Below are positions 1 to 64,000 of a DNA stretch of 64,000 bases, in pieces. This stretch comes from Rhizobium sp. FKL33 (GTDB lineage Bacteria > Pseudomonadota > Alphaproteobacteria > Rhizobiales > Rhizobiaceae), in the NCBI RefSeq assembly GCF_005222915.1, contig NZ_STFX01000021.1, positions 62,001 through 126,000 on the forward strand, read 5' to 3'. The notes beneath the pieces were generated by a model, which saw only the letters and a list, made by a program, of their open reading frames with translations, did no database searches and was not told the DNA's origin. How positions within the stretch are numbered: the first letter of the stretch is position 1; every line of letters begins with the position of its first letter. Position numbers and translations under genes: made by a program.

Positions 1-233
1 ATGTTCATCGAGGTTTCGCGACGCAGATCGCCTTCGACCTGGTAGTCGCGGTCGATGGTTTCGCGGATCTGCAGGACTTCAGCGTCGGTGAGCTGATGAA
101 CGCGACGGTCGGCAGCGATGCCGGCCTTCTCGATGATTTCCTGAGCGAATTTCGGGCCGATCCCATGAATGTAGGTCAGCGCGATGACGACGCGCTTCTG
201 AGTCGGGATGTTGACGCCAGCTATACGGGCCAC
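1..233 (-). CDS. rpsM: 30S ribosomal protein S13 (N-terminal part, runs off the window)
   Basis: S13 sits in the head of the 30S subunit and contacts 23S rRNA and P-site tRNA. The visible 77 codons start MARIAGVNI, the standard S13 N-terminus. The start codon is GTG at 233-231, preceded by AAGGAGAA at good spacing; no ATG fits the family N-terminus. The C-terminal third lies beyond the left edge. It follows adk after a 230-bp gap that contains a hairpin and a TTGACA hexamer (minus strand, 329-334), so rpsM may have its own promoter, although no clear -10 is visible. The identification is secure. Confidence 0.95.
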
Positions 234-414
234 GCCTGTTCTCCTTGCATTCCGCTTGCCATCCGGCAATCGGTTGTTGTTTCACGACCGCGAACGGCCG
301 CCTGTTGCCTTTTATCCGGTTCGCTTCATGTCAAAAACGACCGTAACGGGTTTTCCCACATCAGGGGAAATCCGCGCCGATCGCTTTAAATCTTTCGCGA
401 GTTGGCGCGTCATT

Positions 415-447
415 AGCGGAAAAGCCTTAAAAAGGCAACCTTCCGCT
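415..447 (-). terminator. Hairpin downstream of adk
   Basis: AGCGGAA at 415-421 pairs with TTCCGCT at 441-447, and an inner GCCTT/AAGGC stem stacks within it. On the minus strand it lies about 17 bases after the adk stop. No T-tract follows on that strand, so it is better described as a terminator-like or mRNA-stabilising hairpin than a confirmed terminator. Confidence 0.4.
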
Positions 448-463
448 AAAAGTTTTTTGGATG

Positions 464-1114
464 TCACACGCGCGAGAGAATCGTTTCAATCGCTGCCGTT
501 ACTTCATCGATCGGAGCCATGCCGTCAACCGGCTTGAGCAGGCCCTTGCCATGATAATAGCCGATCAGGGGAGAGGTCTTCTTGTAATAGTCCTGCAGAC
601 GCGTTGTCATGGTTTCGGCATTGTCGTCGGGACGACGCTTGAACTCATGACCGCCGCACTTGTCGCAGGTGCCATCGACCTTCGGACGGTGATTCTTGTC
701 GTGATAGCCGGCGCCGCAGGTTGCGCAGGTGTAGCGACCCGAAACGCGCTGGACCAGCACGGCGTCGTCCACCTGCATCTCGATGACGACATCGAGTTTC
801 ATGCCCTTGGCCGACAACATCACATCGACGGAATCGGCCTGCACCAGCGTGCGCGGATAACCATCCAGAATGAAACCCCTGGCGCAGTCCGGCTGGTCGA
901 TCCGTTCCGACACGATCGCATTGACGATCTCGTCCGACACCAGATTGCCGGCGTCCATCACCGCCTTCGCCCGCTTGCCGACTTCCGTGCCCGCAGAAAC
1001 GGCCGCCCGCAACATGTCCCCCGTCGAAAGCTGCGGGATGCCGTGCTTTTCGACAATACGCTGGGCCTGGGTGCCTTTACCGGCCCCCGGCGGCCCCAAC
1101 AGAATAAGCCTCAT
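464..1114 (-). CDS. adk: Adenylate kinase
   Basis: Cytosolic enzyme for AMP + ATP = 2 ADP. The P-loop GPPGAGKGT is at residues 7-15, followed by the AMP-binding segment with [11 protein letters not shown]. The LID region carries a four-cysteine cluster (CATC then CDKC), which in this family binds structural zinc, so this is a zinc-type long-form kinase. Its 216 residues are normal for the long form. The ATG shares one base with the secY stop (TAATG), implying translational coupling. A place between secY and the rpsM group is usual in alphaproteobacteria. Confidence 0.97.
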
Positions 1115-2451
1115 TATCCCCTCTTCCCTCCCCGGAGTTTCGATTTCTTGATGAGTCCCTCATATTGAGTCGCAATGAGGTGCCCCTGGATCTGTGCAAC
1201 CGTATCCAGAGTAACACTAACCACGATCAAAAGCGAAGTACCACCAAGGTAGAACGGCACGCCGGTTTGGGCAATCAGGATTTCAGGCAGAATACAGACA
1301 ACGATCAGATAGGCCGCGCCGATCACCGTAATGCGGGTCAGCACGTAATCGATATATTCGGCGGTCCGCTCACCCGGGCGAATGCCCGGAATGAAGCCGC
1401 CATGCTTCTTGAGATTGTCGGCCGTGTCCTTCGGATTGAACACGATCGCCGTGTAGAAGAAGGCGAAGAAGCCGATCAGGGCCGCGTAGAGCAGCATGTA
1501 AAGGGGCTGGCCATGGCCGAGCGCCGCGACTATAGCGGTGGCCCAGTCCGGCAGCGCGCTGGAGCCGGAGAAGCCGGCCAGCGTGGCGGGCAGCAGCAGC
1601 AGCGACGAGGCGAAGATCGCCGGAATGACGCCCGACGTGTTGAGCTTCAGCGGCAGATGCGACGTGTCGCCCTGGAACATGCGATTGCCGACCTGTCGCT
1701 TTGGATACTGGATCAGCAACCGCCGCTGGGCGCGCTCGAAAAACACGATCATGGCGATGGCGGCGATGGCCACGACGATGACGATGAGAATCACCGCGGT
1801 CGACAGCGTGCCGGTCCGGCCGAGCTCGAGGGTGTTGGCCAGAGCATGCGGAAGAGCTGCGACGATGCCGGCGAAGATGATCAGCGAAATGCCGTTGCCG
1901 ATGCCGCGCGAGGTGATCTGCTCGCCGAGCCACATCAGGAACATCGTGCCGCCGAGCAGCGTGACGACGGTCGAGATGCGGAAGAACCAGCCCGGATCGG
2001 TGACGATCCCCTGCCCGGCTTCCATCGACACCGCGATGCCATAGGCCTGCAGCGTGCCGAGAATGACGGTGCCGTAGCGGGTGTACTGGTTGATCATCTT
2101 GCGGCCCTGCTCGCCCTCTTTCTTGAGCTGCTCGAGCGCAGGGACGACCGAGGTCATCAGCTGAACGATAATCGACGCCGAGATATAGGGCATGATGCCG
2201 AGCGCGAAGATCGCCATGCGGCTGACGGCGCCGCCGGAAAACATGTTGAAGAGGCCGAGAATACCGCCCGCCTGCGACTGAAACGCATTGGCGAAGGCCT
2301 CGGGATTGATGCCTGGCAGCGGAATATAGGTGCCGAGGCGATACACGAGAAGCGCGCCAAGGGTGAACCAGATACGCTTTTTAAGTTCTTCAGCCTTCGA
2401 AAATGTCGAAAAGCTCAGATTGGACGCAAGCTGTTCCGCTGCAGATGCCAT
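1114..2451 (-). CDS. secY: Protein translocase subunit SecY
   Basis: Main channel subunit of the SecYEG translocon in the inner membrane. The 445-residue protein shows the expected run of ten hydrophobic segments. Family landmarks are the N-terminal [20 protein letters not shown] stretch, the plug region around [19 protein letters not shown], and the cytoplasmic loop ending in [16 protein letters not shown]. It follows rplO after 218 bp that hold a strong terminator, so much of its transcription probably starts in that gap, separate from the upstream ribosomal genes. adk overlaps its stop codon by one base. Confidence 0.97.
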
Positions 2452-2624
2452 AACTCTCTCCGCATAACCAAACTCCCGCGGCGTTAGGCCTGGGACTGGC
2501 GGGGTCTTTCCTGTCGAATGAACCGGAAGCGGGCGGCGATAGACATCAACACGGCCTCACCTCTGGCGAATGACCCGGACCGTCTCAACAGACGGATTCC
2601 GGTCGTGAGGCATTCATATAGAAG

Positions 2625-2656
2625 CAAAAACGCCCGGTGTGAAGCACACCGGGCGT
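2625..2656 (-). terminator. Rho-independent terminator between rplO and secY
   Basis: A perfect 12-bp stem (2630-2641 with 2645-2656) has a 3-base loop and is followed on the minus strand by TTTTT (2629-2625). It begins 13 bases past the rplO stop. It should stop or attenuate the spc transcript before secY-adk. Just beyond it on the minus strand is CTATATGA, which resembles an alphaproteobacterial -10 element. Confidence 0.8.
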
Positions 2657-2669
2657 CTTATTCTTCAAC

Positions 2670-3146
2670 TTACTCGGCAGCAGCTGCTTCGCCGAGGATC
2701 TTGACCGAACCGCCGGCCTTTTCGACCTTTTCAGCGGCCGGCTTGGAAGCGCCGGACACTTCGAAGGTCACCTTGGCGGTCAGTTCGCCGTCGGACAGCA
2801 GGCGGACGCCGTCCTTGATGCGGCGGATCACGCCAGCGGCCTTGAGAGCGGCGGCGTCGACGGTCTTGGAGACGTCGAGCTTGCCGGCGTCAACAGCCTG
2901 CTGCACCCGGCCGAGCGACACGATGACGTAGTCGGCGGCGAAGATGTTGTTGAAGCCGCGCTTCGGCAGGCGACGATAGATCGGCATCTGGCCGCCTTCG
3001 AAGCCGTTGATGGCGACGCCCGAACGGGCCTTCTGACCCTTGACGCCGCGACCGCCGGTCTTGCCGGTGCCGGAACCGATACCACGGCCAACGCGCTTGC
3101 GCGACTTCAGCGCGCATTCATTGTCCTTGACTTCGTTCAGTTTCAT
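2670..3146 (-). CDS. rplO: 50S ribosomal protein L15
   Basis: L15 binds 23S rRNA late in 50S assembly. The N-terminus [20 protein letters not shown] and the glycine-rich [20 protein letters not shown] segment (about residues 22-42) are typical of the family, as is the basic [14 protein letters not shown] motif. Its 158 residues are normal for alphaproteobacteria. It is the last gene of the rpsE-rpmD-rplO group, 15 bp after rpmD, and is followed by a strong terminator. Confidence 0.97.
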
Positions 3147-3161
3147 TGTCGTGTCTCCGTC

Positions 3162-3356
3162 TTACTTTTCGTCGACGATGCGCACGAGGTGGCTGACCTT
3201 GGCAATCATGCCACGGACAGACGGCGTGTCTTCGAGCGTACGGGTGCGGTGCAGCTTGTTGAGACCGAGGCCGATCAGGGTCTTTTCCTGACGGTCGGGG
3301 CGACGGGTCGGAGAACCGATCTGCTCAACGGTGATCGTCTTCTTTGCTTCAGCCAT
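3162..3356 (-). CDS. rpmD: 50S ribosomal protein L30
   Basis: Small 64-residue 50S protein. The pattern [20 protein letters not shown], then [20 protein letters not shown] and [11 protein letters not shown], is the L30 signature. It lies between rpsE (11 bp upstream) and rplO (15 bp downstream) in the normal spc order. The ATG at 3356 is the only sensible start. Confidence 0.95.
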
Positions 3357-3367
3357 CTTACGAATCC

Positions 3368-3943
3368 TTATTCTTCGGAAGCAGCGGCGGCGCCGATGGA
3401 CGCGCGACGATTCTGAAGCGTCGCGTACTTGATGCCGCGCTGAGCAGCGATGTCCTTCGGGTGAACCTGGTTCTTCAGAGCGTCGAAGGTGGCGCGAACC
3501 ATGTTGTAGGGGTTCGACGAACCGGTCGACTTGGCGACGACGTCATGAACGCCGAGCGTTTCGAAGACGGCGCGCATCGGACCACCGGCGATGATGCCGG
3601 TACCAGCCTTGGCGGAACGCAGCAGAACCTTGCCGGCGCCATGACGGCCGTTGACGTCGTGATGCAGCGTGCGGCCATCGCGCAGCGGCACGAAGATGAG
3701 GTCGCGCTTGGCGGCTTCGGTGGCCTTGCGGATGGCTTCCGGCACTTCGCGCGCCTTGCCATGACCGAAACCAACGCGGCCCTTCTGGTCGCCGACGACG
3801 ACGAGAGCGGCAAAGCCGAAACGACGGCCGCCCTTCACCACCTTGGCGACGCGATTGATGGCGACCAGCTTGTCGACGAACTCGCTGTCGCGTTCTTCAC
3901 GGTTCGAACGCTCTTCGCGCGAACCACGCTTTTCCTGTGCCAT
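3368..3943 (-). CDS. rpsE: 30S ribosomal protein S5
   Basis: S5 helps form the mRNA entry tunnel and contributes to decoding fidelity. The 191-residue protein has a charged N-terminal extension ([19 protein letters not shown]), then the double-stranded RNA-binding domain [19 protein letters not shown] with [15 protein letters not shown], and the C-terminal domain containing [13 protein letters not shown]. It is separated from rplR by 133 bp with two stable hairpins, so its expression may be set apart from the genes upstream. Confidence 0.97.
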
Positions 3944-3988
3944 TGTCCTTTTCCTTTTTCTTTTCCGGGTGCAAACGGCAGTTTACAT

Positions 3989-4021
3989 AAAAGCCCTGGG
4001 TCCTCAGAAAGGCTCCAGGGC
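3989..4021 (-). terminator. Hairpin with T-tract between rplR and rpsE
   Basis: GCCCTGG at 3993-3999 pairs with CCAGGGC at 4015-4021. On the minus strand the stem is followed by TTTT (3992-3989). The 15-base loop makes it weaker than the rplO terminator. With the second hairpin at 4053-4072 it fills most of the rplR-rpsE gap inside the spc operon, so partial termination or RNA processing is likely. Confidence 0.5.
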
Positions 4022-4052
4022 CGGTTCAATGAAGCATAGCTTCAAAGGGGAA

Positions 4053-4072
4053 GAGCCCGGCGAACCGGGCTC
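4053..4072 (-). terminator. UUCG-type hairpin just after rplR
   Basis: GAGCCCGG (4053-4060) and CCGGGCTC (4065-4072) form a perfect 8-bp stem that reads as a TTCG tetraloop hairpin on the minus strand, starting 4 bases past the rplR stop. It is followed by TTCCCCTTTG. A hairpin this close to a stop codon often marks a 3' end or stabilises the upstream message. Confidence 0.5.
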
Positions 4073-4076
4073 GACA

Positions 4077-4439
4077 TCAGAAGTTCAGACCGCCTTCGCG
4101 GGCTGCATCGGCGAGAGCCTTGATGCGGCCGTGATAGATGAAGGCGCCGCGGTCGAAGACCACGTCCTTCACGCCGGCTGCAACGGCGCGCTCGGCCACG
4201 AGCTTGCCAACAGCGGCGGCGGCGGAAACGTCAGCGCCGGTCTTCAGAGAAGAACGGAGGCCGGCGTCGAGCGTCGAAGCGGCGGCGAGAGTGCGGCCGG
4301 CCACGTCGTCGATGATCTGCGCGTAGATGTTCTTGGAAGAACGATGCACGGACAGACGCGGACGACCATTGGCGACAGCCTTGATCTGACGGCGGACGCG
4401 GCTTGCGCGCTGCACGAGCTTTTCTTTAGTGCTAGCCAT
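4077..4439 (-). CDS. rplR: 50S ribosomal protein L18
   Basis: L18 carries 5S rRNA into the 50S central protuberance together with L5. The 120-residue sequence has the family features [29 protein letters not shown] and the C-terminal [20 protein letters not shown]. It begins 12 bp after rplF. Two hairpins follow the stop codon. Confidence 0.96.
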
Positions 4440-4451
4440 TTTGCGTCTTCC

Positions 4452-4985
4452 TTACTTCTTCTTGCCTTCCTTGCGGACGATGCGCTCCCCGGCGTATTTC
4501 ACGCCCTTGCCCTTATAGGGCTCGGGACCGCGATATTCGCGGATCTCAGCAGCGACCTGGCCGACGACCTGCTTGTTGATGCCGGTGACGACGATTTCCG
4601 TCGGCTTGGGGCAAGCAAGCGAGATGCCTTCCGGCGGCTGATAGATCACGTCGTGGGAGAAGCCGAGCTGAAGCTGCAGGTTCTTGCCCTGCATCGCGGC
4701 GCGGTAACCGACGCCGGTGATTTCAAGCTTCTTCTCATAGCCGTCCTTCACACCCTTGAAGAGATTCTCAATCATGGTGCGGGACATGCCCCACTTAGCG
4801 CGGGCGTCCTTGGATTCGTTGGCCGGAGCCACCGAGATCACGTTGTTTTCCTGGGACAGAACAACTTCGTCATTTGCGACGAAGACGAGTTCGCCCTTCG
4901 GGCCCTTTGCCGTTACCTTCTGTCCTTCGACAGTGGCGGTCACGCCTGCAGGCACCTGAACGGGCTTTTTACCGATACGAGACAT
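4452..4985 (-). CDS. rplF: 50S ribosomal protein L6
   Basis: L6 lies near the GTPase-associated centre of the 50S subunit. The 177-residue protein begins [19 protein letters not shown] and ends with the conserved [20 protein letters not shown] region followed by a lysine-rich tail. Both halves of the duplicated L6 fold are present. It is spaced 42 bp from rpsH upstream and 12 bp from rplR downstream. Confidence 0.97.
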
Positions 4986-5027
4986 TTTTCTTACCTGTCT
5001 GTTCGTTACGCGAAACCGTCAGCTCGA

Positions 5028-5426
5028 TCAGAAGATCGAGCAGAGCAGTTCGCCGCCAACATTCTGTTCGCGAGCCTGGTGATCGGCCATCACGCCCTTC
5101 GGAGTCGAAAGGATGGTGATGCCGAGACCGTTCGCGACCTGCGGAATGGACTTGACCGAGACATAGACCCGGCGGCCCGGCTTGGACACGCGGTCGATCT
5201 TGCGGATGACCGGCGCGCCTTCGTAGTACTTCAGCTCGATGTTGAGCTCGGACTTGCCGTTCTCGAAATCGACCTTGCTGTAGCCACGGATGTAGCCTTC
5301 CGCCTGCAGCACGTCGAGGACGCGAGCGCGGAGGTTGGAAGCCGGCGTGGAAACCGACGACTTGCGACGGGCAACGCCGTTGCGGATACGGGTGAGCATA
5401 TCACCCAAGGGATCAGACATGGACAT
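5028..5426 (-). CDS. rpsH: 30S ribosomal protein S8
   Basis: S8 is a primary 16S rRNA binder and, in E. coli, the autogenous translational repressor of the spc operon. The 132-residue sequence has [17 protein letters not shown] at the N-terminus and the conserved C-terminal block [20 protein letters not shown]. It starts 12 bp after rpsN. Whether the E. coli type of autoregulation applies here cannot be read from the sequence. Confidence 0.97.
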
Positions 5427-5438
5427 CGCTTGCCCTCC

Positions 5439-5744
5439 TTACCAGCTGGACTTCACAATGCCGGGAATCTGCCCGAAGTTGCCGAGCTGGCGGAGCGCCA
5501 CGCGCGACATCTTGAGCTTCCGGTAGAATGCGCGCGGACGACCGGTGACTTCGCAACGATTGCGAATGCGGGTCTTGGAGCCGTTGCGCGGCAGTTCGGC
5601 CAGCTTGAGGGTAGCCCGGAACCGCTCTTCGATCGGAAGATCACGGTCCTGGATGATTGCCTTCAGCTTGGCGCGCTTATTGGCCTGCTGAGCAACCAGC
5701 TTACGGCGGCGCTTGTTTTTCTCAACTGCGCTCGTTTTCGCCAT
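5439..5744 (-). CDS. rpsN: 30S ribosomal protein S14 (zinc-independent, long type)
   Basis: S14 sits in the 30S head. At 101 residues and without a CxxC pair, this is the long zinc-independent form. The start [20 protein letters not shown] at 5744 is chosen over an open extension to 5870, because that extension lies antisense-free only by chance, overlaps the rplE 3' end and has no family resemblance. The C-terminal [20 protein letters not shown] motif is diagnostic. It lies between rplE and rpsH as usual. Confidence 0.96.
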
Positions 5745-5776
5745 TGGTTTTTCCTTTTCTACGCTCGTCGTTACGG

Positions 5777-6334
5777 TTACTGACGGAACGGGAAGTTGAA
5801 CTCTTTCAACAGAGCCCGAGCTTCGTCGTCGGTCTTCGCCGTCGTGCAAACGATGATGTCCATGCCCCACATCTGATCAACCTTGTCGTAGTTGATTTCC
5901 GGGAACACGATGTGTTCCTTGATGCCCATGGCAAAGTTGCCGCGTCCATCAAAGCTCTTCGGATTCAGGCCGCGGAAGTCGCGAACGCGCGGCAGCGCGA
6001 TGTTGACCAGGCGATCCATGAATTCATACATGCGGGCGCCGCGCAGGGTGACCTTCGCGCCGATCGGCATGCCTTCGCGGACCTTGAAGCCTGCAATCGA
6101 ATTGCGGGCGCGCGTCACGACGGCCTTCTGGCCGGCGATCGCCGAGAGGTCCTGAGCGGCGACGGACGGCTTCTTCGAATCGGCCGTCGCTTCGCCAACG
6201 CCCATGTTGATGACGATCTTGTCCAGACGGGGGATCATCATTTCATTGGCGTAGTTGAAATGCTCCTGCAGCGCCTTGCGGATGCGGGAGACGTATTCCG
6301 TCTTGAGCCGGGGCTCGTACTTAGCTTCAGCCAT
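5777..6334 (-). CDS. rplE: 50S ribosomal protein L5
   Basis: L5 binds 5S rRNA and forms a bridge to S13 in the 30S subunit. The 185-residue protein contains the family block [15 protein letters not shown], the basic [20 protein letters not shown] segment and GHNTAIN-like [14 protein letters not shown]. Its ATG lies 8 bases inside the 3' end of rplX, so the two are translationally coupled. Confidence 0.97.
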
Positions 6335-6638
6335 CGATAGTCACTCCCGAACGCTTGGCCACGCGGACCTTCTTGTCGCCCTCGATCTTGAAACCGACGC
6401 GGGTCGGCTTGCCGTCCTTGGGGTCGGCGATCGCGATGTTCGACAGATGGATCGGAGCTTCCTTGGCGATGATGCCGGCTTCCTGGGAAGCGGTCTGACG
6501 CTGGTGGCGCTTGACAACATTGATACCGCGAACGATGGCGCGATCTTCCTTGGGAATGACCTGGAGGACTTCGCCGGAACGGCCCTTGTCCTTGCCAGTC
6601 AGAATGACGACCTTGTCGCCTTTGCGAATCTTTTGCAT
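6327..6638 (-). CDS. rplX: 50S ribosomal protein L24
   Basis: L24 initiates 50S assembly at the 5' end of 23S rRNA. The 103-residue protein begins [20 protein letters not shown], a KOW-type RNA-binding motif, and continues with [11 protein letters not shown]. It overlaps the start of rplE by 8 bases and follows rplN after 19 bp. Confidence 0.96.
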
Positions 6639-6657
6639 CTCAGTCGTTCCTCGATAA

Positions 6658-7026
6658 TTACAGCACTTCAGGAGCCAGCGAGATGATCTTCATGTGGTTC
6701 TTGGCGCGAAGTTCGCGCGGAACCGGTCCGAAGATACGGGTGCCGATCGGCTCTTTCTTGTTGTCGATGAGAACGGCTGCATTGGTGTCGAAGCGGATCA
6801 CGCTGCCGTCGGCGCGGCGGATGTCCTTGGCGGTGCGAACCACCACGGCCTTCATCACGTCGCCCTTCTTCACGCGCCCACGCGGGATGGCTTCCTTGAT
6901 CGAGACGACGATGATGTCGCCGATCGAAGCGTATTTACGCTTGGAGCCGCCCAGCACTTTGATGCACATGACACGACGGGCGCCGGAATTGTCCGCCACG
7001 TCGAGGTTTGTTTGCATCTGAATCAT
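6658..7026 (-). CDS. rplN: 50S ribosomal protein L14
   Basis: L14 lies at the 30S-50S interface near the factor-binding side. The start [20 protein letters not shown] is the universal L14 N-terminus, so the ATG at 7026 is used although the frame stays open to 7107. The internal block [20 protein letters not shown] and the C-terminal SLAPEVL confirm it (122 residues). It is the first gene of the spc operon; 203 bp with two hairpins separate it from rpsQ. Confidence 0.97.
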
Positions 7027-7128
7027 GTCAGGTCGCCTTCTTGTTATGACCGGAACGGTTGGATTTGACCCATGGGTCGAATCCCCTGATCCGGCTTGTC
7101 GATCCAAGTTTCACTGGAATGGGCGCGT

Positions 7129-7154
7129 CATATAGAAAGCACGCCCAAAATCAA
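7129..7154 (-). promoter_or_regulatory. Possible spc promoter upstream of rplN
   Basis: On the minus strand TTGATT (7154-7149) is followed by CTATATGA, with TATATG at 7134-7129. The 14-base spacing is short of the usual 16-18, so the -35 assignment is doubtful. The same CTATATGA string occurs past the rplO terminator upstream of secY. The position matches the S10/spc operon boundary known from E. coli. Confidence 0.3.
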
Positions 7155-7198
7155 GTCTTTTCTCAAAAAGACTTCACGCCCGGACGTTATTTCCGGGC
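7153..7198 (-). terminator. Tandem hairpins between rpsQ and rplN
   Basis: In transcription order the first stem is GCCCGGA/TCCGGGC (7178-7184 with 7192-7198). The second is a perfect 9-bp AAGTCTTTT/AAAAGACTT stem (7153-7161 with 7166-7174) with a 4-base loop, followed by GATTTTGG. They lie 31-77 bases past the rpsQ stop and probably end or attenuate the S10 operon transcript. Confidence 0.55.
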
Positions 7199-7229
7199 GC
7201 GATGTGCAAAAGCATCAGGCTGTTACGGC

Positions 7230-7466
7230 TCAATTGTGAACCGTGACGACCTTCCAGCACTTGTCCTTAGAGATCGGCGCGCATTCCTCGATGGAAACGA
7301 CGTCGCCGGTCTTCACGGTGTTGTTTTCGTCATGGGCCTTGTACTTCTTGGAACGGCGGACCGTCTTCTGAAGCAGCGGGTGGGCAAAGCGACGCTCGAC
7401 GCGGACCACGACGGTCTTGTCGTTCTTATCGCTGACGACGGTGCCCTGAAGAATGCGTTTCGGCAT
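7230..7466 (-). CDS. rpsQ: 30S ribosomal protein S17
   Basis: S17 is an early-binding 16S rRNA protein with an OB fold. The chosen start ATG at 7466 gives [20 protein letters not shown], the usual N-terminus; AAGGAA lies at normal spacing upstream. A TTG five codons earlier would place the start inside the rpmC stop and is unlikely. The protein has 78 residues and the family stretch [20 protein letters not shown]. It is the last gene of the S10 operon. Confidence 0.96.
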
Positions 7467-7477
7467 TTTTAATTCCT

Positions 7478-7678
7478 TCAAGCCTTGGCTTCGGCCGCCT
7501 TCTGGCGGGCGATGGTTTTGATGCGGGCAATATCCTTGCGCACTTCATCGATGCGGGCGGTCTTTTCAAGCTGACCGGTCGCCTTCTGGAAGCGGAGGTT
7601 GAACTGCTCCTTCTTGAGCTTGGCAAGCTCGTCGTTCAGCTGGTCGGCGCTCAGCGCGCGAACATCAGACGCTTTCAT
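7478..7678 (-). CDS. rpmC: 50S ribosomal protein L29
   Basis: L29 lies beside the 50S exit tunnel next to L23. The 66-residue all-helical protein has the typical pattern [20 protein letters not shown] and [20 protein letters not shown]. It is spaced 11 bp from both rplP and rpsQ. Confidence 0.95.
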
Positions 7679-7689
7679 TCGTCTTCTCC

Positions 7690-8103
7690 TTATTCGGCGA
7701 TGCGCTGGACGAAGCGCGTCTTGACGGAGAGCTTCGCGGCGCCCAGACGAAGGGCTTCGCGGGCAAGCTCTTCGCTCACGCCGTCGATCTCAAACATGAT
7801 ACGGCCGGGCTTGACGCGGCAAGCCCAGTATTCCACCGAGCCCTTGCCCTTACCCATGCGGACTTCGGTCGGCTTGGCGGTCACCGGAACGTCCGGGAAC
7901 ACGCGGATCCAGACGCGACCGGCGCGCTTCATGTGGCGGGTGATCGCGCGGCGGGCCGCTTCGATCTGGCGGGCGTTGACGCGATCCGGCTCCTGGGCCT
8001 TCAGGCCGTATTCACCGAAGGCGAGGTCGGAACCACCCTTGGCGACGCCATGGATGCGGCCCTTGAACTGCTTGCGGTACTTCGTACGCTTTGGCTGCAA
8101 CAT
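7690..8103 (-). CDS. rplP: 50S ribosomal protein L16
   Basis: L16 organises the A-site region of the 50S subunit. The 137-residue protein begins [19 protein letters not shown] and has the conserved [20 protein letters not shown] and [20 protein letters not shown] blocks. It lies between rpsC (33 bp) and rpmC (11 bp). Confidence 0.97.
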
Positions 8104-8136
8104 TTTCTATTCTCCAACTCTGCCGTTACGCGCCAA

Positions 8137-8847
8137 TTACGCGTTTTCGCGGCGGCGGTTGTTGTTGCCGCCCTGGTTGTCACCTTCCAGCGCACGACGC
8201 TCGGAGGCCATCGGATCATGCTCGAGGATTTCGCCCTTGAAGATCCAGACCTTGATGCCGCAGACGCCGAAAGCCGTATGGGCTTCAGCGACGCCGTAAT
8301 CGATGTCGGCGCGCAGCGTGTGCAGCGGCACGCGACCTTCGCGGTACCATTCGGTGCGGGCGATTTCCGCGCCGCCGAGACGGCCGGCGCAGGTGATCTT
8401 GATGCCTTCGGCGCCAAGACGCATCGCGGACTGAACGGCGCGCTTCATGGCGCGGCGGAAAGCAACGCGGCGCTCGAGCTGCTGGGCGATCGACTGCGCG
8501 ACGAGCGTGGAGTCGATTTCCGGCTTGCGCACTTCAACGATGTTGAGATGCGTTTCCGAAGAGGTCATGTCGGCGACCTTCTTGCGGAGCTTCTCGATGT
8601 CTGCGCCCTTCTTGCCGATGATGAGGCCCGGGCGAGCCGAGTGGATCGTGACGCGGCACTTCTTGTGCGGACGCTCGATGACCACCTTGGCGATGCCGGC
8701 GGACTTCAGTTCGTTCATCAGATAGGTGCGGATTGCCAGGTCTTCATGAAGAAGCTGGCCGTATTCGGCGTTGTCTGCGAACCAACGGCTGTCCCAGGTG
8801 CGGTTGATGCCGAGACGGAAGCCGATCGGATTGATTTTCTGACCCAT
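8137..8847 (-). CDS. rpsC: 30S ribosomal protein S3
   Basis: S3 forms part of the mRNA entry channel. The 236-residue protein starts [20 protein letters not shown]. The KH-type RNA-binding core is marked by [20 protein letters not shown] (about residues 69-90), and the C-terminal domain by [20 protein letters not shown]. An asparagine/arginine-rich tail ends the protein. Its ATG shares one base with the rplV stop. Confidence 0.97.
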
Positions 8848-9236
8848 TATGCAGCCTCCTCATTTTCGGCGACTTCCCGGACGACGATCGTCAGGTGCGA
8901 GAACGGACGCTCGATGCGCGAAGCGCGGCCGCGGCCACGGGCGTGGAAGCGCTTCATCACGATCGACTTGCCCACATAGGCCTCGGCGACGACGAGAGAG
9001 TCGACGTCTAGGTCGTGGTTGTTTTCCGCATTCGCGATGGCCGATTCGAGGGTCTTCTTGACCGTCGAAGCGATGCGCTTGCGGGAGAATTCGAGCTCGG
9101 CGAGAGCGCGATCGACCTTCTTGCCGCGGATGAGAGCGGCGACGAGGTTGAGCTTCTGCGGGCTGACGCGGATGGTGCGGGCGACTGCCTGCGCTTCGTT
9201 GTCCTTGAGCCGGCGTTCGGTTTTAGCCTTGCCCAT
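8847..9236 (-). CDS. rplV: 50S ribosomal protein L22
   Basis: L22 has a globular domain at the tunnel exit and a loop that lines the nascent-peptide tunnel. The 129-residue protein contains [20 protein letters not shown] and the tunnel-loop region ending [20 protein letters not shown]. It follows rpsS by 2 bp and overlaps rpsC by one base, so it is tightly coupled. Confidence 0.96.
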
Positions 9237-9238
9237 GA

Positions 9239-9517
9239 TTACTTCCTCTTCGCCTTCTTATCCGCGCCGTGACCGTAATAGGTCCGGGTCGGAGAAAATT
9301 CGCCGAACTTGTGTCCGACCATTTCTTCCGTGACCAGCACCGGAACGTGCTTGGCGCCGTTGTAGACCCCGAAGGTCAGACCAACGAACTGCGGAAGAAT
9401 GGTGGAGCGACGGCTCCACATCTTGATGACTTCACTGCGGCCGCCTGCGCGCACCTTCTCAGCCTTCTTGAGAAGATATCCGTCGACAAACGGGCCTTTC
9501 CAAACTGAACGAGCCAT
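9239..9517 (-). CDS. rpsS: 30S ribosomal protein S19
   Basis: S19 sits in the 30S head next to S13. The 92-residue protein starts [20 protein letters not shown] and has the signature [20 protein letters not shown] plus [20 protein letters not shown]. It lies between rplB (20 bp) and rplV (2 bp). Confidence 0.97.
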
Positions 9518-9537
9518 TTAATGACTTCCTCTCTCAA

Positions 9538-10368
9538 TTAGCGCTTGTGACGCGAGCGCATGATGAACTTGTCGGTCGACTTGTTCGACCGGGTCCGCTT
9601 GCCCTTGGTGGGCTTGCCCCACGGGGTGACCGGATGACGGCCGCCCGACGTGCGGCCTTCACCACCGCCGTGCGGGTGGTCGACCGGGTTCATCGCGACG
9701 CCGCGAACATGCGGACGCTTGCCCTTCCAGATCGAACGGCCGGCCTTGCCGTCGTTCGTGTTGCCGTGGTCCGGGTTCGACACCGCGCCGATGGTGGCGA
9801 GGCAGGAACCATGCACCAGGCGCTGTTCGCCGGAGTTCAGGCGAAGGATCGCCATGCCCTGGTCGCGACCGACCAGCTGCACATAGGCGCCGGCCGAACG
9901 AGCGATCTGACCGCCCTTGCCCGGCTTCATTTCCACATTGTGGACAATGGTGCCGACCGGGATGGACTGCAGCGGCATGGTGTTGCCGGGCTTCACGTCC
10001 GCGCCCTTGGCCGAGGAGATCACCTTGTCGCCGGCAGCGAGGCGCTGCGGGGCGATGATGTAGCTCAGCTCGCCGTCGTCATACTTGATGAGAGCGATGA
10101 AGGCGGTGCGGTTCGGGTCGTATTCCAGACGCTCGACGGTGGCTTCGATGTCGAACTTGCGACGCTTGAAGTCCACGAGACGGTAGGAACGCTTGTGACC
10201 ACCACCCTGGAAGCGCGCCGTGACGCGACCGAGGTTGTTGCGGCCGCCCTTGGAGTTCAGGCCTTCCGTCAGCGCCTTGACCGGCTTGCCCTTGTGCAGG
10301 CCGGAGCGATCGACGATGACCAGCTGCCGCAGGCTCGGGGTGATCGGATTGAATGTTTTCAATGCCAT
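9538..10368 (-). CDS. rplB: 50S ribosomal protein L2
   Basis: L2 is needed for subunit association and lies near the peptidyl transferase centre. The 276-residue protein starts [20 protein letters not shown]. It carries the conserved C-terminal block [20 protein letters not shown], whose histidine is the one implicated in peptidyl transfer support in E. coli. Lengths and spacing (11 bp from rplW) are normal. Confidence 0.97.
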
Positions 10369-10379
10369 TGTTCTAATCC

Positions 10380-10673
10380 TCAGAGGCCGGTGGTCACGTC
10401 GATGGACTGGCCTTCAGCCAGCGTGACGATGGCCTTCTTGACGTCCTGCTGCTTGCCGATCGTGGCCTTGAAGCGCTTGACCTTGCCCTTGCGGACCAGG
10501 GTGTTCACGGCCTTGACCTTCACGCCGAACAGAGCTTCGACGGCGGCCTTGATCTGCGGCTTGGTGGCATCCTTCGCGACGTTGAAAACAACCTGGTTGT
10601 TCTCGGAGACGAGCGTGGACTTTTCCGTGATCGACGGGGTGCGGATCACATCATAGTGGCGAAGGTCAGTCAT
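10380..10673 (-). CDS. rplW: 50S ribosomal protein L23
   Basis: L23 is the docking site for trigger factor and SRP at the tunnel exit. The 97-residue protein contains [20 protein letters not shown] and the conserved [20 protein letters not shown]. Its ATG overlaps the end of rplD by 4 bases (ATGA). Confidence 0.96.
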
Positions 10674-11290
10674 TTGAACCGCTCCTCGAGGGCTTCGACT
10701 GCAGCCTTGGACAGCACGAGCGTGTTGCGGCGCAGGATGTCATATACGTTGATGCCCTGAACCGGCAGAACGTCCACATTCGGGATGTTCTGAGCGGCGA
10801 GCTTGAAGTTGCGGTCGAGTTCCGCGCCGCCGATGAACAGGGCGTTGTTCAGGCCGAGACCGGCGAAAGCGTTGACGAGCACCTTGGTCTTGGCTTCCGC
10901 CGCCACCAGGTTGTCGAGAACGATCAGGGTTTCGGACTTCGCCTTGGCCGAGAGGGCGTGACGGAGCGCGAGAGCGCGGATCTTCTTCGGCAGGTCATGC
11001 GCATGGCTGCGGGTCACCGGGCCATGAGCGCGACCACCGCCGCGGAACTGCGGAGCGCGAGCGGAATGGTGACGAGCGCGGCCCGTGCCCTTCTGCTTGT
11101 ACATCTTCTTGCCCGTGCGCGAGATTTCGGCGCGGGTCTTGGTCTGATGCGTGCCCTGGCGCTTCTTGGCGAGCTGGTAGCGCACCATGCGCGCGATCAG
11201 GTCTTCGCGGGGCTCGAGGCCGAAAATGGCGTCGGAGACCGAGAGAGTGCCGGCGTCCTTGCCTTCGAGAGTCTTAACTACGAGATCCAT
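10670..11290 (-). CDS. rplD: 50S ribosomal protein L4
   Basis: L4 lines the exit tunnel and, in E. coli, represses its own S10 operon. The 206-residue protein has the tunnel loop region [20 protein letters not shown] (about residues 70-90) and [20 protein letters not shown]. It follows rplC by 10 bp and overlaps rplW by 4 bases. No E. coli-like S10 leader can be recognised with confidence. Confidence 0.97.
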
Positions 11291-11300
11291 ATCGGCCCCC

Positions 11301-11978
11301 TTACTTCGCGCGGACGCCAGCCGGACGCGGAGCGTCAGCCGGTACGCCAGCCTTGACCGCGTCGCGGACCAGGATCCAGGAGCCCTTGGAGCCGGGGACG
11401 GCGCCGCGAACCAGGATCAGACCACGATCGTCATCGGTCGAAACCACTTCGAGATTCTGCGTGGTCACGCGGGTCGCGCCCATGTGGCCGGCCATCTTCT
11501 TGTTCTTGAAGACGCGGCCCGGGTCCTGGCGGTTACCGGTGGAACCATGCGAACGGTGAGAGACGGACACGCCGTGCGTGGCGCGGAGACCGCCGAAATT
11601 GTGGCGCTTCATGGCGCCGGCGAAGCCCTTACCGATCGAAGTGCCGGTCACGTCGACCAGCTGTCCCGGAACGAAGTGGCTGGCCGCCAGTTCGGTGCCG
11701 ACATCGAGAAGGTTCTCGGCGGAAACGCGGAACTCGGCGAGCTTTGCCTTCGGCTCCACCTGCGCGAGAGCGAAGTTGCCGCGCATGGCCTTGGAGACAT
11801 TCTTCACCTTGGCGACGCCTGCGCCAAGCTGGACGGCGGTGTAGCCGTTCTTATCTTCGGTACGCTGGGCGACCACCTGGCAGCCTTCCATGCGCAAAAC
11901 TGTGACGGGAACATGTTCGCCGGCATCTGTGTAGATGCGGGTCATTCCCACTTTCTGTGCAATTACACCTGAACGCAT
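11301..11978 (-). CDS. rplC: 50S ribosomal protein L3
   Basis: L3 is an early assembly protein that reaches to the peptidyl transferase centre. The 225-residue sequence starts [20 protein letters not shown] and includes [20 protein letters not shown] with [20 protein letters not shown], the segment whose glutamine is methylated in many bacteria. A 156-bp gap with short GC-rich inverted repeats separates it from rpsJ. Confidence 0.97.
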
Positions 11979-12134
11979 CGGTTCGTCCTCTTGAGAGTCC
12001 CTGACGGGGCAAGCCCCCTCACGCCTCTTTGTTTAAAGATTCCGTGAGGCCTCTCGGCCTTACGGTTTCCCGTTGTTGGAAGCCGTTGGCGGGACCCGCC
12101 ACGTACCTTCCTTGTTATTCGGCTTTCGCCAGTC

Positions 12135-12443
12135 TCAGAGCTTGATTTCGACGTCGACGCCAGCGGCCAAATCGAGTTTCATCAGCGCGTCGACCGTTTG
12201 CGGTGTCGGATCGACAATGTCAAGTAGGCGCTTGTGCGTGCGCATCTCAAATTGTTCGCGGCTCTTCTTGTCCACGTGCGGAGAGCGGTTGACCGTGAAG
12301 CGCTCGATCCGGGTCGGAAGAGGAACCGGGCCGCGAACCTGGGCTCCCGTGCGCTTGGCGGTCGAAACGATTTCGCGCGTGGAGGCATCGAGGATCCGAT
12401 GATCAAACGCCTTGAGGCGGATGCGGATATTCTGGCCGTTCAT
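12135..12443 (-). CDS. rpsJ: 30S ribosomal protein S10 (NusE)
   Basis: S10 sits in the 30S head and, as NusE, also takes part in transcription antitermination and links to NusG. The 102-residue protein starts [20 protein letters not shown] and contains [20 protein letters not shown] and [20 protein letters not shown]. It is the first gene of the S10 operon and lies 152 bp downstream of tuf. Confidence 0.97.
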
Positions 12444-12502
12444 TCGACTAGTCCTTAATGTATGTCCGCGATCCGGACACTGTTCTTGTTTCTTATTGAA
12501 GG

Positions 12503-12587
12503 AGGACAGGGCCCATGAAGGTCCCTGCCCTCGCTCCGTAAATCGGATTGGTTAACGAATGGTTAGCGGAGGCTTTTCGGCCTCCGC
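12503..12587 (-). terminator. Two hairpins between tuf and rpsJ
   Basis: Directly after tuf, GCGGAGGC (12566-12573) pairs with GCCTCCGC (12580-12587). Further on, an imperfect stem spans 12503-12531 (AGGGCAGGGACC against GGGCCCTGTCCT on the minus strand). Neither is followed by a good T-tract. They may end or process the tuf transcript while allowing some read-through into rpsJ. Confidence 0.45.
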
Positions 12588-12595
12588 CCCAGACA

Positions 12596-13771
<1,176 letters not shown>

Positions 13772-14012
13772 TCTTGCTTCCTCGAGATCAAAGGACGGGC
13801 CTGCCAGCGCATAGGTCCACGCCGGATTGCGCAGCCGTTTAGAGGTTTCGCGGCGCAAGCGCAAGCAAAATCGTTGAGAAAGGATGAAGGCGCGACGCCG
13901 CCGATTCGCATGGTAAAGACCCGCGATTTCAGCCGATTTTCGGCAACGCAAAGACCCGCCGCAACCCGCATGGCCGGCGTATAAAACTCGAATTTGACAT
14001 GAAGAAACTGCG

Positions 14013-14086
14013 TGGAGCGGGTAGCGGGAATCGAACCCGCGTATTCAGCTTGGAAGGCTGCTGCTCTACCATTGAGCTATACCCGC
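14013..14086 (-). tRNA. tRNA-Gly (anticodon TCC)
   Basis: A complete cloverleaf can be drawn: acceptor GCGGGTA pairs with TACCCGC, the D-arm follows, the anticodon loop CTTCCAA gives TCC, and the T-arm contains GGTTCGATTCC. CCA is encoded at the 3' end (14015-14013). The gene lies 19 bases downstream of tRNA-Tyr and 241 bases upstream of the tuf start, all on the minus strand. Confidence 0.97.
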
Positions 14087-14105
14087 CTCGCGATCCGATG
14101 ACGAA

Positions 14106-14190
14106 TGGTGGAGAGAGTTGGATTTGAACCAACGTAGGCTGAGCCAACGGATTTACAGTCCGTCCCCTTTAACCACTCGGGCATCTCTCC
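14106..14190 (-). tRNA. tRNA-Tyr (anticodon GTA)
   Basis: The 85-nt sequence folds as a class II tRNA with a long variable arm. Acceptor GGAGAGA pairs with TCTCTCC, the anticodon loop CTGTAAA gives GTA, and CCA is encoded (14108-14106). It is the first gene of a tRNA-Tyr, tRNA-Gly, tuf series and has a strong promoter directly upstream. Confidence 0.97.
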
Positions 14191-14259
14191 AGTTTTTCGT
14201 CTTCCGGATCAAGCGACCAAGCATTCTCGAAAGCAGTTGTTCGCTGCGTTCGTGGGGGG

Positions 14260-14288
14260 TATATGACCGCCCAACCGAAAACTGTCAA
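14260..14288 (-). promoter_or_regulatory. Promoter of tRNA-Tyr/tRNA-Gly (tuf)
   Basis: On the minus strand TTGACA (14288-14283) and CATATA (14265-14260) are spaced by exactly 17 bases, a close match to the alphaproteobacterial housekeeping promoter. It lies about 70 bases upstream of tRNA-Tyr. It probably drives both tRNAs and, by read-through, tuf. Confidence 0.75.
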
Positions 14289-14366
14289 CATGGCTTTCCA
14301 AATTTTTTGTCGGCAATTCACAAAACCGGCACATGACGCGGCGCCTCCCAAAAAGACTGTGATTTC

Positions 14367-15230
14367 ATGAGCAAAGACACCAAAACCCCGAAAGATACGC
14401 ATTACGCCAAGCTTCGCCGCGCCCATCGCGACTTGAAGCGCGAACGGGGTGAACTGCCGCCTGCCCCGGCGTTCAAGCGCAAGGGACCTGTGGATAAAAA
14501 GCCGGTTCTGCCGGCCGGCGACGTCGTCTGGCTCTATGGCATCCACACGGTGCGCGCCGCCCTCGACAATCCCGCCCGCAAGATCCTCTCGCTCAAGGCT
14601 ACCAAGAATGCGCTGGTGAAGCTTGAGGTCGCTGACGCCGAGGCGCAGCCCTTCCCGATCGAGATCGTCAGCCCGCAGGATATCGACAAACTGCTGGGTG
14701 AAGACGCGATTCACCAGGGCGTCCTGCTGGAAACCCGGCCTCTGCCGGTGCGCAAGCTCGATTCGCTCAAGGAGCGGCCGCTGATTCTGGTGCTCGATCA
14801 GGTCACCGATCCGCACAATGTCGGGGCGATTCTGCGCTCGGCGGTCGCCTTCGATGCGGCCGCCGTCGTCACCACCGAAAGACATTCCCCGGCGGAATCG
14901 GGCGTCATGGCGAAATCCGCCTCCGGCGCGCTGGAACTCATCCCCTATATCCAGATCACCAATCTGGCCGACGCTCTGGAAGAGCTGCATCGCCTGGGTT
15001 TCGAGACCATCGGCCTCGATTCGGAAGGGCCGCAGCCGCTCGAACAGACCTTTTCGAAGGACAAGGTGGCGCTGGTGCTTGGCGCCGAAGGCAAGGGCCT
15101 GCGCCAGAAGACGCGCTCCACCTGCACGGCGCTCGCCCGGCTCGACATGCCCGGCGCGATCAAGTCGCTGAACGTCTCGAACGCTGCGGCGATTTCGCTC
15201 TATGCGGCGCGGACGCATTTGTTGAAATAG
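14367..15230 (+). CDS. rlmB: 23S rRNA 2'-O-methyltransferase RlmB (SpoU/TrmH family)
   Basis: Predicted to methylate the 2'-O of G2251 in the 23S P loop with S-adenosylmethionine. The 287-residue protein has a basic N-terminal stretch of about 50 residues, then the substrate-binding domain (WLYGIHTVRAALDN). The SPOUT knot motifs are LDQVTDPHNVGAILRSA (about 137-153), LVLGAEGKGL (about 231) and SLNVSNAAAISLY near the C-terminus. It is divergent from the tRNA-Tyr/tRNA-Gly/tuf group, as commonly seen in related genomes. Confidence 0.93.
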   Translation: MSKDTKTPKDTHYAKLRRAHRDLKRERGELPPAPAFKRKGPVDKKPVLPAGDVVWLYGIHTVRAALDNPARKILSLKATKNALVKLEVADAEAQPFPIEIVSPQDIDKLLGEDAIHQGVLLETRPLPVRKLDSLKERPLILVLDQVTDPHNVGAILRSAVAFDAAAVVTTERHSPAESGVMAKSASGALELIPYIQITNLADALEELHRLGFETIGLDSEGPQPLEQTFSKDKVALVLGAEGKGLRQKTRSTCTALARLDMPGAIKSLNVSNAAAISLYAARTHLLK

Positions 15231-15359
15231 TAAACGGGTTTGCGGCCAGAGGCGGGCGTAGCGCCCGCCTCTCTAAACTCATCCATTCGGTGAACTTTGC
15301 CGAGCTTTTAGGGCGGCGTGACGTGCTTGCCCCGCCGGCTAGACATATAGCGCTTTGAC

Positions 15360-16100
15360 CTAGTACTGCCCGGCCGTCTTTATCCAGACTTTGAGAGGCC
15401 CAAGCCTGGACAGACCCGACCCGTTCATCGAATCGTCCGAGGACCAGCACACAAGCGGTCGTTCCGGCGAAACAGAACACGCAGCCTGGAGCCCCCCTAT
15501 TTGGGCAATTGGTTTTTGGTCCAGCGAGAACCAGTTTGAAATCCCGATTGTTGCGCCGGATTCAAACGAAATGAAGCCAGCTTCGATGCTGCCTGCCTCT
15601 CCTTGAAACCAAAACCTGATTCGCCGGTCCGAGAGCAAGCAATCCAAGAAAAGCCGCTCCTCGCCGCCTCCCCACGCCGTCTCCCAGCATCGCAGTTGCT
15701 CTGGCGACTCGATCATTTTCCAATCCGATCGGATCCCGCCTGGTTCGACAATTCCGCCATACCACTCGGCGGACACGACGTCCGTAAATCCGTGGTCGGA
15801 TAGCGCGAGGTCACAAAAACTATCCTTGACGCCCCAACCCGTGGTCAGACGAAGTGTCTCGGCGCCTAGGATCAGCGCGTCGACATTTGCCTGCGCCCCA
15901 GCCTGTCGGGTGATGATGTTCGGATAGTATGGTGGCGATGCTTCCAGATTTGCCCATAGGGCCGAAGACGAAAATTCATCCGATCCATGGGCCCGACACA
16001 TCACGCCACACCAGCCAATATTGTCTTCGACCGCAAGACGAAGAAGTTCAACAGGGGCCATGTGAGCGCCTTGGAATGCATTTTGCATTGATTGCAACAA
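15360..16100 (-). CDS. Protein of unknown function (246 residues)
   Basis: I do not recognise a named family. The protein has no signal peptide and no membrane segment. The C-terminal half has an AGFISFESGATIGISNWFSL pattern followed by PERPLVCWSSDD, like the end of small-molecule-binding or acetyltransferase-like folds, but no acetyl-CoA loop is present. Tryptophan and cysteine content is high. The start could instead be ATG at residue 5 or 14. It stands alone between rlmB (convergent, 129 bp) and the secreted protein gene upstream on the same strand (9 bp away). It may share a transcript with that gene. Its base composition is less GC-rich than its neighbours, which suggests acquisition. 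Confidence 0.7.
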   Translation of the reverse strand: MLQSMQNAFQGAHMAPVELLRLAVEDNIGWCGVMCRAHGSDEFSSSALWANLEASPPYYPNIITRQAGAQANVDALILGAETLRLTTGWGVKDSFCDLALSDHGFTDVVSAEWYGGIVEPGGIRSDWKMIESPEQLRCWETAWGGGEERLFLDCLLSDRRIRFWFQGEAGSIEAGFISFESGATIGISNWFSLDQKPIAQIGGLQAACSVSPERPLVCWSSDDSMNGSGLSRLGPLKVWIKTAGQY

Positions 16101-16109
16101 ACGTCCTTG

Positions 16110-17162
16110 TCACATCGCCAGATGGCAAACCGTCGGCCCCGCCTGGGGCGTGATCGTCGCCGCCGCGCCGTCCCAGACCAGTTGGGCCTTGTAGGTCACG
16201 ACGCTCGGAACTTTATCGATCTCGGCGGCGCTTTCTGGATTGGCCTGCTTTTCCTGATCATATTCCGCCTTGCAATCCGGGATCGGCGCGATTTCGCCCA
16301 GGCCCGTGGCGCGCTTGACCTCGCCCAGGCACGTAGCGTCACCGGAATAGAGCGAGCAGGAGGCGGAGAAGACACGATCGAAGGTGAGCGTGATCTTGTC
16401 GCCGTCGACGCTGATTCCCTCGAAATCCTGTCCTGCAAACGAATCCTCGAACAGCCGCTTCATCGTCGCCTGGTCATAAACGACGAAAGGCAGGCCGCCA
16501 TTCACTCCGTCCGGCGCCTGGAAAAAGACGAATTTACCCTTGGATCCGAGGAAATAGCCGGCGGTCTCATCTTTGACTCGCTTTTCGTCCTTGCCAGGTT
16601 CCTTCTTGCAGGCTGCGGTCTGCGGCGCGATCGAGAGGCTTTCCGCTCCCTTCTCGCCGAGATCGACTTCCTTGACCATATAGCCCTGGAATCGGTAGCA
16701 ATTCACCTGCGGCTGGATATCCGGATTGGCCTTGTCGGCCGGCAGCGGCTCTGTGTCGATGAACAGCGGCGCGTCGAATTTCGACGGCGGACCGTCGTCC
16801 TTGATGTCGCAGGCCACCGGCGCCGCCTTGCCCGTCGTGAATGTCAGCGACTCCTCGTCGCCGGCCAGCGTATAGGCGCCATTGGTGAAGGAGAACCCTT
16901 CATCGGTTTCGGTTTCCGGCAGGCTGATCTTCTTGCCGTCCGGCAAGGTCAGGTCGACGCCGGCTTCGGTGAACACGCCATGCAACTCTGTTCCGTCCTG
17001 GCAGGCGATGGTGACGATGTCGGCGACATCCATCGGCTGCTGCGCCCCGTCGTCAGCAGCTGGCTGCTGGGCGAATGTCGGACCGGTCGTCAGCATCAGG
17101 CCCGCGGCCAGCGTCAGGCCGCCTTTCCGCGAGACTGTCCCGAAACGATGCAGAAAGCTCAT
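16110..17162 (-). CDS. Secreted protein with an MliC-like lysozyme-inhibitor domain
   Basis: The N-terminus (RKGGLTLAAGLMLTTG, then a TFAQQ cleavage region near residue 32) is a signal peptide, so the protein is periplasmic. Residues about 48-118 resemble the MliC/PliC family of C-type lysozyme inhibitors: CQDGTELHGVF, then LPDGKKISLPE, then GKAAPVAC, with the two cysteines flanking the domain. The SGxxY and W-K-G residues that contact lysozyme in characterised members are not conserved (EGFSF and LAGDE occupy those places). The remaining 230 residues, with more cysteines, match nothing I know. It is divergent from a secreted hydrolase homologue (126 bp apart). Lysozyme inhibition is a suggestion only. 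Confidence 0.6.
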   Translation of the reverse strand: MSFLHRFGTVSRKGGLTLAAGLMLTTGPTFAQQPAADDGAQQPMDVADIVTIACQDGTELHGVFTEAGVDLTLPDGKKISLPETETDEGFSFTNGAYTLAGDEESLTFTTGKAAPVACDIKDDGPPSKFDAPLFIDTEPLPADKANPDIQPQVNCYRFQGYMVKEVDLGEKGAESLSIAPQTAACKKEPGKDEKRVKDETAGYFLGSKGKFVFFQAPDGVNGGLPFVVYDQATMKRLFEDSFAGQDFEGISVDGDKITLTFDRVFSASCSLYSGDATCLGEVKRATGLGEIAPIPDCKAEYDQEKQANPESAAEIDKVPSVVTYKAQLVWDGAAATITPQAGPTVCHLAM

Positions 17163-17288
17163 GTCTCATCCTCTCCCGAAACCCGATCGCAACCAGTTTC
17201 AGAGGTCGCGGTTGCGGCAGGCGCGCATCTTCCCTCTACTGCTGATGGGATAGCGCATGACGCGCAGGTTGAACATGGATTATCGAGC

Positions 17289-18212
17289 ATGACCCCTTAC
17301 CGCTCCGCACGCATTTTCGGCGCTGTGGCCTTTTTGTTGGCCGCGCCTCTTGCCGTCCACTCGCCAGCCTGCGCCGCCTCCCCCAATCCATTGCTGGATT
17401 TCCAATCCGATTCGCTGACGCAATCGTTTCGCGACAGCTATCAGAGCGTGTCGGGCGCGACGGTGAATGTCGACGTTCCCTATGGTCTCGACGACGACCA
17501 GAAATATGACGTCTATCTTCCCGAATCGAGATCCTCGGCCCCGGTCATCGTCATGGTCCATGGCGGCGACTGGTCGGGCGGCGACAAGCAGGACGCGGCC
17601 GTGGCCGTCTCCAAGGCCGGTTACTGGGTGGCGAAGGGCTATGTCTTCGTGTCCATCAACTACCGTCTGCTACCCAAGAAGGACCCGCTGATCCAGGCCG
17701 CCGACGTGGCGCTCGCCCTGGCCTCCGTACAGAAGAACGCCGCCAACTGGTCCGCCGACGCCGGCAAGATCGTGCTGATGGGCGCGGGCGCCGGCGGCCA
17801 TCTGACCGCGCTCCTCTCCTCCAATCCTTCGCTCGCCGCCGACCAGGGCGCAAAACCCTGGGCCGCCGCCGTGGTCCTGGAAACGCCGGCGCTCGACATT
17901 CCCGAGATCATGCAATCGAGCCATTCAGCCATCTATGACACGGCTTTCGGCTCAAACCTCGAATATTGGGAAGACTCGTCGCCCACCGATCTCCTTGATT
18001 CGAGCGGGCTTCCGATGATGGTGGTCTGCTCGGCGGAAAGCGCCAGCGACGCCTGCGGCAAGGCCCAAGCCTTCGCGAGCGCCGCCGACAACAAAGGCAT
18101 CTCTGTCACCGTTTCGCCGCAGGATCTGTCGTCGGCGGATGTCAACGCCCAACTCGGCGTCGCCAGCGCCTATACGAGCAAGGTCGACGATTTCATCGAA
18201 TCGGTCCTCTGA
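17289..18212 (+). CDS. Secreted alpha/beta-hydrolase homologue lacking the catalytic triad
   Basis: The 307-residue protein starts at ATG 17289 with a signal peptide (hydrophobic AVAFLLAAPLAVHSPACA). The BD-FAE/arylesterase-type hydrolase fold is clear: VMVHGGDWSGGDKQD (oxyanion loop) and VSINYRLLPKKDP. The nucleophile elbow, normally GHSAG, reads GAGAG in VLMGAGAGGHLTALL, so serine is replaced by glycine. The Asp strand reads VVCSAESASDAC and the His loop DLSSADVNAQLG without histidine. As written it cannot be a serine esterase and is best described as a pseudoenzyme with a possible binding role. The frame is intact over its full length, which argues against a decaying gene. It is divergent from the MliC-like gene. 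Confidence 0.8.
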   Translation: MTPYRSARIFGAVAFLLAAPLAVHSPACAASPNPLLDFQSDSLTQSFRDSYQSVSGATVNVDVPYGLDDDQKYDVYLPESRSSAPVIVMVHGGDWSGGDKQDAAVAVSKAGYWVAKGYVFVSINYRLLPKKDPLIQAADVALALASVQKNAANWSADAGKIVLMGAGAGGHLTALLSSNPSLAADQGAKPWAAAVVLETPALDIPEIMQSSHSAIYDTAFGSNLEYWEDSSPTDLLDSSGLPMMVVCSAESASDACGKAQAFASAADNKGISVTVSPQDLSSADVNAQLGVASAYTSKVDDFIESVL

Positions 18213-18247
18213 CCAGCCGAGCAGCCTCGGGAACGGCGATTTTCCGC

Positions 18248-18275
18248 TTTACACAAAGGCTGAATCTGCTATTCC
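18248..18275 (+). promoter_or_regulatory. Promoter of tRNA-Thr
   Basis: TTTACA (18248-18253) and TATTCC (18270-18275) are spaced by 16 bases. The -10 ends 10 bases before the tRNA-Thr 5' end, so transcription would start almost at the mature end. Confidence 0.5.
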
Positions 18276-18285
18276 GAGCGCAGAT

Positions 18286-18361
<76 letters not shown>

Positions 18362-18379
18362 TAGATTTCAATGGATTAG

Positions 18380-18412
18380 GGCGGGTTCCGATCTTTCGGA
18401 GTCCGCCTTTTT
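18380..18412 (+). terminator. Terminator of tRNA-Thr
   Basis: GGCGG (18380-18384) pairs with CCGCC (18403-18407), and inside it CCGA pairs with TCGG around a TCTT loop; TTTTT follows. It lies 19 bases past the tRNA CCA. Confidence 0.75.
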
Positions 18413-18578
18413 CATATTCGGCTTCGCGCGGTTTCCCTTTTCGGGCGGATGGCCCTGCTTTGACCAGCTTTGGTCATGCCGATTCGCTGGCCCCCGCCGA
18501 CAGCCTCAGATTTTCCGATTTTTTCTCGGAACCACCTCGCTTCCTCCGCGTTGATCCGGCGAACAAACGAGGTGGATC

Positions 18579-18914
18579 ATGAAAGACGATACTCTATCGA
18601 ATGGCCGGCAGGCGTTGGAACAGCAGCTCGCCACTCTCCGCGAGCAGATTGCCGATATTTCGGAAGCGCTGTCCGGAATCACCAGCGACGCGGCGGACGC
18701 CGCGCGTCCGCGTCTGCGGTCGGCGTCGAAACAGGCGCGTCACGCCGCGCATGCTTTGCGTCTGCAGGGCGAAGAAGCGGTTGAGACCGTTCGCGCTCAT
18801 CCTGGCGCGGCGACCTCGATCGCGGTGACCGCTGGCCTGATCGGCGCTGCGATCGGTTATCTCGCCGGCGCGGCCAGCGCATCCGAGCCGCCGCGCTCGA
18901 AATGGCGTTTCTGA
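18579..18914 (+). CDS. Membrane-anchored helical protein (DUF883/YqjD-like)
   Basis: The 111-residue protein has a long polar helical N-terminus with heptad-like spacing (ALEQQLATLREQIADISEAL), then an alanine-rich region, and one membrane segment near residues 80-97 (TSIAVTAGLIGAAIGYLA). This architecture matches the DUF883 family (ElaB/YqjD), whose E. coli members tether ribosomes to the membrane in stationary phase; that role is only an analogy here. GGTGGATC precedes the ATG. It is followed 10 bp later by a 49-residue membrane protein, probably in one operon. Confidence 0.65.
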   Translation: MKDDTLSNGRQALEQQLATLREQIADISEALSGITSDAADAARPRLRSASKQARHAAHALRLQGEEAVETVRAHPGAATSIAVTAGLIGAAIGYLAGAASASEPPRSKWRF

Positions 18915-18924
18915 GGGAGCGAGC

Positions 18925-19074
18925 ATGAACCGGAACAATATGCTCTACCTGATCATCGGCGCGCTCGTCGTCGCGGTGATCGGATTTTCGGTCTATGCCT
19001 ATCGCGAGGAAAGCAAGCCCGAGGGCGTCGAGCTGAAGCTCAACGAAAACGGCGTGTCGTTGGAAAGCAATTGA
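18925..19074 (+). CDS. Small single-pass membrane protein (49 residues)
   Basis: The ORF encodes MNRNNMLYLIIGALVVAVIG and continues FSVYAYREESKPEG with a charged tail ending in ESN. One transmembrane helix covers residues about 6-25, with a short C-terminal tail that is probably periplasmic. GGGAGCGAGC precedes the ATG at good distance, and the codon use is that of a real gene. It lies 10 bp after the DUF883-like gene and right before a terminator. I know of similar small proteins in related bacteria but of no assigned function. Confidence 0.7.
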   Translation: MNRNNMLYLIIGALVVAVIGFSVYAYREESKPEGVELKLNENGVSLESN

Positions 19075-19080
19075 TGTGTA

Positions 19081-19106
19081 AGAGCCGGCCTCGCGCCGGC
19101 TCTTTC
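19081..19106 (+). terminator. Terminator between the small membrane protein and cobM
   Basis: GAGCCGGC (19082-19089) and GCCGGCTC (19095-19102) form a perfect 8-bp stem with a 5-base loop, followed by TTTCG. It lies between convergent genes and may work in both directions, ending the cob transcript on the minus strand too. Confidence 0.7.
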
Positions 19107-19121
19107 GATTCTTTCTTACGG

Positions 19122-19886
19122 TCAGAACCCGTCGCGGCCGCGGAAGCGGCGCTGATAATCGGGATCGTAGAGCGAACTCTCGCGAAAATCCTCCGCCGCC
19201 AGACCCGGGCCGACGAAAATCAGCGCCGTGCGGTCGATCGGATCTTCCTGAACCAGGGCCTCGATGGTCGACAAAGTTCCCCTGACGATTCGCTGGTCCG
19301 GCCAGCTCGCCTTGACGACAATGGCGACCGGGCAATCGGCGCCATAGAGCGGCATCAGTTCCGCCACCACCTGCGGCAAAGCGTGGATGGCGAGATGAAT
19401 GGCCAGCGTGGCCCCGCTCTGGCCGAAGACTTCCAGCCTCTCCTTGCCCGGCATCGGCGAAGCGCGGCCGGACACGCGGGTCAGCACCAGGCTTTGCGCC
19501 ACCGAGGGAATGGTCAGTTCACGGCCGAGCGCGGCGGCGGCGGCGGCGAAAGAAGGCACGCCGGGGGTGAGCGTATAGGCGATGCCGTGCCGATCCAGCC
19601 GGCGCATCTGTTCGGCGACCGCACTCCAGACCGAGAGATCGCCGGAATGCAGCCGCGCCACATCCTGGCCAGCGTCCTCGGCCTTGAGATATTCCGCTTC
19701 GATCTCGTCGAGCGACATCGGCGCCGTGTCGACGATACGCGCGCCTTCGGGGCAATAAGACAAAAGCTCCGGCGACACGATCGAGCCGGCATAGAGGCAA
19801 ACCGGGCACTCGCCGATCAGGCGGGCGCCGCGCAGGGTGATGAGATCGGCTGCGCCGGGGCCGGCGCCGATGAAATGTACCGTCAT
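19122..19886 (-). CDS. cobM: Precorrin-4 C11-methyltransferase
   Basis: Methylates C-11 of precorrin-4 using S-adenosylmethionine in aerobic cobalamin synthesis. The 254-residue protein has the tetrapyrrole methyltransferase N-terminus [20 protein letters not shown], the second landmark [16 protein letters not shown], and the [18 protein letters not shown] segment. Its ATG overlaps the cobL stop by 4 bases (ATGA), so the two are coupled. It is the last gene of the minus-strand cob series. Confidence 0.94.
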
Positions 19887-21130
19887 GTCTCGTCTTTCCA
19901 GTTATTCGGCTTCACCCAGCGCCATTGCGTGAGCGGCATCGCCGGTCGCCAACCGGTCATCGCGCCCACGGGCGAGGCGCGCGACAGTTCGATCCGCGTC
20001 AGCGATCCGCCGTGCTTGGCATGCGCCGCCAAGAGAACCGCATCCATTTCCAGGGTCACCGAATTGGCGACCAGTGTTCCCCCGGCTCTGAGCGCAGCGA
20101 TGGCCGCATCCATCACGCCGGGTTCGGAGCCGCCGCCGCCGATGAAGATCGCATCCGGCGTCGGAAGGCCTGAAAGCGCCGCTGGGGCCTGTCCTTCCAC
20201 CGTCACAAGTCCGGGAACGCCGAAGGCGGCCGCATTGCGGCGGATGCGGGCGGCGCGCTCGGCATGCGCCTCTATGGCGATGGCGCGCATGGCGGGATGG
20301 CGCAGCATCCATTCGATGCCGATCGAGCCGGAGCCCGCGCCGATATCCCACAGCAATTCGCCCTTGAGCGGCGATAGCGCCGACAATGTCAACGCGCGCG
20401 CCTCGCGCTTGGTGATCTGCCCGTCATGCTCGAACAGCGAATCGTCGAGGCCGGGCGCGAGCGGCAGCACGCGGGCGCCCTCGCCCGCCTCCACTTCGAC
20501 GGCGCAGATGTTCAGCGGGTTTACAGATGTGAGCGCATAGGCGTCGGCGCGCATCGCCGTCACCCGTTCGCTGTCGCCGCCCAATGCTTCGAGCACGAAC
20601 AGGCGGGAGGCGCCGAAGCCGCTCTCGGTCAGAAGCGACGCCAGCTCCGCCGGCCCCTTCTCATCCGAGGTCAAAGCGAGAATGCGGGCGCAGGGCTGCA
20701 GATGCGGGCGGATGAGATCGATAGGCCTGCCATGCAGCGACACCAGCGCCAGATCCTGCAGCGGCCAGCCGAGCCGGGACGCCGCCAGACTGAAGGCGCT
20801 GGGATGCGGGATGACCCGCATCTCGCTTGCGTCGACGCTGCGCGACAGCGTCGCGCCCATGCCGAAAAAGAAGGGATCGCCGGAGGCGAGCACGCAGACG
20901 CGACGGCCCCGCAGGCGCTTGATCTCCTGAACCGAGCGGTCGATGGGCGATGCCCAGCGCCGGCCCTCGCCTGATATCAGCGATGCGGCGAGCTCCAGGT
21001 GGCGAGCGCCGCCATAGACGATTTCGGCCGCTGCTATCCGGCGCTTGGCCTCGTCGCCGAGCCCGGCTATACCGTCTTCGCCGAGGCCGATAATGTCGAG
21101 CCAGAGCGTCGAAAGGATGTTTTCAGACAT
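19883..21130 (-). CDS. cobL: Precorrin-6Y C5,15-methyltransferase (decarboxylating)
   Basis: Methylates C-5 and C-15 of precorrin-6B and decarboxylates the C-12 acetate. It is the fused form of CbiE and CbiT: the N-terminal half has [15 protein letters not shown] and [14 protein letters not shown], and the C-terminal half has the SAM motif [16 protein letters not shown]. The start ATG at 21130 (415 residues) is preceded by GGAGG at proper spacing; the open frame further upstream is antisense to cobK. Its start codon and that of divergent cobK share the same CATG. Confidence 0.92.
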
Positions 21131-21887
21131 GGCGGCCTCCAAAATCCTCATTCTCGGCGGCACGACGGAAGCGCGCAAATTGGCTGAAGCGCTGGCGGCG
21201 CGCAAGGATCTCGATGTCATGGTGTCGCTGGCCGGCCGCACGCAGGAGCCCAGGCCGCTGCCGGTCAAAACCCGCCATCGCGGCTTCGGCGGCGTGGAAG
21301 GCCTCGCTGCCTATCTGAAAGCGGAGGACATCGCTCTGCTTGTTGACGCCACCCATCCCTTTGCACAGCGCATGACGCCCAACGCCATTGCCGCGGCTGG
21401 TCTGGTCGGAACGCCGCTGCTCTGCCTCAGCCGCCCCGGCTGGGTGGCGGAACCGGGCGACGATTGGCGCATGGCCAAATCGATCGAAGACGCGGTCGAA
21501 AAGCTCGGCGTCGCGCCGCGCCGCGTGTTTCTTGCCATTGGTCGGCAGGAGGCGCATCTGTTCTCGCGCGCGCCGCAGCATTTTTATCTCGCCCGCAGCG
21601 TCGATCCCATCGATCCGCCGATCGCGGCGCCGGACTGCCGCTACATTCTCGCGACCGGTCCCTTTTCGCTGGATGATGAAACAAAGCTGCTCACCGAACA
21701 CGCCATCGATGTGGTCGTGTCCAAAAATTCCGGCGGCGCGGCAACTTATGCCAAGATCGAGGCGGCGCGCCGTCTCGGACTGCCGGTGGTCATGGTCGAG
21801 CGCAAGCGCGTAGATGGGGCAACCTGCGTCGACACGGTCGAGGGCGCGCTGGCCTTCATCGATCACGCTTTGGCCCCAACGAAATAG
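21129..21887 (+). CDS. cobK: Precorrin-6A reductase
   Basis: NADPH-dependent reductase that converts precorrin-6A to precorrin-6B. The 252-residue protein has the N-terminal dinucleotide-binding motif KILILGGTTEARKLAEAL and the internal DATHPFAQRMTPNA and SKNSGGAATYAKIEAAR blocks of the family. The start is ATG 21129, overlapping the cobL start on the other strand. Its 3' end overlaps the cobJ 3' end by 25 bases. It is therefore wholly antisense to the cob transcript; any promoter of its own must lie inside cobL. An inverted cobK is also seen in related rhizobial cob clusters. Confidence 0.93.
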   Translation: MAASKILILGGTTEARKLAEALAARKDLDVMVSLAGRTQEPRPLPVKTRHRGFGGVEGLAAYLKAEDIALLVDATHPFAQRMTPNAIAAAGLVGTPLLCLSRPGWVAEPGDDWRMAKSIEDAVEKLGVAPRRVFLAIGRQEAHLFSRAPQHFYLARSVDPIDPPIAAPDCRYILATGPFSLDDETKLLTEHAIDVVVSKNSGGAATYAKIEAARRLGLPVVMVERKRVDGATCVDTVEGALAFIDHALAPTK

Positions 21888-22636
21888 CGCGGCGAATAGA
21901 CGAGATCGGCCTTGCCCGGACGCGCGATGACGCGGGTTTCCGGCGAGCCGATGATCACGCAGGTCGCCATGTCGGCCATGCCGGCTTCGGCCTCCGACAG
22001 CGGCTTGACCACGATCTTCTCGTCGGGCCGGCCGGCGGCGCGGCCGAAGATGATCGGCGTCGTCGGCGGCAGTATTTCGGCTAGCAATTTGAAGGCTTCG
22101 CCCAGCTGCCAGGGCCGCGCCTTGCTGATCGGATTATAGAGCGCGATCACGAAGCCGGCTTCGGCGGCGAGCCGCAGCCGCCTGGTGATGACCTCCCAGG
22201 GCTTCAGATTGTCCGACAGCGACATGCAGCAGAAATCATGACCGAGCGGCGCGCCGGAACGGGCGGCGACTGCCAGCATCGCGGTGACGCCGGGCGTCAC
22301 GACGAGGTCGATCTCGCGCCAGTCGTCCGGTCCCTTTTCGATCGCTTCGCAGACGGCGGCCGCCATCGCAAAGACGCCGGGATCGCCGCCCGAGACGACC
22401 GCGACATCAACGCCAGCGCTCGCGCGGGTCAGCGCAGCCTTGGCGCGGTCGAGTTCCTCGCGATTGTCGGAAGCGACGCGGATCTGGTCAGCGCGGAGCG
22501 ACAAACGGTCGATATAGGGGAAATAGCCGAAGAATTCCGTCGCCTTTTCTACTGCCGAAACGGCTTCAGGCGTCATCTGCTCCGGAGACCCCGGACCTGT
22601 GCCGATCACATAAAGCGTGCCCTTTCGGCCGGTCAT
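21863..22636 (-). CDS. cobJ: Precorrin-3B C17-methyltransferase
   Basis: Carries out ring contraction with C-17 methylation of precorrin-3B. The 257-residue protein has the N-terminal LYVIGTGPGSPEQMTPEAV motif and VAVVSGGDPGVFAMAAAVCE, the SAM-site hallmarks of this family, plus GHDFCCMSLSDNLKPW. The ATG overlaps the cobI stop by 4 bases. The 3' end overlaps cobK on the opposite strand. Confidence 0.94.
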   Translation of the reverse strand: MTGRKGTLYVIGTGPGSPEQMTPEAVSAVEKATEFFGYFPYIDRLSLRADQIRVASDNREELDRAKAALTRASAGVDVAVVSGGDPGVFAMAAAVCEAIEKGPDDWREIDLVVTPGVTAMLAVAARSGAPLGHDFCCMSLSDNLKPWEVITRRLRLAAEAGFVIALYNPISKARPWQLGEAFKLLAEILPPTTPIIFGRAAGRPDEKIVVKPLSEAEAGMADMATCVIIGSPETRVIARPGKADLVYSPRYFVGAKA

Positions 22637-23364
22637 GGCTTGTCCTTCCAGCCGGGCACGAGCACGATCGAGAAATAGGGCGCCGCGTCGTCCTGCTTCT
22701 GGGCGAGCGGAATCATCTGGGTGTTGGCCATGGTGCCGCGCTCGACATAGACGGCCTGATTGATTCGACCGGTCTCCGCCAGCGCCCGGCGGATTTTCGG
22801 CAGGTTGCGGCCCACCTTCATGATCACCGCCGCTTCGGTGTCGTTTAGTCGGCGAACCAATTCCTGCTCGGGCATCGTACCCGGCAAAACAGACAGCACA
22901 TCGTCGCCCTGAACGATTGGCACGCCCGCCTGCGACCAGCAGCCCGACATGGCGGTGACGCCCGGAATGACCTCGGTCGGATAGCGATGCGCGAGCCGCA
23001 CATGCAGATGCATATAGGAGCCGTAGAACAAGGGATCGCCCTCGCTCAGCACCGCCACGGTGCGGCCGGCGTCGAGATGTTCGGCGACGCGCACCGCCGA
23101 CTCCTCGTAGAAATCGGTGATCTGGCTGATATAGCCGTCCTCATGCTTCTCGATTTCCGTGGTCACCGGATAATAGAGCGGCAATTCGGTGATGTCGTCG
23201 CGCACGATGCCGTCGACGATGCCGCGGCCATTTCCGCGCCGTCCGGCCTTGGCGAAATAGGCCATCACATCGGCGGACGCCAACGCCTTCACCGCTTTTA
23301 CGGTCATCAGGTCGGGATCGCCGGGGCCGGTGCCGACGCCGATCAGTCGTCCCGGCGCGCTCAC
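22633..23364 (-). CDS. cobI: Precorrin-2 C20-methyltransferase
   Basis: Adds the C-20 methyl group to precorrin-2, committing it to the corrin branch. The 243-residue protein has GVGTGPGDPDLMTVKAVKAL, then AVLSEGDPLFYGSYMHLHVR and VIPGVTAMSGCWSQAGVPIV, all diagnostic. It overlaps cobH upstream and cobJ downstream by 4 bases each, a fully coupled series. Confidence 0.94.
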   Translation of the reverse strand: MSAPGRLIGVGTGPGDPDLMTVKAVKALASADVMAYFAKAGRRGNGRGIVDGIVRDDITELPLYYPVTTEIEKHEDGYISQITDFYEESAVRVAEHLDAGRTVAVLSEGDPLFYGSYMHLHVRLAHRYPTEVIPGVTAMSGCWSQAGVPIVQGDDVLSVLPGTMPEQELVRRLNDTEAAVIMKVGRNLPKIRRALAETGRINQAVYVERGTMANTQMIPLAQKQDDAAPYFSIVLVPGWKDKP

Positions 23365-23996
23365 AGGCCCGGCCTCGCGAGCGAGTTCAGCGCCGCCGCC
23401 GTCATGGCGCTGCCGCCCAGGCGGCCGCGCACGATGGCGAAGGGCACGCCATAGGAATTGTCAGCCAGCGCATCCTTGGATTCGCGCGCGCCGACAAAGC
23501 CCACCGGCATGCCGACGATTGCGGCCGGCTTGGGCACGGCGCCGTCGCGCAGGAGTTCGAGCAGATAGAACAGCGCGGTCGGCGCGTTGCCGATCGCCAC
23601 GACGGAGCCCGCCATGCGCTCGCCCCAGAGCTGGATCGCCGCCGCCGAGCGGGTGTTGCCGATCTCCTTGGCGATCTCGGCGGTGCGCGGATCGCGCAGC
23701 GTGCAGATCACGTCATTATTGGCCGGCAGCCGGGCTGCGGTCACGCCGCGCGCCACCATTTCCGCGTCGCAGAAGATCGGCGCGCCGGATTTCAGCGCGT
23801 TGCGGGCCGCGTCCACAAAGCCTGGCGAGAAGTGAAAATGCTCGACCGCCTCGACCATGCCGGCGGCATGGATCATGCGCACGGCGAGATCGGCCTCGGC
23901 TTCGGAGAAACGCGTGAGATCCGCCTCGCGGCGGATGATGGCGAAGGACTGCTCGTAAATGGCGTTCCCGTCGCGGATATAGTCGTATTCGGTCAT
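23361..23996 (-). CDS. cobH: Precorrin-8X methylmutase
   Basis: Moves the C-11 methyl group to C-12, giving hydrogenobyrinate. The 211-residue protein contains the catalytic-histidine region RMIHAAGMVEAVEHFHFSPG, and the C-terminal IVGMPVGFVGARESKDAL that is a strong family signature. It overlaps cobG and cobI by 4 bases each. Confidence 0.95.
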   Translation of the reverse strand: MTEYDYIRDGNAIYEQSFAIIRREADLTRFSEAEADLAVRMIHAAGMVEAVEHFHFSPGFVDAARNALKSGAPIFCDAEMVARGVTAARLPANNDVICTLRDPRTAEIAKEIGNTRSAAAIQLWGERMAGSVVAIGNAPTALFYLLELLRDGAVPKPAAIVGMPVGFVGARESKDALADNSYGVPFAIVRGRLGGSAMTAAALNSLARPGL

Positions 23997-25393
23997 GTCC
24001 CGTCCAGTTGCAGAGCCGAAGCGATGCGCCGCGCCCCGAGCCGTTTAAGGCACGATGCCGCCGATTCGCCATCCTCTCTGCTGTCCCGCACCATGGACGC
24101 CAGACGTCCAAATGCGCTCCCAATGTCGTTTTCAGCACTATAGGCGGATGGCGAGGCCGAAGCCGCCCCATTTACGACAAGCCCATAGCCTGTTGACGCA
24201 CCCACCAGCGTCAATACAGAAGCCGTCGGATGCGCACAACCCTTGGCGCAGCCCGACAAATGCAGGGTGAACGAGCCGTCCAGCAGCTCCGACGCAATGG
24301 CGACGAGGCGATCGGCCAGCGCCCGCGTGTCGAAATAGGCCGAGGCGCAGCCGGTCGCGCCCGCGCACAGCGCAATCGCGCGGCGGGTATCCGCAGAATC
24401 GGTCCAGAATCCCAGTTCGGCGGCGTCCTGTTGCAGCGCGCGCGCAGCCTCCTGCGAGGGGCAGCGCGCAAAGAAACCGTGATCAGGCGCCAGCCGCAGA
24501 TCGGCAATGCCGAGCGCTGTGGCGCGTTCGGCGAGCGCTCGGACCGCTGGGGCCTGCGCCTGGACATAGGCGAAGGACAGGCCCAGCGCCACGCCGCCGT
24601 CTTCGATAGGATGAAGGCCGAGAAGCGGCGGCGCCTGCGTCGATAGCTCGATCGCCCGAAGATCGATCCGCGTCGTGTAATGCGCCGAAAGCGCGTCATC
24701 GGGCAGGTCGCGTCCGCGCGCGCCCGGTCCCATCGCATGCAGCATGGTGAGAAGATGGAGCGCGGCGTCGACCGCCTGCCCTTCCTCGACGATGGCGAGA
24801 CGCCGCGCCTTCGCCGCCGTGCCGCCGCAGGACACCACGAAACGGATCTGCCCGCCCGAATCGCGGAACGCCGTCAGCCTGATATCCGCCGTCACCGCGC
24901 CCAGATGAAACCGTCCGCCGCCATCAATGGTGACAGCCAGCTTGGCCGCCAGCGCAAGCGGCGGTTCAAAGGCTGCGACGCGACCGCGAAGTTCGGCGGC
25001 GATCGGTCTGACATCGATCAGTTCATCCGGATCGAGCCCGGCGAGCGGCGGCGTCTCGACGCCGAGACCACGGGTCGGGATAACGCCGGACGCCAGCACC
25101 GCCGCTTCGAAATCCGCCACCGTTTCCGGCTTCAGGCCTCTCGCCTGCAGGCTGCCGCGGGCGGTGATCTCGATCAGGCCATTGCCGAACCGTTCTGTCG
25201 CCTCCGCGAGCGCTGAGAGTTGGGAAAAGGTCAGCGCCGAATTCACCGGTCTGAGACGCGCAAGCAAGCCGTCGCCTGTCGGCATCGGTTGAGACAGCGT
25301 CGGACATTCGCCGCGCCGGATCGGCGGCAAGGGGAAATGCTGTGCGGCGTTCGGCGAGAGCGCGAGGATCATGGCGTCATCCATCATGGGCAT
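23993..25393 (-). CDS. cobG: Precorrin-3B synthase (aerobic, iron-sulfur)
   Basis: Oxygen-dependent enzyme that makes the C-20 hydroxy gamma-lactone before ring contraction; its presence marks the aerobic pathway. The 466-residue protein is built like sulfite/nitrite reductases, with two ferredoxin-like half domains. Cysteines for a 4Fe-4S cluster are in CAGATGCASAYFDTR and LHLSGCAKGCAHPTA. The start is uncertain: ATG at 25393, 25387 or 25384 all fit, and AAAAGG lies about 12 bases ahead of the first. It follows cobF by 51 bp. Confidence 0.9.
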   Translation of the reverse strand: MPMMDDAMILALSPNAAQHFPLPPIRRGECPTLSQPMPTGDGLLARLRPVNSALTFSQLSALAEATERFGNGLIEITARGSLQARGLKPETVADFEAAVLASGVIPTRGLGVETPPLAGLDPDELIDVRPIAAELRGRVAAFEPPLALAAKLAVTIDGGGRFHLGAVTADIRLTAFRDSGGQIRFVVSCGGTAAKARRLAIVEEGQAVDAALHLLTMLHAMGPGARGRDLPDDALSAHYTTRIDLRAIELSTQAPPLLGLHPIEDGGVALGLSFAYVQAQAPAVRALAERATALGIADLRLAPDHGFFARCPSQEAARALQQDAAELGFWTDSADTRRAIALCAGATGCASAYFDTRALADRLVAIASELLDGSFTLHLSGCAKGCAHPTASVLTLVGASTGYGLVVNGAASASPSAYSAENDIGSAFGRLASMVRDSREDGESAASCLKRLGARRIASALQLDGT

Positions 25394-25444
25394 GAGTGTA
25401 AACGCCTTTTGTAAGCATCGGGCAAGAGAGCGCCTTGCGCGAGG

Positions 25445-26221
25445 TCAAGCCTCGTCATCGAAATCCGCGCCCTTGCGCAGGAGGTAGATATCCATGATCC
25501 AGCCATGCTCGGCCCGAGCCCGGGCGCGAGTCTCCAATATCTCCTGCTTCTTCTCCTGCAGATTGCCGGAAATGACGATCTCGTGCTCGGAGCCGAGATA
25601 GGCGCCCCAGAAGATTTCCGCTTCGGGATCGTCGATTTTCGCGAAGGCCTGTTCGCCGTCGAGCATCGCCACCGACGCCCGGCTCTTTTCGGGAAAGCTC
25701 TCCGCCAGACGCCGTCCCGTGGTGATTTCCACCGGCTTGCCGACGAGATTGAGCGGAATGCGATGCGCGGCGCAGAGCGCCTGGATCGAGGTGATGCCGG
25801 CAATCACCCTCACCTCGAATTCGACGCCGCCCGCCGCCCGCACCCGTTCAAGAATGCGCAGCGTCGAATCGTACAGCATCGGGTCGCCCCAGACGAGGAA
25901 GGCGCCAGTTCCGTCCTCGCCGAGTTCGTTCAGGAACAGGTCCTGATAGATTCGGGTGATGGCGGCATGCCAATCGTCGACGCCGCGCTGATAGCTTGGA
26001 TCGGCCGCGTTGCGCACCGGCAGCTGATAGTCGACGCTGCGGGTGGCGGAATTGGTGACATAGCGGCGAATGATCTCGCGCCTCGTCTCGGCGAGATCGG
26101 CCTTCTTAGCGCCCTTGGTCGGAATGAACAGCACATCGGCGCTGTTCAGCGCATTGATCGCTTCGATGGTCACATGCTCCGGATTGCCGGTTCCGATGCC
26201 GATCACGAGTATTCTGCGCAT
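25445..26221 (-). CDS. cobF: Precorrin-6A synthase (deacetylating, C1-methyltransferase)
   Basis: Methylates C-1 and releases acetate from precorrin-5, a step specific to the aerobic pathway. The 258-residue protein has ILVIGIGTGNPEHVTIEAIN at the N-terminus, LVWGDPMLYDSTLRILERV in the middle and VIAGITSIQALCAAHRIPLN, the methyltransferase landmarks in order. AAGGAGAC precedes the ATG. It is the first gene of the minus-strand series. No B12 box or cobalamin riboswitch was seen in the 187 bp upstream. Confidence 0.92.
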   Translation of the reverse strand: MRRILVIGIGTGNPEHVTIEAINALNSADVLFIPTKGAKKADLAETRREIIRRYVTNSATRSVDYQLPVRNAADPSYQRGVDDWHAAITRIYQDLFLNELGEDGTGAFLVWGDPMLYDSTLRILERVRAAGGVEFEVRVIAGITSIQALCAAHRIPLNLVGKPVEITTGRRLAESFPEKSRASVAMLDGEQAFAKIDDPEAEIFWGAYLGSEHEIVISGNLQEKKQEILETRARARAEHGWIMDIYLLRKGADFDDEA

Positions 26222-26408
26222 CCGCGTCTCCTTGTCCCGCCATGATAGGCGGTCGCGTCGCGGTTCTTTTGCTGAAAGCGACGCCGCGCGTCAAACGCCG
26301 CAACGAGAAAATTGCGCCCGACGGAATGAATGTCTGGAATTTCAAGACCTTTTGATCCCGGTCGATTTCATGTAGCAATTTCCTCCCGATCCCGTTTTTG
26401 AGCGCGTC

Positions 26409-27182
26409 ATGCCCCGAAACTTCAAGACCATCGCCTTTGCCGCCTCCGCCAGCGACGAGGCCGAGGCGGCGCGGGCCGAACTCGCCGCGCTCTACGATCA
26501 TGTGTCGCTGGAGGAGGCCGACGTCGTGGTGGCGCTCGGCGGCGACGGCTTCATGCTGCAGACGCTGCACGCCATCATGGACACGGGCAAGATGGCCTAT
26601 GGCATGAACCGCGGCTCCGTCGGCTTCCTGATGAATTCCTATTCGAAGGAAGGCCTGATCGAGCGCATCGAGGCTGCCGTCTGCAATGAGATCCGGCCGC
26701 TGAAAATGCAGACGATCAACGCCGATGGCGGCAAGTCTCTCGCCTATGCCATCAACGAAGTCTCGCTGTTCCGGCAATCCTATCAGGCGGCGAAGTTCAA
26801 GGTGACTGTCGATGGCCGCGAGCGGCTGGCCGAACTGATCTGCGACGGACTTCTCCTTTCCACGCCGGCCGGCTCCACCGCCTATAACTTTTCGGCCCAT
26901 GGACCGATCCTGCCGCTCGAAGCGCCGCTGATCGCCATGACTCCGGTCAGCGCCTTCCGTCCCCGCCGCTGGCGCGGCGCGCTGCTGCCTGAAAAACTGA
27001 CTGTCGACATCACCGTGCTCGAGCCGGACAAGCGTCCTGTCAACGCGGTCGCTGACAATACCGAGGTGAAATCGGTGATTTCCGTGCGCGTCACCCAGTC
27101 CGAGGGACGCACGACCCGGCTTCTCTCCGACCCCGATCACTCCTGGTCGGATCGAATCCTCGCCGAACAATTCATCGACTGA
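26409..27182 (+). CDS. nadK: NAD kinase
   Basis: Phosphorylates NAD to NADP in the cytosol. The 257-residue protein has the family GGDG motif (VVALGGDGFMLQTLHAIMD, residues about 39-57), GMNRGSVGFLMN, the NEVSLFRQS segment and LLLSTPAGSTAYNFSAHGP. It is divergent from cobF and stands before a GntR-type regulator. The protein is somewhat short, as is typical of alphaproteobacterial NAD kinases. Confidence 0.95.
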   Translation: MPRNFKTIAFAASASDEAEAARAELAALYDHVSLEEADVVVALGGDGFMLQTLHAIMDTGKMAYGMNRGSVGFLMNSYSKEGLIERIEAAVCNEIRPLKMQTINADGGKSLAYAINEVSLFRQSYQAAKFKVTVDGRERLAELICDGLLLSTPAGSTAYNFSAHGPILPLEAPLIAMTPVSAFRPRRWRGALLPEKLTVDITVLEPDKRPVNAVADNTEVKSVISVRVTQSEGRTTRLLSDPDHSWSDRILAEQFID

Positions 27183-27229
27183 CCTATTCCGGGCCGACGG
27201 TCGACCGATGCGCACGCTTGAGCGCCACA

Positions 27230-27287
27230 CTGATATATCAGCAGATTTGACATCGTGAATGCGGCATGGCAGAAGCTGATATATCAA
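27230..27287 (+). promoter_or_regulatory. Paired palindromic operator sites upstream of the GntR gene
   Basis: CTGATATATCAG (27230-27241) is a perfect 12-bp palindrome and CTGATATATCAA (27276-27287) is a near copy 46 bp away centre to centre. A TTGACA hexamer (27247-27252) lies between them; no good -10 is seen at 16-18 bases. The second copy ends 13 bases before the GntR start codon. Palindromes of this kind are typical FCD-type GntR binding sites, so autoregulation is the likely reading. Confidence 0.6.
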
Positions 27288-27300
27288 TGGAACGACAACC

Positions 27301-27930
27301 ATGTCCGAAACCGCTCCGACCGTGCTCTCCCAGAGCCGCCTCGCCTATCGCCAACTCGAAAATCTGATCGTCACGCTAAAGCTCGCGCCGGGCTCGCTGG
27401 TGACGGAAAAGCAGCTGATCGAAGAGCTCGGGCTTGGCCGCACGCCGGTGCGTGAAGCGATACAAAAGCTCGAATGGCAGGGCCTGATCGAGATCCGCCC
27501 CCGCGCCGGTCTGCAGATCGCGACGCTCAATCCGGACCATCCCGCCATGGTGCTGCAGACACGGCGGCAGTTGGAGCCGCTCGCCGCCCGGCTGATGGCT
27601 GACGTCATGACCGACGACACCCGCGCCAAGCTGATGGCCTGCGCCCGCACGATGACAGACTGCGCCGTGACCGGCGACAAGGAAGGCTTCCTCGCCGCCG
27701 ACAAGGCCTTCGACGAGATCCTCGAAGAGACATGCCCCAACCCGTTTCTGTCGCAGGCGCTCGGCGCCCTGCAGACGCATTCACGTCGCTATTGGTATGC
27801 GGGCGCGACGCAGGCCTCGCTCGATCTTTCGGTCAGTCTGCATGTGCGGGTGATCAGGGCTCTGTTGCAGGGTGACGGCGGCGAGGCGGAGCGCGCTATG
27901 GCCGATCTCGTCGACGGTCTGCGTCTATAG
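27301..27930 (+). CDS. GntR-family transcriptional regulator (FCD subfamily)
   Basis: The 209-residue protein has an N-terminal winged helix (ENLIVTLKLAPGSLVTEKQL, then LGLGRTPVREAIQKLEWQGL, residues about 20-65) and an all-helical FCD effector domain at residues 90-200. The D-x(3)-H-x(3)-H metal-site pattern is partly visible: D near DKAFDEILEE and the later H residues. It follows two palindromes that are probably its own operator. The regulated genes and ligand cannot be told; no obvious catabolic gene is adjacent on the same strand. Confidence 0.88.
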   Translation: MSETAPTVLSQSRLAYRQLENLIVTLKLAPGSLVTEKQLIEELGLGRTPVREAIQKLEWQGLIEIRPRAGLQIATLNPDHPAMVLQTRRQLEPLAARLMADVMTDDTRAKLMACARTMTDCAVTGDKEGFLAADKAFDEILEETCPNPFLSQALGALQTHSRRYWYAGATQASLDLSVSLHVRVIRALLQGDGGEAERAMADLVDGLRL

Positions 27931-28164
27931 CTCTGTTGGCAGCCGAAACCTGCCACGATGCTGCGCTACAAAACCTGAAATTTCCTCGGTTTATTGCGCC
28001 AAATCAAGTTTCAGCCAATCCCGATCGGCTATAGACAGGACCTGCCCGATGGAAAATCGCCTTGAATGGAGCGAGCAGGCCCGTTCAAGACAGATTCTCA
28101 TATATTTCGGATACGATAGCGGTCGGCTTGGCGGAGCCGGAGCGCAGTCCCGATCGGGAGCAAT

Positions 28165-28208
28165 GGGATCGGCGCGCAGGGAGACTCCGCGCCGATCCCT
28201 TTCATTTT
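28165..28208 (+). terminator. Strong hairpin between the GntR gene and DUF1491
   Basis: GGGATCGGCGCG (28165-28176) and CGCGCCGATCCC (28188-28199) form a perfect 12-bp stem with an 11-base loop, followed on the plus strand by TTTCATTTT. It is 235 bases past the GntR stop and directly beyond the DUF1491 stop on the other strand. It probably terminates from both sides. The 230 bases before it hold no convincing gene. Confidence 0.75.
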
Positions 28209-28561
28209 AGGAGATGTCCGGCTTCGTCGGCAACGGCAAACAGGTCGCCGATGTCGTCCACCTCGATTTCCACCAGCCACAGATCCGGATCGAATCGCAT
28301 TTCGCGGGCGATCACCTCGGCGCAGGCCTCTGGCTCGCTATCGCTCACCCGACGCTCGAATCGACGCTCTCCTGAACTTTCGCTATCGAAATAGCTTTGC
28401 GGGGCTGGGCCAAACAGCGTTTCCCGCCCATCTCGCCGTCTCTGCCGGATGAAGATCGCGCCGGCTTCAGCGGCGCCCTTGCGTTCGATGGCGGCATAGC
28501 CGCCAGCGGAGAAGATCCTGCGGGTCAAGGCGGATATGAAGAGGTCGGATGTAATGCGCAT
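28202..28561 (-). CDS. DUF1491 family protein
   Basis: The 119-residue protein matches the alphaproteobacterial DUF1491 family: MRITSDLFISALTRRIFSAG, then AAIERKGAAEAGAIFIRQ, then GPAPQSYF and EMRFDPDLWLVEIEVDD. The function is unknown. It is cytosolic, with no membrane segment. It lies 54 bp downstream of the FAD protein gene, probably as the last gene of a fpr, FAD-protein, DUF1491 transcript. A strong hairpin follows. Confidence 0.85.
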   Translation of the reverse strand: MRITSDLFISALTRRIFSAGGYAAIERKGAAEAGAIFIRQRRRDGRETLFGPAPQSYFDSESSGERRFERRVSDSEPEACAEVIAREMRFDPDLWLVEIEVDDIGDLFAVADEAGHLLK

Positions 28562-28615
28562 GAGAAACCCTTAGCGCAACTTGCGCAGCCATCGCAATCG
28601 CGCCTAGGTTCGCCG

Positions 28616-29278
28616 TTATTCCCCGGTGACGCGCTTGCGCATCCGGGTGGAGGTCGAGGAGAATTCGGGCGCCAGACGACTGAGCCCGGAGACAGCCTTC
28701 TTGATGGCGAACGCCGCCAGCGCCGCTTCGTGGCAGGCAGAGACGATCAGCGGCAGCTTGCCGGGATAAAGCGCGGCGTCGCCGATCGCATAGAGGCCCG
28801 GACATTCTGTCTCGAAGGTCGAAGGCGTTACGCAGATCGCGCCTTCCGGATCGCGCGCGCCTTCGGGCAAAGCCAATTGCATCCTGCCCTCGCCGCCGAA
28901 GAGCCCCAGTCCTGTCGCCAGGATCACGAAACTTGATGATATTTGTCGACCGTCAGCGAGCAGCAGCCGGAACTCCGCCTCGCCTCTCAGGATGGCGTCG
29001 ACCCTGCAATCGTAAAGAAATGTCTGAGAAAATGGCTCTGTCTGGGCTAGAAGCCGTTCAGCGATGTCGCCCGCCAGCGCCTCGCGAAACCCGGGAACAT
29101 CATAGACCGGCTTGTCGGCATAGAGCGCGGCGCATTGTCCGCCCGATCTCGCGGCGGCCTCGATCACCGTGGCGGCGACGCCATGCAATCCGAGTTGAAA
29201 AGCGGCCCAGAGCCCTGCCGGCCCTGCGCCGACGATGGCGACGCTGTCATCGGATGCAACGTCGCCCGTATCGCTCAT
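28616..29278 (-). CDS. Ferredoxin-reductase-like FAD protein without the NADPH-binding domain
   Basis: The 220-residue protein resembles the thioredoxin-reductase-like ferredoxin-NADP reductases (normally about 340 residues). The FAD GAGPAG motif is at 17-22, then RSGGQCAALYADKPVYDVPG (45-64), VILATG (118-123), YAIGD (163-167), YPGKLPLIVSACHEAALAA (171-189) and a C-terminal STSTRMRKR tail like the family's. Between VILATG and the FETECPGLYAIGD block only some 30 residues remain, where relatives have about 120 forming the NADPH domain with its second glycine-rich motif. The frame is intact, so this looks like a clean domain loss. No CxxC is present. The ATG shares one base with the stop of fpr (TGATG). 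It may receive electrons from another flavoprotein or act as a sensor; that is inference. Confidence 0.8.
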   Translation of the reverse strand: MSDTGDVASDDSVAIVGAGPAGLWAAFQLGLHGVAATVIEAAARSGGQCAALYADKPVYDVPGFREALAGDIAERLLAQTEPFSQTFLYDCRVDAILRGEAEFRLLLADGRQISSSFVILATGLGLFGGEGRMQLALPEGARDPEGAICVTPSTFETECPGLYAIGDAALYPGKLPLIVSACHEAALAAFAIKKAVSGLSRLAPEFSSTSTRMRKRVTGE

Positions 29279-30090
29279 CAGTCGACGAAAGCGCGTTCGA
29301 TGACGAATTCGCCCGGCTTGTTGTTCGCGCCTTCATTGAGGCCGGCGTCGATCAGCAACTGTTTGGTTTCCTTGAGCATGGCGGCCGAGCCGCAGATCAT
29401 GCCGCGATCCACGGCGGGATCGAGCGGCGGCACGCCGAGATCGGTAAACATCTTGCCCGAACGGATATTGTCGGTGATGCGGCCCTGGAAGGGATAGTCT
29501 TCGCGCGTCACGGTGGCGTAGTGCTTGAGCTTGTCGCCCACCACTTCGCTCAGGAATTCGTGATTCTTGATCTCGTCGATCAGGTCGAAGCCGTATTGCA
29601 ACTCGGCCACTTCGCGCGTCGTGTGGCAGAGGATCACTTCCTCGAACTTCTCATAGGTCTCGGGGTCGCGGATCAGGCTGGCGAAGGGCGCGATGCCGGT
29701 GCCGGTCGAAAACATGTAGAGCCGCTTGCCGGGCAGCAGCGCGTCATTGACCAGCGTGCCGGTGGACTTCTTGCGCATCAGCACGGTGTCGCCGACCTTC
29801 ACATTCTGGAGATGCTGGGTCAGCGGCCCTTCCGGCACCTTGATCGAGAAGAATTCGAGCTCCTCGTCCCAGGCCGGGCTGGCGATCGAATAGGCGCGAT
29901 AAATAGGCTTGCCCTCGACCATCAGGCCGATCATCGCGAATTCGCCGGAGCGGAAACGGAAGTCCTGCGGCCGCGTCATACGGAATCGGAACAGCCGATC
30001 CGTGTAATGCTGGACGGCGGTCACGGTTTCGGCATAGACGCCCGCGGGAATAGCGGAAACGATTTCGGGATTGGTGGCGGGCGCGTTCAT
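29278..30090 (-). CDS. fpr: Ferredoxin-NADP reductase (FPR type)
   Basis: Transfers electrons between NADPH and ferredoxin or flavodoxin, with FAD as cofactor. The 270-residue protein starts MNAPATNPEIVSAIPAGVYA at ATG 30090. FAD-binding RAYSIASP (about residue 64), the phosphate loop SIKVPEGPLTQHL, the NADP-binding STGTGIAPFASLIRDPETY, ICGSAAMLKETKQLLIDAGL and the C-terminal FVIERAFVD are all present. The frame stays open upstream to 30225 but the added part is unlike the family. It is translationally coupled to the FAD half-protein downstream. Confidence 0.93.
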   Translation of the reverse strand: MNAPATNPEIVSAIPAGVYAETVTAVQHYTDRLFRFRMTRPQDFRFRSGEFAMIGLMVEGKPIYRAYSIASPAWDEELEFFSIKVPEGPLTQHLQNVKVGDTVLMRKKSTGTLVNDALLPGKRLYMFSTGTGIAPFASLIRDPETYEKFEEVILCHTTREVAELQYGFDLIDEIKNHEFLSEVVGDKLKHYATVTREDYPFQGRITDNIRSGKMFTDLGVPPLDPAVDRGMICGSAAMLKETKQLLIDAGLNEGANNKPGEFVIERAFVD

Positions 30091-30367
30091 GGAGCTTCGA
30101 TCCTCGGGCATACTTTCTAACTCTGGCGGGGCTGATAGACCATTCAAACCGGAACTTGAAGGTAGGGATTTCCACCAGATGCGGCTCATAGGGAAAAGGC
30201 TTTCAATCTGGCCTTTTTCGAGCACTTTCCCGGGCTATAATCCCTTTCGGCGCGTCGCGCCAGTGGGATGCGGTTGCGACGTATCGTTGCGGGAGCGCCT
30301 GATGGAAGGCGTGAGCCGATGACGCAAAAGTCCGACTGGTGCTCTGACCCAGAATTCTTTGCGCGTG

Positions 30368-30423
30368 AGCCGGCGGTTTCGACCGCCGGCTTCGTTGACG
30401 TGGACGCGGCTTGGGTTCATTCT
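30368..30423 (+). promoter_or_regulatory. Hairpin and promoter-like element before the class II aldolase gene
   Basis: AGCCGGCGG (30368-30376) and CCGCCGGCT (30383-30391) form a 9-bp stem. Right after it TTGACG (30395-30400) and CATTCT (30418-30423) are spaced by 17 bases, a plausible promoter 32 bases ahead of the ATG. The hairpin would insulate this promoter from upstream transcription. Confidence 0.4.
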
Positions 30424-30454
30424 TTTTGTCGAGAAAATACAAAGGGAACTCGCC

Positions 30455-31222
30455 ATGTCCGCCAGTCTCGCGACCGTCCATCGCCACGACAACCTGCCTT
30501 TCTATGAAGAGCGCGTCGACCTCGCCTGCGCCTTCCGCTGGACCGCCCGGCTCAACATGCACGAGGCGGTGGCCAACCATTTTTCGCTCGCCGTCAACGA
30601 CGACGGCAGCCAGTTTCTGATGAATCCCAACCAGAAGCATTTCTCGCTGATCTCCGCCTCCAGCATGCTTCTGCTCGACGCCAATGATCCCTCGACCATG
30701 GACCGTCCCGACGCGCCGGATCCGACAGCCTGGGGCCTGCATGGCTCGATCCATCGGCTGTTGCCGCATGCGCGCTGCGTCATGCATGTGCATTCGATCT
30801 ATTCGACCGTGCTCGCCTCGCTCGCCGACAGCCGGCTGCTGCCGATCGACCAGAACTGCGCCACCTTCTTCAACCGCTATGTGATCGACAATGATTACGG
30901 CGGACTGGCGTTCGAAGACGAAGGCGCGCGCTGCGCCCGCCTGATGCAGAACCCCAAGCATCGCGTGATGATCATGGGCAATCACGGCGTGCTGGTCATC
31001 GGCGACAGCGTCGCCGACACGTTCAATCGCATGTATTATTTCGAACGCGCCGCCGAGACCTATATCAAGGCGCTTCAGACCGGCCAGAAATTGCGGGTTC
31101 TCTCCGACGAGGTCGCTGAAAAGGTCGCCGAGGAAATCGAGGATTATCCCGGCCAGTCCGAGCGGCATTTCGAGGATCTCAAGATCCTGCTGTCGCGCCA
31201 GGAACCAGACTTCCTGAATTGA
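30455..31222 (+). CDS. Class II aldolase/adducin-domain protein
   Basis: The 255-residue protein (ATG 30455, AAGGGAACTCGCC ahead of it) has the zinc-type class II aldolase fold. Likely metal ligands are the two histidines in RCVMHVHSIYSTVLAS (about 108-123) and the histidine in MIMGNHGVLVIGDSV (about 170-184); the early acidic residue may be supplied by the NMHEAVANHFSLAV segment. Related proteins include L-fuculose-phosphate aldolases, but also many uncharacterised ones. The absence of kinase or sugar genes nearby prevents a substrate call. It is monocistronic and ends at a 40-bp palindrome. Confidence 0.85.
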   Translation: MSASLATVHRHDNLPFYEERVDLACAFRWTARLNMHEAVANHFSLAVNDDGSQFLMNPNQKHFSLISASSMLLLDANDPSTMDRPDAPDPTAWGLHGSIHRLLPHARCVMHVHSIYSTVLASLADSRLLPIDQNCATFFNRYVIDNDYGGLAFEDEGARCARLMQNPKHRVMIMGNHGVLVIGDSVADTFNRMYYFERAAETYIKALQTGQKLRVLSDEVAEKVAEEIEDYPGQSERHFEDLKILLSRQEPDFLN

Positions 31223-31262
31223 GCCCCGTCTCTCTGAATTGAGCGCATCTTGCCGCGCTCAT

Positions 31263-31302
31263 GAGAACAGCCGCCGGATCGGCCGATCCGGCGGCTGTTC
31301 TC
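31263..31302. terminator. Perfect 40-bp palindrome between convergent genes
   Basis: Positions 31263-31282 are the exact reverse complement of 31283-31302 (GAGAACAGCCGCCGGATCGG is the left half). As RNA it forms an 18-bp stem with a 4-base GGCC loop on either strand. It lies between the class II aldolase stop and the mfd stop. T-tracts are poor, but the position suits a bidirectional terminator. Confidence 0.6.
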
Positions 31303-31323
31303 GTTCGCGACTTTCGGCGCGGT

Positions 31324-34300
31324 TTACTTGCCCTGCCCGGCGATCTCGGCGAGCTGGGTCATCAGCATCGCCGCCGCCGCCATGCGCTTTTCGGGCTTGG
31401 GCAGATCGCGCGCCAGGAACAGCGAATGATCGGGGCGGATCTTGGCGAGCGTGCCCTGCCGCGAGATGAACTGCACGAGCCCGGCCGGATTGGGGAAGAT
31501 CCTGTCGCGGAACACCACGACCAGCCCCTTCGGGCCCGCTTCGACCTTTTCGACATTCGCCGTGCGGCAGAGCGTCTTGATATAGACGATCTTGAGCAGA
31601 TGTTCGGTTTCGGCCGGCATCGGGCCGAAGCGGTCGATCATCTCGGCTCCGAAGCCGTCGATCTCCTTGAGATCGCTGAGTTCGCCCAGGCGGCGATAGA
31701 GCTGCATGCGCAGATGCAGATCCGGCACATAGCTTTCGGGAATCATCACCGAGACGCCGGTGATGATCTGCGGCGACCAGCCGCTGTCGGTCACCTGTTC
31801 CTCGCCCTTGATCTCCAGCACCGCCTCTTCGAGCATCTGCTGATAGAGTTCGAAGCCGACTTCCTTGATATGGCCGGACTGTTCCTCGCCGAGCAGATTG
31901 CCCGCGCCGCGCAGATCGAGATCGTGGCTGGCGAGCTGGAAACCGGCGCCGAGCGTGTCGAGCGATTGCAGCACTTTGAGGCGCTTGTCGGCCATGGTCG
32001 TCAGCGTCTTGTTGACCGGCAGCGTGAACAGCGCGAAGGCGCGGACCTTGGACCGGCCGACGCGGCCGCGGATCTGGTAAAGTTGGGCAAGGCCAAACAT
32101 GTCGGCGCGATGCACGATCAGCGTATTGGCCGTGGGAACGTCGAGACCGGATTCGACGATCGTCGTCGACAGCAGCACGTCATATTTGCCGTCATAGAAG
32201 GCGTTCATGATGTCGTCGAGTTCGCCCGCCGGCATCTGGCCATGCGCCACCGCCAGCTTCAGTTCCGGCACCGCCTCGCGCAGGAAGGTCTGGATCTCCT
32301 CGAGATCGGCAATGCGCGGGCAGACATAGAAGCTCTGGCCGCCGCGATAATGCTCGCGCATCAGCGTCTCGCGGATCACCAGCGGGTCGAAGGGCGAAAT
32401 GAAGGTGCGCACCGCCATGCGGTCGACCGGCGGCGTGGTGATCAGCGACAATTCGCGCACGCCGGTCAGCGCCAGTTGCAAGGTGCGCGGAATCGGCGTC
32501 GCCGACAGCGTCAGCACATGCACGTCGGACTTCAGCTCCTTCAGCCGTTCCTTGTGCTTGACGCCGAAATGCTGCTCCTCGTCGACGATCAGCAGGCCGA
32601 GATTGGCGAATTTCACGCCCGAACCGAGCAGCGCATGCGTGCCGACGACGACGTCGATCTTGCCCTCCGCCAGCTCTTTCTTCGTCTCGTTCAGCTCCTT
32701 GGCCGTCACCAGACGCGAGGCCTGCCGCACCTTGAGCGGGAAGCCCTTGAGACGTTCGGAGAAAGTCTTGAAATGCTGGCGCGCCAGAAGCGTCGTCGGC
32801 ACCACGACCGCGACCTGGGCGCCGTTCATGGCGGCGATGAAGGCGGCGCGCAGCGCAACTTCCGTTTTACCGAAACCGACGTCACCGCAGACGAGCCGGT
32901 CCATTGGACGGCCGGCGCCGAGATCGTCTCGGACACTGTCGATCGCGCCGGCCTGATCCTCGGTCTCGTCATAGGGGAAGCGGGCGGCGAATTCGTCATA
33001 GATGCCGTCGGGCGCGATGAGCGGCGGGGCCTGGCGCATCTGCCGTTCGGCGGCGATGCGGATCAGCCCGCCCGCCATATCAAGCAGCCGCTTCTTGAGC
33101 TTGGCCTTGCGCGCCTGCCAGGCGACGCCGCCGAGCTTGTCGAGCTGCGCCTCGGTCTGCTCAGAGCCGTAACGCGACAGGAGCTCGATGTTTTCCACCG
33201 GCAGGAAGAGCTTGTCGCCGCCGGCATATTCGAGCTGCAGGCATTCATGCGGCGCGCCGGCTGCTTCAATGGTCACCAGCCCGACGAACCGGCCAATGCC
33301 ATGCTCGGCATGCACCACGATCGAACCTTCGTCGATCGACGAGGCTTCGGTGATGAAGTCGGCATTGCGCTTGCGGCGCTTGCCGCGTCGCACAAGGCGA
33401 TCGCCGAGAATGTCCTGCTCGCCGATGATGATCAGTTTGCCGCATTCAAAGCCGCTTTCGAGCGACAGCACCGTGGCGCCCGCTTCGCCCGGTTTCAGCC
33501 TCATCGCGGAGTCGAGGTTCGCAACCGGAACCACGCGCTCCAGCCCATGCTCCTGCAGCACCTGCAACAGACGGTCGAGCGAGCCCTCGGTCCAGGCCGA
33601 GACGACCACCTTGTCGCCTTTGGCGCGATGATCGGCGATATGACGCACGGCGGCGTCAAACACGTTGATGCGGTCTTCGCCCTCCTGCTCGCCGGCGCGC
33701 GCCCAGCGCATGCCGGGACGGGCGGAGAGCGCCACGACCTTGCGCGCCTCGCCCTCATGCTCATTGAACGGCGTGATGCGGATCGCGCCGCGACCGCGCA
33801 ACTCCAGCATCACCTGTTCGCCGGAGAGATAGAGCTGGTCCGGTGGCACGGGCTTGTAGGGCGCGCCCTGGCTCAGGCCCTTCTTGCCGGAGCCGGCGTC
33901 GAGCCGCGCCTCATAATAGTCTGAGATCAGCGTGAAGCGCTCATTGACCGATTCCTGCAGCGTGTGATCCACCGTCAGGCGGAAGCCGGCGAGATAGTCG
34001 AACAGCGTCTCCAGCTTTTCATAAAACAGCGGCAGCCAGTGCTCCATGCCGGCGAACCGCCGCCCCTCGGAGATCGCCTGATAGAGCGCGTCGTCGCGGG
34101 TGGCGGCGCCGAACAGCGTCAGATAGGCCTTGCGGAAGCGGCTGATCAGATCCGGCGTCAGCGACACTTCGCTCATCGGGTTGAGCGAAATCTGCTTGAC
34201 CTGGCCCGTGGTGCGCTGGCTGGCGGGATCGAAAGTGCGGATCGTCTCCAGCGTGTCGCCGAAGAAATCCAGTCGCATCGGCTCGGCTTCGCCCGGCATG

Positions 34301-34827
34301 AAGAGATCGAGAATGCCGCCGCGCACGGCGAATTCGCCGACTTCGCGCACCGTGGCGACGCGCTCGAAGCCGTTCTTTTCCAGCCGGAGCGCGATCTCAT
34401 CCATCTTCAGCATCTGGCCGGGCTTGGCGGAAAAGCCCATGGCCGAGATCGCGTCGCGCGGCGGCAATTTCTGCACCAGCGCATTGGCCGTCGTCAGCAC
34501 GATGGCGGGATGCGGCTTGGCCTGATGCTGGATCAGCCCACTGAGCGCCGCCAGTCTCCGGGCGGAGACATCCGTTCCCGGCGATACGCGGTCATAAGGC
34601 AGGCAGTCCCAGCCCGGCAGCACCAGCACCGGAATCTCCGGCGCGTGAAATGCGATCATCTGTTCGAGATCGGCGATTTTCTGGCCATCTGAGAGGACAT
34701 AGGCGATCGATCCGCCGGCGCGGGCGAGCTCGGCCAGCACCAGCGCCTCCATGCCCGGCGGCACATTGCCGATCGAAAAGCTCTTCTCGTCCGCGAGAAA
34801 TTTCCGGGGATCAAAATCCGGGATCAT
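31324..34827 (-). CDS. mfd: Transcription-repair coupling factor Mfd
   Basis: ATP-driven translocase that removes stalled RNA polymerase and recruits UvrA. The 1167-residue length is standard. The N-terminal UvrB-like module is followed by the CarD-like polymerase-interaction domain (SIVVHAEHGIGRFVGLV, about residue 510). Walker A is GDVGFGKTEVALRAAF (near 650) and the DEEQ box LLIVDEEQHFGVKHKERLK (near 748). The RecG-like TRG motif and the C-terminal UvrA-interaction domain follow. It lies downstream of sdhE on the same strand, as in related genomes. Confidence 0.97.
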   Translation of the reverse strand: MIPDFDPRKFLADEKSFSIGNVPPGMEALVLAELARAGGSIAYVLSDGQKIADLEQMIAFHAPEIPVLVLPGWDCLPYDRVSPGTDVSARRLAALSGLIQHQAKPHPAIVLTTANALVQKLPPRDAISAMGFSAKPGQMLKMDEIALRLEKNGFERVATVREVGEFAVRGGILDLFMPGEAEPMRLDFFGDTLETIRTFDPASQRTTGQVKQISLNPMSEVSLTPDLISRFRKAYLTLFGAATRDDALYQAISEGRRFAGMEHWLPLFYEKLETLFDYLAGFRLTVDHTLQESVNERFTLISDYYEARLDAGSGKKGLSQGAPYKPVPPDQLYLSGEQVMLELRGRGAIRITPFNEHEGEARKVVALSARPGMRWARAGEQEGEDRINVFDAAVRHIADHRAKGDKVVVSAWTEGSLDRLLQVLQEHGLERVVPVANLDSAMRLKPGEAGATVLSLESGFECGKLIIIGEQDILGDRLVRRGKRRKRNADFITEASSIDEGSIVVHAEHGIGRFVGLVTIEAAGAPHECLQLEYAGGDKLFLPVENIELLSRYGSEQTEAQLDKLGGVAWQARKAKLKKRLLDMAGGLIRIAAERQMRQAPPLIAPDGIYDEFAARFPYDETEDQAGAIDSVRDDLGAGRPMDRLVCGDVGFGKTEVALRAAFIAAMNGAQVAVVVPTTLLARQHFKTFSERLKGFPLKVRQASRLVTAKELNETKKELAEGKIDVVVGTHALLGSGVKFANLGLLIVDEEQHFGVKHKERLKELKSDVHVLTLSATPIPRTLQLALTGVRELSLITTPPVDRMAVRTFISPFDPLVIRETLMREHYRGGQSFYVCPRIADLEEIQTFLREAVPELKLAVAHGQMPAGELDDIMNAFYDGKYDVLLSTTIVESGLDVPTANTLIVHRADMFGLAQLYQIRGRVGRSKVRAFALFTLPVNKTLTTMADKRLKVLQSLDTLGAGFQLASHDLDLRGAGNLLGEEQSGHIKEVGFELYQQMLEEAVLEIKGEEQVTDSGWSPQIITGVSVMIPESYVPDLHLRMQLYRRLGELSDLKEIDGFGAEMIDRFGPMPAETEHLLKIVYIKTLCRTANVEKVEAGPKGLVVVFRDRIFPNPAGLVQFISRQGTLAKIRPDHSLFLARDLPKPEKRMAAAAMLMTQLAEIAGQGK

Positions 34828-34926
34828 GCAGATGTCCTTGAGAGTGCCCCGACGACTGAGATCGGTATCGGGCGGGAGAGATGGCGGAGCGGCGCAGAAA
34901 ACCGGACGACGAGCCGGAAATTGTCG

Positions 34927-35226
34927 TCACGCCACAGGCTTGAAGGCTTCCTCGGGACGAAAGGCCAGAATGCGCTCGAACAGCGGCGTCTTGAGACGCT
35001 CGGGCATCGGCTTCTCTCCTGAAATCCACTTGAACAGATCATTGTCGTCTTCGCCGAGAACGCGCTCGAACTCGGCGAGTTCCTCGCCTTCGAGCGTCTT
35101 GAGTTCGGTGTCAGCGAACTGGCCGAGGATCAGATCCATCTCGCGGATGCCGCGATGCCAGGCGCGAAACAGGATGCGGCGGCGATGGGGATCGAGATCG
35201 GCGGTGGTCAAGGTCGTGCCAGTCAT
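34927..35226 (-). CDS. sdhE: FAD assembly factor SdhE
   Basis: Small protein that promotes covalent FAD attachment to succinate dehydrogenase subunit SdhA. The 99-residue helical protein has the defining RGxxE motif in FRAWHRGIREMDLILGQFAD (residues about 20-39), and EEFERVL-like EFERVLGEDDNDLFKWISG. It is divergent from recG (98 bp) and lies 99 bp upstream of mfd. Confidence 0.92.
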   Translation of the reverse strand: MTGTTLTTADLDPHRRRILFRAWHRGIREMDLILGQFADTELKTLEGEELAEFERVLGEDDNDLFKWISGEKPMPERLKTPLFERILAFRPEEAFKPVA

Positions 35227-35324
35227 CGGCTTGGTGATCCTCTCATGATAGGAGGCCGTCTATATCCCTTGGAAACTTGCTTGTCAGCCTTGCAAATCCA
35301 CCTTCGACAGCCGAAATTGCCAGC

Positions 35325-37430
35325 ATGCGTCCCTCCATCCTCGATCCCCTGTTCGCCCCCCTCGCCGCGCTGCCCGGCATCGGAGCCAAGACCGGCGAAC
35401 TCTATGCCCGGCTGCTCGGCCGCGAGAGCCTGGAGGACTGCCGGATCATCGATCTCCTGTTCCATGTGCCGCATAGCCTGATCGACCGTCGCAAACAGCC
35501 CGGCATCGCGCTCGCGCCCCAAGGCGCCATCGTCACCGTCACCGCCCGCGTCGACCGCCACCAGCCGCCGCCCAAGGGGCAGTCGAACCAGCCCTATCGA
35601 GTGTTCCTGCAGGATGATACGGGCGAACTCGCGCTGGTGTTCTTTCGCGCCAAGGGAAACTGGCTGGAAAAATCGCTGCCCATCGATGAGACCGTGATGG
35701 TGAGCGGCAAGGTCGACTGGTTCAACGGTCGGCCCTCGATGGTCCACCCCGATCACATGGCGCGACTGTCAGAAGGCGAGAAGCTGCCGCTGGTCGAGCC
35801 CGTCTACGGCCTGACGGCGGGCCTGTCGCCCAAGGTGTTGCGCAAGACCATCGATGCCGCGATCTCCCGCGTGCCGGCTCTGCCGGAATGGCTGGACGAG
35901 TCTCTCATCCAGAAACAGGGTTTTCTGCCGACCTCGGAGGCGCTGCGCCTGATCCATCATCCACGCGACGAGCACGACATCGATCCACAGGCGCCAGTGC
36001 GGCGAAGGCTCGCCTATGACGAATTCCTCGCCGGCCAGGTGTCGCTCGCGCTGGTGCGGTCGAAGCTAAGAAAGGCGCCGGGCGTGCCGGTGAAGCCGAC
36101 CGGTGTTCTGTCGTCCCAGGTGCTCTCGGCCCTGCCCTTTTCTCTGACCGGCAGCCAGACCGCGGCGATCGCAGACGTCCTCAAGGATATGGCCGGCGAA
36201 GACCGCATGCTCCGGCTGCTGCAGGGCGATGTCGGCTCGGGCAAAACCGTGGTGGCGCTGATGTCGATGCTGGCGGCGGTCGAGGCCGGCGGCCAGGCCG
36301 TGCTGATGGCGCCGACGGAAATTCTCGCCCGTCAGCATCACGCCACGATCAGCCAGATGGCGCGCATGGCGGGCCTCGGGATCGAAATTCTCACCGGCCG
36401 CACCAAGGGCCGCGAACGCGAGGAGATCCTGGCCCGCATCGCCTCCGGCGAGGCAAACATCGTCATCGGCACGCATGCGCTGTTTCAGGATACGGTCAAT
36501 TACGCCAATCTGCTGCTGGCCGTCGTCGACGAGCAGCACCGCTTCGGCGTCCATCAGCGCCTCCGGCTCACCGCCAAGGGCGTGTCGCCGCATATGCTGG
36601 TGATGACGGCGACTCCCATTCCGCGAACCCTCGTGCTCGCCGCCTTCGGCGACATGGACGTCTCCAAGCTCACCGACAAGCCGGCTGGCCGCAAGCCGAT
36701 CCAGACGGTGATCGTGCCGGGCGAACGCATCGGCGACATCATCGCCCGCATGCGCGCCGCCGTCACCGAGGGCAAGAAGATCTACTGGATCTGCCCGCTC
36801 GTCGAGGAAGACGAGGAAAGCGAGTTGATGAGCGTGGAGGAGCGCCACGCGGTGCTCGCGAAAAACTTCGGCGCGCAAGCGGCGCTGATCCATGGCCGCA
36901 TGAGCGGGCCGGAAAAAGACTCGGTGATGATGGGCTTCAAGAATGGCGAGACCCGGCTTCTGGTGGCGACCACCGTCATCGAAGTTGGCGTCGACGTGCC
37001 GGACGCCACGATCATGGTGATCGAGCACGCCGAACGCTTCGGGCTGGCGCAGTTGCACCAGTTGCGCGGCCGCGTCGGGCGCGGATCGGAAGCCTCGAGC
37101 TGCATTCTGGTCTACAAGGGCAAGCTGAGCCAGAATGGCGAGGCGCGACTGAAAATCATGCGCGAGACCGAAGACGGTTTCGTGATCGCCGAAGAGGATC
37201 TGCGCCTGCGCGGCGAAGGCGAATTGTTGGGCACCCGCCAATCGGGAACGCCTGGCTTCGCCATCGCCAGCCTGGAGGCGCATGGCGATCTGCTCGAAAT
37301 CGCCCGCAAGGACGCGCATTATCTCTTGGACCGAGATCCGGATCTGTCGTCACCGCGTGGCGAGGCCGTGAGGACGCTGCTCTATCTCTTCCGGCGCGAC
37401 GAGGCGATCCGGTTTCTGCATGCCGGCTGA
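35325..37430 (+). CDS. recG: ATP-dependent DNA helicase RecG
   Basis: Remodels branched DNA in replication-fork rescue and recombination. The 701-residue protein (ATG 35325, MRPSILDPLFAPLAALPGIG) has the N-terminal wedge/OB domain, Walker A GDVGSGKTVVALMSML (near residue 301), DEQH box in VVDEQHRFGVHQRLRL (near 400), and helicase motif VI QLRGRVGRGSEASSC. Its stop codon is directly followed by the stop of the convergent DUF502 gene. Confidence 0.97.
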   Translation: MRPSILDPLFAPLAALPGIGAKTGELYARLLGRESLEDCRIIDLLFHVPHSLIDRRKQPGIALAPQGAIVTVTARVDRHQPPPKGQSNQPYRVFLQDDTGELALVFFRAKGNWLEKSLPIDETVMVSGKVDWFNGRPSMVHPDHMARLSEGEKLPLVEPVYGLTAGLSPKVLRKTIDAAISRVPALPEWLDESLIQKQGFLPTSEALRLIHHPRDEHDIDPQAPVRRRLAYDEFLAGQVSLALVRSKLRKAPGVPVKPTGVLSSQVLSALPFSLTGSQTAAIADVLKDMAGEDRMLRLLQGDVGSGKTVVALMSMLAAVEAGGQAVLMAPTEILARQHHATISQMARMAGLGIEILTGRTKGREREEILARIASGEANIVIGTHALFQDTVNYANLLLAVVDEQHRFGVHQRLRLTAKGVSPHMLVMTATPIPRTLVLAAFGDMDVSKLTDKPAGRKPIQTVIVPGERIGDIIARMRAAVTEGKKIYWICPLVEEDEESELMSVEERHAVLAKNFGAQAALIHGRMSGPEKDSVMMGFKNGETRLLVATTVIEVGVDVPDATIMVIEHAERFGLAQLHQLRGRVGRGSEASSCILVYKGKLSQNGEARLKIMRETEDGFVIAEEDLRLRGEGELLGTRQSGTPGFAIASLEAHGDLLEIARKDAHYLLDRDPDLSSPRGEAVRTLLYLFRRDEAIRFLHAG

Positions 37431-38123
37431 TCAGCCGTCGAGGGCTGCGCCCTTCGGCTTCCAGTCCGGGGGGATCAGGCCCGCCGAAATCAACAGCTTG
37501 GCGGCGTCTTCGGGGCTCATGTCGAGTTCGATGACTTTGGAGCGTTCGACATAGATGAGAAACCCGGCGGTCGGCACCGGCGTCGGCGGCAGGAACACCG
37601 CCACCATATCCTTTAATCCCTTTTCCGCGAAACGATGGCCGAGCTCGCCGCGCACATCGGCGGCGATGAACACCATCGCCCAGCTTCCAGGCCCCGGAAA
37701 TTCGATCATGCCGACTTTCTTGAACGAGGTGCTGCGCTCGGCGAACACCGTCTCGAACAGCTGCTTCAGCGCCTTGTAGAGCGAGCGGACCAGCGGCGTG
37801 CGGTCCATGATCGATTCGCCGAATTCGACGATCGAGCGGCCGATCAGATTCTTGGCGAAAGTGCCGATCAGCGTGATCATGATCACCGCGATCAGCAGGC
37901 CAAAGCCGGGAATGGCGAATTTGATGTAGTTTTCGGGGTTGTAGCGGTAGGGGATATAGGGTTTGACCCAGCTGTCGGCCCAATGGATCAGCGTCCAGGT
38001 CAGCCAGATGGTGATCGCGATCGGCGCGCAGATGATCAGGCCCGTCAGAAAATTGTTGCGGAGCCGCACGCCGAAAGTCGGCTTATGCGGCGCGGGGTCT
38101 GGCGTATGAGGATCCTGGGTCAT
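37431..38123 (-). CDS. DUF502 family membrane protein
   Basis: The 230-residue protein has two membrane segments (LTGLIICAPIAITIWLTWTL, about 28-47, and FAIPGFGLLIAVIMITLIGT, about 69-88). A soluble domain follows with the DUF502 landmarks SIMDRTPLVRSLYKALKQL and VGMIEFPGPGSWAMVFI, ending VFLPPTPVPTAGFLIYV. The function is unknown; a membrane-bound regulatory role has been suggested for relatives. It is convergent to recG with no base between the two stop codons. Confidence 0.88.
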   Translation of the reverse strand: MTQDPHTPDPAPHKPTFGVRLRNNFLTGLIICAPIAITIWLTWTLIHWADSWVKPYIPYRYNPENYIKFAIPGFGLLIAVIMITLIGTFAKNLIGRSIVEFGESIMDRTPLVRSLYKALKQLFETVFAERSTSFKKVGMIEFPGPGSWAMVFIAADVRGELGHRFAEKGLKDMVAVFLPPTPVPTAGFLIYVERSKVIELDMSPEDAAKLLISAGLIPPDWKPKGAALDG

Positions 38124-38173
38124 CAGGTCCCCTGTTTAACGCGACTTTTCCGCGCCGCACAAGATTTTTATGA

Positions 38174-40000
38174 TCACTCGACCGTGACCGACTTGGCGAG
38201 GTTTCTGGGTTGGTCGACATCCGTGCCCATAAACACGGCGGTGTGATAGGCGAGCAGCTGGATCGGCAGCGAAAAGATCATCGGATGGATCGCCTCGTCC
38301 ATATCCGGCAGCACGATCGTCGCCATAGTCTTGAGATCGCTCGCCTTGGCGCCCTTCTCGTCGGTCACGAAGATGATCTTGCCGCCGCGCGCCGCCACTT
38401 CCTGCATGTTGGACACGGTCTTCTCGAAGAAGCGGTCATGCGGGGCGATCACGATCACCGGCATGGTTTCGTCGATCAGCGCGATCGGTCCATGCTTGAG
38501 TTCGCCGGCCGCATAGCCTTCGGCATGGATATAGGAGATTTCCTTGAGCTTCAGCGCGCCTTCGAGCGCAATCGGATAGCTGGTGCCGCGACCGAGATAA
38601 AGCACATGCTTGAATTTCGTGAGATCCCGGGCCAGCGTCTCTATCTGGGGCTGGATACGGTTGAGGACCGCGCTCATGATGCGCGGCATTTCTGCGAGAT
38701 GACCGACCAGCGCCCGTTCCTCGGTCTCCGTGAGCGTCCCGCGCTGGCGGCCGGCGCGGATGGCGAGCGCGGCCAGCGCCGTCAACTGGCAGGTGAAGGC
38801 CTTGGTCGAGGCGACGCCGATCTCGGGGCCGGCAAGGATCGGAAACACCGCATCGGCTTCGCGCGCGATGGTCGATTCCTTGACATTCACGACCGCGCCG
38901 ATCGACAGTCCCTGCTCCCGGCAATAGCGCAGCGACGCCAGCGTATCCGCCGTTTCGCCCGATTGCGAAATGAACAGAGCCGCCGATCCCTCGCTGAGCG
39001 GCGCGTCGCGATAGCGGAATTCCGAGGCGACGTCGATTTCCACCGGCAGCCGCGCATAGCGCTCGAACCAGTATTTCGACGTCAAGCCCGCGAGATAGGC
39101 GGTGCCGCAGGCGGTGATCGCCAGGCTGTTGAGCCTGGCGAAGTCGATGCCGTCATTCAGCTCGCGCACGCCGCCTTCAGTGAAATCGATATAGTGGCCG
39201 AGCGCATGCGACACGGCTTCCGGCTGCTCATAGATTTCCTTTTCCATGAAGTGACGATGATTGCCCTTGTCGATCAGATAGGCGCTTGCCGAGGAGATGC
39301 GGATCGGCCGCGATACCGGATTGCCGTCGAGATCGAAAATATGCGCGCCGCCCGCGCCCAGCACCGCCCAGTCGCCGTCTTCGAGATAGGCGATGCGATT
39401 GGTGAAGGGCGACAGCGCAATGGCGTCGGAACCCAGGAACATCTCCTTGTCGCCATAGCCAATGGCGAGCGGCGGCCCCGAGCGCGCCGCCATGATGGTC
39501 GAGGGATCATCCTGAAAGATCACCGCCAGCGCATAGGCGCCGGTCACACGGCGGAGCATGGCGTGCATCGCTTCACGGCGGCCCATCCCGTCACGACGGA
39601 ATTTCGCCAGCAATTGCGCGGCGACCTCAGTGTCGGTCTGGGTCTGGAAGACTACGCCTTCGGCAGCAAGCTCCTTCTTGATCTCGGAAAAATTCTCGAT
39701 GATGCCGTTGTGAACCACGGCGACGCCGTCGACGAAATGCGGATGCGCATTGGTTTCCGTCGGCGCGCCATGCGTCGCCCAACGGGTATGCGCAATGCCG
39801 ATTTTGCCGGCCAGCGGCTCAGCCGCCAGCTTCTGTTCGAGATTGACGAGCTTGCCTTCCGCGCGGCGTCGTTCCAGCCTGTTGTCATGGATCGTGGCGA
39901 CGCCTGCGGAATCATAGCCGCGATATTCCAGCCGCTTCAGCGCATCCACCAGCCGCGCCGCCACCGGCTCCACGCCCACGATCCCGACAATCCCGCACAT
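38174..40000 (-). CDS. glmS: Glutamine-fructose-6-phosphate aminotransferase (isomerizing)
   Basis: Makes glucosamine 6-phosphate from fructose 6-phosphate and glutamine, the first step to UDP-GlcNAc. The mature enzyme needs Cys at position 2, which fixes the start at ATG 40000 (MCGIVGIVGVEPVAARLVDA); GGAGCGGAAT lies just upstream. The 608-residue protein has the glutaminase domain (about 1-240) and two SIS isomerase domains with AITACGTAYLAGL and SQSGETADTLASLRYC. An operator-like palindrome lies 27 bases ahead of the ATG. glmU is 1.1 kb upstream on the same strand, separated by an insert. Confidence 0.97.
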   Translation of the reverse strand: MCGIVGIVGVEPVAARLVDALKRLEYRGYDSAGVATIHDNRLERRRAEGKLVNLEQKLAAEPLAGKIGIAHTRWATHGAPTETNAHPHFVDGVAVVHNGIIENFSEIKKELAAEGVVFQTQTDTEVAAQLLAKFRRDGMGRREAMHAMLRRVTGAYALAVIFQDDPSTIMAARSGPPLAIGYGDKEMFLGSDAIALSPFTNRIAYLEDGDWAVLGAGGAHIFDLDGNPVSRPIRISSASAYLIDKGNHRHFMEKEIYEQPEAVSHALGHYIDFTEGGVRELNDGIDFARLNSLAITACGTAYLAGLTSKYWFERYARLPVEIDVASEFRYRDAPLSEGSAALFISQSGETADTLASLRYCREQGLSIGAVVNVKESTIAREADAVFPILAGPEIGVASTKAFTCQLTALAALAIRAGRQRGTLTETEERALVGHLAEMPRIMSAVLNRIQPQIETLARDLTKFKHVLYLGRGTSYPIALEGALKLKEISYIHAEGYAAGELKHGPIALIDETMPVIVIAPHDRFFEKTVSNMQEVAARGGKIIFVTDEKGAKASDLKTMATIVLPDMDEAIHPMIFSLPIQLLAYHTAVFMGTDVDQPRNLAKSVTVE

Positions 40001-40026
40001 ATTCCGCTCCTGCCTGCAGTCACTCT

Positions 40027-40048
40027 GAAATTGGTCTCTACCAATTTC
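40027..40048 (-). promoter_or_regulatory. dre-like palindrome upstream of glmS
   Basis: GAAATTGGT (40027-40035) and ACCAATTTC (40040-40048) are exact reverse complements around a CTCT centre. The TGGT-N4-ACCA core has the form of the dre operators bound by the GlcN6P-responsive HutC-type GntR regulators DasR and NagR. Its place 27 bases before the glmS start codon fits a repressor site, or a hairpin in the glmS leader. Confidence 0.5.
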
Positions 40049-40286
40049 CGATTTCATGCTGCGACTTGTGGCCGGATTTTTGGCGCGCGGCAACGCCCCG
40101 CGCATCAAATTCGGTTTCGTGCGTTAACGAGCGAGCGAAATTACGTTGCAAACGAAACGATTACGGGGGTGGGTTGGTAGCGACGTATCAGAAGCGTTTC
40201 GCAGATATCCTGCACGTGCAAGCTCGACCTTGTTGAGTCACATCAAAACGGTGTGTTAGAATGGCTATGCAGCAGCCAAACAAAAG

Positions 40287-40769
40287 CTATAGGGTTTTAC
40301 GCATGAATATGCAGGCCATGGCTAGACCTGAGTCAAGCACATGCTCCCCCCATTCCAGGGTCTCATAGCCCATAGCCGTGTAAAAGGGATGCGCCGTGAC
40401 CGATGAATGCAGGCGCAGTTCCTTAATTCCTCTCTCTTTTGCAGCGTGTTCAAGCTGCGTGACCAGGGCTTTTCCGACACCTTGGCGAGCCGCGTTCGGG
40501 GCAACGTAACATGCCCGCAACTCTTCATTCGCGATGACAATTGCGGCAAAGCCTACGAGTTCCCTTTGGTAAAACGCCACGAAACGCAACTCACCTTCGG
40601 GATTGGCGTTAAACTTAGCCACCGACTTTTCTGTTACTGGCAACGGTGCCCAATGCGCCACAATCTCGGCAGAGTAGTCGCGCGCGGCTGTCATGCGCAC
40701 GGCTGAATGGTGAGCTTCTAGCGCATCGCGCGCATCGTCTGGCCTGATGGGTCGAATTACCAAAGTCAT
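40287..40769 (-). CDS. GNAT-family N-acetyltransferase
   Basis: The 160-residue protein has the GNAT fold with the acetyl-CoA pyrophosphate loop in VAPNAARQGVGKALVTQLEH (motif A, about residues 90-109, pattern R-x-x-G-V-G-K-A), followed by LRLHSSVTAHPFYTAMGYE. The substrate is unknown; proteins of this shape acetylate small amines, antibiotics or protein N-termini. The surroundings are less GC-rich than the flanking glm genes, and it interrupts the usual glmU-glmS order, so it was probably acquired. Confidence 0.85.
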   Translation of the reverse strand: MTLVIRPIRPDDARDALEAHHSAVRMTAARDYSAEIVAHWAPLPVTEKSVAKFNANPEGELRFVAFYQRELVGFAAIVIANEELRACYVAPNAARQGVGKALVTQLEHAAKERGIKELRLHSSVTAHPFYTAMGYETLEWGEHVLDSGLAMACIFMRKTL

Positions 40770-40863
40770 ACAATAAAGGTAGCACGTCCTGCGGGGCTGG
40801 TCATATGTAGGTTTTCTGTTCTGTTACTATTCAGCCCCTTGTTCGGTTGAACGGTGAATGTTT

Positions 40864-40957
40864 GCGACGGAGAAAGCAGCAGCGCCTGGACCAGGGGCGT
40901 GACCGGGGGAGTCGGGCTCCCCCGGCTGTGGCGACAGCCTCGCCGTCCAACAGGAGG
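40864..40957 (+). ncRNA. Structured leader before the 29-codon ORF
   Basis: Several stems can form: CGCC/GGCG (40883-40886 with 40896-40899); a perfect 9-bp CCGGGGGAG/CTCCCCCGG hairpin (40903-40911 with 40917-40925); and two competing ones, GGCTGT/ACAGCC (40924-40929 with 40934-40939) and GGCGA/TCGCC (40930-40934 with 40940-40944). Directly after comes AGGAGG (40952-40957). A regulated leader or a dual-function small RNA is likely. No known RNA family was recognised. Confidence 0.45.
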
Positions 40958-40964
40958 TTATGCG

Positions 40965-41054
40965 ATGAGGCAATTGCCATACAGCATAACGCTTACTCTT
41001 AGAAGAAGCCGGAGCGGCTGGTCCTTGTCTCTCCGGATCTCATATAGGAAGTGA
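40965..41054 (+). CDS. 29-residue cationic beta-hairpin-like peptide, unknown function
   Basis: The ORF begins MRQLPYSITLTLRRSRSG and continues with WSLSLRISYRK. A perfect AGGAGG (40952-40957) lies 7 bases before the ATG. Hydrophobic residues alternate with polar ones in two stretches (I8, L10, L12 and W19, L21, L23, I25, Y27), with RRSRSG between, as expected for an amphipathic beta-hairpin. It has six arginines, one lysine and no acidic residue. No signal peptide or membrane helix is seen. It lies behind a structured leader and before a hairpin, with no partner gene on its strand. The frame is open upstream to ATG 40854, but that start has a weak ribosome site. A very short out-of-frame ATG-CGA-TGA overlaps the start. 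Confidence 0.55.
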   Translation: MRQLPYSITLTLRRSRSGWSLSLRISYRK

Positions 41055-41059
41055 GTCCC

Positions 41060-41087
41060 GGCAGGCGGAGTTCGCGCTCCGCCTGCC
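41060..41087. terminator. Hairpin between the 29-codon ORF and glmU
   Basis: GGCAGGCGGAG (41060-41070) and CTCCGCCTGCC (41077-41087) form a perfect 11-bp stem with a 6-base loop, 5 bases past the small ORF stop and 38 bases beyond the glmU stop. There is no T-tract on either strand. It probably separates the convergent transcripts. Confidence 0.55.
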
Positions 41088-41125
41088 ACTCCTGAAAATA
41101 CGCGACTTCAGGCATGGTTGCAAGG

Positions 41126-42493
41126 TCAGCCCTTGCTCGCCGCCTTCTTCGCCTTCTTGATCGCCTCGTTGCGCGCCATGATCTCGCGGCCATAGCCTTC
41201 CTTGGTCACCTGCCGGGCGCGGCCGAAGGCGGCGGCCCCGTCCGGTACATTTTCGGTGATGACGCTGCCTGACGCGGTCAGTGCGCCCTCACCCACGCTG
41301 ACCGGCGCGACCAGGGAGCTGTTGGAGCCGATGAAGGCGTCGGCGCCGATGCGGGTCTCGTATTTGTTGAAGCCGTCATAGTTGCAGGTGATCGTGCCGG
41401 CGCCGATATTGGCGCGCGCGCCGACCACGGCGTCGCCGATATAGCTGAGATGGTTGACCTTGGCGCCCTCGCCGATCTCAGCTTTCTTCACCTCGCAGAA
41501 ATTGCCGACCTTGGCGTTGGCGAGCAGCTTCGCCTCCGGCCGCAGCCGCGCGAAGGGTCCAACGGACGCGCCGGAGGAAATATAGGCGCCTTCGATATGC
41601 GAGAAGGCGTGGATGACCACATTGGCCTCCACCGTCACGCCCGGCCCGAAGATCACATTCGGCTCGATCGTCACGTCCTGGCCGATCACCGTGTCATAGG
41701 AGAGAAACACCGTTTCGGGCGCAATCATCGTCACGCCCGACACCATCAGCTCCCGCCGCTTGCGCTTCTGCCAGATGGCTTCGAGGTCTGCGAGTTCGGC
41801 GCGATTGTTGCAGCCCGCAGCCATCTCAAAGGAGGCTTCGACGGTAGCCGCCTTGCCGCCCTCGGCGCGGACGATCTCGACGAGGTCGGTGAGATAGTAT
41901 TCGCCCTTCACATTGGCGTTGCCGATCTTGCGCAACAGCGAAGCGGCCTTCGCGCCATTGATCGCCATCAGGCCGGAATTGCAGAAATCGATCTGCCGTT
42001 CCTCGTCGGTCGCATCCTTTTCTTCGCGGATGGCGACAAGTTCGCCGTCCTTTTCGAGCAATCGCCCATAGCCGGTCGGCGACGGCGTCCGGAAACCGAT
42101 GATGGCGAGATCATAGCCTTCGGTGAGTTTGGCGCGCGCGGCGGCCAACGGCCCCGCCTCGATCAGCGGCGCATCGCCATAGGCCACCAGCACCGCGTCA
42201 TAGCCGGCCTCGATTTCGCTCGCCGCCATCAGCACGGCATGTCCCGTGCCCAGGCGCTGCGTCTGTTCGAATACAGTCACCGGCAGCTTGCCGGTTGACG
42301 CCGCTGCGGCAACGGCGTCGCCGTCACGTCCGACGATGAGGGCGATCTTGTCGGCGCCGCTTTCATCCAGCGCCGCCACCACATGCGAAATCATCGGCCG
42401 GTTCCCGATCGTGTGCAGCACCTTCGACTTGGCCGATTTCATCCGCGTGCTGTCGCCCGCCGCCAGAACCACGGCCAGAACTTTTCCCGACAT
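41126..42493 (-). CDS. glmU: Bifunctional UDP-GlcNAc pyrophosphorylase / GlcN-1-P N-acetyltransferase
   Basis: Makes UDP-GlcNAc from glucosamine 1-phosphate in two steps. The N-terminal uridyltransferase domain (about 1-230) has [20 protein letters not shown] and [13 protein letters not shown]. The C-terminal domain (about 250-450) is a left-handed beta-helix of hexapeptide repeats, with the catalytic-histidine region [20 protein letters not shown] and the [20 protein letters not shown] block. The 455-residue length is normal. In related genomes glmS is its direct neighbour; here 1.1 kb intervene. Confidence 0.97.
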
Positions 42494-42644
42494 TCCGAAT
42501 CTCCCTCTTTTGTTTGGTCATTGAAATAGCAAGACCGAGGTTTCCCTCCAAGCACTCCGCGCATGTCGGTCGATTTCCGCCACAATGATGGCAGGGCCGG
42601 CAATTTGCTATTCGATTCATGGCGCCATGATTGAGGGCCCGAAT

Positions 42645-42687
42645 TCCACAGGCTACCGACAGCCTGATCCTTCATTTCGCCTGTGGA
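42645..42687 (+). promoter_or_regulatory. Possible two-state leader before the autotransporter start
   Basis: TCCACAGGC (42645-42653) pairs perfectly with GCCTGTGGA (42679-42687), which holds the only Shine-Dalgarno-like bases (GTGGA) 5 bases before ATG 42693. A competing stem, CAGGCT (42649-42654) with AGCCTG (42661-42666), uses the same left arm. The two cannot coexist, so the ribosome site could be closed or open. Whether a transcript starts upstream of 42645 is not known. Confidence 0.4.
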
Positions 42688-42692
42688 CCACA

Positions 42693-45233
42693 ATGTTCAA
42701 GATTTCATCGATATCGTCTCGTATCGCCGCGACATTCGCCGCCGCATTGTTCTGCCTCTTCGGCCCTGCATTGACTGGCGGCCAGCAGGTTTGGGCAGGC
42801 AGCACTTACTGTTTCCTGTATGTCGAATTGACGTCTGAAAACCTGACCTATGGCGGGACGTTCGCAGCAACCGTAACCGTCAGGCCCAATTCGACGGCGG
42901 ACTGGTCCGGAAACATCGGATCGGGCACGGTCACGTTCCGTATCGAAGACGGCGCCGATCTGGGAACGACGACGCTGACGCAAGACGGGACCGAGTTCAA
43001 GGGATCCTTCAGCTTCAACACGCCGTCGCCGGGCACATATGGTCTTGAAGCCCTCTATAGCGGCGACGATGAACTGATCGACTGTAGCACCATGCAATCG
43101 GAAACCTTTCAGGACATCAAGGTCACCAAGGCCACGCCATCGCCGGTCGTGAGCCAGTCGGCAAGCGAAAGCAGCCTCGGTTCAGCCGTAACCTTCACCG
43201 TCGAAGCGGCGTCTGTCGGCTCCTCTTTCTCGGCGCCCACCGGAAAAGTGACCTTTTATGCCGACGGCGTCCGACTGGGCTCCGCAAGCGTGACCGATGG
43301 AAAAGCGTCGATCTCGACGAGCAAGCTCGCGAAGGGCGACCATACGATCTCGGCGCGGATCGCAAGCGACACCAATTACAAGGCCGCCGACAGCAATGAG
43401 ATCACCCATTCCGTCATCGATGCAGAATACCAGATCCAGGCGCTGCCGGAGACGGCGCCGAAGGGCAAGATCGGAAGCAGCTATTCGCTGCAATTCCGTG
43501 GCGCGGGTGGCGTAGCCCCCTACACCATCTCCAAAACCAGCGGTTCGCTTCCAAAAGGTCTGTCCTTCTCTGCATCTGGCCTGGTTTCCGGAACGCCGCA
43601 ACAAACCGGTGATTATCCCATCACGGTGAATGTCGTAGACGCAAACGGCGTTGCCGATGACGTCAGCGTGACGATTTCCATCAATGAGGACGTGATCACG
43701 GCGCTGCCGGAAACCGCTCCCGCAGGCAAAGTCGGCGAGGCGTATAAGCTGCAGTTTCGCGCCAAAGGCGGCGTCGCGCCCTATAGCTTTAAATTGACCG
43801 GGGGACAGCTCCCGAAGGGACTGACTTTTTCATCATCTGGCCTGGTTTCGGGCGAGCCTGAAAAACAGGGCGATTTCCCGATCACCGTCCGCGCGCGCGA
43901 CGTCAACGGCGTGACGGATGATGTCAGCGTCGTGATCGTCGTCTCGAACGGCAAGATCGTCGTCAATCCGTCGGTCGCGCCGTCGGGCGACCTCGGAACG
44001 CCCTATGTGCTGCAATTCTATGGAACCGGCGGCCAGGCGCCCTACAGCTTCGAGCTGGTGGGTGGCGCCTTGCCGAAGGGCCTTTCCATGAACAAGTCAG
44101 GCAAAGTCAGCGGCTCGCCGCTTGAGACCGGCAGCTTCCCGATCGAAGTTCGCGGCACGGACAAGAATGGTCTCAGGGACCGCACCAAGGTCACCATCGT
44201 CATCGATCGGACATCGAATACCGACGATTTGGCGGGAATTCTGGAAGCGGAGCGGCGCGCGGCGCGCAGGCTTGGTGAAAATCAGATCGACGCGGTGCTG
44301 GGACGGCTGTCGGCCCTGCATGGATCGGAATGCATGACGTCGTCCCTGTCCATGAACGTGAACGGCGGCAGCCTGTCCAAATCCAATGCGGATACGGTCT
44401 GCGCCGAGGATTATGCGGCCTGGTTCAACGGCAATTACAGCATCGGCGAACGCGATGAGCATGGACGCCAACCCGAACTCGACTATGGGACCGCCGGCTT
44501 GACCGCCGGCATCGACCGTCGGCTGAGCGAAGCGCTCATCGTCGGCGCATCGATCGGCATGGGTTTGGATGAAACCGACATCGGCGACATGGGCTCGCGT
44601 TCCGAAGGAAAGGCGTTTTCGATTGCCGGCTACGGGTCCTACATGTTCGCCGAACAGTCGTTCCTGGACGCCGTCGTCGGATACAACAAGCTGGACTTCA
44701 GCGCGCGCCGTTTTGTTTCTGATGATGTCTACGCCCGCTACGATCGTGACGGCGACCAACTGTTTGCGGCGACCTCGATCAGCACGATTGCGGATATCGG
44801 CGCGATCAAGGCGACGCCCTATGGCCGGCTCAAGATCACGGCGACGCATCTCGACCAAACCCAGGAATATGGCGCAGGAGCGGACAACCTCACCTACCAG
44901 TCGTCCAGCGACTTCACCTCCACGGCGTCGGTCGGCATGACGCTGGAGAAGACCTATTCCGTCGAATTCGGGTCCATCACGCCCTTTGTAACCTTGGAAT
45001 ATCAACGCGAATTGTCTGGCGATGCGACCCAGGACGCCTATTACACATCGGATGCAGACAGCACTCTTTCCGCAGACCTGGACACCGTTGCGGACAATCT
45101 GGCGACCGCCCAGATCGGAGCCAGATTTGCCTTCGGCGATCAGTCCAGCCTGAACCTCTCCTATCGCGGCTCGAGCGATTTTTCGAACAACTGGATGCAA
45201 TCCGTTTTCGGCCAGCTCAGCGTCAGATTTTGA
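42693..45233 (+). CDS. Autotransporter with immunoglobulin-like passenger repeats
   Basis: The 846-residue protein starts at ATG 42693 with a signal peptide (ISSRIAATFAAALFCLFGPA, ending near residue 35). Residues about 40-240 hold two Ig-like domains of the bacterial Ig3/Big5 kind (FRIEDGADLGTTTLTQDG and KVTFYADGVRLGSASVTDGK). Three He_PIG-type repeats follow, starting near residues 249, 336 and 425, each with a TAPxGxxGxxYxLQF start and a LPKGLxxxxSGxVSG turn. The autotransporter beta-barrel covers about 580-846 and ends QLSVRF, with the terminal aromatic needed for outer-membrane insertion. It is probably a surface adhesin. It has its own transcription unit, divergent from glmU. Confidence 0.85.
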   Translation: MFKISSISSRIAATFAAALFCLFGPALTGGQQVWAGSTYCFLYVELTSENLTYGGTFAATVTVRPNSTADWSGNIGSGTVTFRIEDGADLGTTTLTQDGTEFKGSFSFNTPSPGTYGLEALYSGDDELIDCSTMQSETFQDIKVTKATPSPVVSQSASESSLGSAVTFTVEAASVGSSFSAPTGKVTFYADGVRLGSASVTDGKASISTSKLAKGDHTISARIASDTNYKAADSNEITHSVIDAEYQIQALPETAPKGKIGSSYSLQFRGAGGVAPYTISKTSGSLPKGLSFSASGLVSGTPQQTGDYPITVNVVDANGVADDVSVTISINEDVITALPETAPAGKVGEAYKLQFRAKGGVAPYSFKLTGGQLPKGLTFSSSGLVSGEPEKQGDFPITVRARDVNGVTDDVSVVIVVSNGKIVVNPSVAPSGDLGTPYVLQFYGTGGQAPYSFELVGGALPKGLSMNKSGKVSGSPLETGSFPIEVRGTDKNGLRDRTKVTIVIDRTSNTDDLAGILEAERRAARRLGENQIDAVLGRLSALHGSECMTSSLSMNVNGGSLSKSNADTVCAEDYAAWFNGNYSIGERDEHGRQPELDYGTAGLTAGIDRRLSEALIVGASIGMGLDETDIGDMGSRSEGKAFSIAGYGSYMFAEQSFLDAVVGYNKLDFSARRFVSDDVYARYDRDGDQLFAATSISTIADIGAIKATPYGRLKITATHLDQTQEYGAGADNLTYQSSSDFTSTASVGMTLEKTYSVEFGSITPFVTLEYQRELSGDATQDAYYTSDADSTLSADLDTVADNLATAQIGARFAFGDQSSLNLSYRGSSDFSNNWMQSVFGQLSVRF

Positions 45234-45264
45234 GAAAATCAGACAGTGATGAACATGAAGAAAA

Positions 45265-45294
45265 ATGGACCACAGGGCGTCGCCGGTGGTCCAT
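45265..45294 (+). terminator. Hairpin after the autotransporter gene
   Basis: ATGGACCA (45265-45272) and TGGTCCAT (45287-45294) form an 8-bp stem 31 bases past the stop codon. There is no T-tract, so terminator function is uncertain. Confidence 0.35.
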
Positions 45295-45382
45295 TCGGGC
45301 CTAACAAAGATACTACGTTGACCCTGGCTTTCGCAGTGAACTCCCATTGACTTGCCGCAAAACCGCAAACTCGAGTTTGAGA

Positions 45383-45859
45383 TCAGCCGCCATGTCTTGC
45401 AGCGATCGGCGGGCCGACGATCTCCATGCCGTAACGAGCCGCCATCTCGGGAATTTCGCTGGTCGGCCGACCGTTCATCGCGGGCATGAATTGTTCAAAT
45501 CCGCCGGGGCTCAACAAGACCACCATTCGCGCAGGCGTCTCCTCGAAATTGCGGAACGCGTGAGGCTTCCCGCGCGGAATGGCGGCGAAACCGCCAGGAC
45601 CTGTCCTGAAATTTTCACCGTCACAAACGAAATCAACAATCCCTTCGAGAACATAGAGGACCTCATCCGCATCGTGGTGGATATGCAGCGGAGGTCCTGA
45701 AAATGGCGAGACGATGATCTCTGTCAGCGAAAACAGCCCGCCGGTATGATGGGTTTCAACCCGCATGGCGATCTGCTCGCCCGGCAAAGGCTGGAACCAT
45801 TTCCTGTTGTCGGCAGCGCCAAAAAGATGTTGGCTAAGGCCTGAAAATGTCTTGTCCAT
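45383..45859 (-). CDS. Cupin-domain protein
   Basis: The 158-residue protein (MDKTFSGLSQHLFGAADNRK, ATG 45859) is a single-domain cupin. Metal ligands are seen in PPLHIHHDADEVLYVLEG (motif 1: H-x-H-x(4)-E-x(6)-G) and IPRGKPHAFRNFEETPARMV (motif 2: P-x(3)-H). Proteins of this kind include quercetin dioxygenase-like enzymes and sugar isomerases; the substrate is not evident. It lies 143 bp downstream of an AraC-type regulator on the same strand, which probably controls it. Confidence 0.82.
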   Translation of the reverse strand: MDKTFSGLSQHLFGAADNRKWFQPLPGEQIAMRVETHHTGGLFSLTEIIVSPFSGPPLHIHHDADEVLYVLEGIVDFVCDGENFRTGPGGFAAIPRGKPHAFRNFEETPARMVVLLSPGGFEQFMPAMNGRPTSEIPEMAARYGMEIVGPPIAARHGG

Positions 45860-46002
45860 TCTGTCTGTTGTCCTGTTGCTACCGCAAACCAAATCGTCGC
45901 GTTAGTGTTTGCGTTTGGAGCATAGGACTTCGCTGATCTGGCGTCGTGAACGGACCAGACGGAATTAGAACAAAACCGAGGGGCGTTTTCGCGCCTCGCG
46001 CA

Positions 46003-46908
46003 TCAAAATCTCCGTCGCCAGCGCGACGGGCTTTCTCCGACGGTTCGCGAAAACTGCCTGGAGAAATGGCTCTGATCGGCGAAGCCGCAGATCTGCGCGA
46101 TCTCAGCAAGCGATAAGCGCGAAGTCTCAAGAAGCTGCTTGGCCCGGTCCATGCGTCTAGCCTGCAACCAGGCGCTGGGAGCCATCCCGACCGACGCCTT
46201 GAAGGCTCGGGTGAAATGATCGGGAGAGAGGCCGCATTCACGCGCGATCGCGCGGATAGAAAAATGCCGTGTCGCGGCATCGTCCAGCATCTCTTTCGCC
46301 CGTCTTTCTTGCCAGGCCGCCAAACCGCCCAGTTGCGGATCACGTCGCCGCCAGCCGCCATACCGTTGGACGAAATGTGCGCCAAGCCCGTAGAGGAGAT
46401 GTTCGTGAAGAAGCTGGTCGGTCTTGTCGCCGCTTGCGGCCAGGGCCTCGACCAGTAGGGGCGCAAGTTGTCGCACAACCGGATCTACGGTCCGCCATGG
46501 CTGCGGCGCCCGCATCGGCGCAACTGTGGCGGCGCCTGATTCTTCCAAGATATGCTCTATGGCGCGAAAAGGCACATGAAACATCAAGGTGTCGGCGGGA
46601 TGGAGAAGCCGCCCACACGCATCGCCCATCCTGAGGTCCACGATATTTAACTCGCCTTGTGGCGCCGCCTCGGGCGTCTGGAGCCGTCCGTCCAGTTTGA
46701 ATTCGTGTGATGGATGCGTTTGCAGCTGATAGAGAACGACAAAGGCGTCTTCCGCGACCATTTTGGCCACATGCGCTTGTCCCGCCCTGACATCGGGTGA
46801 ATATCGGGTGACGCTTACAGCGGCCGCGCCGGCCGGAGCCATCAAGATCGGCTGCCTCCCCGGAAATCCCGGGCGTTCGATTTGCGCGGTCAATCGTCTC
46901 ATCGTCAT
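46003..46908 (-). CDS. AraC-family transcriptional regulator
   Basis: The 301-residue protein has a C-terminal AraC-type double helix-turn-helix (FSIRAIARECGLSPDHFTRA and then LSLAEIAQICGFADQSHFSR, residues about 205-290), ending with the common QFSRTVGESPSRWRRRF. The N-terminal 190 residues are an effector domain of unknown ligand. The start could also be ATG at residue 3. The adjacent cupin gene is the likely target. Confidence 0.88.
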   Translation of the reverse strand: MTMRRLTAQIERPGFPGRQPILMAPAGAAAVSVTRYSPDVRAGQAHVAKMVAEDAFVVLYQLQTHPSHEFKLDGRLQTPEAAPQGELNIVDLRMGDACGRLLHPADTLMFHVPFRAIEHILEESGAATVAPMRAPQPWRTVDPVVRQLAPLLVEALAASGDKTDQLLHEHLLYGLGAHFVQRYGGWRRRDPQLGGLAAWQERRAKEMLDDAATRHFSIRAIARECGLSPDHFTRAFKASVGMAPSAWLQARRMDRAKQLLETSRLSLAEIAQICGFADQSHFSRQFSRTVGESPSRWRRRF

Positions 46909-46996
46909 CAGTCATTCATGTCGCTTTTCCACGACTATACGACGTGAATTTAGGAAACTGAACAGATCAACCAGACGCGGCATCTGGTTTACACCG

Positions 46997-48298
46997 TCAC
47001 CCGATCGACGGATCGTCCTTCCGGCTCATCAGGATCTTGTCGATGCGGCGGCCGTCCATGTCGATCACCTCGAAACGATAGCCGAAGGCCTCGAAATGGT
47101 CGCCTTCTTCCGGGCTCTTGCGCAGGCCCTGCACCACGAAGCCGGCAATGGTTTCATAGCCGTCTTCGGTCGAGAGATTGTCGAGGCCGAACGTCAGTTG
47201 CATTTCGTGGATCGGCGTCCGTCCGTCGATCAGCCAGGAGCCATCCTCGCGTTCGCGCACCAGAATGTCGTCGATATCGTCATAATTCGACGGCAGGATG
47301 CCGATGATGGCTTCGAGCAGGTCCGACGAGGTGATGATGCCTTCGGTCGAGCCGTATTCGTCGACGATGATCGCCATATGGATATTGGCCGCCTTGAAGA
47401 TCTCGAAAGCCTTCAGGCAGGTGGTCATTTCCGGAATGGTCGGAATTTCCTGCACATAGGCCTGCATCTCAAAGGCCTTCGGATTCTGCGCCGCCGCCAG
47501 CACGTCCTTGGTGCGGACGGCGCCGATGATGATGCCGTCATTGTCTTCGTCGATGACCGGGTAGCGTGAATGGCCGGAATCCCGCACCAGCGCCACCACA
47601 TCCTCGAAACTGGCCTTCAGGTCGATGCCGACGATTTCGGTGCGATGCGTCATGATCGACTTCACCGAGCGGTCGGCGAGGCTGATGATCCGGCGCAGCA
47701 TTTCATGCTCGGATTTTTCGAAGACGCCGCTTTCGGCGCCTTCGGCCAGCACCGCCTGCACCTCGGCTTCCGTGACCTCGTCCGCATCCTTGGCCGCCAT
47801 GCCCATGACTTTGAGCAGGAACCGGGCCGAGGCTTCGAAGAGATAGACGATCGGCGCGGCGATGCGCGACAGCAGCATCATCGGCCCCGCCACGAAGATC
47901 GCAATCGATTCCGCGTGACGGAGCGCGAGCTGCTTGGGGATGAGTTCGCCGATGATCACCGAGAAATAGGTGATCAGAGCCACGACGATGAGGCCGGCGA
48001 CCAGATGCCCATAGGGCGCGATCGCCGGAATGACATCGAGTTCGGGCCCGAGCTTTTCCGTGATCGACGCGCCGCCATAGGTGCCGGCAAGGATGCCGAC
48101 AAGCGTGATGCCGACCTGAACCGTGGACAGGAATGTTCCGGAATTCTCTGCGAGACCGAGAGCGCGCGCCGCCCCGGGATGGCCCTGTTTGGCTTTTTGA
48201 CGGAGCAAAGGCTTGCTGGCGGACACGATCGCCATCTCGGACATGGCGAAAAACGCGTTGATCACGAGAAGGAGAAGAATGATGAGAATTTCAGTCAC
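46997..48298 (-). CDS. CNNM-type membrane protein with CBS pair and CorC/HlyC domain
   Basis: The 433-residue protein is of the hemolysin-C/CorC group. Residues 1-190 are a DUF21/CNNM membrane domain with about four hydrophobic segments (ILIILLLLVINAFFAMSEMA, then VALITYFSVIIGELIPKQLA). A CBS pair (about 205-330, with MTHRTEIVGIDLKASFEDVV) binds adenine nucleotides in relatives. The C-terminal CorC_HlyC domain is about 345-430. Relatives act in magnesium or cobalt homeostasis; hemolysin is a historical name. It is a single gene. Confidence 0.88.
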   Translation of the reverse strand: MTEILIILLLLVINAFFAMSEMAIVSASKPLLRQKAKQGHPGAARALGLAENSGTFLSTVQVGITLVGILAGTYGGASITEKLGPELDVIPAIAPYGHLVAGLIVVALITYFSVIIGELIPKQLALRHAESIAIFVAGPMMLLSRIAAPIVYLFEASARFLLKVMGMAAKDADEVTEAEVQAVLAEGAESGVFEKSEHEMLRRIISLADRSVKSIMTHRTEIVGIDLKASFEDVVALVRDSGHSRYPVIDEDNDGIIIGAVRTKDVLAAAQNPKAFEMQAYVQEIPTIPEMTTCLKAFEIFKAANIHMAIIVDEYGSTEGIITSSDLLEAIIGILPSNYDDIDDILVREREDGSWLIDGRTPIHEMQLTFGLDNLSTEDGYETIAGFVVQGLRKSPEEGDHFEAFGYRFEVIDMDGRRIDKILMSRKDDPSIG

Positions 48299-48355
48299 AA
48301 GGGGCGCCAGGGCAATTTCAATTGCGACCCAACCTAAAGGTTCCCCCTGTCATCT

Positions 48356-49126
48356 TCAAGATGCGGGGGCAAATTCTGCCAAAGGCTTGCCGCTGGTGAC
48401 CTTGTGGCTGATCCGGTCGCGACCGGTGATGATCACCCGGCGCATCGCTTCGGCGGCGCTGGCGGGATCGCGTGCGGCGATCGCGTCGACGATGAGCTTG
48501 TGCGAGGCCGACACTTCCGCGCCGCGTTCGTCGCCCGGCGCAGGCGACGACAATTTGAAGATGCCCACCAGCGCCGCCTCGATCAGGCTGCCGACGGTGC
48601 GCATGAAGGGATTTTTCGAGGCTTCCGACACGGCGAGATGGAAGCGCAGGTCGGCAAGCGCCAGCGTTTCGGGAGTCAGCCCCTCAGCGCCCATGTCGCG
48701 CGCGAGTTGGTAGAGCGCCTTGATGTCGGCTTCAGTGGCGTTTTCGGCTGCGAGCGCCGCGCCATGCGGCTCGAAGGCCATGCGGATCTCGCTGAGATGC
48801 GTGAGGAAGTCGCCATCGACGCCCATCTGGAAATGCCAGGTCAGGACGTCGGAATCGAACAGGTTCCACTGGTTGCGCGGCGTCACCTTGGTGCCGATCC
48901 GCGCCCGCGGCACGATCAGCCCTTTCGCGGCCAGCGTCTTCATGGCTTCACGCAGAACCGTGCGCGACACCTTGAAGCGCTGCGCCAGTTCCGGGTCTCC
49001 CGGCAGCGTGGCGCCGACCGGATAATCTCCGGCGATGATGGACCGGCCGAGTTCATCCACGACCTGGGCATGGCTGGTTCTCGTTTTCTTGCCGCTCAAG
49101 ACGGCCTCCAGCACTCCCCTTCGCAC
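48356..49126 (-). CDS. GntR-family (FCD) regulator of the galactofuranose importer
   Basis: The 256-residue protein has a winged helix at about residues 20-85 (VVDELGRSIIAGDYPVGATL, then LAQRFKVSRTVLREAMKTLA) and an FCD effector domain after residue 105. The start is GTG at 49126, with GAGGAG at good spacing; no ATG nearby gives the normal N-terminus. It lies 10 bp after yjfF and is thus the last gene of the ytfQRT-yjfF operon, which it probably represses with the sugar or a derivative as inducer. The role is inferred from position. Confidence 0.85.
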   Translation of the reverse strand: MRRGVLEAVLSGKKTRTSHAQVVDELGRSIIAGDYPVGATLPGDPELAQRFKVSRTVLREAMKTLAAKGLIVPRARIGTKVTPRNQWNLFDSDVLTWHFQMGVDGDFLTHLSEIRMAFEPHGAALAAENATEADIKALYQLARDMGAEGLTPETLALADLRFHLAVSEASKNPFMRTVGSLIEAALVGIFKLSSPAPGDERGAEVSASHKLIVDAIAARDPASAAEAMRRVIITGRDRISHKVTSGKPLAEFAPAS

Positions 49127-49136
49127 GACGAACTCC

Positions 49137-50102
49137 TCACCCTTTGTTGTCGACCTTCGAGACCAGCAATATGCCTTTTTGCATAAGTATGAAGCCGAAT
49201 AGCAAGAGCCCGATCACGATTTTCGTCCACCAGCTCGACAGAGTCCCATCGAAAGTGATGTAAGTCTGGATCAAACCCTGGATCAACACGCCGATCAGCG
49301 TGCCGGCGACGAAGCCGGCTCCGCCGGTCAACAGCGTGCCGCCGATCACCACCGCCGCAATGGCGTCGAGTTCGACGCCCACGGTGGCGAGCGAATAGCC
49401 GGCCGATGTATAGAGTGAGTAGACCACGCCCGAGAGCCCGGCGAGGAAGCCGGACAGCGCATAGATGCCGATCGTGGTCTGCGCCACCGGCGCGCCCATC
49501 AGCCGCGCGGTGTTCACGCCGCCGCCGAGCGCATAGACATTGGCGCCGAAGCGGGTCTTGTGGGCGATCACAATGCCGGCGATGAACACCAGCAGCATCA
49601 GCCCGCCGATCACCGTGAAGCGGCCGCCGCCGGGCATTTTCCAGTAGAAGCTCTTCAGCGCCTTGTAGAACGGATGCTCGATCGGAATGGAATCGATGGT
49701 GAGCACGAAGGACATGCCGCGCGCGAGAAACATGCCCGCCAGCGTGACGATGAAGGGCGGCATCTCCAGATAATGAATGATCGACCCCATCGCCGCGCCG
49801 AAGGCGGTGCTGACACCGAGCGCAATGGCGAACACCAGGAGTGGATGCAAGCTGGTGTTCTTGAGCAGAACGGCGATCAACACCCCTGTGAAAGCGATGA
49901 CCGAGCCGATCGACAGGTCTATGCCGCCCGACAGGATTACGAAGGTCATGCCCACGGCGGCGATGCCGAGAAAGGCGTTGTCGGTGAACAGGTTGCCGAT
50001 CACCCGCGTCGACAGGATGTTCGGGAATTGCAGCGCGCAGATCGCATAGGCGGCCAGGAAAATCAGCGTTGTCGCGGCCAGCGGCAGATATTTCGCTCTC
50101 AT
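49137..50102 (-). CDS. yjfF: Galactofuranose-type ABC transporter permease YjfF
   Basis: One of two inner-membrane permeases of a CUT2-type sugar importer. The start ATG at 50102 (MRAKYLPLAATTLIFLAAYA, 321 residues) overlaps the ytfT stop by 4 bases (ATGA). The family features FVILSGGIDLSIGSVIAFTG and ALGGGVNTARLMGAPVAQTT are present, with about ten hydrophobic segments. A longer open frame reaching 51131 is antisense-free only because it runs out of frame through ytfT, and is not the start. Confidence 0.9.
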   Translation of the reverse strand: MRAKYLPLAATTLIFLAAYAICALQFPNILSTRVIGNLFTDNAFLGIAAVGMTFVILSGGIDLSIGSVIAFTGVLIAVLLKNTSLHPLLVFAIALGVSTAFGAAMGSIIHYLEMPPFIVTLAGMFLARGMSFVLTIDSIPIEHPFYKALKSFYWKMPGGGRFTVIGGLMLLVFIAGIVIAHKTRFGANVYALGGGVNTARLMGAPVAQTTIGIYALSGFLAGLSGVVYSLYTSAGYSLATVGVELDAIAAVVIGGTLLTGGAGFVAGTLIGVLIQGLIQTYITFDGTLSSWWTKIVIGLLLFGFILMQKGILLVSKVDNKG

Positions 50103-51085
50103 CGCCCGCTCCCGGATTTGCGAGCATTGAAGAGCGCGACGACGTCGGACAGCCGCGGCGATTGAACGATCAGGATGATCACGATCAGGCCAGCCTTGAT
50201 GATGAGATTGTATTCCGGGGGAAAGCCCGAGGTGAGAATGCCGGTGTTGATCGCCTGGATGATCATGGCGCCCAGCAGCGACCCCAGGATGGAGAAGCGG
50301 CCGCCGAGCAGCGAATTGCCGCCCACCACCACCGCAAGGATGGCGTCTAGCTCCAGCCACAGACCGGCATTGTTGGCGTCGGCGCCCTTGATGTCGGCGG
50401 CGACGATGAGGCCGGCGATCGCAGCGCAGAGACCGGACAGCGTATAGACGAGCACGATCAGCGCCGTCGTCTTGACGCCGGAAAGCCGGCTGGCGCGCAG
50501 ATTGACGCCGATCGCCTCGATCAGCAGGCCGAGCGCCGTGCGCCGGGCCAGCAGCGCCACCGCCGCGCCGAACAGGACCCAGATCACCACCGGCATCGGC
50601 AGGCCGAAGGCGGAGCCGCTGCCGATGAAGATCAGGCCGGGTTCGTTGAAGGTCAGGATCGCGCCCTCGGTGATCAGCTGCGCCACGCCGCGTCCGGCGA
50701 CCATCAGCACCAGTGTGGCGATGATCGGCTGGATGTTCAGCACCGACACGAGAACGCCGTTCCACACGCCACACACCAGTCCGACGCTGAGCGCCAGAGC
50801 AAGCGTGACGACGAGCGGATAACCGCTGGTGACCGCGGCGGCCGCGACAGCGCCGCAGATGGCCACCACCGCGCCGACCGAGAGATCGATGCCCTTGGTG
50901 GCGATCACGAGAGTCATCCCGACCGCGACCAGCGCCACCGGCGCGCCGCGATTGAGCACGTCGATGATGCTGCCATAGAGGCGGCCGTTCTGGAACGTCA
51001 CGTTGAAGAAGTCGGGAAACAGGATCACGTTGAGCAGGAGCACGATGCCGAGCGTGATGATCTGGGGAAGAATGCGGCGGATCAT
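50099..51085 (-). CDS. ytfT: Galactofuranose-type ABC transporter permease YtfT
   Basis: Second permease of the importer. The 328-residue protein has the BPD_transp_2 pattern: VALVAVGMTLVIATKGIDLS, then GAVVAICGAVAAAAV, and a second half with LWLELDAILAVVVGGNSLLG. Both ends overlap neighbours by 4 bases (ytfR stop with its ATG, its stop with the yjfF ATG), so the ytfR-ytfT-yjfF series is fully coupled. Confidence 0.9.
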   Translation of the reverse strand: MIRRILPQIITLGIVLLLNVILFPDFFNVTFQNGRLYGSIIDVLNRGAPVALVAVGMTLVIATKGIDLSVGAVVAICGAVAAAAVTSGYPLVVTLALALSVGLVCGVWNGVLVSVLNIQPIIATLVLMVAGRGVAQLITEGAILTFNEPGLIFIGSGSAFGLPMPVVIWVLFGAAVALLARRTALGLLIEAIGVNLRASRLSGVKTTALIVLVYTLSGLCAAIAGLIVAADIKGADANNAGLWLELDAILAVVVGGNSLLGGRFSILGSLLGAMIIQAINTGILTSGFPPEYNLIIKAGLIVIILIVQSPRLSDVVALFNARKSGSGR

Positions 51086-52608
51086 GACGCAAGACCCTTC
51101 TCGTTATGCGCGCCGGCGATGGCGTCGACAATGCCGCTTGCGGTCATCTGATCGCCGGTCAGTTCGGCGACATGTTCGTGATCGCGCAGCACGCGGATGC
51201 GCTGGCTATAGGCGATGAGTTCGTCGATCTCGGAGGAAATGACGGCGAGCGCCATGCCCTTCTCGCAGAGATCGCGGATCAGCTTGATGATTTCGGCATG
51301 CGCGCCGACATCGATGCCGCGTGTCGGCTCGTCGAGGATCAGCAGTTGCGGATTGGTCGCCAGCCAGCGGGCGAGGATTGCCTTCTGCTGATTGCCGCCC
51401 GACAACAGCTTGATCGGCTTTTCGCGGCCGTCGGTGCGGATGTCGAGCGCCTGAATGTAGTGATCGGCGAGCGCGTTCTGCTCGGAGCGTGACAGGGGCT
51501 TGGCCCAGCCGCGCCGCGCCTGCAGCGCCAGCACAATGTTTTCGCGCACCGAGAGATCGCCGATGATGCCGTCGGTCTTGCGGTCCTCCGGGCAGAAGCC
51601 GAAACCATGGGCGATCGCGTCTTCGGGCGATGCGATCGCGGCGGTCTTGCCGTCGATGTCCACCTCACCCTGGTCGGCGCGGCGCACGCCGAACATCACC
51701 TCGGCGGTTTCCGTGCGACCCGAGCCCAGCAGGCCCGCGAGCCCGACCACTTCTCCGCGGCCGATATCGAGATCGAAGGGCTTGATGTCGCCGCGGCGTC
51801 CGAGCCCCTTGAAGCGGAACCGCGCTTCCGCGTCCGGTTTGCGCTCCGGCGCATGATGGCTGGTCTCTTCGGTCAGTTCGCGGCCGAGCATCATCGACAC
51901 GAGATCCTTGCGCGGCAAGTCCGCCAGGCGTCGCGCGCCGACAAGCCTGCCGTTGCGCAGCACCGTCACCCGGTCGCTCAGCGCATAGACCTGTTCGAGG
52001 AAATGGGTGATGAAGACGATGCCCAAACCCTTGCGGCGGAGACCGTCGACAATGCGGAACAGCACCTCGACCTCCTGCGCGTCAAGACTGGCGGTCGGCT
52101 CATCGAGGATCAGCACCTTGCCGGAAAGATCGACGGCGCGGGCGATGGCGACGATCTGCTGCACAGCGACAGAAAAGCTCGACAGCGGCTGGCGCACGTC
52201 GATATCCAGACCGTAATCGGCAAGCAGCGCGCGGGAGCGCTCGTTCATCGCGCGGCTGTCGACCAGACCGAAACGGCGCGGCTGCCGGTTGAGAAACATA
52301 TTCTCGGCCACCGTCAGGTTCGGCAGGAGATTGACCTCCTGATAGACCGTGCCGATGCCAAGCGTCTGGGCCTCGAATGTGTCGCGGGGATCGATGGGCG
52401 CGCCGTCGAGAAGGATGTCGCCCGCGTCGCGTCGATAGGCGCCGGTCAGGCATTTCACGAGGGTGGATTTTCCGGCGCCGTTTTCGCCGAGCAGCGCCAT
52501 GACTTCGCCTCCCATCAGGGAGAAATCAACGGCGTCCAGCGCCTTGGCGCCGAGGAATGTCTTGGTCACGCCGCGCGCCGAAAGCAGCGGCTTCATCTCT
52601 GCAGTCAT
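51082..52608 (-). CDS. ytfR: Galactofuranose-type ABC transporter ATP-binding protein YtfR
   Basis: The 508-residue protein holds two ABC domains in tandem, as usual for CUT2 sugar importers. The first has Walker A GENGAGKSTLVKCLTGAYRR and Walker B VLILDEPTASLDAQEVE. The second has a degenerate Walker A (GLAGLLGSGRTETAEVMFG) but an intact LSGGNQQKAILARWLA signature and LLILDEPTRGIDVGAH. The start ATG at 52608 is chosen because GGAG lies 8 bases before it; a start 9 codons earlier is also open. Confidence 0.92.
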   Translation of the reverse strand: MTAEMKPLLSARGVTKTFLGAKALDAVDFSLMGGEVMALLGENGAGKSTLVKCLTGAYRRDAGDILLDGAPIDPRDTFEAQTLGIGTVYQEVNLLPNLTVAENMFLNRQPRRFGLVDSRAMNERSRALLADYGLDIDVRQPLSSFSVAVQQIVAIARAVDLSGKVLILDEPTASLDAQEVEVLFRIVDGLRRKGLGIVFITHFLEQVYALSDRVTVLRNGRLVGARRLADLPRKDLVSMMLGRELTEETSHHAPERKPDAEARFRFKGLGRRGDIKPFDLDIGRGEVVGLAGLLGSGRTETAEVMFGVRRADQGEVDIDGKTAAIASPEDAIAHGFGFCPEDRKTDGIIGDLSVRENIVLALQARRGWAKPLSRSEQNALADHYIQALDIRTDGREKPIKLLSGGNQQKAILARWLATNPQLLILDEPTRGIDVGAHAEIIKLIRDLCEKGMALAVISSEIDELIAYSQRIRVLRDHEHVAELTGDQMTASGIVDAIAGAHNEKGLAS

Positions 52609-52714
52609 GCGATATGCTCCGGCCGGCGACGCCATCCGTCAAGAGAAGACGAATGGCGGGCGTGCTCGATTGAGACCGCGCCGCCGGAAGGGAACCCGGC
52701 GGCGCGGCGGCAGA

Positions 52715-53677
52715 TCAATAGCCGAGGTCTTTCTTGGATTCGTAGACCTTCTGCGGATCGTCGGCCTGGGTGTAGAGCTTGGATTCCGTCTGGATCCACT
52801 TCGGCGGCTCTTTCTTGTCCTTGAGATAGGCGTCGAGAGCGTCGAAGGCGGGGCCGGCCATGTTCGGGGTCAGTTCGACCGTGGCGTTGGCTTCGCCGGC
52901 GGCCATGGCCTTGAAGATATCCGGAACCGCATCGATCGAAACCACGAGGATGTCTGTGCCCGGCTTCAGGCCGGCTTCCTTGATCGCTTCGATGGCGCCG
53001 ACGGCCATGTCGTCATTGTGGGCGTAGAGCGCGCAGATGTTCTTGCCGCCGTTTTCAGCCTTCAGGAAGCTTTCCATGACTTCCTTGCCCTTGGTGCGGG
53101 TGAAGTCGCCGGTCTGGCTGCGGATGATCTTCAGGTTGTCATGGCCGGCGATCGCCTGCTCGAAGCCCTTCTTGCGGTCGATGGCGGGCGACGAACCGGT
53201 CGTGCCCTGCAGTTCGACGATGTTGCAGGGCTTGTCCTTGGCGGTGTCGGCCAGCCACTTGCCGGCGACCGAGCCTTCATGGACGAGGTCCGAGGTGACG
53301 GCGGTCAGGTAAAGGCTCTTGTCGCTGTCGACGGTGCGGTCGAGCAGGATCACCGGAATATTGGCGTCCTTGGCTTCCGACAGCACGTCGTCCCAGCCCG
53401 TTGCGACCACCGGAGCCACGAAGATCGCATCGACGCCCTGGGCGATGAAGGAGCGGATCGCCTTGATCTGGTTTTCCTGCTTCTGCTGCGCATCGGCGAA
53501 TTTCAGATCGACGCCGCGCTTCTCGGCTTCCTGCTTGGTCACCGTGGTTTCGGCGGCGCGCCAACCGGATTCAGACCCGATCTGCGAGAACCCCACCGTC
53601 AGGGCCATAGCCTGACCTGCGGCGAAAAACGAGACAGCAAGAGCCGTGGCGCTCGCAAGCGCTTTGAACTTATTCAT
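52715..53677 (-). CDS. ytfQ: Galactofuranose-type substrate-binding protein YtfQ
   Basis: Periplasmic binding protein of the importer. The 320-residue protein (MNKFKALASATALAVSFFAA, ATG 53677, GGAGGAAATC ahead) has a signal peptide ending near AMALTV. It is close to E. coli YtfQ, which binds galactofuranose: TVGFSQIGSESGWRAAET, then QQKQENQIKAIRSFIAQGVD, NIVELQGTTG and SQTGDFTRTKGKEVMESFLK are nearly the same. It is the first gene of the operon. An AT-rich leader with an inverted repeat lies upstream. Confidence 0.93.
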   Translation of the reverse strand: MNKFKALASATALAVSFFAAGQAMALTVGFSQIGSESGWRAAETTVTKQEAEKRGVDLKFADAQQKQENQIKAIRSFIAQGVDAIFVAPVVATGWDDVLSEAKDANIPVILLDRTVDSDKSLYLTAVTSDLVHEGSVAGKWLADTAKDKPCNIVELQGTTGSSPAIDRKKGFEQAIAGHDNLKIIRSQTGDFTRTKGKEVMESFLKAENGGKNICALYAHNDDMAVGAIEAIKEAGLKPGTDILVVSIDAVPDIFKAMAAGEANATVELTPNMAGPAFDALDAYLKDKKEPPKWIQTESKLYTQADDPQKVYESKKDLGY

Positions 53678-53726
53678 GATTTCCTCCCAAATGATGGCTG
53701 CTCCACCAGCCGCGATCAAAAAATCA

Positions 53727-53744
53727 TACAATAATATTTTTGTA
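53727..53744 (-). promoter_or_regulatory. Inverted repeat upstream of ytfQ (putative operator)
   Basis: TACAA (53727-53731) and TTGTA (53740-53744) are inverted repeats around 8 AT-only bases, within an AT-rich patch unusual for this genome. It lies about 50 bases ahead of the ytfQ start codon. TTGTA/TACAA half sites occur in operators of FCD-type GntR sugar regulators such as DgoR, so it may bind the regulator encoded at the end of the operon. Confidence 0.4.
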
Positions 53745-53956
53745 AAGCAGCAGTTATCCCTAATTCACGCTGCAAGTCACAGATGTATAAAAACGCTCAG
53801 CTTTTTTTGCTTTCGCGACCGCGCCGCTCCGCCTGTCGCCGCCATTTTAACGCTTGCCACGCCGCCCGACGCATGAGTAAAAGCCTAGACCTTCGTCCGG
53901 CCATAGTACGGACGCGCCTTCTATGAGGCGACAAGAATAACAATTTGGGACGCCCG

Positions 53957-55843
53957 ATGCTCGAACTTCTGCGTAAAGCCGCGAAAACCTGGGTCGCAAA
54001 GGCCCTGCTTATCCTTCTCGTCGCCTCGTTCGGCATCTGGGGCGTCCACAGCTCGATGTTCTCAGGCGCCAATGACGCCGTCGTGACCGTCGGCGACCAA
54101 AAGGTGTCCAATTCGGAGTTCCAGTTCGTCTTCAACGGCGTCTATAGCCAGATGCAGCGGAGCATTCCCGGCCTGACGCTGGAACAGGCGAAGCTGTTCG
54201 GTCTCGAAAGCACGGTGTTCGGCCAGCTCGCTTCGGCTGCGGCGCTCGACCAGCTCGCCTCCGACATGAAGCTCGGAATGTCCGAAACGCGGCTGCTGCA
54301 GCTCATTCAGGAAGAGCCCGCCTTCAAGGATCCTTCCGGCGCCTTCAGCCGGCAGCTGATGGAGCGTCGCCTGTACGACGCCCGCATCCGCACCGAGGAT
54401 TACATCAAGAACAAGGAGCGCGAGGCCGTGCGCGTGCAGATCGCCGACGCGGTCTCCAACGGCTTCACCCCTCCGGCGACGCTGACCAAGGCGCTCGAGG
54501 ATTTCAGCAACGAACGCCGCACGATCGATTACCTGATCCTCACCAACGCCAATATCGATCCCATCGGCGCGCCGACGGATGCGGCGCTGGCCAAGTGGTT
54601 CGAAGACAACAAGGGCAAGTATCGCGCGCCTGAATACCGCAAGATCACCTATGTGAAGCTCGAGCCGTCCGACATCGCCGACGCGACCGCCGTCACCGAC
54701 GAAGACGTGAAAGCCGATTACGACAAGCATATCGACGCCTATCGCACGGCTGAGACGCGCACCGTCGAACAGCTGACCTTCGCCAGCAAGGCCGAGGCTG
54801 ACGCCGCCGCCGCCAAGCTGGCCGCCGGGACCACCTTCGACCAGCTGGTCGCCGAACAGGGCAAGACCGCGACCGACGTGCTGCTCGGCGACTTCACCAA
54901 AGACAAGCTTCCGACCCCCGCAATGGCCGATGCGGCGTTCGCCGTGAAGACCGAAGGCGGCGTGACGCCGGTCACCGACGGCCTTCTGGGCCCCGTCATC
55001 CTGCGCGTCACCAATATCAAGCCCGAAGTCGTCAAGCCGCTCGACGCGGTGAAGGACGACATCCGCAAGCAGCTCGCTCTGGTGCGCGCCAATGACGAGA
55101 TCCAGGGCGTGCACGACCGCTTCGAGGACACCCGCGCTTCCGGCGCGTCCCTCGCCGAATCCGCCAGCCAGTTGCAGCTGAAGTCTGTGACGATCGACGC
55201 CGTCGACGCCACCGGCCGCGATCCTTCCGAAAAGGAAGTCGCCAACCTGCCGGAACAGGCCAGGCTGCTGACCGAGGCCTTCAAGACCGACGAAGGCGTC
55301 GAACCCCTGCCGCTCGATCTCGCCAATGGCGGCTATGTCTGGTTCGAGGTCAACGGCGTCACGCCGGACCGCGACCGCAAGCTGGAGGAAGTCCGCGCCA
55401 AGGTGGTGGCCGACTGGACCCGCGAACAGCAGCAGCTCGCGCTCGCCAAGAAGGCCGAAGAAATTTCCAAGCAGGTGCGCGACGGCGCCAAGATCGCCGA
55501 TGTCGCCGCGACGCTGAAGATCGCCGTCGAATCGAAGGCGGACATCAAGCGCGGCATGGATGACGCCGTGCTCGGCGCCGCCGCGATCAATGCCGCCTTC
55601 GGAGGTCCCGAAGGCTTTGTGACGGCGGCGGCCGGCGCGGATGGCCAGAGCCAGATCGTGCTCAAGGTCACCGACGTGCAGAACACCCCGCCGACCGACG
55701 CGCTCGAAAACAATTCCGAGCAGATCAAGCAGGCCGCAGCGCGCGCCGGCGACGATTTCCTCGACCAGCTGGTCAGCGAATTGCAGGCGGAATATGGCGT
55801 TTCGGTCAACCGCACGCTCGCAAACCAGTTGATGGTCCGCTAA
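53957..55843 (+). CDS. ppiD: Periplasmic folding factor PpiD (SurA-N / PPIC domains)
   Basis: Membrane-anchored periplasmic chaperone and peptidyl-prolyl isomerase at the Sec translocon exit. The 628-residue protein ([23 protein letters not shown] 53957) has one N-terminal membrane anchor (about 13-32). A SurA-like chaperone domain follows (about 40-200), then a PPIC parvulin region around residues 230-360 with [20 protein letters not shown], and a C-terminal PPIC-like repeat. Parvulin catalytic residues are not obvious, as in E. coli PpiD. It precedes trpD by 17 bp, the common order in rhizobia. Confidence 0.88.
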
Positions 55844-55860
55844 CTCCGGGGGGAACAGCC

Positions 55861-56871
55861 ATGGCCGACCTGAAGCCCTATCTCGCCAAGGTGGCGGCCG
55901 GTCAGCCGCTTGCCGCGGACGACGCCCGGGCCGCCTTCGACATCATCATGTCGGGCGGCGCGACGCCCAGCCAGATCGGCGCCTTTCTGATGGGCCTGCG
56001 GGTGCGCGGCGAAACCGTGGAGGAAATCCAGGGCGCCGTCAGCACCATGCGCGACAAGATGCTGACGGTGGAAGCGCCCGACAACGCCATCGACATCGTC
56101 GGCACCGGCGGCGACGGCGCGCATACCTACAACATCTCGACGCTGGCCTCGATCATCACCGCAGGCGCAGGCGTGCCTGTGGCCAAGCACGGCAATCGCG
56201 CCCAGAGCTCGAAATCCGGCACGGCGGATGCGTTGTCGGCGCTCGGCGTCAAGCTCGACATCACGCCCGACGTGACGGCGCGCTGCATCGCCGAAGCCGG
56301 CATCGGCTTCATGTTCGCCCAGCAGCATCATTCGGCCATGCGCTTCGTGGGGCCCACCCGCGTGGAGCTCGGCACGCGCACCATCTTCAACCTGCTCGGA
56401 CCGCTCTCCAATCCCGCCGGCGTCAAGCGTCAGCTGCTCGGCGTCTATGCGCCGCAATGGCTGCGCCCGGTCGCCGAAGCCCTCAGGGGCCTCGGCTCGA
56501 CCGATGTCTGGGTGGTGCATGGCGACGGCCTCGACGAGATCACGCTGACCGGTGAAACCCAGGTCGTGGCGCTGCAGAATGGCGAGATCCGTGAATTCAC
56601 GCTGACGCCTTCCGATTTCGGCATGCAGCCGATCACGCTCGACGAGATCCGCGGCGGCGACGGCGAACATAACGCCGGCGCGCTCAGGGCGATTCTCGAT
56701 GGCGCGACCAATGCCTATCGCAATATTTCCGTCGCCAACGCCGCCGCCGCGCTCGTGGTCGCCGGCAAGGCGAAGGATATTGCCGAGGGCGTGACCGTTG
56801 CCGAACATTCGTTGTCCTCGGGCTCCGCCCGGGCCGCGCTTGACCGGCTGATCGCCGTTTCCAATTCGTGA
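55861..56871 (+). CDS. trpD: Anthranilate phosphoribosyltransferase
   Basis: Second step of tryptophan synthesis: joins anthranilate and PRPP. The 336-residue protein has [20 protein letters not shown] (residues about 78-97), the PRPP site, and [20 protein letters not shown] (about 107-126), with the anthranilate loop around [19 protein letters not shown]. The start has GGGGGAACAGCC ahead. It is followed 7 bp later by trpC; trpE/G are not in the window. Confidence 0.96.
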
Positions 56872-56878
56872 GGCTGAC

Positions 56879-57691
56879 ATGGCCGATATCCTGAAAAAGA
56901 TCGAACTCTACAAGCGCCAGGAAATCAAAGCCGCCATGGCCTCGGTGTCGCTCGCCGATCTCAAGGCGAAGATTGCCGGTGTCGACGCCCCTCGCGGCTT
57001 TCTCGCCGCGCTTGAGAAGAAGCGCGACGCCGGCCTTTTCGGTCTGATCGCCGAAATCAAGAAGGCCAGCCCGTCCAAGGGCCTGATCCGCGCCGATTTC
57101 GATCCGCCGGCGCTGGCCAAGGCCTATGAGCAGGGCGGCGCCGCCTGCCTGTCGGTGCTGACCGACGGGCCAAGCTTTCAGGGCGCGCCGGAATTTTTGA
57201 CCGCCGCCCGCGCGGCCTGCGCCCTGCCCGCTTTGCGCAAGGATTTTCTCTTCGTTCCCTATCAGGTCTATGAAGCGCGCGCCTGGGGCGCCGATTGCAT
57301 CCTGATCATCATGGCCTCGCTGACCGACGACGAAGCCGAAGCGCTCGAAGACACTGCTTTTGAACTCGGCATGGACGTGCTGATCGAAGTGCATGACGAA
57401 GCCGAGACAGAGCGGGCTCTGCGCCTGAAGTCGCGGATGATCGGCGTCAACAACCGCAATCTCCGTAGTTTCGAGGTCGACCTCGCCACCTCCGAGCGGC
57501 TTGCAGGCATGGTTCCGAGCGATCGTCTGCTGGTCGGCGAAAGCGGCATCTTCACGCTGGCGGATTGCGACCGGCTCAAGGCCTCGGGCATCTCGACCTT
57601 CCTGGTCGGCGAAAGCCTGATGCGAAAGGCCGATGTGACCGCCGCCACCCGCGAACTCCTCGGCCTCGCCTCGCCTTCGGAAGCCGCCTGA
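56879..57691 (+). CDS. trpC: Indole-3-glycerol-phosphate synthase
   Basis: Closes the indole ring from CdRP in the tryptophan pathway. The 270-residue TIM barrel has the N-terminal [20 protein letters not shown] (about residues 54-73), [20 protein letters not shown] with the catalytic lysine (about 118-137), [20 protein letters not shown] and [13 protein letters not shown]. The moaC start is 1 base after its stop, so trpDC-moaC-moeA are probably one transcript. Confidence 0.96.
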
Positions 57692-57692
57692 G

Positions 57693-58178
57693 ATGAGCGA
57701 GAGCCTCACTCATATCGGCGCGTCCGGCGAGGCTCACATGGTCGATGTCGGCGACAAGACCGAGACGGTCCGTATTGCGGTGGCCGAAGGAGCGGTGCGC
57801 ATGCGCGCCGACACGCTCACACTCATTCTCTCCGGCGACGCCAAGAAAGGCGACGTGCTGGGCACGGCCCGGCTCGCTGGCATCATGGCGGCAAAGAAGA
57901 CCTCGGACCTCATTCCGCTCTGCCATCCGCTGATGATCAGCAAGGTGACGGTCGACATCACGCCGGACGCCGACCTGCCCGGCCTTCGCGTCGAAGCCAT
58001 GGTCAAGCTGACCGGCAAGACAGGCGTGGAGATGGAAGCGTTGACCGCCGTTTCGGTCGCCTGCCTCACCATCTACGACATGGCCAAAGCCGCCGACAAA
58101 GCGATGGAGATCATCGACATCAGGCTGAAGAGCAAGTCCGGCGGCAAATCCGGCGATTTCGTCAGGGACGCGGGTTGA
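57693..58178 (+). CDS. moaC: Cyclic pyranopterin monophosphate synthase MoaC
   Basis: Converts the GTP-derived 3',8-cyclo intermediate of MoaA to cPMP in molybdenum cofactor synthesis. The 161-residue protein has the catalytic block [20 protein letters not shown] (about residues 66-85) and [20 protein letters not shown] (about 110-130), then the C-terminal KSGDF-like [12 protein letters not shown]. It is coupled to trpC upstream and moeA downstream. Confidence 0.95.
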
Positions 58179-58179
58179 G

Positions 58180-59406
58180 ATGGCCGGGCCGCTGATCCCG
58201 GTCGAAGAGGCGCAAGCCCGCCTACTGGCCGCAGCCCGCCCGATCGAGACGCGTGAGACGCTGCCGATCTGGGACGCCGATCAGCGCGTGCTGGCCGACC
58301 CCGTGGTTTCGCGCATCACCCAGCCCCCCTTCGACGCCTCCGCCATGGATGGCTACGCCTTCAGGCGCGGCGACGTCACGCAAATCGGCGACGCCCTCTC
58401 CGTCACAGGCGAATCGGCGGCAGGCCGCTCCTTTGCAGGCGAGGTCGGGGCCGGACAGGCGGTGCGCATCTTCACCGGCGCGCCCGTGCCGAAAGGCGCC
58501 GACACCGTGCTGTTGCAGGAAGACGCGGTGCGCCGGGAAGGCGACAGGATCGAACTCGCCTTCCTGCCGGATCTCGGCCGTCATATCCGCCCGCGCGGGC
58601 AGGATTTCGTCGAAGGCGAAGTCGTGCTTGCGGAGGGTCTGTTGCTCGACCCGGGCCGGCTGATGCTGGCCGCGGCCTCGAACCACGCCGCAATCACAGT
58701 CTACAAGCGTCCGCTTGTCGGCCTCATCGCCACCGGCGACGAATTGCGCGAGCCCGGCAGCGAACTCGGCCCGGACCAGATCGTTGCGTCGAGCGTTTTC
58801 GCCATCGCGGCGCTGGCGCGCCGGGCCGGCGCGGATGTCGAAAATTTCGGCATCGTCGCCGACGATCCCAAGGCGATCGCCGACGCGGTCGACCGCGCCA
58901 AGGCCAGGGGCGTGGACGTCATCGTCACCCTGGGCGGCGCCTCGGTCGGCGATCATGATCTCGTCCAGTCGACGCTGATCGGTCTCGGCATGCGGCTCGA
59001 TTTCTGGCGCATCGCCATGCGGCCGGGCAAGCCGCTGATGGTCGGCGCGCTCGGCGACATCCAGGTGCTCGGCTTGCCGGGCAATCCGGTGTCCAGCATG
59101 GTTTGCGGCCTATTGTTCCTGGAGCCGCTTGTTGCAACGCTGGCGCGGCGCGCCCCGCCCGACCGACGGACCGCCGCGATCACCGAAACCGATCTCGCAG
59201 CCAACGACCACCGGCAGGATTATTTGCGCGCAAGGCTGCATCATAATGACGACGGCCGGCTGGTCGTTCGCTCCTACGGCAAGCAGGATTCGTCGCAGAT
59301 GAAGATCTTCGCCAATTCCGAGGCGCTGATCATCCGTCCGCCGAACGCTCCGGCGGTCAAGGCCGGCGAGACCTGCGAGATTCTCGTCCTGCGGGCCGGC
59401 GATTAA
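58180..59406 (+). CDS. moeA: Molybdopterin molybdenumtransferase MoeA
   Basis: Inserts molybdate into adenylated molybdopterin. The 408-residue protein has QPPFDASAMDGYAFRRGDVT (about 47-66), TGAPVPKGADTVLLQED, TLGGASVGDHDLVQSTLIGL and the MRPGKPLMVGALGDIQVLGL, LPGNPVSS motifs of the family. It is the last gene of the trpDC-moaC-moeA group. In many rhizobia lexA follows here; it is absent, and comEC comes at once from the opposite strand. Confidence 0.95.
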   Translation: MAGPLIPVEEAQARLLAAARPIETRETLPIWDADQRVLADPVVSRITQPPFDASAMDGYAFRRGDVTQIGDALSVTGESAAGRSFAGEVGAGQAVRIFTGAPVPKGADTVLLQEDAVRREGDRIELAFLPDLGRHIRPRGQDFVEGEVVLAEGLLLDPGRLMLAAASNHAAITVYKRPLVGLIATGDELREPGSELGPDQIVASSVFAIAALARRAGADVENFGIVADDPKAIADAVDRAKARGVDVIVTLGGASVGDHDLVQSTLIGLGMRLDFWRIAMRPGKPLMVGALGDIQVLGLPGNPVSSMVCGLLFLEPLVATLARRAPPDRRTAAITETDLAANDHRQDYLRARLHHNDDGRLVVRSYGKQDSSQMKIFANSEALIIRPPNAPAVKAGETCEILVLRAGD

Positions 59407-59409
59407 GCT

Positions 59410-61800
59410 CTATTCCACGAACTTGTCCTGCCGCCAGTCATAGGCGCGGTGCCGCTGCCACGGGCGGCTGATCGAGGTGAAGGACGACGTTTCCTCGAAC
59501 GTCGCCCCCTTCACGGAAATCTCCAGCGTTCCCGTTCGGCGCAGGCTCGCCAGCGTCACCAGTCGCGCCCCGGAGCGGCATTCGTCGAAACCCAGCCTCA
59601 CCGGCGCCACGACGATCTCGAACTCATCACAGGCCGGCCCGGCGAATGCCGCCCTCGCGATGACCACCACCCTGATGGCGTCCGTTACGCGACCGGCGCA
59701 GAAACCGTTCTTTTCACACAGGAACCGGCTCGACGGCAGCGACGCCTTCATTATGCGCATTCGTTCCCTCACCGCGTCGAGATCGGCGGGCGGCGCATCC
59801 CTGCCCGGACGCGGCAGATCGAGGGAGGCGGACATATCAGGCTTGTCGATCCTGTCGCGCCGGAGAGCCCGCCGCCATTGATCGACGATAAAGGCCTCCG
59901 GCTTTTGCTCATTGACCGCGATTCCCTCCCCGGTCGTCAGCCCGAGCAGTCGACCGCTTTCGTGAATGATCAGGCGCGGCGGTGATGGTCCCGGCGTAAC
60001 GGCGAGAGCCGCTGCCGCCATCAGACAAAGACCGAGGCCGGCGAGCCGCAGCCGGCTGCGGCACAGCGCCAGAATCAGCAGGCCCGTGGCGACGCTCACG
60101 AAGAACCAGCCCGGCAGCCGTCCGGTCACCCAATCTCCGCCGAGCGAGGCCGTCCAATGCGCCACTCCGATCACCCAGCCGAGCCCCCAGCCCATGATTT
60201 CGAGCGGCAGCCAGTCGAGACCGAACGGCATCAGCAGCAGCGCGATCAATCCGCAGGGCATGACGATGAAGGAGATGATCGGCATGGCCAGGAGATTGGC
60301 GAGCAGCCCCCAGGCGGCCAGCCGGTGAAAATGTTCGGCGGAGAATAACGCCGTCGAAAACCCGCCGATCAGCGATGTGACGAAGACGGCCATGAAGAAG
60401 CGCCATATCGGCGCCATCGGTCGCAGCAGCGGCATGACCTCGACCAGCGACGGACCGCTGTCGCGCCGCAGCCAGGCCGAATAGCCGGCGACCAGCGCAA
60501 TGGTCGCCGCATAGGACATCTGAAAGCCCGGCCCCAGCACGGCGGATGGCGTTGCAGCCAGGATGATCATCGCCGACAGCGCCACATTGCGCAGGCTGAT
60601 GGCGCGCCGTCCCGAGATGGCGGCGATCAGCATGATCGCCATCATCACATAGGCGCGCTCTGCAGAGACAGCAAAACCGGAGATCAGGTAGTAGCCGGTC
60701 ACGGTGACGAGCGCGCCCACGGCTGCGATGCGCTTGACCGGCCAGCTATGCGCAATCCGCTGCGACAGGCTGAGCGCCATCCGCAAGCCGACGAAGAACA
60801 GGCCGGCGGCGAGCGCCATATTGAGACCCGAAATCGCCACGATATGGGCGAGCCCGGACAGTCGCAGCGCCTCGGTCGTTTCCTTGGAGATCGCCCGCCG
60901 GTCGTCGGTCACCATCGATGCGGCGAAGGCGCCGACATCGCCCGGCAATATGGAGCGGATTCTCGCGCTGATCGCCAGCCGCAGCGGTTCGATCCAGCCG
61001 ACCGCGCGACGCAAAAGGTTCGCTTCGTCAGCGGACGACGGCGCGTCCCACGGTTCGGGCGCGCCATAGAAATAGCCCTGCGCGCCGAGGTCGGAAAAAT
61101 AGGCGTCGAAGGCGAAGTCGTTGAGGCCGCGCAGCGCCGGCCCCGAGGGCGGCGTCAGGCGCGCCCTGCCCTCGATTCCCTCGCCCAGATCGATCGCCTC
61201 GCCGCTCCCTCCCGTCACCGTCACGATATCGGGCGGCCGCTTCAGCCGGGGACGCTCGGTTTCCTCCACCCGGATCCTGTAGCGCCAACGGCCGCGTCCA
61301 TCCGTTTCGCGCGTTTCCACCCGTCCGCGGATCGTCGTGGTGACCGGACCATCGAGAAGCAGCGTTCCGGCCCGCCGGCTTTCCCAGTCGGCGGCCATGG
61401 CGCCGGCGGTGGCAAGAAAGGCCGCCGCCGCAAGCGCACGTTCCCCGGGCCTCTCCCGGCTCAGCAGAAACGCCGGCACTCCGGAGAGGAAAAGCAGGAT
61501 CAGCAGCGCGGTGAGCGATGGCGTCGCATCGGCGGCGAACCACAGCGCAGCGCCCGCGCCAAACATGACCGGCGCCCAGAGGAACACATGGCCGAATTCC
61601 GCCTCGACGCGTAAGCCGGCGCGGAATTCTGCGCCGATCCTGCCGATCGGAAGGCTGAGACCGGGCGGCGGCGCAGGCCTTTCCGGCGCCAATTCTCCCT
61701 GCTGCGACAGCGCGCGCGGCAAGAGTTGCGAGTCGAGATCGGCGTCGTCGAAGACGATCCGTCGCGCCGCCTGTCTTTCCGCCTCGCCTGCTTCCGCCAT
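59410..61800 (-). CDS. comEC: ComEC/Rec2-family competence membrane protein
   Basis: Relatives form the inner-membrane channel for DNA uptake. The 796-residue protein (ATG 61800 chosen; the frame stays open to 61953) has an N-terminal DUF4131-type region with two or three membrane segments (about 70-130), then the Competence domain (about 270-550) with GDVGAFAASMVTDDRRAISK and LSGLAHIVAISGLNMALAAG. The C-terminal part is the reduced soluble domain common in rhizobia, without the HxHxDH metal motif of metallo-beta-lactamase ComEC. Its stop is 3 bases beyond the moeA stop (convergent). Confidence 0.88.
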   Translation of the reverse strand: MAEAGEAERQAARRIVFDDADLDSQLLPRALSQQGELAPERPAPPPGLSLPIGRIGAEFRAGLRVEAEFGHVFLWAPVMFGAGAALWFAADATPSLTALLILLFLSGVPAFLLSRERPGERALAAAAFLATAGAMAADWESRRAGTLLLDGPVTTTIRGRVETRETDGRGRWRYRIRVEETERPRLKRPPDIVTVTGGSGEAIDLGEGIEGRARLTPPSGPALRGLNDFAFDAYFSDLGAQGYFYGAPEPWDAPSSADEANLLRRAVGWIEPLRLAISARIRSILPGDVGAFAASMVTDDRRAISKETTEALRLSGLAHIVAISGLNMALAAGLFFVGLRMALSLSQRIAHSWPVKRIAAVGALVTVTGYYLISGFAVSAERAYVMMAIMLIAAISGRRAISLRNVALSAMIILAATPSAVLGPGFQMSYAATIALVAGYSAWLRRDSGPSLVEVMPLLRPMAPIWRFFMAVFVTSLIGGFSTALFSAEHFHRLAAWGLLANLLAMPIISFIVMPCGLIALLLMPFGLDWLPLEIMGWGLGWVIGVAHWTASLGGDWVTGRLPGWFFVSVATGLLILALCRSRLRLAGLGLCLMAAAALAVTPGPSPPRLIIHESGRLLGLTTGEGIAVNEQKPEAFIVDQWRRALRRDRIDKPDMSASLDLPRPGRDAPPADLDAVRERMRIMKASLPSSRFLCEKNGFCAGRVTDAIRVVVIARAAFAGPACDEFEIVVAPVRLGFDECRSGARLVTLASLRRTGTLEISVKGATFEETSSFTSISRPWQRHRAYDWRQDKFVE

Positions 61801-62081
61801 TTCGCCGGCCCCCGGCGAAGATTGCAACTGATGTTTGCAAAATTCAACGTTAAAACGTCGCGGCCCCGATTTGATCAGAGTTGAACGAAGTGCAAACCGA
61901 TTTAATCCATTCTCATAAAAATTTTCTTTGATTTCCGGGTTTTGCAGTGCCAAAACCTCAACTGCATCGCAGCAATACCTCTTTGGTATGGTTGGCTTTG
62001 TTCAAGAAATCAGATAGCAAAAGCGCGCACTGAAATTGTGGCGGCTTTGTGGCTGCATCCCTATCCTGAACGGAGGATATT

Positions 62082-63371
62082 ATGGCTGATAAGAAAGCGG
62101 TTATTTCGCTCGACGGCAAACAGGTTGAGCTCAACGTCCGATCGGGATCGATCGGGCCTGACGTCGTCGACATCGCGCCGCTCTACAAAGCTGCCAACGC
62201 CTTCACCTATGACCCGGGCTTCACTTCGACGGCGTCCTGCGAATCCAAGATCACCTATATCGACGGCGACGAAGGCGTTCTGCTGCATCGCGGCTACCCG
62301 ATCGATCAGCTGGCCGAACAGGGCGACTTCCTCGAAGTCTGCTACCTCCTGCTGTACGGCGACCTGCCGACGGCGGCCCAGAAGAAGGATTTCGACAACC
62401 GCGTCACGCGCCACACCATGGTGCATGAGCAGATGAGCCGCTTCTTCACCGGCTACCGTCGCGACGCGCACCCGATGGCGGTGATGTGCGGCACGGTCGG
62501 CGCGCTCTCGGCCTTCTATCACGACTCGACCGACATCACCGATCCGCATCAGCGCATGGTCGCTTCGCTGCGTATGATCGCCAAGATGCCGACGATCGCC
62601 GCCATGGCCTATAAGTATCATATCGGCCAGCCCTTCGTGTATCCGAAGAACGATCTCGATTACGCCGCCAACTTCCTGCACATGTGCTTCGCGGTCCCCT
62701 GCGAAGAGTACAAGGTGAACCCGGTTCTGGCCCGCGCCATGGATCGCATCTTCATCCTGCACGCCGACCATGAGCAGAACGCCTCGACCTCGACCGTGCG
62801 CCTCGCCGGTTCGTCGGGCGCCAACCCCTTCGCCTGCATCGCCGCCGGCATCGCCTGCCTCTGGGGCCCCGCTCATGGCGGCGCCAACGAAGCGGCCCTC
62901 AACATGCTGGCCGAAATCGGCTCGGTCGAGCGCATTCCGCAATATGTCGCCAAGGCCAAGGACAAGAACGATCCGTTCCGCCTGATGGGCTTCGGTCACC
63001 GCGTCTACAAGAACTACGACCCGCGCGCCAAGATCATGCAGAAGACCTGCCATGAAGTGCTCGGCGAACTCGGCGTAAAGGATGATCCGCTGCTCGAAGT
63101 GGCGATGGAGCTCGAGCGCATCGCGCTGTCGGATGAATATTTCATCGAAAAGAAGCTCTACCCGAACATCGACTTCTATTCGGGCATCACGCTGAAGGCG
63201 ATGGGCTTCCCCACCGAAATGTTCACCGTGCTGTTCGCGCTCGCCCGCACCGTCGGCTGGGTCGCCCAGTGGAACGAAATGATCGAGGATCCGCAGCAGC
63301 GCATCGGTCGTCCGCGCCAGCTCTATGTCGGCGCTCCGCTGCGCGACTACGTGCCGCTCTCCAAGCGCTGA
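62082..63371 (+). CDS. gltA: Citrate synthase (type II)
   Basis: First step of the TCA cycle. The 429-residue length is that of NADH-sensitive hexameric Gram-negative enzymes. Catalytic histidines and aspartate lie in [20 protein letters not shown] (about 226-245), [18 protein letters not shown] (about 263-280) and [20 protein letters not shown] (about 305-324). GGAGGATATT precedes ATG 62082. The 281-bp gap to comEC must hold its promoter, but no clear match was seen. A strong terminator follows. Confidence 0.97.
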
Positions 63372-63395
63372 GCCGCAGCGATCGCAAATGCATCG

Positions 63396-63425
63396 AGCCG
63401 GGTCCTTCGGGGCCCGGCTTTTTCA
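63396..63425 (+). terminator. Terminator of gltA
   Basis: AGCCGGG (63396-63402) and CCCGGCT (63413-63419) form a 7-bp stem followed by TTTTTT. It lies 25 bases past the gltA stop. Confidence 0.85.
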
Positions 63426-63456
63426 TGTCGTGGCGTTGGGAACGGACAAACAAAAA

Positions 63457-63486
63457 GCCCGCGCCAGCCAGATCGGCGGCGCGGGC
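63457..63486 (-). terminator. Terminator of the DUF3126 gene
   Basis: GCCCGCGCC (63457-63465) and GGCGCGGGC (63478-63486) form a perfect 9-bp stem. On the minus strand it is followed by TTTTTG (63456-63451), 29 bases past the DUF3126 stop. Confidence 0.8.
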
Positions 63487-63514
63487 TTTGTAATTCAAAT
63501 GCGGTTGGCGGCGA

Positions 63515-63718
63515 TCAGAGATCGACGTCGAGGATCGCCATGGAGAAGTTATAGGACAGGTCGCCGTCCTCATCGTCCTTGTAGATGACGCCCAGGAATT
63601 CGTCGCCAATATAGACTTCGGCCGAATCGTCCTTGCGCGGACGCGCCTTGACCGTGATCGCCGGGTTCAGCGTCTTCTTGAGATAGGCGTCGAGTTTCTT
63701 GAGTTCTTCGGCTTTCAA
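63515..63718 (-). CDS. DUF3126 family protein
   Basis: The 67-residue protein matches the small alphaproteobacterial DUF3126 family: KAEELKKLDAYLKKTLNPAI, then KARPRKDDSAEVYIGDEFLG and the acidic C-terminus SFNFQMAILD-like YNFSMAILDVDL. The start is TTG at 63718, with GGAG 8 bases ahead; the longer open frame to 63763 has no similarity. The function is unknown. It is commonly found next to cysE, as here (90 bp upstream, same strand). Confidence 0.85.
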   Translation of the reverse strand: MKAEELKKLDAYLKKTLNPAITVKARPRKDDSAEVYIGDEFLGVIYKDDEDGDLSYNFSMAILDVDL

Positions 63719-63808
63719 AGCTCTTACTCCATATTCGCGATCGGGTTGCGGCGCTTGTGCCACGCCATGGCGTGCGCCGCAAGCGAGAGCGCGACCTAGT
63801 TCACCTGT

Positions 63809-64000
63809 TTATTCGAAGCTCGTCAGCAAATGGTCCATCGAGCGCGAAGGTTCCGAACATCCAGCCTCGCCGATCACGCGCGCCGGAACCCCGGCGACCG
63901 TTGTCTTCGGCGGAACAGGCTTCAGAACCACAGAGCCGGCGGCGATGCGCGAGCATTTGCCGATCTGGATGTTGCCGAGCACTTTCGCGCCCGCGCCGAT
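63809..64000 (-). CDS. cysE: Serine O-acetyltransferase (C-terminal part, runs off the window)
   Basis: Acetylates serine with acetyl-CoA, the first step of cysteine synthesis. The visible 63 C-terminal residues have the left-handed beta-helix end IGAGAKVLGNIQIGKCSRIA, then AGSVVLKPVPPKTTVAGVPA and a tail ending MDHLLTSFE. The VAGVPARVIG block is typical of CysE. The 5' part is outside the window. DUF3126 follows on the same strand. Confidence 0.88.
   Translation of the reverse strand: MGAGAKVLGNIQIGKCSRIAAGSVVLKPVPPKTTVAGVPARVIGEAGCSEPSRSMDHLLTSFE

Follow-up and report, generated by a model that had tools for sequence, protein, structure and literature searches.

The ferredoxin-NADP reductase (FNR) of R. 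palustris, RpFNR (RPA3954, PDB 5ygq), normally moves electrons between NADPH and a small iron-sulfur protein, belongs to the TrxR type and carries an NADP(H)-binding domain (residues 127-250) between the two blocks of its FAD domain (residues 2-122 and 255-344; PMC9137726). The protein analyzed here, half-FNR, resembles RpFNR in its two-block FAD domain, flavin-contacting Tyr, Asp and C-terminal aromatic residue, and full-length relatives in Hyphomicrobiales often have a ferredoxin gene directly upstream. However, it has no counterpart of the 127-250 NADP(H) domain. A FAD-domain-only TrxR fold like that of half-FNR occurs in T. thermophilus TTHA0370, a 'thioredoxin reductase-related protein' with 180 residues in its structure (2cvj) that is mentioned in passing in the open-licence literature. 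Half-FNR likewise consists of a FAD domain only, in the range of about 180-220 residues, and its structural model matches 2cvj with a Foldseek E of 3.3e-11, a TM of 0.76 by target length and 21% identity. Yet a profile search with a cut-off of E 1e-8 did not pick up 2cvj, while 5ygq scored 2e-75 in it, so TTHA0370 may share its descent with half-FNR or may have lost the domain independently. FFTR (PMC12796991) is a TrxR-type flavoprotein that is reduced by ferredoxin rather than NADPH; the structure 6xtf shows an FFTR in complex with its electron donor. FFTR, which reduces thioredoxin, has retained a second domain bearing a CxxC disulfide, whereas the stretch corresponding to this second domain, with its redox-active CxxC, is absent from half-FNR. 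Precedents exist both for the FAD-only fold (2cvj) and for flavoproteins of the TrxR type that are driven by ferredoxin (FFTR). An initial annotation of the locus had been aware of no described system like this; in the open-licence literature we indeed found no description of an FNR without NADPH domain, but the 2cvj structure and FFTR are partial precedents.

Gene organization

The window is a stretch of 64,000 nucleotides from Rhizobium sp. FKL33, whose genome is G000 in our numbering (L048 is the locus of G003 and L071 that of G304). The half-FNR gene (28616..29278, (-)) starts with ATG and encodes 220 amino acids corresponding to the FAD domain of a TrxR-type FNR without its NADP(H) domain. 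Pfam assigned the protein to generic FAD-oxidoreductase families, with Pyr_redox_2 on top in two pieces, and a Pfam search for DNA-binding or signalling domains found none. In a phmmer comparison with PDB the best match was 5ygq: residues 12-127 align with 8-124 and residues 147-217 with 269-339. The NADP(H) domain is absent between these blocks, a linker of 19 residues (128-146; 28841..28897, (-)) standing for 144 residues of the full enzyme, which leaves half-FNR a net 125 residues shorter. Since the NADP(H) domain of 5ygq spans 127-250, the alignment gap corresponds to the loss of one whole domain. The initial annotation had noticed this loss but set it too low, at about 90 residues. It was right that the 220-residue protein keeps the FAD-side landmarks of TrxR-like FNRs, as the glycine-rich start and the motifs GGQC..LY..KP..D.P, GD....YPGK and HEAA are all present, and that no frameshift is involved: the reading frame is open and the same stretch is missing from the homologues in 23 other genomes. 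For want of the NADP(H) domain, half-FNR is expected to have no NADPH-ferredoxin oxidoreductase activity.

Genomic context of the overlap with fpr

Directly upstream of half-FNR in the window's genus lies fpr (29278..30090, (-)), which encodes a 270-residue ferredoxin/flavodoxin-NADP(+) reductase of the bacterial FPR type. Its name is based on the best NCBIfam match, NF008178, at 136 bits (under the curated cut-off of 390), and on Pfam FAD_binding_6; the match to NAD_binding_1 falls slightly under its cut-off. Fpr and half-FNR belong to different Pfam families and have unrelated folds, in agreement with the initial annotation, and fpr is a partner gene and no relative. At the junction, ..GTCGACTGATGAGC.., the A of the fpr stop codon TGA is the A of the half-FNR ATG, the one-base overlap noted earlier. 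This TGATG (29276..29280, (-)) is common to the four carriers of the window's genus, G000, G003, G001 and G006, which are 4 of the 24 short-form genomes identified below.

Other neighbours are less constant. The downstream DUF1491 gene (28202..28561, (-)) adjoins half-FNR in G000 and G003 only (2/24), and in G002 it lies behind fpr with no half-FNR. The GntR/FCD regulator gene (27301..27930, (+)) directly adjoins fpr, without half-FNR in between, in G004, G007 and, outside the genus, G249. Within the genus, G002, G004 and G007 have no half-FNR at fpr, neither neighbour was seen in the stretch of G005 that was compared, and no fpr was found in G008. The suggested link of the short form with fpr is therefore special to this genus, and that with DUF1491 to two genomes of it. 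Upstream of fpr in G006 and G001 are cysI and a DUF934 gene, both named by eye. A run of cobalamin-biosynthesis-like genes, from cobM to cobF (named by eye; window 19122-26221), adjoins the NAD kinase/fpr block, and CobF and CobG matches are also found beside the fpr block in G001, G003 and G006.

The segment between GntR and half-FNR (window 27301-29278 against L048) has diverged strongly between G000 and G003: identity is 54% for half-FNR (dS 1.44), 64% for DUF1491 (dS 1.26) and 80% for GntR (dS 0.82). The flanking proteins are much closer, with 97% for Fpr (dS 0.39), 96% for NAD kinase (0.56), 95% for CobF (0.31) and 99% for Mfd (0.23). A possible reason for this difference is a recombinational exchange of the half-FNR/DUF1491/GntR segment. 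G003 also has two genes with no counterpart called at these places in the window, one for a 534-residue repeat protein between GntR and DUF1491 (L048:7561-9165) and one for a 647-residue 5'-nucleotidase-like protein (by eye) in the gap between fpr and an aldolase-like gene (L048:11426-13369).

Distribution of the short form

A first search of the family found matches at E 1e-25 or better in 25 of 394 genomes, 24 with the short form and one (G304) with a full-length FNR. The 24 belong to 10 genera of the sampled family, which is probably Rhizobiaceae as broadly circumscribed by GTDB. When a different short form served as query, at an E of 1e-10 and with at most 7 candidates scored per genome, this second search gave matches in 153 of the 394: the same 24 genomes had one match each and 129 had two or four. 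The latter is the two-piece pattern of full-length FNR, although some of these matches lie in short frames (G752, G331, G227). Neither form was found by this search in 241 of the 394 genomes, so the function is dispensable. With at most 7 candidates scored per genome, no genome out of 394 showed both forms, and the idea that half-FNR pairs with a full-length FNR as a heteromer was discarded since none of the 24 short-form genomes shows such an enzyme. Among 397 genomes of the order 262 matched, with a single match in eight: the known short-form genomes G000 and G086, and G419, G470, G505, G552, G634 and G750.

The short proteins are 196-230 residues long and the 115 others 311-362 (one of 311 is cut by a contig end), a bimodal distribution with L108 (166 residues) as outlier. 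Homologues of similar length lacking the NADPH domain, which the initial annotation proposed to search for, thus exist in 24 family genomes. This rules out a gene unique to the strain and an assembly or sequencing error that deleted an in-frame segment, two possibilities that had been raised against it. Among named loci, at least seven short forms occur within the best 80 of 542 confirmed; those among the matches listed come from Corticibacterium sp., Rhizobium sp. GN54, Brucella cytisi, Ochrobactrum sp. and three other Rhizobiales, one of them L108, and at least three of the seven probably duplicate genomes of the family set, namely G158, G176 and G292. NCBI places Corticibacterium in Phyllobacteriaceae. 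Spread by plasmids was considered and rejected, since there was one match among 72,556 records, in Caballeronia (38%, covering 59% of the query).

Selection and evolutionary history

In all 14 analyst-chosen pairs of short forms, several with dS > 1 and some sharing species, dN/dS was between 0.076 and 0.284 (Nei-Gojobori, own script). The FAD domain of full-length family FNRs gave 0.033-0.101 in the 5 usable of 7 pairs, leaving out L200-L112 and L193-L197, the latter for saturated dS. Between genera, FAD-domain identity is 46% among short forms (238 pairs) versus 81% among full-length enzymes (171 pairs). Half-FNR is therefore under purifying selection, but the constraint is looser and the protein evolves faster than full-length FNR.

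In a maximum likelihood tree of 86 of the 140 extracted sequences, the full-length FNR of G304 fell within the short forms. Support was 100 for G304 with G132, g29 and g1, 34 for all short forms with G304, and 99 once the full-length L030 was added. If this topology holds, several domain losses are needed. However, long branches make the tree weak evidence on the number of losses, and a tree with all short forms together was not rejected (AU p 0.22). The G304 protein (L071:8957-10009), a divergent full-length FNR encoded behind an FdVI-type ferredoxin that groups with the short forms, may be a surviving undeleted relative or a sign of several losses.

Flavin site and predicted fold

Twenty-five positions do not vary among the 24 short forms and reach an identity of 95% or more in 55 full-length FNRs from alphaproteobacteria. 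These positions include Tyr53 and Asp60, present in all 24, which by alignment are the counterparts of Tyr50 and Asp57 in the B. subtilis enzyme, residues that stack on and bond to the flavin (PMC10526003). The C-terminal extension is also represented in the window protein, whose Phe206 aligns with the re-face Tyr328 of RpFNR. At this position the 24 short forms have Tyr or Phe in 16 cases, Thr in one and a gap in seven; in these seven, the part of the C-terminus that covers the flavin does not align. Since the re-face flavin-stacking residue of FNR comes from the opposite monomer (PMC10294844), its conservation is a hint in the sequence that the dimer may be retained.

The structure prediction that the initial annotation had proposed as a check gave a confident model of the FAD domain (AlphaFold2, 49 sequences of 73), with a pLDDT of 88.6, a pTM of 0.87 and values under 50 only at residues 1-9. 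A Foldseek search with this predicted fold placed 5ygq first and included 2cvj and 6xtf among the matches. We infer that half-FNR binds FAD and probably dimerizes.

Ferredoxin neighbourhood

Outside the window's genus, each of the 20 short genes lies directly behind a gene for a 106- to 107-residue FdVI-type [2Fe-2S] ferredoxin, which matches R. capsulatus ferredoxin VI (PDB 1e9m) at 6e-35. With half-FNR start codons chosen by the analyst, the distance from the half-FNR start to the ferredoxin stop is -4 to 153 nt in these 20 and -1 to 62 nt in all seven named short loci listed. In L108 an even shorter half-FNR (L108:5986-6483, 166 residues) begins at a start codon that overlaps the ferredoxin stop by one base, as TGATG. 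None of the 20 stretches around these short genes contains fpr, which is encoded elsewhere in the genome in G036, G249 and G275, the three where it was sought. Full-length FNRs, non-alphaproteobacterial ones included, have a ferredoxin within about 300 nt upstream in 60 of 115 cases (distances to BLAST match ends). As full-length enzymes are often found at the same place, the short form fills an ancestral ferredoxin-FNR slot.

The gene order at this locus appears to be shared across genera (by eye; L051, L054, L058, L060 and L210-L213, with some genes uncalled in some loci): Hpt-like gene, ferredoxin, the FNR slot, a gene for a secreted-looking protein on the opposite strand, folP, folB and folK. 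In the genome of the window the FdVI-type ferredoxin is encoded on another contig (G000:C55), and for that reason it was outside the view of the initial annotation. The FNR slot is empty in the four genomes of this genus compared, the carriers G000, G003 and G001 and the non-carrier G002, and its flanking genes are in place in all four. A remnant of half-FNR was sought in the four slots and gave no convincing match (best E 0.26). The simplest history is that half-FNR moved from the ferredoxin to fpr in the window's genus and was then lost in some lineages.

Proposed function

In some soil and plant bacteria, selection has thus kept a FAD half next to electron-transfer partners, and it may represent a minimal flavin protein able to do without NADPH. 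On balance, half-FNR is probably a functional, domain-reduced descendant of a TrxR-type FNR that has kept FAD only and exchanges electrons with FdVI, Fpr or both, and not with NADPH. Its ancestor would have been a TrxR-type FNR of the kind often encoded behind FdVI-type ferredoxins in Hyphomicrobiales. The FAD site would have been kept, and probably the homodimer, and NADP(H) binding lost. Having no NADPH domain, the protein could not take up hydride from NADPH in the usual manner, and the kept flavin site together with partner genes that are one-electron or NADPH-linked leads us to propose electron exchange from protein to protein, which would take place at the exposed flavin edge. We infer this exchange, its direction and its final acceptor. 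Its partners would be FdVI, which was its neighbour ancestrally, and also Fpr within the window's genus, where Fpr could take the hydride from NADPH in half-FNR's stead. Reduction by Fpr or ferredoxin, as first suggested, is still the most likely reading, but the link with fpr does not extend outside the genus, where FdVI is the commonest and ancestral neighbour (20/20). More tentatively, and somewhat improbably, both partners could be joined in a relay, NADPH to Fpr to half-FNR to FdVI, with single electrons passed to FdVI. If true, NADPH oxidation would have been outsourced and the two domains of one enzyme replaced by two proteins of unrelated fold.

Adjacency to FdVI was probably inherited from the full-length ancestor and so proves little about a present interaction; the full-length R. 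palustris FNR shows little reactivity towards the Fe2S2 ferredoxin RPA3956, two locus tags away (PMC9137726). Also speaking against the preferred reading are the fast evolution of the short forms, the seven proteins with an unaligned tail, the 241 family genomes in which the search gave neither form, and the three fpr loci of the genus that lack half-FNR. More independent hints of partnership come from the overlap with fpr and, in L108, from the TGATG shared with the ferredoxin gene.

It is possible, though we would not expect it, that half-FNR is a ferredoxin-driven flavin reductase that needs no Fpr, with electrons passing from reduced FdVI through half-FNR to a small terminal acceptor (a quinone, a ferric complex, oxygen or another flavin) that would be reduced on the side left bare by the missing NADPH domain. 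The constant company of FdVI outside the genus, in stretches free of fpr, agrees with this, as does FFTR, an example of a TrxR-type FAD domain that ferredoxin is able to reduce (PMC12796991) and whose structure 6xtf is among the fold matches. However, no acceptor gene is evident beside half-FNR, and the coupling to fpr in the window's genus would be left unexplained. A redox-inactive or regulatory role, in which the protein with its bound flavin would dock to or sense FdVI or Fpr and so hold or control it, is unlikely: it would fit the loss of the catalytic NADPH half with retention of the FAD site, and the faster evolution relative to the full-length enzyme, but the flavin-contacting residues of the enzyme are kept and Pfam detects no DNA-binding or signalling domain. 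We regard as very unlikely that half-FNR is a decaying remnant of a lost FNR on its way to the 'neither' state. Most of the sampled family genomes are in that state (241/394), branches are long and the C-terminal tail is unaligned in 7 of 24; against this, the frame is open in all 24 genomes, which span 10 genera, dN/dS is far under 1 in all 14 chosen pairs, lengths are bimodal (L108 excepted) and the overlap with fpr is new and conserved. A split enzyme with its NADPH domain in a separate gene, nearby or elsewhere, is barely credible, as the family-FNR NADPH-domain query matched, in the 24 genomes and at E up to 0.01, only inside frames of at least 327 residues.

The preferred reading, a functional FAD-only protein with FdVI or Fpr as partner, bears on the biology of FdVI, which in Rhodobacter capsulatus resisted attempts at gene deletion (PMC10936413). 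A FAD-only protein that selection has kept beside FdVI, that would no longer bind NADPH and whose gene in one genus overlaps that of an unrelated NADPH reductase offers a simple, testable handle on how FdVI is reduced and on the evolutionary dismantling of two-domain flavoenzymes.
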